IMG/VR virus record: IMGVR_UViG_3300008517_000257
Coordinates: 1 to 24,343 of that record
Origin: a virus
Length of the DNA: 24,343 bases
Strand: one strand, 5' to 3'
The position numbers were made by a program, and so were the translations under genes. The first letter of the stretch is position 1, and every line of letters begins with the position of its first letter. Shown in pieces: positions 1-24,343 of the stretch. The notes below the pieces were generated by a model. That model was not told where the DNA came from. It was given only the letters and a program-made list of their open reading frames with translations, and did no database searches.

Positions 1-453
1 CCGAGCGAGAACGTGATCCTGAGCTGGAGCGTGGGGAACGCCGTCAACGAGGAACCCGGATGGGAGAACGTCTGGGCACCCGAGGGGCGGTGGCAGGCAT
101 CAGCGCAGATGATAGAGGCTGGTTGGCGAGTGAGGTGGCGGGTGGATCCTCTCGTGGCGCATGGGGGCTCGCACGCGCCCTCTATCTGGTGCACGGATCT
201 CGTGCGGCAGAGCTCTCGCTATGTCAACCGAGAGATGCGCCCCGAGCTCGTAACCCTCGGCACGCTCCGCCACCGGGGTGGGCGGCTGAAGCTACCGGCC
301 GAAGAGAGAGCGGGGATCTACCGGGACGCGATCGAGGGGCTCCGTGCGGGCGGCTACGAGGGCCCGGTCGGGCTCTGCAAAGAGACCCCCGAGGTCATTA
401 GGCGAGTGCTGGGGATCGAGCCGCGGGAGATGAAGTGCAACTGCCTGCCGTGA
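1..453 (+). CDS. Radical SAM protein, spore photoproduct lyase-like (3' part only)
   Basis: The reading frame is open from the first base, so the gene starts upstream and only about 150 C-terminal residues are seen. The segment SWSVGNAVNEEPG, a helix ending IEAGWRVRWRVDPLV, then LVTLGTLRH and VGLCKETPEVIRRVLG follow the order of conserved blocks in the C-terminal half of spore photoproduct lyase (SplB)-type radical SAM proteins, which repair UV photoproducts in DNA. The cysteine cluster that binds the iron-sulfur centre would lie upstream and cannot be checked. The protein ends with a Cys-x-Cys (KCNCLP). Many phage and bacterial relatives of SplB have no proven substrate, so photoproduct repair is an inference. 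The stop overlaps the start of the methyltransferase, so the two are probably co-translated. Confidence 0.72.
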   Translation, partial: PSENVILSWSVGNAVNEEPGWENVWAPEGRWQASAQMIEAGWRVRWRVDPLVAHGGSHAPSIWCTDLVRQSSRYVNREMRPELVTLGTLRHRGGRLKLPAEERAGIYRDAIEGLRAGGYEGPVGLCKETPEVIRRVLGIEPREMKCNCLP

Positions 454-1457
454 GAACCGATGTCGAACAGTCGATCAACAGCCCTGATCCCGCGGATGAG
501 CCGCTGATCGTCGAGGGCAATGCGCTCGATGTGTTGCCTCAGATGCCCAATGATAGCTTCGACCTCATCGTCACCAGTCCGCCCTACCCTCGGGCGCATC
601 GCAGCCAGAAGCACCTCGGTCGCTATCGTTGGACAGCCTACCTCGAGGCGAGCGGATCTCCGAAGACGCAGGACAGCATGAGAATCAGCTCGAGAGCCAG
701 CGCTATTCCGCATGTCCGACAGAAGGTCCAGAGGGCGGCCGCACGCTTCAAGCATGGCAAGCCCAATCTCAAGGGTGAGGCGGGTCTCCAGGTCCAGATC
801 CACCCCGACCACTGGTGGGATTGGTTTCGGCCCTTTGCGGTCGAGATGTTGCGCGTCCTCAAGCCGCGGCGGGCGCTCTTGCTTAACGTGGGCGAGGTGA
901 TACATCCGGAGTGGAATCACCACACCTGCATGATGGATCTGCCCTCACAGATGCGATCGATCGGCTTCAACTTCATCCGGCCCATTCATTGGCTGAAGCC
1001 CAACGGGCCGCCCTGCTCGGCCGACAACACGATGACGAATTGCGTGGAGTATGTCTTCTGGTTCTCGAAGGGCGTGGGTGATGAGGCGCGGCCAATCTGG
1101 TTCCCATGGGAGCTGAGCGCGTATGGACCCGACCAGGTCAAGCGCCCGATCGTCCGCAATGTGATCGAGTTCTCGGTGGGGCAGACCGAGTGGCCGGACC
1201 ACGCGACGCATTTCGCGGTGTTCCCGCTCGAGCTGGCGGAGTGGGCGATCAGGGGATGGTCGGCGCCAGGGCAGGAGATGAACGGTCTTCTCGCGGGATA
1301 TGTGCACGAAGCGGACCTGGTACTGGATCCCTTCGCCGGAAGCTGCACGACACTCATCGCCGCGAAGAAGCTGGGCCGCCGATCGGTGATGATCGAGCTG
1401 AACCCTGCCGGAGAGATTGAGACGGCCCGGGGGCGATATGAGCAGGAGTTCGGCTAA
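435..1457 (+). CDS. DNA methyltransferase, beta-type (N4-cytosine or N6-adenine)
   Basis: A 340-residue protein with the two landmarks of beta-group amino-methyltransferases in permuted order: the catalytic motif TSPPY at residues 47-51, and the AdoMet-binding motif DPFAGSCTT at 298-306 near the C-terminus. SPPY is more usual in N4-cytosine enzymes but also occurs in N6-adenine ones, so the target base is open. The family consensus for the second motif is DPFxGSGTT; here the second glycine is cysteine. No restriction partner is adjacent, so an orphan phage methyltransferase that protects or modifies phage DNA is likely. The GTG start at 435 has GGGAG at 425-429 with a 5-base spacer; another GTG at 450 overlaps the upstream stop but lacks such a site. 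The stop overlaps the next ATG by one base. Confidence 0.9.
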   Translation: MQLPAVRTDVEQSINSPDPADEPLIVEGNALDVLPQMPNDSFDLIVTSPPYPRAHRSQKHLGRYRWTAYLEASGSPKTQDSMRISSRASAIPHVRQKVQRAAARFKHGKPNLKGEAGLQVQIHPDHWWDWFRPFAVEMLRVLKPRRALLLNVGEVIHPEWNHHTCMMDLPSQMRSIGFNFIRPIHWLKPNGPPCSADNTMTNCVEYVFWFSKGVGDEARPIWFPWELSAYGPDQVKRPIVRNVIEFSVGQTEWPDHATHFAVFPLELAEWAIRGWSAPGQEMNGLLAGYVHEADLVLDPFAGSCTTLIAAKKLGRRSVMIELNPAGEIETARGRYEQEFG

Positions 1458-1651
1458 TGTTCCTCTTCACCGAGCACTCGAAAGAGCGGATCCTCAAGGG
1501 ACCCAAGCGGGTGAGCCGCCGCCGCGGGACGCAGCGGTTCCGGGTCGGCAGTGAGCAGCTCTGTTACACCGGCATGCCCTTCGCAAGGAGCGGAGCCAAG
1601 CCCTTCGCCAAGGTGCGGATCATCCGCCGGGAGGAGGATGCGCGGGGATGA
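1457..1651 (+). CDS. Short ASCH-like protein
   Basis: A 64-residue basic protein that starts at an ATG overlapping the methyltransferase stop (TAATG). The order of elements, FTEHSKERILKGPKRVSRRR then FRVGSEQLCY then PFAKVRIIRREE, resembles the first two thirds of small phage ASCH-domain proteins, where the pattern is a helix with a G-K-T-x-T-R-R-like turn, a V-G strand and an F-A-K-V-R-I strand. ASCH is a PUA-like fold thought to bind RNA or nucleotides. Typical members run to roughly 100 residues or more, so this one lacks the final helix-strand part and may be a minimal or decaying copy. It overlaps the start of a full-length ASCH gene. Recognition is by pattern only. Confidence 0.5.
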   Translation: MFLFTEHSKERILKGPKRVSRRRGTQRFRVGSEQLCYTGMPFARSGAKPFAKVRIIRREEDARG

Positions 1652-2070
1652 GGGCGCTGAGCATCCGTCAACCCTGGGCCACGCTGATCGTGGCTGGGCA
1701 AAAGACGATCGAGGTGCGCAAGTGGAAGGGCTGTCCCGCCACCCCCATCGGCAAGCAGATCGCTATCCATGCCGGGCAGAGGATCGACAACAGCGCACCG
1801 ACAGTGGTGAGGCGGATGGCATTCGAGATCTCGGGCGCCTGGCAGGGATGTACCGGAGGCATCATCGGCCGGGCGACCCTGGTCAGTGTCATTCGGTTCA
1901 CGATGCGCAGCTTCGAGGAGCTCTATGCCGAGCACCTGAATCCCCCAGCCTGGTTCGAGGATGGGCTGATCGGGCTCGGGTTCGCTGACGCGGCACGTTT
2001 CCGAAATGTGATCCCATGCCGCGGCCGGCTCGGGTTCTTCGAGGTGCCGGACGATCTCCTCGGCAGATAG
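1648..2070 (+). CDS. ASCH domain protein
   Basis: A 140-residue protein opening with MRALSIRQPWATLIVAGQKT followed by IEVRKW, the characteristic ASCH signature (ALSIxQPWA, G-x-K-x-I-E-x-R-x-W). ASCH domains share the PUA-like barrel and are proposed to bind RNA or modified nucleotides; some members are amidohydrolases acting on N4-acetylcytidine. Later strands include IIGRATLVSVIRF and GRLGFFEVPDD. The ATG overlaps the stop of the shorter ASCH-like gene (ATGA), so two ASCH-type proteins are made side by side. Both sit after a DNA methyltransferase, which hints at a role tied to modified bases, but that is inference. The final codon is TAG. Confidence 0.85.
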   Translation: MRALSIRQPWATLIVAGQKTIEVRKWKGCPATPIGKQIAIHAGQRIDNSAPTVVRRMAFEISGAWQGCTGGIIGRATLVSVIRFTMRSFEELYAEHLNPPAWFEDGLIGLGFADAARFRNVIPCRGRLGFFEVPDDLLGR

Positions 2071-2108
2071 CACTAATGACCAGGCGGACGCAGAAAGGAG
2101 CAGCAATC

Positions 2109-2312
2109 ATGACTGACCGAGATGGAGAGATCGGGGCGGCGATGACGCAGGCGGACAGCATCGGTGATGCGCTGAATCGACTGCGCCAGTGCGGGCTCAG
2201 CCCAAACGCGATCAGTGCGCTCGGCACCATCTTCGACCAGCTCGAGAGACTCAAAGGGCGGCTCCGCGCCGCCCTCGGCCAGGGGCCCGGGCAGCCGCAC
2301 CGGGGATCGTGA
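2109..2312 (+). CDS. Small hypothetical protein
   Basis: A 67-residue protein that I do not recognise. The frame is open further upstream to 2016, but that part overlaps the ASCH gene. The ATG at 2109 has an AGGAG site at 2096-2100 within a repeated element, so it is the preferred start. The sequence is acidic at the N-terminus (MTDRDGEIG), then amphipathic helical (IGDALNRLRQCGLSP, FDQLERLKGRLRAAL), and ends in a short Gly/Pro/Arg tail. It could be a small helical dimer or a regulator; nothing supports a specific function. It lies with two similarly initiated genes ahead of the terminase block. Confidence 0.6.
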   Translation: MTDRDGEIGAAMTQADSIGDALNRLRQCGLSPNAISALGTIFDQLERLKGRLRAALGQGPGQPHRGS

Positions 2313-2351
2313 TCTCAGAGCAACACCAAGGGGACGCAGAAAGGCAAGGAG

Positions 2352-2612
2352 ATGCCACCGAAGACATTCGAGGACTATGCGGGAGAGCAGGCCGCCGACA
2401 TGGTGGTCGAACTCAAGGCGCACGAAGAGAAGGGCGGCCCGGGATCATGGATGAACGGCGATCCCACCGAGTGGCTCACCGAGGCGCAGCAGCAGCTCCT
2501 GAAACTGGGAGAGGCTCTCAACGAAGGAACTCCGGATGAAGTCAGGAAGCGGGGCGCTCACGTCTGCAATTTCATCATGATGACGGTGCGGACCGAGCTG
2601 GCGGCGAGATAG
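2352..2612 (+). CDS. Small hypothetical protein, helical
   Basis: An 86-residue, mostly helical protein. The stretch LTEAQQQLLKLGEALNEG, then PDEVRKRGAHVCNFIMMTVR, loosely recalls a helical segment of phage MazG-like nucleotide pyrophosphohydrolases, where an A-D-V-A-N-F-x-M-M motif follows a Glu-rich helix. Here the Asp of that motif is replaced by His and the Glu residues that bind metal are not evident, so enzymatic activity is not claimed. The start at 2352 follows the second copy of the repeated ribosome-site element by 7 bases. The stop is TAG. Confidence 0.62.
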   Translation: MPPKTFEDYAGEQAADMVVELKAHEEKGGPGSWMNGDPTEWLTEAQQQLLKLGEALNEGTPDEVRKRGAHVCNFIMMTVRTELAAR

Positions 2613-2646
2613 CCGCACCCAGGGGACGCAGAAAGGATCGCAGCAC

Positions 2647-3168
2647 ATGACGAAGACGAACGCGAAGAAGCCAGTGTTCGACTCATGGGATGCCGTGAAC
2701 GGCGCGCTAACGCAGCTGAGCCGTCTCGAATCCGAGGTGGCAAGACTCCAGGGCCGACTCGACGGCGGCATCGCCAAGCTCCAGCAGCGGTATACCCCCG
2801 AGATCGAGCCTCTCCAGAAGGAGATCAAGGTATTGGGAGAGGCCGTGCTCGACCATGTGGACGATCACCGCGCGGACCTGAGCGAGGACGGCGACCGCCG
2901 GAGCCGATACCTTGCGGCGGGGAGGGTCGGCCTCTACCTCGCCAAGGCCCGGCTCGCGACCATGAGCAAGGTGACCTGGGACAAGGTCCTCCATCGGATC
3001 GGCGAGCTGCCAGCGCGGCTGCGCAGCAAGCTGATCCGGACGAAGGAGGCGCCGGACAAGGATGCCATCAAGGACGCCATCGAATCGGGTGAGATCTCCG
3101 AGGAGCAGCGCCGCGCGCTGGGTGTCAGCATCATCCAGGACGAAAAAGCGTTCTACGAGCTGACTTGA
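2647..3168 (+). CDS. gam: Mu Gam-like host-nuclease inhibitor
   Basis: A 173-residue protein matching the Mu Gam pattern. An N-terminal W-D-A-V-N-x-A-L helix is followed by a long coiled coil (about residues 15-65, with the heptad-like run LESEVARLQGRL), a central segment YLAAGRVGLYLAKARL, then an R-T-K-E-A-P-D-K-D-A-I block and a short strand ending GVSIIQDEKAFYELT. Gam proteins are Ku-like dimers that bind double-stranded DNA ends and block exonucleases; they are typical of transposable Mu-like phages and relatives. The length is close to that of Mu Gam. The third copy of the repeated ribosome-site element ends 10 bases before the ATG. The TGA stop lies inside the -35 box of promoter P1, so the next operon starts directly here. 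Confidence 0.85.
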   Translation: MTKTNAKKPVFDSWDAVNGALTQLSRLESEVARLQGRLDGGIAKLQQRYTPEIEPLQKEIKVLGEAVLDHVDDHRADLSEDGDRRSRYLAAGRVGLYLAKARLATMSKVTWDKVLHRIGELPARLRSKLIRTKEAPDKDAIKDAIESGEISEEQRRALGVSIIQDEKAFYELT

Positions 3169-3193
3169 ATCAGCGGCCCCCGCATGGTAGAAT
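3165..3193 (+). promoter_or_regulatory. Promoter P1 (sigma70-like, extended -10)
   Basis: TTGAAT at 3165-3170, a 17-base spacer, then TAGAAT at 3188-3193, with TG one base before the -10 box (extended -10). The boxes differ from the consensus at two positions and one position. The expected start of transcription is near 3200, giving an 80-base leader ahead of the packaging genes. The -35 box overlaps the stop codon of the gam-like gene. Confidence 0.7.
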
Positions 3194-3213
3194 CCACTAG
3201 AGAATCAGGGAAC

Positions 3214-3264
3214 GAAGCCGGGATCGCAGGCCGCTCCGCGCGGCCGGATTTCGGCTTTTCCTTT
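3214..3264 (+). terminator. Terminator-like nested hairpin in the P1 leader
   Basis: AAGCCG (3215-3220) pairs with CGGCTT (3252-3257), and inside it GGCCGC (3229-3234) pairs with GCGGCC (3240-3245) over a 5-base loop. The outer stem runs into TTTTCCTTTT. It lies between promoter P1 and the first packaging gene, so it could act as an attenuator, the end of a short leader RNA, or part of a packaging or regulatory site. The outer and inner stems are separated by unpaired bases, which makes it a weaker terminator than the P2 one. Confidence 0.5.
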
Positions 3265-3280
3265 TGGCAGGGGGCGTGAG

Positions 3281-4024
3281 ATGGGCAAGACAACCGGCGC
3301 AGTGAGCGTGATGACGACCGAGGTTCAGGTCCCCATCTTCCCGCTGCGATCGCAGTGCTCGATCTGCAAGCTCTACCGGGAGGACCCCGACCTCTTCGAG
3401 GAGGTCACCCGGCGGCTGCTCACCGGAGTCGAGCAGAAGAAGATTGTCGCCTGGCTCGCGAAGAAGGGCAAGCGGGTCACGAACAAATCGCTCTCCCGCC
3501 ATTACAACCGTCACATGCTCCCCTACTTCCAGGAGGCGCTCGAGGTGGAGCGCCGGCTTCGGGCGGAGTTCCTCGCCCTCGGCCATGAGGGGGCCGCCAC
3601 CATCGCTTCCGCCCTCGCCCGCAGCCTCGCCATGCGGGCCCTCTCGATCGTCAACGACATCGACTTCGAGAAGCTCGCCAAGGACGCTAAGCCCGACTTC
3701 CTGCGCGAGCTCAATAATCTCGCGCGGACGATAGCGCAGATTGACAATCACGCGGCCGACGCTCAGCTCAAGGAGAAGCTGGTTCAGCTCCGCGCGTTGG
3801 AGCTGGATTACAAGGCCGGGAACCTCGACCGGGTCGCCGCCCGCTGGGTCCTGATGCGGTTGAAGGATCGGCGACAGGTGGCGCTCCAGGTTATAGAGCT
3901 GCTCGATCTCCCGATGCCGAGCCAGGACATGAAGCAATTGCCAGCACCGAAGGACAGCAAGAGTGACAAGAGGCGCAGCAGAACTAAAGGAACTCGCGGA
4001 AAGAGCACTCGTAGGAAGCGCTGA
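3281..4024 (+). CDS. Probable terminase small subunit (gp27-like position)
   Basis: A 247-residue protein directly ahead of, and overlapping, the large terminase. A CSICKL pair (Cys26, Cys29) precedes an HTH-like region at about 41-79 (RRLLTGVEQKKIVAWLAKKG then VTNKSLSRHYNRH), in which the second helix would read DNA. A long helical middle and a very basic C-terminus (KSDKRRSRTKG to KSTRRKR) follow. Small terminases recognise the packaging start and usually carry an N-terminal HTH, and the gene order supports this role. I do not see a decisive match to a named family such as Mu gp27/DUF3486, so the call rests on HTH plus position. The ATG at 3281 has AGGGGG at 3269-3274. The gene's tail overlaps the terL start by about 60 bases. 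Confidence 0.6.
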   Translation: MGKTTGAVSVMTTEVQVPIFPLRSQCSICKLYREDPDLFEEVTRRLLTGVEQKKIVAWLAKKGKRVTNKSLSRHYNRHMLPYFQEALEVERRLRAEFLALGHEGAATIASALARSLAMRALSIVNDIDFEKLAKDAKPDFLRELNNLARTIAQIDNHAADAQLKEKLVQLRALELDYKAGNLDRVAARWVLMRLKDRRQVALQVIELLDLPMPSQDMKQLPAPKDSKSDKRRSRTKGTRGKSTRRKR

Positions 4025-5645
4025 GCGGGGAGATCTCCTCGGCTTCCTCCAGCAACACATCCGCCCGCGGCCGAACCAGCGCTGGACGCTGGAGCGGCAC
4101 GAGTACCTCCGGGCGATCGCCGAGGACCGCTCCCGCGTGATCGTGGTCGAGAAGGCCGCTCAGCTCGGGATCTCCACGCTATTCATCGGCGATCTCTTCC
4201 ATACGTGCCTCGCCGGCCACCACGCTGGCTACTTCCTCGACACCAGCGGCCGCATGCAGCGCTTCGTCCAGGGGAAGATAGACCCGATCATCAACGCCTC
4301 CGAGGAGCTGACCCGACATGTCGCCGCGGAGAAGGTCGCTTTCGGGCTCGACCTGCCGAAACGTCGGGGCGGCCGCCCGGCTGACAATGTCCAGGTCAAG
4401 CGGGTCGGCAGCGGCCTCGCCTACTTCCTCTCGACCTATGTGATGGGTGAGGTGAAGTTGGTTGACCTCGACATGATCGTGATGGATGAGGTGGCCGAGC
4501 TGGATGAGGAGAAGGCGGAGTTCGCGCAGGACCGCTTGCTCCATTCGGACCTCAAGCTCGAACGCTGGCTCTCGCAGCCCGACATCCCGCACATGGACAT
4601 CGACGATCTCTTCCAACGCTCCGATCAGAAGTATTGGAAGATCAGGTGCCGGCGCTGCCGGACCTGGACCGCGCTCGAGCTGGCATTCCCCGACTGCCTC
4701 GTGCAGGTGAAGGGCGAGTGGAGAATGGCGTGCCCGCGCTGCCACGCCCGGCTATATCGGGAGGATGGCGAGTGGGTGGCCGTGCACCCGGAGCGCGAGA
4801 TCTCCGGCTATCACGTCACCCAGCTCTACGGCCCGCACATCACGGCGAAGGAGATCGCCGCGCAGTGGGAGCGGGCGCAGACACGGCCCAGCCGGATGCG
4901 GCGCTTCGTGATCTCGATCCTGGGCAAGCCGCACTCGGGCGATCGGCAGCGAATCACAGACGCGCTGCTCAACGAGCGCTGTGGCGAATGGCAGATGAGT
5001 AGCGCGGGGAAGATGCAGAGGCCACCCGGCGCGCCCTATGCGGGGATCGACGTTGGGGACGTCATCCACCTGGTGATCGCGCGCTTCGGGGATGACGGGG
5101 TGGCGCGGACCGTTTGGCTCGAGGAGACCGGCGATTGGGACGTCATCGAGAGGCGGCTGCGCGACCACGGGGTGCGCATGCTCGTCATCGATGCCATGCC
5201 CGAGAAGACCAAGGCGAAGGAGCTCTGCCTCAAGCTCAAATGCGGCGCAATCATCTACACCGGAGCGAAGCGCACCAGCTATGGGATCGAGGACAAGGAG
5301 ACGAAGCCCGTCCACACCATCTCCACCAACCGGACAGAGATGCTCGACAACCTGACGGAGGCCCTCAGCGCGGGCGCGTTCTGGCTGCCGAAGCCCACAC
5401 TCCCGGAAACACAACGGGCCCGCGAGCACTTCAAGCGGCTGGTGAGGGACAGGCAGGATGACGGGACTTATCGCTACCGCCGCGGCGTGGAGAATCACTT
5501 CGGGATGGCCGCCGCGCACATGCTGATGGCGCGGGATGCCCAGGGAGCTCTCCACCTCGCGCCGGCCGGGCACTTCGAGCCAGTGAGAACCGGGCAGGAT
5601 AGCAAGCACATCGTCGGGCAGACGCACGCCCCGAGGAGATGGTAG
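3963..5645 (+). CDS. terL: Terminase large subunit, GpA-like
   Basis: A 560-residue ATP-driven DNA packaging motor with nuclease. The ATPase part shows a Walker A-like loop EKAAQLGIST at residues 63-72, of the degenerate GpA type rather than classic GKT/S, and Walker B MIVMDE at 171-176. A zinc-ribbon insert follows with four cysteines (CRRC at 229-232, CPRC at 257-260), as is common in GpA-type terminases. The C-terminal RNase H-like nuclease shows GIDVGD (Asp363), MLVIDAM (Asp410) and a late ENHFGMAAAHMLMA block. The start is GTG at 3963 with AAGGA at 3950-3954, inside the end of the small-subunit gene. The stop TAG is three bases before the portal ATG and in the same frame. Confidence 0.93.
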   Translation: MTRGAAELKELAERALVGSAERGDLLGFLQQHIRPRPNQRWTLERHEYLRAIAEDRSRVIVVEKAAQLGISTLFIGDLFHTCLAGHHAGYFLDTSGRMQRFVQGKIDPIINASEELTRHVAAEKVAFGLDLPKRRGGRPADNVQVKRVGSGLAYFLSTYVMGEVKLVDLDMIVMDEVAELDEEKAEFAQDRLLHSDLKLERWLSQPDIPHMDIDDLFQRSDQKYWKIRCRRCRTWTALELAFPDCLVQVKGEWRMACPRCHARLYREDGEWVAVHPEREISGYHVTQLYGPHITAKEIAAQWERAQTRPSRMRRFVISILGKPHSGDRQRITDALLNERCGEWQMSSAGKMQRPPGAPYAGIDVGDVIHLVIARFGDDGVARTVWLEETGDWDVIERRLRDHGVRMLVIDAMPEKTKAKELCLKLKCGAIIYTGAKRTSYGIEDKETKPVHTISTNRTEMLDNLTEALSAGAFWLPKPTLPETQRAREHFKRLVRDRQDDGTYRYRRGVENHFGMAAAHMLMARDAQGALHLAPAGHFEPVRTGQDSKHIVGQTHAPRRW

Positions 5646-5648
5646 GCC

Positions 5649-7619
5649 ATGAGCAAGCGCCAGCGACGACGATCGAAAGCGCAGAAGAGACAGGCGCCGG
5701 TACGGGCCGCTGCCGTAGCGCGCCGCCCCTCCTTCGATGAGATCGGGGGCACCGGCCTGCGAGTCTCCGGCGGGCGCGTGCTCGAAGAGTACAACCCCGA
5801 CTTGAAGGGTCCGAAGCTCTACAGCGATTATGACAAGATGCTCCGCGGCGATGGGCAGGTGCAGGCGGTCGAGCTGGTCGTCTCCTTGCCGATCGAGAGC
5901 GCGAAGTGGCGCATCGATCCCAACAAGGCAAAGGAGCCCATTGACCTTGAGATAGCGGACACGGTCGCCACCAATCTCTTCGATGGTATGACCTGCACCT
6001 GGGAGGATGTTATCAGCGAGACCGTGATGTCGGCCTTGATCGGCGTCAATGGCCTCGAGAAGGTATGGGAGCCCCGGGATGGCAGGACCTGGCTCCGGAA
6101 GCTCGCCCCGCGGCACCCGCGAACGATCCAACGCTGGATCTTCGACCACGAGGGAGGGGTGCAAGGCATCGTGCAGCGCGTTGTGGATCCCGTCACTGGT
6201 ATGGTGCAGGATAAGCCCATCGAGATCGCTCGGCTCCTGCGCTTCACCTACCGCGGGCACGGCGGCAACCCCGAGGGGCGCGGCCTGATGCGCCCGATGC
6301 GCACCCACTGGTACATCAAGCACGCCCTCTACAATATCGCCAATGTCGGGATGGAAGGTCTGTACAATCCCGCCGCCTTCGGCAAGCTCCCGGAGAACTA
6401 TAACGCCGCGGATAGAGATCAATACCTCGCGGTGCTGCGCCACTTCGGGAGGGGCGTCATGCTGCCGCCCGGCTACGAGCAGCCCGGATTCGCGGTCGGC
6501 AACCAGCGCCTGCCGAACATCGTCCAGTACATCCAGTATCACGACACCCTCATCGCCCGCAGCGCGCTGGCGCAGTTCCTCCAGCTCGGCTCCGGCGAGA
6601 CGGGCTCCTGGGCCCTCAGCGATTCCCATGTGACGCTCTTCCTCATGGCGCTCGAGCAGATCGTCAAGCGGATTGCCAGCGTCTTCGACCGCTATCTCAT
6701 CCCGGAAATGGTCGGCTACAACTATCCGGGCGTGAATCGCTTCCCCTCGCTCAAGTGGAGCCCGATCGCCCACATCATGCAGCGGGCGGCGATCCTCAAT
6801 GTTCTCCAGGGCCTGGCGAGCGCGCAGCTCATCGAGATGGACGAGGACATCGAGGGGCTCATCCGCGACATGCTCGGCCTCCCCGAGAAGCCCGAATCGG
6901 ACGAGAGCGATGTCGAGGAGACCATCCCGCAGGAGGACGCCGGGGCGAGCCGGCGCTATCGCTCGCTCAGCGCCGCCCAGCGCAAGCGGCCTCGAGACCG
7001 GAAGAAGGTCGACAGCGAGAGCGGCCGCCGCGCCGCACTCCAGGCCGAGTTCACCAAGGACATGGCGAGGGTGGTGAAGGACCAGCACGGAGCATTGATG
7101 AAGCGGCTCGACCCGATGATCGATGCCTTCCTGAAGGCCCCCCCGCTGGAGAAGGGCAAGCACCTCAGGAAGATGCAAGACGTCGCGGTGCCGAAGGTGG
7201 GGACCTATGCCGACCTGCTGACCAATTGGATGCGGCGGCTCTATACGGAGGCGAGGGACAAGGCCGCCAAGGACCTGCAGGTCGAGGTTCCCGATTCCAT
7301 CTCCAACGCGCTCCGGAGCTACATCGCCACGAAGGCGCAGGTGATCGCGCAGAAGCACGCCGAGGACCTGCGGGCCGCGGTGCTCTTCGAGGTGCTCGAG
7401 TCGACGAGGCAGGAGCTGTCCAAGGCGCAGATCGTCGCCAATGCCAAGCAGGCGGCGCGGGACAAGTCCACCATCATGCTCCAGGATGACCTCACTGATG
7501 CCGGGCGCGAGCTGGTCGCCACCCTCGAGGATATGCTCTCCGAAATGATCCCCGAGCAGGCCGCGTCGGCCGGGGGAAAAGACGCCACAGAATCGCCTGA
7601 GAGCATTTCGGGGGTGTAG
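5649..7619 (+). CDS. Portal protein (DUF935/gp29-like) with helical C-terminal extension
   Basis: A 656-residue protein. After a basic N-terminus (SKRQRRRSKAQKRQ), residues of about 45-420 follow the DUF935 portal pattern of Mu gp29: DYDKMLRGDGQVQAVE, a block SLPIESAKWRIDP, SALIGVNGLEKVWEP, TYRGHGGNPEGRGLMRP and the ring-lining region WYIKHALYNIANVGMEG. The portal forms the dodecameric entry ring of the head. From about residue 470 to the end is a long helical, charged region (SGRRAALQAEFTKDMARVV onward) that gp29 does not obviously need. It resembles the helical N-terminal half of MuF-type minor head proteins, whose conserved C-terminal domain is found as a separate gene at 7918. The ribosome site is GAGGAG at 5633-5638. 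Confidence 0.88.
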   Translation: MSKRQRRRSKAQKRQAPVRAAAVARRPSFDEIGGTGLRVSGGRVLEEYNPDLKGPKLYSDYDKMLRGDGQVQAVELVVSLPIESAKWRIDPNKAKEPIDLEIADTVATNLFDGMTCTWEDVISETVMSALIGVNGLEKVWEPRDGRTWLRKLAPRHPRTIQRWIFDHEGGVQGIVQRVVDPVTGMVQDKPIEIARLLRFTYRGHGGNPEGRGLMRPMRTHWYIKHALYNIANVGMEGLYNPAAFGKLPENYNAADRDQYLAVLRHFGRGVMLPPGYEQPGFAVGNQRLPNIVQYIQYHDTLIARSALAQFLQLGSGETGSWALSDSHVTLFLMALEQIVKRIASVFDRYLIPEMVGYNYPGVNRFPSLKWSPIAHIMQRAAILNVLQGLASAQLIEMDEDIEGLIRDMLGLPEKPESDESDVEETIPQEDAGASRRYRSLSAAQRKRPRDRKKVDSESGRRAALQAEFTKDMARVVKDQHGALMKRLDPMIDAFLKAPPLEKGKHLRKMQDVAVPKVGTYADLLTNWMRRLYTEARDKAAKDLQVEVPDSISNALRSYIATKAQVIAQKHAEDLRAAVLFEVLESTRQELSKAQIVANAKQAARDKSTIMLQDDLTDAGRELVATLEDMLSEMIPEQAASAGGKDATESPESISGV

Positions 7620-7628
7620 AGGTAGCGG

Positions 7629-7934
7629 ATGGCAGCGAACCCGCGGCAGAGGGCGTGTTACAGCGTGAAACAAGGGCAATCCTTGGCGACTCTACGCCGG
7701 CAATCCGGGCTGACCTACCGGCATCTGTCCAAAGCCGCCGGATTGAACATCGCGCGAGCCTATAGAGCCATCAACGGGAGCGGGCGCGTGAGGCAGCGGG
7801 ACGTGCGGGTGCTGCGCCAGGCGATGGTCGACGTGCTGCGCCGAAAGCGCAGTTCCGATCCCGAGCTGCTCTGCCATGTCCAGGAGCGCGCGGTGGCTTT
7901 TCTGAGGGAGAGGTTGAGTGCCCGAGCTTCCTAA
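7629..7934 (+). CDS. Small HTH-like DNA-binding protein between portal and MuF
   Basis: A 101-residue basic protein. Residues of about 20-65 look like a Cro/XRE- or LacI-type helix-turn-helix: SLATLRRQSGLTYRHLSKAA, then GLNIARAYRAINGSGRVRQR and a following helix DVRVLRQAMVDVLRRK. The ATG has GAGG at 7619-7622. The gene overlaps the MuF gene by 17 bases and is in the same frame as the portal, from which it is separated by TAG AGG TAG CGG. Such a protein is unexpected between portal and minor head genes. It could regulate late genes, bind packaged DNA, or be a recent insertion. The HTH call is by eye and moderate. Confidence 0.6.
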   Translation: MAANPRQRACYSVKQGQSLATLRRQSGLTYRHLSKAAGLNIARAYRAINGSGRVRQRDVRVLRQAMVDVLRRKRSSDPELLCHVQERAVAFLRERLSARAS

Positions 7935-8409
7935 CATAATGAACCTGGCGCTCAGCATGACGGCCCAGGTGCTGATCACCCAGCTCGAGAACGCGGGCGG
8001 CGTGGATGCCGCCCCGGCCGACGAGTTCCCGAACTTCGAGATCATCGAGGTACTGGATGAGGATAGCTGCGATCTCTGCCGCGACATGGATGGCATGATC
8101 ATCTCCCGTGAGGACCCGGACTTCGAGCTGGTGAAGGACCCCGCCCATATCAACTGCCGCCGCACCCTGGCGGCGGTGAGCAAGGACGAAATTGGACCGG
8201 ACGGCAAGCCCCTGGAGCCGGACTATGAGCGGCCCTCACAGGAGATGATCGACGAGTTCGGCCACTTCATGCGGATCCCGGGGAAATACAAGCCCCTGAA
8301 AGTCCCCGCCCAGCCCGAGGGGCGCGACTTCGTCGCCCGGCCCTACGTGGACAAGCACGGCAAGAGGAGGGTGCGGATCGACTGGCGGGTGTCGGAATAT
8401 GCTCTCTGA
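7918..8409 (+). CDS. MuF-domain minor head protein (stand-alone C-terminal domain)
   Basis: A 163-residue protein carrying the core of the phage Mu protein F-like domain: EVLDEDSCDLCRDMDGMII followed by DPAHINCRRTLAAV. Cys51, Cys54, His77 and Cys80 form the usual CxxC...HxxC pattern. MuF proteins are minor head components near the portal, and some are injected with the DNA. Full-length Mu gpF is over 400 residues, so this is only the C-terminal domain. The missing helical part may be the extension on the portal protein. The start is GTG at 7918 with AGGGAG at 7905-7910, inside the HTH gene. The stop is 3 bases before promoter P2. Confidence 0.85.
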   Translation: MPELPNIMNLALSMTAQVLITQLENAGGVDAAPADEFPNFEIIEVLDEDSCDLCRDMDGMIISREDPDFELVKDPAHINCRRTLAAVSKDEIGPDGKPLEPDYERPSQEMIDEFGHFMRIPGKYKPLKVPAQPEGRDFVARPYVDKHGKRRVRIDWRVSEYAL

Positions 8410-8412
8410 CAC

Positions 8413-8441
8413 TTGACGGACTGTCGCTTCCGTGGTATCTT
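8413..8441 (+). promoter_or_regulatory. Promoter P2 (sigma70-like, extended -10)
   Basis: TTGACG at 8413-8418, a 17-base spacer, then TATCTT at 8436-8441 preceded by TGG (extended -10). It matches P1 in spacing and in the TGG before the -10 box, and like P1 it sits right at the end of the preceding gene. Transcription should start near 8448, leaving about 118 bases of leader before the capsid gene. Confidence 0.7.
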
Positions 8442-8473
8442 CTCAATGACAACATAGACTGAATGGCGCCGTA

Positions 8474-8553
8474 GGCGGAGAAGCACCCGCCGAGGTGTAG
8501 CAACAAAAGCCATCGCACGAGCCCTTCGGGGCCGGCGGTGGCTTTTCGCTTTT
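8474..8553 (+). terminator. Structured P2 leader: small hairpin, then strong terminator-like hairpin
   Basis: A first hairpin pairs GGCGG (8474-8478) with CCGCC (8487-8491). A second, long hairpin pairs 8505-8516 (AAAAGCCATCGC) with 8535-8546 over 12 base pairs including one T-G wobble. It is topped by GCCC-TTCG-GGGC (8521-8532), a C(UUCG)G tetraloop, one of the most stable RNA loops. The stem ends in TTTT and is followed by CGCTTTTG. This is a textbook intrinsic terminator shape, placed 13 bases upstream of the capsid gene and about 60 bases after the P2 start site. It may attenuate capsid expression or end a short RNA of about 105 bases. Confidence 0.7.
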
Positions 8554-8565
8554 GAGGATGGTGTC

Positions 8566-10569
8566 ATGCCGAAGACAAAGCCGAGACAGGGAGTCGAGTT
8601 CCTCATCCCCCTCGCCACTCGCCGTGCCGCGACGGAGGACGAGGGCGGGGGTGATTGGGTGAAGGTGCTGCCGATCGGAAGCTGGGCGAGCCATCACTTC
8701 TGGCCGACGGAAGGCATCTATGAGATCACCGCTGAGAACCTCGCCGCGATGGAGGCCAACTTCCGGGCTGACATCCCTCCTATCAAGATCGCGGTCAACC
8801 AGAACCACAGCCGCGGGCCATCAGTCGGCTGGATCGAAGACCTGAAGGCCGAGGCGGACGGGTTGCGGGCGCGAGTCAAGTGGACTCCGCTCGGCGATGA
8901 GCTGCTGACCCAAGACGCTTTCCGCTATGTCAGCGCCGAGTGGTATGACTCGGCAACGCCCTACATCGAGAAGACGTCCGGGCGGAAGATCGCCTGGGTG
9001 TTCGAGGGACTCGCCGTCACCAACAATCCCTTCTTCGTGGAGCTGCCCGGCCTCCAGCCCGCAGCCGCCGAGGAGGACGGGACATTGGTGTATACCGGCC
9101 CGGCCGCAGCGCCGGACAAAGGAGAAGATGCAATGCCCAAGCTACAGGACGCACCACCTCAACCCAAGGAAGGCAGCGATCCGGGCCGGACGCCGGAGGA
9201 CGTAGAAGCGCTCCGCGCTGAGCGCGACAGGCTCGCCGCGGACAAGGCCGTACTCGAGGCGCAGGCCGCGGAGAGGAAGGCAGCGGAGCAGCTCGAGAAG
9301 CTGACCGCCCGCTTCGCCGCCGTGAAGACGAAGGATGGGCAGCTCGCCGAGGCTCATGCCAAGCGGCTCGCCACAGTCGCCATCGAGGTCCCCGAGGACA
9401 AGCGTGAGGAGCACGTCACCGCCACCATCGAGGCTCTCTCGACGGGCATCGTGCCGGCCGGAGAGATCGGAGGAATGGGCGCCCAGATCACCAGCGATGG
9501 CATCAGCCCCGCGCTCGTCGCCACGGCTCGCCGCCTTGGGCTCGACCCGGCCTTCGTCTACGCCGCCGCCAACCGCGGCCCCGGAGGCGCTCTCGATATC
9601 GAAGGAGCCCGCGCTGGCGTCGGCCGGATCTCCCCGCTGGCCGCCAGCGTCGAGGTGCCCAGCCTTTCGTATCAGGAGACGATGCTCCTCATCGAGGGGT
9701 TCTTCGTCGCCGGCTACGAGAGCACCCCGGCCCTCACGACTCAGTTCGCCAATCGGGTCACCTCCAACCAGCGCACCATTGACTACAGCGCGCTCGGCGC
9801 GCCGCCCCGCATGAGGGAGTGGCTCGACGAGATCCAGGGAGCGGTGCTCAACACGCTCGCCGAGTTCCCGGTCACCGTGAGGGATTGGGAGGCGACCGTC
9901 GAGATCCGGGTGAGCGAGCTGCAGGCCGACAAGCTCGGCCAGTATGCCATGCGGATCCAGCAGATGGGCGCCTTCGCCAAGCAGCATCCCGACGAGCTGC
10001 TCGCCGCCCTGATCGCCGCCGCCGAGACCACGCTCTGCTATGACGGCCAGTACCTCTGTGACATCGATCACTCCGAGGGGAGTTCCGGCACGCAGAGCAA
10101 CTTCCTCACGACCGGCTACGATGACGACGACATCGCCGACATCAGCCTCTCGCTGGGAGCCGCGGTCGCCGCCTTCCACCGATTCAAGGATGATCGGGGT
10201 AAGTACCTTCGCATCGGGTCTCGGCCGAATGCTGTCTATGATGTGATCTGCCGGCCCGAGGTGCTCAACCTCTTCGATCAGATCGCCACCTCCCAGCGGA
10301 TCTCCGGCAGTGACAACTCGTGGAAGGGGCGCATTCGCCCGATGGCGCTCCCGGAGCTGACGGTCGCCAGCGACTTCTACGTCGCTTACACCGAAGGCCC
10401 CGTCAAGCCGTTCATCGTCCAGTACCAGAAGGAGCCGAGCGCCCTGAAGAGCCTCGGCCCGGACTCGGAGCACGCGAAGAAGACCGGCCGCTCCTGGTTC
10501 TCCACGCAGGGGAACTACACCGTGGCGCCGGGAGATTGGCGCTACCTCATCAAGCTCCAGAAGGCGTAA
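8566..10569 (+). CDS. Fused capsid maturation protease, scaffold and major capsid protein (Mu I + T type)
   Basis: A 667-residue polyprotein. Residues of about 30-165 follow the Mu I-like head protease: WVKVLPIGSW, MEANFRADIPPIKIAVNQNH, VGWIEDLKAEADGLRARV, FRYVSAEWY and GLAVTNNPFF. His81 and Ser123 sit where candidate catalytic residues are expected. Residues 190-260 form a Glu/Ala/Arg-rich coiled coil, a scaffold-like segment. From about 350 to the end it is a Mu gpT-like major capsid protein: RTIDYSALGAPPRMREWLDE, the DKLGQYAMRIQQMG block, HPDELLAAL and LCYDGQYLCDIDHSEG. In Mu these are separate genes. An in-frame internal start at 9133 with a strong ribosome site would yield the scaffold-capsid part alone. 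The ATG at 8566 has GAGGA at 8554-8558. Confidence 0.9.
   Translation: MPKTKPRQGVEFLIPLATRRAATEDEGGGDWVKVLPIGSWASHHFWPTEGIYEITAENLAAMEANFRADIPPIKIAVNQNHSRGPSVGWIEDLKAEADGLRARVKWTPLGDELLTQDAFRYVSAEWYDSATPYIEKTSGRKIAWVFEGLAVTNNPFFVELPGLQPAAAEEDGTLVYTGPAAAPDKGEDAMPKLQDAPPQPKEGSDPGRTPEDVEALRAERDRLAADKAVLEAQAAERKAAEQLEKLTARFAAVKTKDGQLAEAHAKRLATVAIEVPEDKREEHVTATIEALSTGIVPAGEIGGMGAQITSDGISPALVATARRLGLDPAFVYAAANRGPGGALDIEGARAGVGRISPLAASVEVPSLSYQETMLLIEGFFVAGYESTPALTTQFANRVTSNQRTIDYSALGAPPRMREWLDEIQGAVLNTLAEFPVTVRDWEATVEIRVSELQADKLGQYAMRIQQMGAFAKQHPDELLAALIAAAETTLCYDGQYLCDIDHSEGSSGTQSNFLTTGYDDDDIADISLSLGAAVAAFHRFKDDRGKYLRIGSRPNAVYDVICRPEVLNLFDQIATSQRISGSDNSWKGRIRPMALPELTVASDFYVAYTEGPVKPFIVQYQKEPSALKSLGPDSEHAKKTGRSWFSTQGNYTVAPGDWRYLIKLQKA
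9118..9135 (+). promoter_or_regulatory. Internal ribosome site and ATG within the capsid fusion gene
   Basis: AAAGGAG (9118-9124) lies 8 bases before ATG at 9133-9135, in frame with the long gene at codon 190, exactly at the junction of the protease and coiled-coil parts. It is one of the stronger ribosome sites in the window. Nested in-frame starts that make scaffold separately from protease are known in phages, for example lambda Nu3 inside C and Mu Z inside I. Confidence 0.75.
9133..10569 (+). CDS. Nested product: scaffold-major capsid protein without the protease
   Basis: This is the predicted 478-residue product of the internal start, beginning MPKLQDAPPQPKEGS and continuing in frame to the end of the long gene. 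It would contain the coiled-coil scaffold segment and the gpT-like capsid domain but not the protease. Making it in excess over the full-length fusion would solve the stoichiometry problem of a protease tied one-to-one to the capsid subunit. By analogy with HK97-type heads, the coiled-coil part would be removed by the protease during maturation. The start codon is supported by sequence; production and cleavage are inferred. Confidence 0.6.
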   Translation: MPKLQDAPPQPKEGSDPGRTPEDVEALRAERDRLAADKAVLEAQAAERKAAEQLEKLTARFAAVKTKDGQLAEAHAKRLATVAIEVPEDKREEHVTATIEALSTGIVPAGEIGGMGAQITSDGISPALVATARRLGLDPAFVYAAANRGPGGALDIEGARAGVGRISPLAASVEVPSLSYQETMLLIEGFFVAGYESTPALTTQFANRVTSNQRTIDYSALGAPPRMREWLDEIQGAVLNTLAEFPVTVRDWEATVEIRVSELQADKLGQYAMRIQQMGAFAKQHPDELLAALIAAAETTLCYDGQYLCDIDHSEGSSGTQSNFLTTGYDDDDIADISLSLGAAVAAFHRFKDDRGKYLRIGSRPNAVYDVICRPEVLNLFDQIATSQRISGSDNSWKGRIRPMALPELTVASDFYVAYTEGPVKPFIVQYQKEPSALKSLGPDSEHAKKTGRSWFSTQGNYTVAPGDWRYLIKLQKA

Positions 10570-10581
10570 CAAGGGACGTCC

Positions 10582-10652
10582 GGCGAGGGGGGCATTAGTC
10601 CCCCTCGCCTCGCCGCACCCGGGGCCTGGCCCCGAAAAACCAGCCGCGCTGG
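10582..10652 (+). terminator. Three hairpins in the gap after the capsid gene
   Basis: First, GGCGAGGGGG (10582-10591) pairs perfectly with CCCCCTCGCC (10600-10609) over an 8-base loop. Second, CGGGGC (10620-10625) pairs with GCCCCG (10629-10634). Third, CCAGC (10640-10644) pairs with GCTGG (10648-10652). None is followed by a T-run, so a classic intrinsic terminator is not shown; partial termination or protection of the abundant capsid mRNA from 3' decay is equally likely. The rest of the gap 10570-10691 holds only the ribosome site of the next gene, and I see no promoter. Confidence 0.6.
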
Positions 10653-10691
10653 CCCTCTATCTGAGCACCAGGCGCGCGAAAGGAAAGCCGA

Positions 10692-11504
10692 ATGGCCGAC
10701 GTGTCCGCAAACCGCGATCCGCAGGTAAAGGAGGGCAAGCTGCTCTCCATCCTGGTTGAGGACAATGTTCACATCTATCGGGGCGTTGGCGTCTGCGCCA
10801 ATGCCGCCGGCTACGCCACCCCGATGGGCGATGACTCCGGTTCCGTCTTCATCGGCGTCGCCATCGAGGAATGCGACAACACCCTGACCGGCCACACCCA
10901 GGGGGGCAAGCGCGTCCGCGTGCACATGCCCGGCAATGCCGTCTTCACCAAGGCGACGGCCGCCCAGACCGACCTCGGCCTGCCCGTCTATGCCGGCTAT
11001 GATGGCACCGTCATCGTTGCCGGCTCGAGTTCACACAAGGTCTTCGTGGGGACGATCGTCGAGATTATCTCCAGCTCCCTCGCCCGCGTCCAGCTCAAGC
11101 TCGCTCAGAACGTCCCGGATAGTGCGAGCTACTCCTATGGGATGATCTGCATCCCGATCGTGCTCGCCACCATCGCCGATGGCGATATCGTCACCGACCT
11201 TCCGCTCGACTTCGTGGGTGAGCTGATCTCGGTGAACGCCGTCGCCAAGGTCGTCGCGAGCACCGCTGACAAGCTCTCCACCCTCCACCTGGAGATCGGA
11301 GCGGTGGCCGTCACTGGCGGCGTCGTCGCCCTCACCACCGCCGGCCTCGATACCCTCGGCAAGGTCGTCGCTGGCTCCGCCATCAGCGGCGCCAACGCCT
11401 TCGCCGCGACCGACACCCTCTCGGTGGTAGCTGCGAGCACCACCACCTTCATCGAAGGTGAGATCGTGCTGGTCATCACCTACCGCTCCCTGCTTCAGGC
11501 ATAG
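10692..11504 (+). CDS. Capsid decoration-like protein
   Basis: A 270-residue beta-rich protein with no membrane segment. The N-terminal half (DPQVKEGKLLSILVEDNVHI, ATPMGDDSGSVFIGVAIEECDN, GGKRVRVHMPGNAVF, LGLPVYAGYDGTVIV and VGTIVEII) follows the pattern of small DUF2190-like or decoration proteins found just after phage capsid genes: a barrel with a G-V-A strand and a V-G-x-V/I strand. The C-terminal half (about 150-270) adds a Val/Ala/Thr-rich beta domain with repeats of V-V-A-S-T/A-S-T, possibly a surface-exposed Ig-like or adhesive part. The likely role is stabilising or decorating the head. The ribosome site is AAAGGA at 10679-10684. It ends with tandem stops TAG TGA. Confidence 0.6.
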   Translation: MADVSANRDPQVKEGKLLSILVEDNVHIYRGVGVCANAAGYATPMGDDSGSVFIGVAIEECDNTLTGHTQGGKRVRVHMPGNAVFTKATAAQTDLGLPVYAGYDGTVIVAGSSSHKVFVGTIVEIISSSLARVQLKLAQNVPDSASYSYGMICIPIVLATIADGDIVTDLPLDFVGELISVNAVAKVVASTADKLSTLHLEIGAVAVTGGVVALTTAGLDTLGKVVAGSAISGANAFAATDTLSVVAASTTTFIEGEIVLVITYRSLLQA

Positions 11505-11519
11505 TGAAGGAGTGATCTG

Positions 11520-11810
11520 ATGCCCGCCAAGAAGAAGGGCAAGAAGAAGGCCGCGAAGAGGGCGTCCCACACCCGCGGGCGCGCTCCCTCGACGTCTCCG
11601 GCCGCACCCGCGGCCCCACCACCCGAGACGACTCCCGAGAGGAAGGCCGGCGAGCGCGTCGCCTCTGTGCGCAGCCGGCGCGCGGCATTCAACCGTGCCG
11701 GCCTGAGCTTCTCCGCCGATATCCCGGTCACCGTCCGCGAGAAGGAGATCGGCGCCGACCGCTTCGAGCGGATCATCAACGAGCCGATGCTCCGCTGCGA
11801 CATCCAGTAG
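11520..11810 (+). CDS. Mu gp35/HI1506-like head protein
   Basis: A 96-residue protein in two parts. Residues 1-50 are a Lys/Arg-rich then Pro/Ala-rich disordered tail (PAKKKGKKKAAKRASHTRGR). Residues 51-96 read RRAAFNRAGLSFSADIPV, then EIGADRFERIINEPMLRCDI. This fits the small domain of Mu gp35/HI1506-type proteins, with an R-R-A-G-x-x-F strand, a preferred Leu/Ile-x-x-x-Q/R-F helix and a final D/E-P-x-L-x-V. It occupies the expected place between capsid/decoration and gp36. AAGGAG at 11507-11512 precedes the ATG by 7 bases. Confidence 0.55.
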   Translation: MPAKKKGKKKAAKRASHTRGRAPSTSPAAPAAPPPETTPERKAGERVASVRSRRAAFNRAGLSFSADIPVTVREKEIGADRFERIINEPMLRCDIQ

Positions 11811-11830
11811 ACACAATGCCCAGACAGGTA

Positions 11831-11873
11831 TGCCCGGGCGGCGAGTTGCGATCCCGGCTTAGCCGCCCGGGCA
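11831..11873. repeat. Perfect 12-base inverted repeat in an intergenic gap
   Basis: TGCCCGGGCGGC at 11831-11842 is the exact reverse complement of GCCGCCCGGGCA at 11862-11873, with a 19-base loop. It fills most of the 84-base gap between the gp35-like and gp36-like genes. No T-run follows on either strand, so it is not a standard terminator. It could be an mRNA-stabilising hairpin, a partial terminator or a protein-binding operator. Confidence 0.8.
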
Positions 11874-11894
11874 CCCTGGGGCCTGAGGACCTCG

Positions 11895-12365
11895 ATGGCA
11901 TATTGCACGGTAGATGACGTTCAGGCGGTCATACCCACCACGATCTGGGACAAGGATACCTCGACGAATCCCAGCGCGGCAACGGTGACCGATGACTACA
12001 TCCCCGACATCGACGCGGAGATCGACGCCAAGCTTGCCCGGCGCTACCAGGTTCCCATCACTGCGACCGAGGCGCTGAAGGTCGTCAACGGCATCGCCTC
12101 GCGCATGACGGCGATCCGCGTCTGGGGGATCGCCTTCACCGGGCAGACCGGAGACACGACTCACCCGACCGATTGGGATCAGGGAGGGCGCAAGCTCCTC
12201 GATGCCATCGTCGCCGAGAAGGCCGACCTCACTGACGCGGGCAGCATCGGCGCATCATCCGCCAGCGAGCCCGGCGCCCCCTCGATGACTATGCGCACGA
12301 TCGAAGAGGATCCGCTGCAGGATACTGATATGAGGCCTGCGTTCAGCGGGAACGACAAATTCTGA
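11895..12365 (+). CDS. Mu gp36-like head-tail adaptor (DUF1320)
   Basis: A 156-residue protein starting MAYCTVDDVQAVIP, the usual start of gp36/DUF1320 adaptors, followed by a D-Y-I-P-D-I-D-A-E-I-D-A-K-L helix, RRYQVPI and the A-L-K-V-V-N-G-I-A-S helix, with GGRKLLDAIVAEKADL near residue 95-110. Such proteins join the portal/neck to the tail. The last 45 residues are a low-complexity acidic tail. GAGGA at 11885-11889 is 5 bases from the ATG. The stop overlaps the next ATG (TGATG). Confidence 0.82.
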   Translation: MAYCTVDDVQAVIPTTIWDKDTSTNPSAATVTDDYIPDIDAEIDAKLARRYQVPITATEALKVVNGIASRMTAIRVWGIAFTGQTGDTTHPTDWDQGGRKLLDAIVAEKADLTDAGSIGASSASEPGAPSMTMRTIEEDPLQDTDMRPAFSGNDKF

Positions 12366-12859
12366 TGACGGCCACCGGCGCAGTAGACATCAAGGTCAAC
12401 GTGCTCGGCGAGATGCAGCTCGCCCGCCGGCTGCAGGGCCGCATGCGCGCCAGCTCCGACCTGTCCCCCGCCTTCGAGAGGATCGCCGATGTCTTCTTCG
12501 GCACCCAGAAGCGCATCTTCGACGCGGAGGGAGGCTTCGAGGGAAATCCCAAGTGGGCGCCGCTCACTCCCGCCTATGCCGAGCGGAAGGCGCGCACTCA
12601 TCCCGGCGCGAAGATCCTCACCCGATCGGGGAAGCTCCGCGCAGTTCTCACCGGCGGCTCCGGATCCATCCGCGAGATCGATCCGCTCCGCATGGCAGTC
12701 GGCGGCTCCGTCATCGTCGGCAAGTGGGATCTCGGCTCTCTCCATCAGACGGGCACGCGAAAGATGAAAGCCCGCAAGGTCATCAATCTGACCCGTCCCT
12801 TCCGCCGCCGCGTGATGCGCGAGTTCGGCGAGCACTTCCGCCGGGAGGGGCGAGACTGA
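12365..12859 (+). CDS. Virion morphogenesis/tail completion protein (Mu gpG-like)
   Basis: A 164-residue basic protein. It shows the conserved order of phage virion morphogenesis (gpG/Phage_tail_S) proteins: an amphipathic N-terminal helix (LARRLQGRMR), an F-x-x-E-G-x-x-x-G-x-P-K-W-A-P-L-T-P-A-Y-A-x-R-K block, I-L-T-R-S-G-K-L-R, a beta region with GGSVIVGKWDLGSLHQTGT, and an Arg-rich end, RPFRRRVMREFGEHF. In Mu the protein is needed to complete the tail or join it to the head. It overlaps both neighbours by one base (TGATG). Confidence 0.85.
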   Translation: MTATGAVDIKVNVLGEMQLARRLQGRMRASSDLSPAFERIADVFFGTQKRIFDAEGGFEGNPKWAPLTPAYAERKARTHPGAKILTRSGKLRAVLTGGSGSIREIDPLRMAVGGSVIVGKWDLGSLHQTGTRKMKARKVINLTRPFRRRVMREFGEHFRREGRD

Positions 12860-13317
12860 TGGCGACCTCCACGCAGACACTGGTGAATCTCGTATTGGCC
12901 GAGCTGGAGGCCCACCTGCCGGCGCTGCTCACCGCGGAGAGCCTCGACACTCCGAAGGATTATGTCTACGGTCCCCGCCGGCTCGTCCCCACCACGCAGA
13001 CACCGCTCATCTGTGTGGACATCCCGGACTGGGCTCAAGAAGGGGCCACCGGCGGGCAGGGGTGGCGCAATAACTCCATCATCGTCTACGCGGTGGTCGC
13101 CAATGCCGATGAGGAGACGCTCCACCAGAACGTTCACACCTATATGGATCTCATCACTAAGGTGCTCGAGGCCGACGTCGCCAGCGGCGGCGCTAAGATC
13201 GTCGTGACTGATGCCGACAGCACCGGGGCCCTCGAGGGCATCGTCGCCAACGCACTCATCCGAGTCTGCTCCGTCGAAGGCCGGCTCAAGAAAGTCCGAG
13301 CGAGAGGTGATAGCTGA
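12859..13317 (+). CDS. Probable tail terminator protein
   Basis: A 152-residue protein. The frame is open upstream within the gpG-like gene, but the ATG at 12859 has GGGAGGGG at 12843-12850 and overlaps the preceding stop. An N-terminal helix LVNLVLAELEAHLPAL is followed by YVYGPRRLVPTTQTPLICVD, a strand NNSIIVYAVVANADEETLHQ, helix TYMDLITKVLEAD, and strands around KIVVTDAD and ALIRVCSVEGRL. This alternating pattern and the position just ahead of the tail tube fit tail terminator proteins that cap the tail. It is not strong enough to name a family. Confidence 0.6.
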   Translation: MATSTQTLVNLVLAELEAHLPALLTAESLDTPKDYVYGPRRLVPTTQTPLICVDIPDWAQEGATGGQGWRNNSIIVYAVVANADEETLHQNVHTYMDLITKVLEADVASGGAKIVVTDADSTGALEGIVANALIRVCSVEGRLKKVRARGDS

Positions 13318-13535
13318 TGCCAGGCAAGTTCGCCAAGTCGAAGATGCTGGCCGCGCTCGACACCGTCGCGAAGGAGCTCGAGACGGATGTGCCTGCGCAG
13401 GCCGTCGCGAGCTGGCTCCTTCCGATCTTCGTCCATATCCGTCCCGCGGTGGTGGGCGAAGAGATCCCGAAACGCGTCGCCGAGCTGAGCGCCCTCGTCG
13501 GCATCAAGCTCGGCGTGAAGACCGAGGAGGACTGA
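13317..13535 (+). CDS. Small hypothetical protein upstream of tail tube
   Basis: A 72-residue protein, start overlapping the preceding stop (TGATG) and with GAGAGG at 13303-13308. It is helical (MLAALDTVAKELETDVPAQA, then ASWLLPIFVHIRPA) and ends in VGIKLGVKTEED. The single hydrophobic run is short and contains charges, so a membrane helix is unlikely. I do not recognise it. Its place within the head-tail joining cluster suggests a minor virion or assembly role. Confidence 0.6.
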   Translation: MPGKFAKSKMLAALDTVAKELETDVPAQAVASWLLPIFVHIRPAVVGEEIPKRVAELSALVGIKLGVKTEED

Positions 13536-13536
13536 T

Positions 13537-14364
13537 ATGGCCGTTGAGACGGGCGAGCTCCAATATCTGATCTGGGACGAGCAGGGAGAGGCTGTCTATA
13601 CATCGCCCGGCCTGCTCATCGGCGGTGAGATCCGCGCTGCCTATGACGACATCCTCCGCCGCGGCGCGGGCGGCCAGTCCGTGTTCTCCGCGGGGCCGAT
13701 GGAGTTCCGCTGCACCCCGCGTGTCCACGTGGTCAACGAGTCGAAGGTCCTCATTGGCTATGCGATCCAGTCGGCCGGCGCTCTCACGGAGGTCGTGCTC
13801 AAGGGCGGCACCGCCGCCTATGACTTCCTGCTCGAGAACGCGGTCATCAACAGCCTCCGCGTCTCCGGCGCTCCCGGCGAGCCGGTCGTCGCGGACTTCG
13901 ATATCATGGGCAAGAAGGAAACCGAGACTGCAGTCGGCGACGCCCAGGAGGCGATCGCCGGTCAGCTCTTCGACTTCTACCATGATGCCGTCACCATCGG
14001 CGGCAGCCCCTACAAGTGCCAGAGCTTCGAGCTCGAGGTCAACAACCGCTGCCGCTACCGCCTCGACCTCGACGCGAAGGACGCGGACGTCAAGCGACTC
14101 CCCACCAGCATCGCGGTCGGCGTCCAGGAGGTCCGGCTCCGGGTCAGTCTCCTCGAGAAGCTCACCTGGGATGTGGACGCGGACGCCCCAACCCGCACCA
14201 CCGCCGCCGTGATCGTCGTCGGCGACGGCACCAACGCCATCACCTTCACCTTCACCAACCTCGCCTTCACGGGGCCCCGGGCGATGCAATTCCAGGCGGA
14301 AGACGGCGATGTGGAGTGGCCATACGAGCTCATCGGCAAGCCCGGGTCTTTGGTCATCACATAA
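13537..14364 (+). CDS. Major tail tube protein
   Basis: A 275-residue beta-rich protein without helical or membrane regions, located directly before the tail assembly chaperone and tape measure, as is standard for siphophage tube proteins. Features include TGELQYLIWDEQGEAVYTSP, repeated strand-turn-strand segments, KCQSFELEVNNRCRYRLDLD and a last domain with TNAITFTFTNLAFTG. Tube subunits stack as hexamers to form the DNA channel. No sheath gene follows, which argues for a non-contractile tail. GAGGAGG at 13524-13530 is an unusually good ribosome site, in keeping with a highly made protein. Confidence 0.75.
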   Translation: MAVETGELQYLIWDEQGEAVYTSPGLLIGGEIRAAYDDILRRGAGGQSVFSAGPMEFRCTPRVHVVNESKVLIGYAIQSAGALTEVVLKGGTAAYDFLLENAVINSLRVSGAPGEPVVADFDIMGKKETETAVGDAQEAIAGQLFDFYHDAVTIGGSPYKCQSFELEVNNRCRYRLDLDAKDADVKRLPTSIAVGVQEVRLRVSLLEKLTWDVDADAPTRTTAAVIVVGDGTNAITFTFTNLAFTGPRAMQFQAEDGDVEWPYELIGKPGSLVIT

Positions 14365-14386
14365 CAGACGTGAGAAAGGCGGAACG

Positions 14387-14830
14387 ATGGCAGCCGAAGG
14401 CACCAGCACGATCGGCGGCAAGCAGTATCGCTGGACGAGCCCGACGATCAACGACATCATGGAGTTCGAGCAGACGACGGGGCTTCTCCTCGTCGACCAG
14501 CGCAGCTTCAACTCCGCGCGGGGCCGTGCCTATCTCGGAGAGCTCTGTCTCCGCAAGCACCATCCCGAGATCACTGCCGGTATCATCCTCGGGTGGCCCG
14601 CTGCTGACCTGGTGGAGATCTGGGAGATGATCAGCGAGGCGATCCCGATCTTCACCGTCAGTCCGGTAGCCGAGCCTCGGTCGGGGACAAAGCGCCCCCC
14701 GGCCCCGCTGCCCGCGGACACAGCGGGCCGGCAGCACGAATCCCCCGAGGGCACTGGAGCGAGTTCTACCTCGTCACCTTCTTCCATCTCGCCGGATGGG
14801 AGCCGAGCCGCACCCGACAGGAACGCATAG
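14387..14830 (+). CDS. Tail assembly chaperone, unshifted form (gpG-like)
   Basis: A 147-residue protein when read without a shift. Residues 1-90 are well-formed: KQYRWTSPTINDIMEFEQTT, the FNSARGRAYLGELCLRKHHP block, and GWPAADLVEIWEMISEAIP. This is typical of the short chaperone form encoded between tail tube and tape measure. After about residue 97 the reading turns into low-complexity Pro/Ser/Ala sequence while the -1 frame becomes protein-like, the expected sign of a programmed shift. ATG at 14387 has AAAGG at 14375-14379. The frame is open a little upstream, but that part overlaps the tube gene. Confidence 0.72.
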   Translation: MAAEGTSTIGGKQYRWTSPTINDIMEFEQTTGLLLVDQRSFNSARGRAYLGELCLRKHHPEITAGIILGWPAADLVEIWEMISEAIPIFTVSPVAEPRSGTKRPPAPLPADTAGRQHESPEGTGASSTSSPSSISPDGSRAAPDRNA

Positions 14831-14943
14831 CGGACCTCGTCCTACTGCTGAGGAGCAACCTTGGCAACCGACAAGCTCCAAATCGAGATCAACGCCCGAG
14901 ACAACGCCAGCGGCGTGCTCCGCGGGGTCGCGGGAACCGCTAA
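14387..14943 (+). CDS. Tail assembly chaperone, -1 frameshift product (gpGT-like)
   Basis: A predicted 185-residue fusion: 105 codons in the start frame through 14701, then the -1 frame from 14701 to the TAA at 14941-14943. The shifted part contains HWSEFYLVTFFHLAGWEPSR, then QERIADLVLLLRSN, a good match to the helical second half of siphophage chaperone pairs, which fold around the tape measure. The frame-shifted end overlaps the start of the tape measure gene by about 80 bases. The -1 frame is open only from 14608 to 14940, so it has no upstream start of its own for the conserved part. Confidence 0.65.
14695..14728 (+). promoter_or_regulatory. Probable -1 programmed ribosomal frameshift signal
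   Basis: C CCC CCG at 14695-14701 is a valid X XXY YYZ slippery heptamer in the chaperone frame. Both tRNAs can re-pair with CCC after a one-base backward slip. Eight bases later, GCCCGC (14710-14715) pairs perfectly with GCGGGC (14723-14728) around a 7-base loop, at the usual distance for a stimulatory hairpin. Confidence 0.65.
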
Positions 14944-16411
14944 GACCTCGTTCGCCGGTATGGCCGGCGCGGTCAAGCAGTATTCGGGCGAGATCCGCGC
15001 CGCCGGCCTGGCGATGGCGGCCATGGGCGCCGCCGTGGTCGCCGGCGCCGGCAAGTGCATCGGCCTGCTCCGCACCCAGGAGGTGGCCCAGGCGAAGCTG
15101 ACCTCCGCCGTCAAGGGCACCGCCCAGGCGATCGACCAGTCCCGCCTCGAGAAGCTCGCCGCCGACCTCCAGAAGGTCACCACCTTCGGCGACGAGGCCA
15201 CCATCGAGATGATGGCGATCCTCACCACGTTCTCCCTCACCCAGGACCAGATCGAAAGCCTCGCCCCCCGCATCCAGAACATCTCCGCCATGATGGGCAC
15301 CGACCTCGTCTCCTCCGCTGTCGCCGTGGGCAAGGCTATCTCCATGGGCTCCGCCACCGCCCTCCAGCGCTACGGGGTCATCATCAACGAGGCGACGATG
15401 AAGTCCGGCGACTTCAACGGCATACTCAAGGCGATCGACGCCAACACCGGCCCCGCCGCCGAGGAGCTCGCCAAGGGCGCCGGCGCCGCCGAGCAGCTCA
15501 AGAACACGATCGGGGATCTCGGTGAGTCGATCGGCAAGGCGCTGGTGCCCGCGCTGAAACTCGCCAACACCACTCTCACGCCGGTAGTCGAGCTCATGGG
15601 CAAGATGGCCGAAACGAATGCCGGCAAGACACTTATCGTGGTCGGGGCTGCCGCGGGGGCGGCCATGATCCCTCTCGGGGCGATGCTCATGATGCTTCCG
15701 AGCATCATCAGCGGCTGGGAGCTGCTCACCGGCGCGCAGATTCGGAATGCGGCGGCCGCCCGAGCTGCCGGCGCCGCCAACGCACAGGCCGGAGCTGCCG
15801 CCGTCGCCGGCGGCGCTGGAGCTGCTGCCGGTGGGGCCGCTGCCGGAGGGGGAGGTCTCCTTCGCGGGCTCGGGATGGGCGCTGGCGCTCGCGCGGTGGG
15901 CGGTGCCGCTCTTCGTTACGCCGTACCCGCCTGGCTCGCCTATGAAGGAGCGAAGTTCGGGCTTGGGCGTTGGCAGGGCAAGTCTGAGCAGCAGATAGCG
16001 GAGATCGAGGGCGCCGGGTACACACCGCTCCAGGAAGCGACCATGGCGCGCTGGCGCGCCGGCCGGCAGGGCCTTGTCGAGAGAGAAGACGAAGCAGCCG
16101 GCTTCGATCCCGCCCAGCTCGCCGCCCCCGGGCCGGCGGCGATCGCTCCGGAGCTCGCCCCCAGTGCCGGCGCGCCGATCGCCGTCGCCCCACCTGCTCG
16201 CACCGTTGCCGGCATGACCCAGCTCGGCCCCGGCGCCTGGGCTCTCCCTGGCGCCGCCGCCGAAGAGGTCTCAGTCCAGAGTGTTCGGCAGGTCGGCCCG
16301 GGCCGCTACGAGCTCGTCATCGAGCTGCGTCCGACAGTCCCTCCCGGCATCCTCGACGACAACACGACCGAGTACCTCGAGGATCTGAGCTACGCGGGGG
16401 AGGGCGCGTGA
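14861..16411 (+). CDS. Tail tape measure protein (short)
   Basis: A 516-residue protein, Ala/Gly-rich and largely helical. It starts at TTG (14861) with GAGGAG at 14850-14855; the first residues, ATDKLQIEINARDNASGVLR, are the common opening of tape measures. Residues of about 95-235 show the conserved helical block (LAADLQKVTTFGDEATIEMM to NTIGDLGESIGKALVPAL). Hydrophobic stretches follow (TLIVVGAAAGAAMIPLGAM, MLMMLPSIISG), then an Ala/Gly linker (AAARAAGAANAQAG) and a beta-rich end. At roughly 0.15 nm per residue the tail would be about 75-80 nm, shorter than in lambda. It ends at a TGATG overlap. Confidence 0.88.
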   Translation: MATDKLQIEINARDNASGVLRGVAGTAKTSFAGMAGAVKQYSGEIRAAGLAMAAMGAAVVAGAGKCIGLLRTQEVAQAKLTSAVKGTAQAIDQSRLEKLAADLQKVTTFGDEATIEMMAILTTFSLTQDQIESLAPRIQNISAMMGTDLVSSAVAVGKAISMGSATALQRYGVIINEATMKSGDFNGILKAIDANTGPAAEELAKGAGAAEQLKNTIGDLGESIGKALVPALKLANTTLTPVVELMGKMAETNAGKTLIVVGAAAGAAMIPLGAMLMMLPSIISGWELLTGAQIRNAAAARAAGAANAQAGAAAVAGGAGAAAGGAAAGGGGLLRGLGMGAGARAVGGAALRYAVPAWLAYEGAKFGLGRWQGKSEQQIAEIEGAGYTPLQEATMARWRAGRQGLVEREDEAAGFDPAQLAAPGPAAIAPELAPSAGAPIAVAPPARTVAGMTQLGPGAWALPGAAAEEVSVQSVRQVGPGRYELVIELRPTVPPGILDDNTTEYLEDLSYAGEGA

Positions 16412-17136
16412 TGGAGTGGAGCCCCAAATTCTTCCCTACCAGAGATCATACCCCTCACTGGACTGTGGTCGGCGAAACGAGTCATTATGCAGCCGTCGAT
16501 GAAAACGAGGACGTCTTCGATGGCGACAACTATGTCTGGACCGATGAAGAGGACAAAGTCGACATTTTCGATTTCGAGACCATCGATGGGAATCGTTACG
16601 TCGACACTGTCCGCGCAGGCGTCTGCATCATGACTGAGACTGGCAAGCTGAACGAAGACAAAATCAATCTCTATCTGACCACTGCCTGGCAGGGCGAGAA
16701 GAGGATGGTGCCGGATGGCGAGGACACGGGCGATGCATGGAAGTGGTTCTATTTCGATTGGTCCATTGAGGATACTGTCGATCTCTCCAACACGTTTGTC
16801 TTGCTCAGGGGGGTAGCCCCAAACTGGCTCAGGGTCGGTGCGCTGTACATCCAACTCAAACCCTGGCATAGCCGCATCCGTATCGATGACAACCCCTTCG
16901 GCCAGCACTTCCGTACGTTCGATCACGCCGTGCAAAACGATGTCTCGTTCGAGCGCCGCGATCGCGCCTCTGGGCCCTGGTCCACTCCCACGCAGCCCTT
17001 CTCCGGCGATGGCAATCACTCCCCCGACATCGAATGCCTGCCCACCGGCGCTCTCCGCGCCGCGTGCATAGATTCTGACGGCAATCTGCAGAGGATGGTC
17101 TCGCTGGACGATGGCGAGTCCTGGGGGGCCGCGTGA
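16411..17136 (+). CDS. Tail protein with jelly-roll-like domain and C-terminal Asp-box
   Basis: A 241-residue protein. The ATG at 16411 overlaps the tape measure stop (a GTG at 16408 is possible), after GGGGGAGGG at 16396-16404. Residues 1-155 (WTVVGETSHYAAVDENEDV, DNYVWTDEEDKVDIFDFETI, VDTVRAGVCIMTETGK, YLTTAWQGEKRMV, FYFDWSIEDT, VGALYIQLKP) have the strand order of a lectin-like beta-sandwich common in phage tail and spike proteins. The last 30 residues hold DSDGNLQRMVSLDDGESW; SLDDGESW at 231-238 is a canonical Asp-box (SxDxGxSW), the turn motif of sialidase-type beta-propellers. It likely sits at the tail tip, but the exact role is unknown. Confidence 0.6.
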   Translation: MEWSPKFFPTRDHTPHWTVVGETSHYAAVDENEDVFDGDNYVWTDEEDKVDIFDFETIDGNRYVDTVRAGVCIMTETGKLNEDKINLYLTTAWQGEKRMVPDGEDTGDAWKWFYFDWSIEDTVDLSNTFVLLRGVAPNWLRVGALYIQLKPWHSRIRIDDNPFGQHFRTFDHAVQNDVSFERRDRASGPWSTPTQPFSGDGNHSPDIECLPTGALRAACIDSDGNLQRMVSLDDGESWGAA

Positions 17137-17393
17137 TGGCTGTCGGCAACCCCGTCATAGCCACCGATCGCTTCGGCGAAGAGTACACCTTCTGGACGGA
17201 CGGCACGGCCGTGGAGTTCAACACGGATCTCCGCCCCGACCCGATCACTGCCTTCTCTCAGGAGGTGGAGGACAGTCCAATTGACGTCGTCATCGGCGAC
17301 GCCGGCGATCTCACCGTGACTTACCTCGACGGGGACGGCAATCGCCTCACGCAATCGAGCCAGCGTGACGGCGACTCGGGAACTTGGAGCTGA
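17136..17393 (+). CDS. Small tail protein ending in an Asp-box-like hairpin
   Basis: An 85-residue protein starting at an ATG that overlaps the previous stop (TGATG). It reads as short beta-strands (NPVIATDRFGEEYTFWTDGT, PIDVVIGDAGDLTVTYLD) and ends GDGNRLTQSSQRDGDSGTW, which parallels the ending of its upstream neighbour (DSDGNLQRMVSLDDGESW). The last motif is a degenerate Asp-box. It is too small for a full propeller; it may be one or two blades, or a capping piece that joins its neighbours. Its stop is two bases before the hub ATG. Confidence 0.55.
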   Translation: MAVGNPVIATDRFGEEYTFWTDGTAVEFNTDLRPDPITAFSQEVEDSPIDVVIGDAGDLTVTYLDGDGNRLTQSSQRDGDSGTWS

Positions 17394-17394
17394 C

Positions 17395-19485
17395 ATGGGC
17401 GCCGGCATCGCAGTGGCCAGGCTGATCATCGCGGACAAGCGCTCTGAGGGGTACCCGACGGCCCACTCCTGGGGCATCGATTTCCCCATGACCAACCTCG
17501 ACAGCTCTCGGCAGATCGCCGGCCCTTACCAGAACGCTGCACGCCAGCGCGCCGAATGGGATCTCACGGATGTCATCCCCCTCCCGCAGCTCAACGCTGC
17601 TGTGCTCGACGGCGCCTGGGGATTCAAGGATATGGATCTCAGCAAAGACTGGCTCCAGGAATCATCGTCTTACTGGAAGCTGGTCCAGCCGCCAGGCCAG
17701 CAGACGAAGTGGATCAAGTACTATGATGGACGAGCCGATCAGATCGGCGCGGTGGTCAGCCGTGGCCGCCTGATTCAGAATCCCACCTGGGGTTTCCGCT
17801 TCCTGCGCGCGCAGCCGCCGGATGGGCAGACCGATCCCGTCTACTCGGCGATCACGCTCAACGCCCTGGGCACAGTTCAGTACCAGCTCTACATCCAGCA
17901 CGATGAGTGGCACTACCCGAGCCTCTGGAAGTCCGTTGACAGTGGAGCGAGCTGGACGCAGATCGATTCGTTGGCCCGCGATGACGCAGCACGTTGGGCC
18001 GCCGGAGCGTTCATGCACGCAGACTGGATCTCGTGTCTCTTCATCCCCGATCACCTGATCTTCTGGCTCGGCGACATGCCGGATCCCTGGATCTACCACG
18101 AGCCCGAGCTCAATGTTCCCGAGGGCCATGTCCGCGTCGAAGTAGGCGGCGGCCAATCGGCCTGCCATTTCGATGAGCTGACGTTCGCGGCATCCGGTAC
18201 GGTCGAGCGCCTGATCCACCTCACCCCGCCCGATATGATCAACAATGTCGCCGACACGATGTACTGGTACGGGAAGTGGCCGGCCGGGACTTCCATCTCC
18301 GCACAAATGCTGACCGATGGCCAGGACCGCGTCTACCCGAAGGCGACGCTTTCGAGTGACACCAAGCACACCCCGATCCTCTACTCGGTGCAGGGCATCC
18401 GCCCGGCAGCGCATGCGAGTCCGACCACCACCACGCTCTTCGACAACACTCAGGAGGCCGATAAGGGCAAGCTCGAGAGCGTGGAGTTCACCGTCGCGCA
18501 GAACTGGCGCGGGTCCAGCTTCAAGGCCCTTCTCCGGACAACCGGCGACTATGACTTCACGGGCAACGAGAAGGCGCAGGTTCGTGTCGCCCTCGACATT
18601 GGCGGCGAGCTCAGCTACACGAATCAGGTCACCGGCTTTCTGGAGACGCCCAAGCGCCGGAAGAGCGGCGATCATCCCGGCGAGGTCCCTCTCGAGCTCG
18701 TCGGCCACGATCGCTTCTGCCGGCTGCGCAAGAAGCGCGCCTGGTTGCTCCCCAGCTTCGCAGGATGGAACTTCTACGATGCCTGGTACTGGCTCATGCA
18801 CGAGCGTGCAGGGGTCCCCGATTCGGAGCTCTCCATAGATGCCGGCGCCTCGGACTTCGTATACCCGTGCCGCCTCGGAGAGCTCACCCTCAAGTTCGAC
18901 AACACGCTGGACATTGTCACCGTCGCCGATCATCTCGCTCGGGCGGCCGGTCGCGAGTGGGGCGTCGATCAGAGCGGCGCCGTCTTCACCCGCGCGCTCG
19001 GCACGACCCCATACTCCGGCTCGCCCGACTGGACTCTGGACGAGGACACCGTCACTGAAGACGACGTCGCCTACTTCATCGACTTCGACCGAGATCTCTT
19101 CGAGGTCTGCAATCATCAGCTCGTCATCGGCCAGGACGCTGAGGGCAACGATGTGGTGGCCGTTTGGCGCCACACCAAGTCGATGTCCGATCCCGAGAGC
19201 GATCCCTTCATCGGCGATGACTGGTGGCAGGTGAGCGTCGCTCCCGATGGTGGGAATCCCTGGCTCATCGCCGCGTTCAGCGGCACGCAGCTCCTCAACT
19301 ACCGGGCGCTGCTCATCTGGGAGACGGATGGCAAGCCGGCCCTCTTTCCCGATCACTACGTGGCGGTCCAGACCACACAGCTCGACATCCCGACGGACAC
19401 TGTCTTCCGCATCATCGAGAAGTGGGGCAGGCTCCAGGCGGACTCCGGCGAGTTTGTGACTCGCTTCACGGGAGTCATCCAGTGA
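17395..19485 (+). CDS. Tail hub/baseplate-type protein
   Basis: A 696-residue protein; ATG at 17395 with GGAG at 17386-17389 (a GTG at 17365 is possible but lies within the previous gene). The N-terminal part holds RLIIADKRSEGYPTAHSWGI and, at residues 180-187, an Asp-box SVDSGASW inside LYIQHDEWHYPSLWKSVDSG. The middle contains GTSISAQMLTDGQDRVYPKA. From about residue 400 onward the sequence (KAQVRVALDIGGELSYTNQV, PLELVGHDRFCRLRKKRAW, LTLKFDNTLDIVTVADHLAR, AGREWGVDQSGAVFTR, FRIIEKWGRLQADSGEF) looks like the tail hub fold of gpD/gp27-type proteins: ring-forming beta-barrels with a final domain that relates to tube proteins. Role inferred from this pattern and size. Confidence 0.65.
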   Translation: MGAGIAVARLIIADKRSEGYPTAHSWGIDFPMTNLDSSRQIAGPYQNAARQRAEWDLTDVIPLPQLNAAVLDGAWGFKDMDLSKDWLQESSSYWKLVQPPGQQTKWIKYYDGRADQIGAVVSRGRLIQNPTWGFRFLRAQPPDGQTDPVYSAITLNALGTVQYQLYIQHDEWHYPSLWKSVDSGASWTQIDSLARDDAARWAAGAFMHADWISCLFIPDHLIFWLGDMPDPWIYHEPELNVPEGHVRVEVGGGQSACHFDELTFAASGTVERLIHLTPPDMINNVADTMYWYGKWPAGTSISAQMLTDGQDRVYPKATLSSDTKHTPILYSVQGIRPAAHASPTTTTLFDNTQEADKGKLESVEFTVAQNWRGSSFKALLRTTGDYDFTGNEKAQVRVALDIGGELSYTNQVTGFLETPKRRKSGDHPGEVPLELVGHDRFCRLRKKRAWLLPSFAGWNFYDAWYWLMHERAGVPDSELSIDAGASDFVYPCRLGELTLKFDNTLDIVTVADHLARAAGREWGVDQSGAVFTRALGTTPYSGSPDWTLDEDTVTEDDVAYFIDFDRDLFEVCNHQLVIGQDAEGNDVVAVWRHTKSMSDPESDPFIGDDWWQVSVAPDGGNPWLIAAFSGTQLLNYRALLIWETDGKPALFPDHYVAVQTTQLDIPTDTVFRIIEKWGRLQADSGEFVTRFTGVIQ

Positions 19486-19817
19486 GAGATCGGCCCAGAA
19501 ACAGAATCGCCGGCGATCCGGACGCCTATCGTCCCCGAAGCGCGCGTGGCCGCGGCGCTCGGGCGCTGCGCCATGAGATCCAGAGTCGAGCTGCTCCTCG
19601 GTCCCGCACCACGGGCGACGAGGGAGCGAATACAGCCGGTGGTGGCGGCTCTGGCGGCGGTAGCGACTTCGGATCGCCCTTCATCACGACACTGCCCGAG
19701 GAGAACATCACTGGTGGTGGAGGCACGATAGATTCGGGCGATCCAGTCACCGGCAAGCGCTACGCCATCTGGGATCACTTCTGTTGGGATAGTGCGAACG
19801 ACCTCTGGGGTCCTTGA
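19482..19817 (+). CDS. Small protein with glycine-rich linker
   Basis: A 111-residue protein. The frame is open far upstream inside the hub gene, but GTG at 19482 overlaps the hub stop (GTGA) and has GGGAG at 19470-19474. Residues 1-45 are Arg-rich (RDRPRNRIAGDPDAYRPRSA) and likely disordered. A Gly/Ser linker (GGGGSGGGSDFG) joins this to a compact, aromatic C-terminus, GKRYAIWDHFCWDSANDLWG. It looks like a connector or anchor between hub and spike, but I do not recognise the family. The stop overlaps a possible TTG start of the spike gene. Confidence 0.6.
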   Translation: MRDRPRNRIAGDPDAYRPRSARGRGARALRHEIQSRAAPRSRTTGDEGANTAGGGGSGGGSDFGSPFITTLPEENITGGGGTIDSGDPVTGKRYAIWDHFCWDSANDLWGP

Positions 19818-19819
19818 GC

Positions 19820-21289
19820 ATGCCATACAACAACGAAACTGACCTCTTCCATATCCCGTACCCGGGCTCGGGGCAGCAGTCCAGCGTGTCTGAGGAGCAG
19901 TACCGGGACAAGATCCCCGAATGGGTGATGGAGGCCCTCCTGCGCGGCCTGGCGGGTGATGATACGGACGCCACCATCAGCGACGGCTTCGCCGTCTCCG
20001 ACAATGGCGGGCTGTCCATCAGCGTCGCGGCCGGCCGCGGCTTCCTCGACGGGATCCCCATCCACTCATCCGGAGCGACCACGAAGAGCGGCCTCACGGA
20101 TGACGACACCAGCTACATCTACCTCAAGCTCACGGCCACCAGCGACCGCGACCGCACCTTCACCGTCGAGGCGTCCCTATCCGGCCCGCCGCAGGCGGAT
20201 TCGATCCTCATCGCCACCGTGACCACCTCGGGCGGCTCCATCACCGACATCGACAACACTCCCTCGGGCCGCGCTCCCCGGATCCCCCAGACCTGGGGCG
20301 GGATCCCTCAGTTCCGCGTCGTCGCGCCCTCAGGCGGCGACTATACCACGGTCAAGGCCGCCGTCGATGCGGCCAACGCTGGCGATGTCATCTGGGTCTG
20401 CGCCGGCACCTATACTGAGGCGGCTACGATCCTGATCGGCGGGGACGGGCTGAAGATCGTCGGCGCCGGCGCCGAGAAGACCATCCTGAACTTCACGGCC
20501 GCGGATGCCAGCGACTGCATCGACCTGAATGGGAAAGACGGCATCATCATCGAGGATCTGACCATCCAGGCCGTCGCCGGGAAGACCGGCGTCGGCATCC
20601 ACGGCGCCGCCTGCTCCGACTGCCGGATCGAGGGGGTCCACGTCGAGGCGGCCGGGCTCGTCAGCCTCATCAAGTTCGACACATCCGGCGCCCGGAACAA
20701 GGTTATCGGCTGCAGGATCGACCAGACCCACCCCACCGGCATCAAGTACGGCATCTACTTCGACTCCGTGACCCACTGTGCGGTCCTCGACTGCGACATC
20801 ACCTTCGCGAGCTCCGGCGAGTGCTACGCCATCCTGTTTTACCCAAATGCTCACGATGGCATGGCGCGTGGAAATAGGGTCAGCTTTACCGCCAGCGGCG
20901 CCATCTCCATCGGCATTTATGTGCGAGACTCGGATGCTGTGTTTGTCCGCGGCAATGAGGTCTTAGCGCTGACGACTCCAGGCACATGGTATGGGATCTT
21001 CTGCGTGATCGGCGCCAGGGACACGATCCAGAACTCCGTTCAGGGCAACATCGTGCTCAGCGTCGGATCCGCCGGCGTAGGGATTGGCCTGACCAAGATC
21101 ATCGGCTCCAATTACCTGGACAACTGCATCGTCGAAGCAAACCACTGCTCCCTGCTCGCTACTGGGGTGAATGTCGGCAGCGCGAACGTCCGCAACGCTC
21201 TGATTCACGGCAACATGTGCAAGGGATGTACTGCCGCCGTTTCGGATTCCGGCACGAGCACCACTTCCGCCGACAACGTCGGCCCGTAG
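19820..21289 (+). CDS. Tail spike/fibre with right-handed beta-helix
   Basis: A 489-residue protein from ATG 19820 (TTG at 19814 overlaps the previous stop and is an alternative). The N-terminal 150 residues (SEEQYRDKIPEWVMEALLRG, LSISVAAGRGFLDGIPIH, TSYIYLKLTATSD) resemble the virion-attachment head common in fibre proteins. From about residue 170, the block DYTTVKAAVDAANAGDVIWV, AGTYTEAATILIGGDGLKIV, then recurring G-N-x-V/I turns (VIGCRIDQTHPTG, VLDCDITF, VRGNEVLAL, VQGNIVLSV, VEANHCSL) is typical of pectin-lyase-like beta-helix spikes. Such spikes bind or cleave host surface polysaccharide. Catalytic residues cannot be assigned by eye. This is probably the main host-range determinant. Confidence 0.8.
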   Translation: MPYNNETDLFHIPYPGSGQQSSVSEEQYRDKIPEWVMEALLRGLAGDDTDATISDGFAVSDNGGLSISVAAGRGFLDGIPIHSSGATTKSGLTDDDTSYIYLKLTATSDRDRTFTVEASLSGPPQADSILIATVTTSGGSITDIDNTPSGRAPRIPQTWGGIPQFRVVAPSGGDYTTVKAAVDAANAGDVIWVCAGTYTEAATILIGGDGLKIVGAGAEKTILNFTAADASDCIDLNGKDGIIIEDLTIQAVAGKTGVGIHGAACSDCRIEGVHVEAAGLVSLIKFDTSGARNKVIGCRIDQTHPTGIKYGIYFDSVTHCAVLDCDITFASSGECYAILFYPNAHDGMARGNRVSFTASGAISIGIYVRDSDAVFVRGNEVLALTTPGTWYGIFCVIGARDTIQNSVQGNIVLSVGSAGVGIGLTKIIGSNYLDNCIVEANHCSLLATGVNVGSANVRNALIHGNMCKGCTAAVSDSGTSTTSADNVGP

Positions 21290-21298
21290 GAGTGAGAT

Positions 21299-21670
21299 AT
21301 GGACTGTAGGGTCGTCGACGGCACAATACACCCGCTCCTCCACCGCCTCGTGTGCGATCCGGCGGCCCTGCCGGATGACGTCCTCTTCCCCACCGACGAC
21401 CGGGGTGTCCTCGCCTACTCCGCTGCCGAGTGCGACACCATCGCCGCTGCCCTGGGCGAGCTGCACATCCCTTATACGATCGAGCCGGTGGACCAGCCCG
21501 ATCCCGCCCACCTCGCCGCGCTCCAGGGCAATGTCTCCACCCGTAGCGAGGCGCTCGCTGCCCTCGAGGCCCTCGGCAAAGGCGAAACGCCCGCCATCCC
21601 CGAGTTGCGCCTCAAACGCCTCGAGGATGACGTCGCCGACCTCAAGGCCGCCGAGGTAGCGAAACTGTGA
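21299..21670 (+). CDS. Hypothetical protein after the spike
   Basis: A 123-residue acidic protein; AGGAG at 21288-21292 (overlapping the spike stop) is 6 bases from the ATG. The N-terminal half is mixed (MDCRVVDGTIHPLLHRLVC, LFPTDDRGVLAYSAAECDT), the middle has a strand IPYTIEPVDQPD, and the C-terminus is a coiled coil (LRLKRLEDDVADLKAAEVAK). The position and the final heptads suggest a fibre-assembly or fibre-tip accessory protein. No family is recognised. The stop overlaps the GTG of the next gene. Confidence 0.62.
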   Translation: MDCRVVDGTIHPLLHRLVCDPAALPDDVLFPTDDRGVLAYSAAECDTIAAALGELHIPYTIEPVDQPDPAHLAALQGNVSTRSEALAALEALGKGETPAIPELRLKRLEDDVADLKAAEVAKL

Positions 21671-21936
21671 GCGATCTGGAGACCCTAACCGATGAGATTC
21701 GCGAACTGCGCATCGAGCAGCGTGAAACGCATGATGCCGTGATAGCGATACAGACGACCCTCAAGGTTCAGTGCCCAAACAACGAGCGCCGGATCGGCGA
21801 GCTGGAGCGCAAGTGCCGCAATGGGAACAGGGCTTCGCCCCGATCCGCCTGGGTGGACCCGAAGTTCCTCACCGTCGCGCTGATGGCGATTGCCGCCCTT
21901 GCCACCGCCCTCGCCGCCATCTACGGAGCCCACTGA
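21667..21936 (+). CDS. One-helix membrane protein with coiled coil (XhlA/holin-like topology)
   Basis: An 89-residue protein from GTG 21667. It has an N-terminal coiled coil (LETLTDEIRELRIEQRETHD then AVIAIQTTLKVQ), a C-P-N-N-E-R-R turn and a second short helix (IGELERKCRNG). A single hydrophobic segment near the C-terminus (FLTVALMAIAALATALAAIY) ends the protein. Soluble coiled coil plus C-terminal anchor is the layout of XhlA-like lysis accessory proteins, and the gene directly precedes the endolysin. The ribosome site is weak. It could be a holin partner; the family is not proven. Confidence 0.6.
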   Translation: MSDLETLTDEIRELRIEQRETHDAVIAIQTTLKVQCPNNERRIGELERKCRNGNRASPRSAWVDPKFLTVALMAIAALATALAAIYGAH

Positions 21937-22601
21937 TGCCCCGGCAACTATCCTGGATTGAAAATAACTTCGGCAAGCTCGAATGGACTGAGCATCCCGA
22001 TCGCCGCGGAATGGTCGTCATCGCCGGAGATTGGCTCCTGCACAACCTCACGCGCATCGAGCCCCCCTTCGCACTCTGCGATGGGGGAGCACACACCATT
22101 CGGCAGATCACCTGCCATGCTCTCATCGCCGATCAGCTCGAGGCTGTGCTGGTAGGATTGAAGGATGACAGTCTCACTCATCTCATCAACAGCTTCGACG
22201 GATGCTGGGTCCCTCGCCACATGTGCTGGGATCCGAAACGGTCCATCTCTCATCACGCCTGGGGCATCGCCGTGGACGTCAACGCTCGCCTCTTCCCATA
22301 TCGATCTCGAAAGGCGCAGGACCCCCGGCTCATCGCGGCGTTCCGCCGACACGGCTTCGAGTGGGGAGGCGATTGGAGTACTCCTGACCCCATGCACTTC
22401 GAGATCATCACCCTCGAAACCGCGATCACCGATCAGGTGGGCATGAAGATCGTCGTCAACGACGAGCTCGTCTCCCAGGCCGGCCGCCTTATCGATGGCG
22501 TCCCCGAGGGGCCGCTCCAGCCTGTCGTCGAAGCCCTGGGCGCCACTATCACCCCCCACCGCGAGCAAGGCAAACTCTATATCTACACAAGGAGGAACTG
22601 A
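21936..22601 (+). CDS. Endolysin, M15 peptidase with extra C-terminal domain
   Basis: A 221-residue protein; the ATG overlaps the previous stop (TGATG). Residues 105-114 are SHHAWGIAVD, the SxHxxGxAxD zinc motif of M15 peptidases (His107, Asp114), and 152-156 PMHFE supplies His154. RHGFEWGGDWSTPDPMHFE is typical of phage L-alanyl-D-glutamate or D-Ala-D-Ala type enzymes that cut peptidoglycan peptides. From 169 to the end a second unit, MKIVVNDELVSQAGRLIDGV, then PLQPVVEALGATIT and GKLYIY, looks like the small copper-amine-oxidase N-terminal-like domain common on surface proteins of Gram-positive and related bacteria. It could bind wall material. No signal peptide, so a holin is needed for export. 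Confidence 0.88.
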   Translation: MPRQLSWIENNFGKLEWTEHPDRRGMVVIAGDWLLHNLTRIEPPFALCDGGAHTIRQITCHALIADQLEAVLVGLKDDSLTHLINSFDGCWVPRHMCWDPKRSISHHAWGIAVDVNARLFPYRSRKAQDPRLIAAFRRHGFEWGGDWSTPDPMHFEIITLETAITDQVGMKIVVNDELVSQAGRLIDGVPEGPLQPVVEALGATITPHREQGKLYIYTRRN

Positions 22602-22906
22602 TGAGCTGGCTATCCAAAGGCGTGCGATGGATCCGCGAGCGCGCGAGCATATACCAGAGGGTCAAGGAAGAGGCGCCGGACGCCATTCCTCTCCTCGACG
22701 CGCTCGCCCAAAACGACTATCAGAGGGCAGCCACTGTGCTGCTCGGATATGGCGACGTCGAAGAAGTCCTGGCACCCCTGCCCGCAGCGGTGCGCCAGGA
22801 AGTCGAGAGGTCGGCGCCTATCATCCTCGAGCTGCTGGATCATGCGATTCCCGAAGAGGCGATCATCCGCCTCCTCGAACTCGCGGGAGTCGAAAGGAGC
22901 TCATGA
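22601..22906 (+). CDS. Hypothetical protein in the lysis cluster
   Basis: A 101-residue helical protein with AAGGAGG at 22589-22595, the strongest ribosome site in this block, and an ATG overlapping the endolysin stop. Helices include WLSKGVRWIRERASIYQRVK, ALAQNDYQRAATVLLGYG and SAPIILELLDHAIPEEAIIR. No transmembrane segment is clear. It might be an accessory factor for holin or endolysin, or simply a small late protein. Family not recognised. Confidence 0.65.
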   Translation: MSWLSKGVRWIRERASIYQRVKEEAPDAIPLLDALAQNDYQRAATVLLGYGDVEEVLAPLPAAVRQEVERSAPIILELLDHAIPEEAIIRLLELAGVERSS

Positions 22907-23119
22907 ATGGACTGGGGCAAGTGGATAGACAAGCTGCTCGTGGACCTCGGCCTCGTGGCGATTCCCGTCCTGATGGCCGCCTTCGCGGCCATGCAGGAGG
23001 ACCCGGCCGCGCCGCTCTGGGCCACGATCATCATTGGGGCAGTCCTCGTCGCCCTGCGGCGACTGAGTAATTACCTCAAGCACCGCAACGACCCACCGCC
23101 AGCGACCGCTTCAGGGTGA
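22907..23119 (+). CDS. Two-helix membrane protein, holin candidate
   Basis: A 70-residue protein directly after the previous stop, with AAAGGAG at 22893-22899. Two hydrophobic segments, LGLVAIPVLMAAFAAM and LWATIIIGAVLVAL, are separated by a short acidic loop (QEDPAAP), and the tail is basic then Pro-rich (RRLSNYLKHRNDPPP). Size, topology and place beside the endolysin are those of a small class II-type holin, which makes the inner-membrane holes that release endolysin. Sequence families of holins vary widely, so the call rests on topology and context. Confidence 0.65.
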   Translation: MDWGKWIDKLLVDLGLVAIPVLMAAFAAMQEDPAAPLWATIIIGAVLVALRRLSNYLKHRNDPPPATASG

Positions 23120-23202
23120 TGGTCGGCGCTCAGATGATGTGATGCTGGTGCCCAGCACCGGCCTTGCGATCGCCATCTGACCGCCGCCAACGCGGCCGCG
23201 CC

Positions 23203-23309
23203 GAGGGGGTCGGGCCACCGCCACCCGGCCCCCTCCTGAAAACCGAATAGTGAGGCCGGCGACGCCAGCACGCCGCCGACCGTGCAACCCCCCTGATACT
23301 GGCAGGGGG
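23203..23309 (+). terminator. Two hairpins in the gap after the lysis genes
   Basis: GAGGGGGTCGGG (23203-23214) pairs with CCCGGCCCCCTC (23224-23235): 12 pairs with one T-G wobble and a 9-base loop. Downstream, CCCCCTG (23289-23295) pairs perfectly with CAGGGGG (23303-23309). No T-run follows either, so they may be Rho-assisted or weak terminators. The gap 23120-23355 has no gene I can support; it marks the end of the late operon. Confidence 0.6.
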
Positions 23310-23355
23310 CTGCGGATGCCTTGTTCCACAGATCACTGCCAGGCAGGGGAAGACA

Positions 23356-24144
23356 ATGAAGCGCAACCCGATCCCGTACATCGGCGGCAAGGCGAGGCTC
23401 GCGCCGAAGCTCAGCGCCTTGCTGCCCCCTCATCACACCTACGTCGAGGTGTTTGGTGGTGTCGCCCATCTCCTGTTTCGCAAGGAGCGCTCGCCGGTCG
23501 AGGTCTACAACGATGCCGATGCCCGCCTCGCCAACCTGTTCCATGTGCTGCGGGATCACTTCGACGACTTCGCCGCTCGCCTGCGCTGGACGCTCTATGC
23601 TCGCTCAGTCCACGCCGCCTGGCGCCGCATCGGTCCCACGGGTGACCCGATCGAGGACGCCCTCCGCACCCTCTATCTCCTCCAGTCGTCGATGTGTGGG
23701 GACATCACCAGCTCCTGGGCGTACAGCAAGTCCCGCCGCAATGCCGCCAGCTATGAGGGATCGAAGGACGCCATCACCGCGGTTGCTGAGAGGTTCAAGG
23801 GGGTGGCGATCGACCAGCGAGACTTCCGCGATCTCATCCCTAAATGGGACGGAGCGGAGACCCTCTTCTTCTGTGATCCACCTTACTACGGCGATCCCGG
23901 TGGCTGGTTCTGGCGCTTCGAGGATGCGGATCACGCGGATCTCGCGGCCATTGTCGCGGATGTTGCCGGCAAGGTCATCCTCACCTACTATGACCACCCT
24001 GAGATCCGCCGCCTCTACCACGGGTGGCGCGTCATCGAGCATCACCGGCCGCGCCGCAGCGGCAACTTCTGGGGCCGGGGGAGCCGCCAAGTGTGCGAGC
24101 TCATCATCCTCAACTATGAGCCGTCCACTACGAGCACGGAGTGA
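23356..24144 (+). CDS. DNA adenine methyltransferase, Dam-like (D12 class)
   Basis: A 262-residue alpha-type N6-adenine methyltransferase. Motif X is YIGGKARL (8-15), motif I is YVEVFGGVAHLLF (29-41), YNDADARLANLFHVL follows as expected, and the catalytic motif IV is DPPYY (174-178). Motif I is unusual: the family's F-x-G-G-G/S is FGGVA here, with Val in place of the third small residue. Dam-like phage enzymes often modify GATC-type or other adenine sites to evade restriction; the target is unknown. The gene follows the hairpin-rich gap, with a weak AGGGGAAG site at 23345-23352. It may be transcribed separately from the late genes. Confidence 0.9.
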   Translation: MKRNPIPYIGGKARLAPKLSALLPPHHTYVEVFGGVAHLLFRKERSPVEVYNDADARLANLFHVLRDHFDDFAARLRWTLYARSVHAAWRRIGPTGDPIEDALRTLYLLQSSMCGDITSSWAYSKSRRNAASYEGSKDAITAVAERFKGVAIDQRDFRDLIPKWDGAETLFFCDPPYYGDPGGWFWRFEDADHADLAAIVADVAGKVILTYYDHPEIRRLYHGWRVIEHHRPRRSGNFWGRGSRQVCELIILNYEPSTTSTE

Positions 24145-24234
24145 GCGATCTCACGACCAGACATCCATTCCCACTCATCTGCGCAACAAACCACCCCCAG
24201 TCCCACTTATCTCCGCACGCGACAGTTTCCTGTG

Positions 24235-24343
24235 GTGCTGACCGCGCGGCAGCGCATTGAATTGTGGTGGGAAGCGCACAAGAACGGACTAACAAGCCTT
24301 GACTACGAGACACTCATGGGCTATACTACCACTGGAAGATCGA
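24235..24343 (+). CDS. Possible start of another gene (partial)
   Basis: From GTG 24235 (or 24232) the frame is open to the end of the window and reads VLTARQRIELWWEAHKNGLT then SLDYETLMGYTTTGRS, which looks more like real protein than noise (paired Trp, amphipathic helix). There is no clear ribosome site, and the same bases contain promoter P3, so the reading may be chance. The stretch 24145-24234 shows nothing else that I can support. Confidence 0.25.
   Translation, partial: MLTARQRIELWWEAHKNGLTSLDYETLMGYTTTGRS
24299..24327 (+). promoter_or_regulatory. Promoter P3 (sigma70-like)
   Basis: TTGACT at 24299-24304, 17-base spacer, TATACT at 24322-24327; each box is one base from consensus. It is the best promoter match in the window and points off the right edge. 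It shares the 17-base spacing of P1 and P2 but lacks their TG extension one base before the -10 box. The expected transcript starts near 24334. Confidence 0.6.

Follow-up and report, generated by a model that had tools for sequence, protein, structure and literature searches.

In an uncultured Mu-like phage, two late operons each begin with a promoter that is followed, before the first gene, by an RNA hairpin and T-tract of the intrinsic terminator type, an arrangement that is conserved in related phages. The window analysed here, meaning the whole stretch of DNA, is a viral record 24,343 bases long, in which the two cassettes span positions 3165–3264 (P1, ahead of the terminase operon) and 8413–8565 (the P2 leader region, ahead of the capsid gene). 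Late control by activators (Mor, C) has its textbook example in Mu-like phages. Our analysis inclines, by a little, towards a different reading for P1 and P2, as late-gene attenuators that polymerase would pass with the help of a phage antitermination factor loaded at the promoter, in which case the late genes are probably switched on when polymerase runs past a stop signal, and not by an activator protein of the Mu type. In the open-access literature searched, no earlier account of Mu-like phages with this layout was found.

The gene order of the window is Mu-like. Gam (2647–3168) lies upstream of P1, and the first gene after P1 (3281–4024, plus strand), which occupies a small-terminase-like position and has no family match, is followed by TerL (3963–5645; phrog_675, E = 9e-91), the portal gene (5649–7619), an XRE-type helix-turn-helix gene (7629–7934, plus strand) at the end of the P1 operon and an F-like gene (7918–8409) directly before P2. 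The P2 promoter and leader fill the 157-base gap ahead of the first gene of the capsid operon (8566–10569, plus strand), which encodes a Mu gpI-like protease fused to a gpT-like major head protein (PF10123, E = 1e-9; PF10124, E = 1.5e-30; phrog_371). A genome scan with this capsid protein returned a single remote match (26%) and no host. A third sigma70-like promoter, TTGACT-17-TATACT (24299–24327, sense strand, 10/12, without TG), sits 16 bases before the contig end.

P2 is a sigma70-like promoter (8413–8441, plus strand; TTGACG-17-TGGTATCTT, score 9/12), comprising a -35 element TTGACG at 8413–8418, a C-rich 17-base spacer with TGG at its end and a -10 element TATCTT at 8436–8441. It is the only sense-strand promoter match in positions 5000–12000, where shuffled sequences give a mean of 0.7 for both strands together. 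With a start predicted at about 8448, the leader (8448–8565) would be 118 nt long, and none of 200 shuffles folds as stably (dG -53.9, z = -4.4). This leader holds two boxes, ACTGAA and GGCGCC (8458–8471, plus strand), which are common to four P2 leaders at a spacing of 1–9; in the form A(C/T)TGAA-N1..9-GGC(A/G)CC they are found in all four, with 5 further occurrences in 1.0 Mb. Hairpin I (8466–8498, plus strand; 5 + 5 pairs with an internal loop, dG -17.9, z = -3.6) is present at P2 only, with none at P1, and has counterparts of other sequence in relatives L002, L003 and L062. Next comes the putative intrinsic terminator (8505–8546, plus strand), an AAAAGCC...GGCTTTT hairpin with a C(UUCG)G cap and a dG of about -28 (z = -5.0 against shuffles, 8506–8552). 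Its T-tract (8543–8553, plus strand; TTTTCGCTTTT, TTTT-CGC-TTTT) has a T-score of 3.53, and the terminator lies 20 bases ahead of the gpI/gpT protease-capsid gene. The tail is also T-rich in L003 and L062, and is weaker in L002.

P1 (3165–3193, plus strand) combines TTGAAT at 3165–3170, 17 bases, TGG and TAGAAT at 3188–3193. A hairpin at about 3214–3258 (z = -3.0 against shuffles) is followed by TTTTCCTTTTG, and together hairpin and T-tract form a putative intrinsic terminator at 3214–3264 (plus strand; GAAGCCGGG...CGGCTTTTCCTTTT). A -10-like GAGAAT at 3200–3205 (plus strand), at about +1 of P1, is a candidate sigma-dependent pause element; three of the four P1 sequences have such an element between +1 and +3 (GAGAAT in the window, GACAAT in L002, AAGAAT in L062/L009; not in L011), although a score as good is reached at about 5% of random positions. 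At P2 the element is absent from three of four promoters, only the window having one, TAGACT at +8. A small ORF from an ATG in the P1 -10 region was rejected, as it gives unrelated peptides in shifted frames between relatives and has no ribosome site.

Much of this had been anticipated by a first-pass annotation made from the window's letters alone, which proposed P2 with a terminator before the capsid gene, a 118-base leader with two hairpins, and P1 as a promoter that shares the spacing of P2 and TGG before the -10; all of these are borne out by the scores, z-values and T-tracts given above. The same annotation described the P2 terminator as a 12-pair stem with a C(UUCG)G-capped inner stem. 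Its pairs and cap hold, but the stem has two bulges: a 12-pair outer stem is followed by a 5' bulged A, 2 pairs, a second bulged A and a 4-pair inner stem.

When both strands of the window were scanned for terminators (dG <= -20 and T-score >= 3.5), the only sense-strand sites to pass were those with T-tracts at 3256 and 8543. Each of these strong terminators directly follows one of two TG-extended promoters, the only ones scored on the sense strand of the window, and the chance of finding two terminators within 120 bases behind two promoters is about 5e-5. A search of Rfam for leader, attenuator or sRNA families gave no match at gathering; the single sRNA hit, on the minus strand, fell below the threshold.

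Close relatives were collected from IMG/VR by capsid, portal and TerL searches (L002, L003, L004/L062, L008, L009, L011). Promoter, leader and terminator are present at P2 in all four phages that cover the site (the window, L002, L003, L062), and promoter and terminator at P1 in all six covering contigs (the window, L002, L062, L008, L009, L011), whose P1 hairpins make up four distinct sequences. Every P1 and P2 copy retains the -35 element (matching consensus at 4–6 of 6 positions), the spacing of 17 bases and TGG-TA, with the P2 -10 element at 7179 in L002, 6256 in L003 and 6559 in L062. T-tracts are kept in seven of eight distinct cassettes, in DNA of 60–65% GC, and are weak in L011. In L002 a different gene lies upstream of P1, yet the P1 cassette is retained; thus the P1 terminator belongs with the downstream gene.

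Beyond these phages, a scan for the layout in about 0.86 Mb (57 Mu-like loci) returned these cassettes and three minus-strand sites, in L021, L026 and L048. Two of them (L021 3817 and L026 4094, both minus), lying on the opposite strand to the late genes, have a promoter and behind it a transcript of about 70 nt with a conserved GGGTGTNATCCCGG...CTCAGGCTTTTTT hairpin, an arrangement resembling a small-RNA gene. No such cassette was found in L012, a more distant Mu-like phage (41% TerL identity), so the trait is, as far as seen, limited to this clade. A search of phage records with the leader DNA gave no match, and promoter-pattern matches in L065, L067, L068, L070–L074 and L076–L078 were set aside as having no shared gene context and being at chance level. 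In L003, the leader hairpin GGCGGTCC...GGTCCGCC (about 6268–6300) recurs twice 3' of the terminator (6420–6490) as GCGGCGGACCAACCGGACCGCCGCC, a possible long-range pairing that is absent in the window.

Between relatives the transcript sequence, including loops and single strands, is not conserved, while pairing and position are kept. MAFFT misplaced the arms of whole hairpins, and the arms were therefore aligned by hand before stem pairs were counted. Over the four distinct P1 hairpin sequences, 97% of cells are paired and two-sided changes occur at 4 of 17 pairs, a result that 3 of 500 shuffles equal. For the outer stem at P2, pairing holds in 46 of 48 cells, with two-sided changes at 7 of 12 positions, mostly via L002. 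Given hand alignments and few phages, covariation support for the stems is good, not overwhelming; at P2 it leans on one phage. The first-pass annotation had named relatives that lack the hairpin, or that show no compensatory changes, as evidence against its reading; the relatives carry the hairpin and compensatory changes, and its suggestion of an attenuator or antiterminated leader is still the best reading of cassettes conserved in this way. A DNA-level inverted repeat, serving as a packaging site or operator, was rejected: P2 is not at the terminase gene, and pairing is kept while the sequence changes. All eight P1 and P2 hairpins have a break between outer and inner stem, with a 5'-side excess in six, an interrupted shape that could be a protein-binding feature.

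The link between the two cassettes was also examined in their promoters. The P1 and P2 spacers are closer to each other than are orthologous control segments (p = 0.03 over 14 bases, p = 0.002 with TGG), while the flanks are not. A search with the P2 pattern identified an unrelated phage of 40 kb, in which five of six GTGG-TATACT/TACAAT-type promoters have no hairpin. With TGG at six of its promoters, this phage marks TGG as a generic extended -10 feature, and since it shows TGG and GC-rich spacers to be common in promoters, the spacer resemblance is weak evidence. The earlier proposal that P1 and P2 are related stands in so far as there is a second cassette of the same design, but TGG is weakened as a sign of that relationship. 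The sixth promoter (L069, 1016–1090) lies directly before the major head gene (phrog_9953), with a spacer equal to that of L062 P2 at 16 of 17 positions and a hairpin at the transcript start that lacks a T-tract. This favours either a site shared by capsid promoters or a 5' hairpin with a stabilising role; we therefore hold the terminator reading with lower confidence. On the minus strand of L079/L080, five promoters (17529, 26559, 30108, 31000 and 32310 in joined coordinates) share the form TAGACA/TTGACA-17-GTGG-TACAAT/TATACT, which is a promoter signature of that phage or its host.

In the attenuator reading, P1 and P2 could probably be used unaided by the main RNA polymerase of the host. 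With an intrinsic terminator about 15–60 nt after the P1 start and about 60–200 nt after the P2 start, most transcripts would end before the packaging and capsid genes. A phage factor from the early region would join polymerase at the promoter or shortly beyond it, and polymerase so modified would ignore the terminator, giving late expression as with Q of lambda or 21, AlpA and GafZ. The order promoter, terminator, gene at two late operons implies that the terminator is regulated or leaky, and termination may be partial, since the T-tracts are interrupted (TTTT-CN-TTTT).

As for the factor itself, no match to the Q-type antiterminator families PF06530 or PF03589 was found in the window and 8 contigs, all of which are without the full early region. 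Among themselves, Q proteins are not similar in sequence (PMC6606751, PMC11150451). The helix-turn-helix gene at 7629–7934 is kept in L002, L003 and L062, an odd spot for a regulator in a head operon, and its predicted structure (pLDDT 78) has XRE/Cro-type folds as its nearest PDB matches, all weak (E 0.07 and up); it is a possible regulator. It was rejected as a Q protein on account of its XRE fold and its position downstream of P1, from which it follows that it is not the factor that first opens P1. Another candidate, L009:347-790, was dropped because its structure model was too poor (pLDDT 45). A bolder version of the antitermination reading, which we regard as improbable, is that this Mu-like lineage swapped Mor/C activation for antitermination at two terminator-guarded late promoters, and that the interrupted-stem terminator hairpins are RNA operators for a phage factor, perhaps a structural protein; if so, capsid or terminase supply would be coupled to late transcription.

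The main rival explanation, which we think unlikely, is that the hairpins stabilise strongly made late mRNAs at the 5' end or enhance their expression, with termination weak and unregulated. Such 5' stem-loops are known from the ompA and T7 gene 10 mRNAs. The P1 hairpin is very near the 5' end, a ribosome-binding site follows directly after the hairpin, and the unrelated 40-kb phage sets a hairpin without T-tract behind a P2-like promoter before its major capsid gene; but a stabiliser would not need a T-tract, and one follows the stem in seven of eight cassettes despite the high GC content. It is distinctly less probable, in our estimate, that attenuation is constitutive and partial, or that each hairpin is the terminator of the upstream operon, trimming transcripts of the gam region or P1 operon and only dampening the local promoter, with no dedicated factor. 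Each hairpin is also at an operon border, and the P2 hairpins of the window and L003 are bidirectional by sequence, yet in every relative the promoter comes first at both sites, against the usual order of terminator then promoter, and L002 keeps its P1 cassette behind an unrelated gene.

Two further alternatives place the function in the RNA. The leader box and hairpin I of P2 might form a put-like or nut-like element that, alone or with an RNA-binding phage protein, carries polymerase past the terminator. The conserved extra hairpin and the two boxes, kept in all four leaders, mean that P2 may use an RNA-borne element, and put likewise has two stem-loops and follows its promoter directly (PMC9378689). 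On the other side, P1 is without such an element and has too little RNA before its terminator, the second P2 stem is itself a terminator with a T-tract, unlike in put, and Rfam gave no match, so that we consider this explanation rather improbable. Finally, P2 and P1 might mainly yield short RNAs of about 105 and 60 nt with a role in trans. Small-RNA genes have this layout of promoter and terminator with no ORF, but only pairing and position are conserved, not loop or single-stranded sequence, both cassettes lie exactly before late operons, and again there is no Rfam match; we judge this very improbable.

Compared with known systems, HK022 put, which the first-pass annotation had offered as a model, is similar to P2 as a structured RNA right after a phage promoter with two stem-loops (PMC9378689). 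It is not supported as a general model: put has about 70 nt with two stem-loops before the first terminator, an arrangement seen at neither P1 nor P2, where the second P2 stem is the terminator and P1 has a single stem. P1, with only 10–25 nt ahead of its terminator stem, cannot be put-like because no second stem precedes the terminator. The antitermination reading has closer parallels in pR'-tR' of lambda and phage 21 with Q (PMC6606751), which share the sigma70 promoter, the promoter-proximal intrinsic terminator before a late operon, a -10-like element just after the start (here a candidate one, at P1 in three of four sequences) and possibly a spacer element. Here, in contrast, two promoters serve terminase/portal and capsid in a Mu-like genome, no Q homologue was found in the contigs examined and most P2 promoters are without the -10-like element. 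AlpA of Pseudomonas aeruginosa likewise has two target promoters; there a -35/-10 spacer element, of which P1 and P2 may have a counterpart, is combined with a required -10-like sequence and a weak terminator 26 or 54 nt downstream of the start (PMC7969949, PMC9371919). AlpA differs in controlling chromosomal lysis genes of its host; these phages do not share its GGGACG element, and no AlpA-like protein was identified in them. GafZ of the Caulobacter gene transfer agent (PMC11150451) would resemble our case in serving the structural genes of a phage-like particle by antitermination from a promoter-spacer element; it differs in having its terminator after the first gene, as 150-bp repeats, and in needing GafY and IHF.

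Within Mu itself, P2 lies before an I-like gene, in the syntenic position of P_I, whereas the Mu late promoters have non-consensus -10 and -35 elements and need activator C (PMC4461284). P1 and P2 differ from them in a good -35 and extended -10, in a terminator after the promoter and in that these incomplete contigs hold no match to the Mor/C family (PF08765). If the attenuator reading is true, activator control and antitermination would be interchangeable late switches in phages of the same genome plan, and the terminator-guarded head operons would point to a new antitermination factor open to discovery and use.
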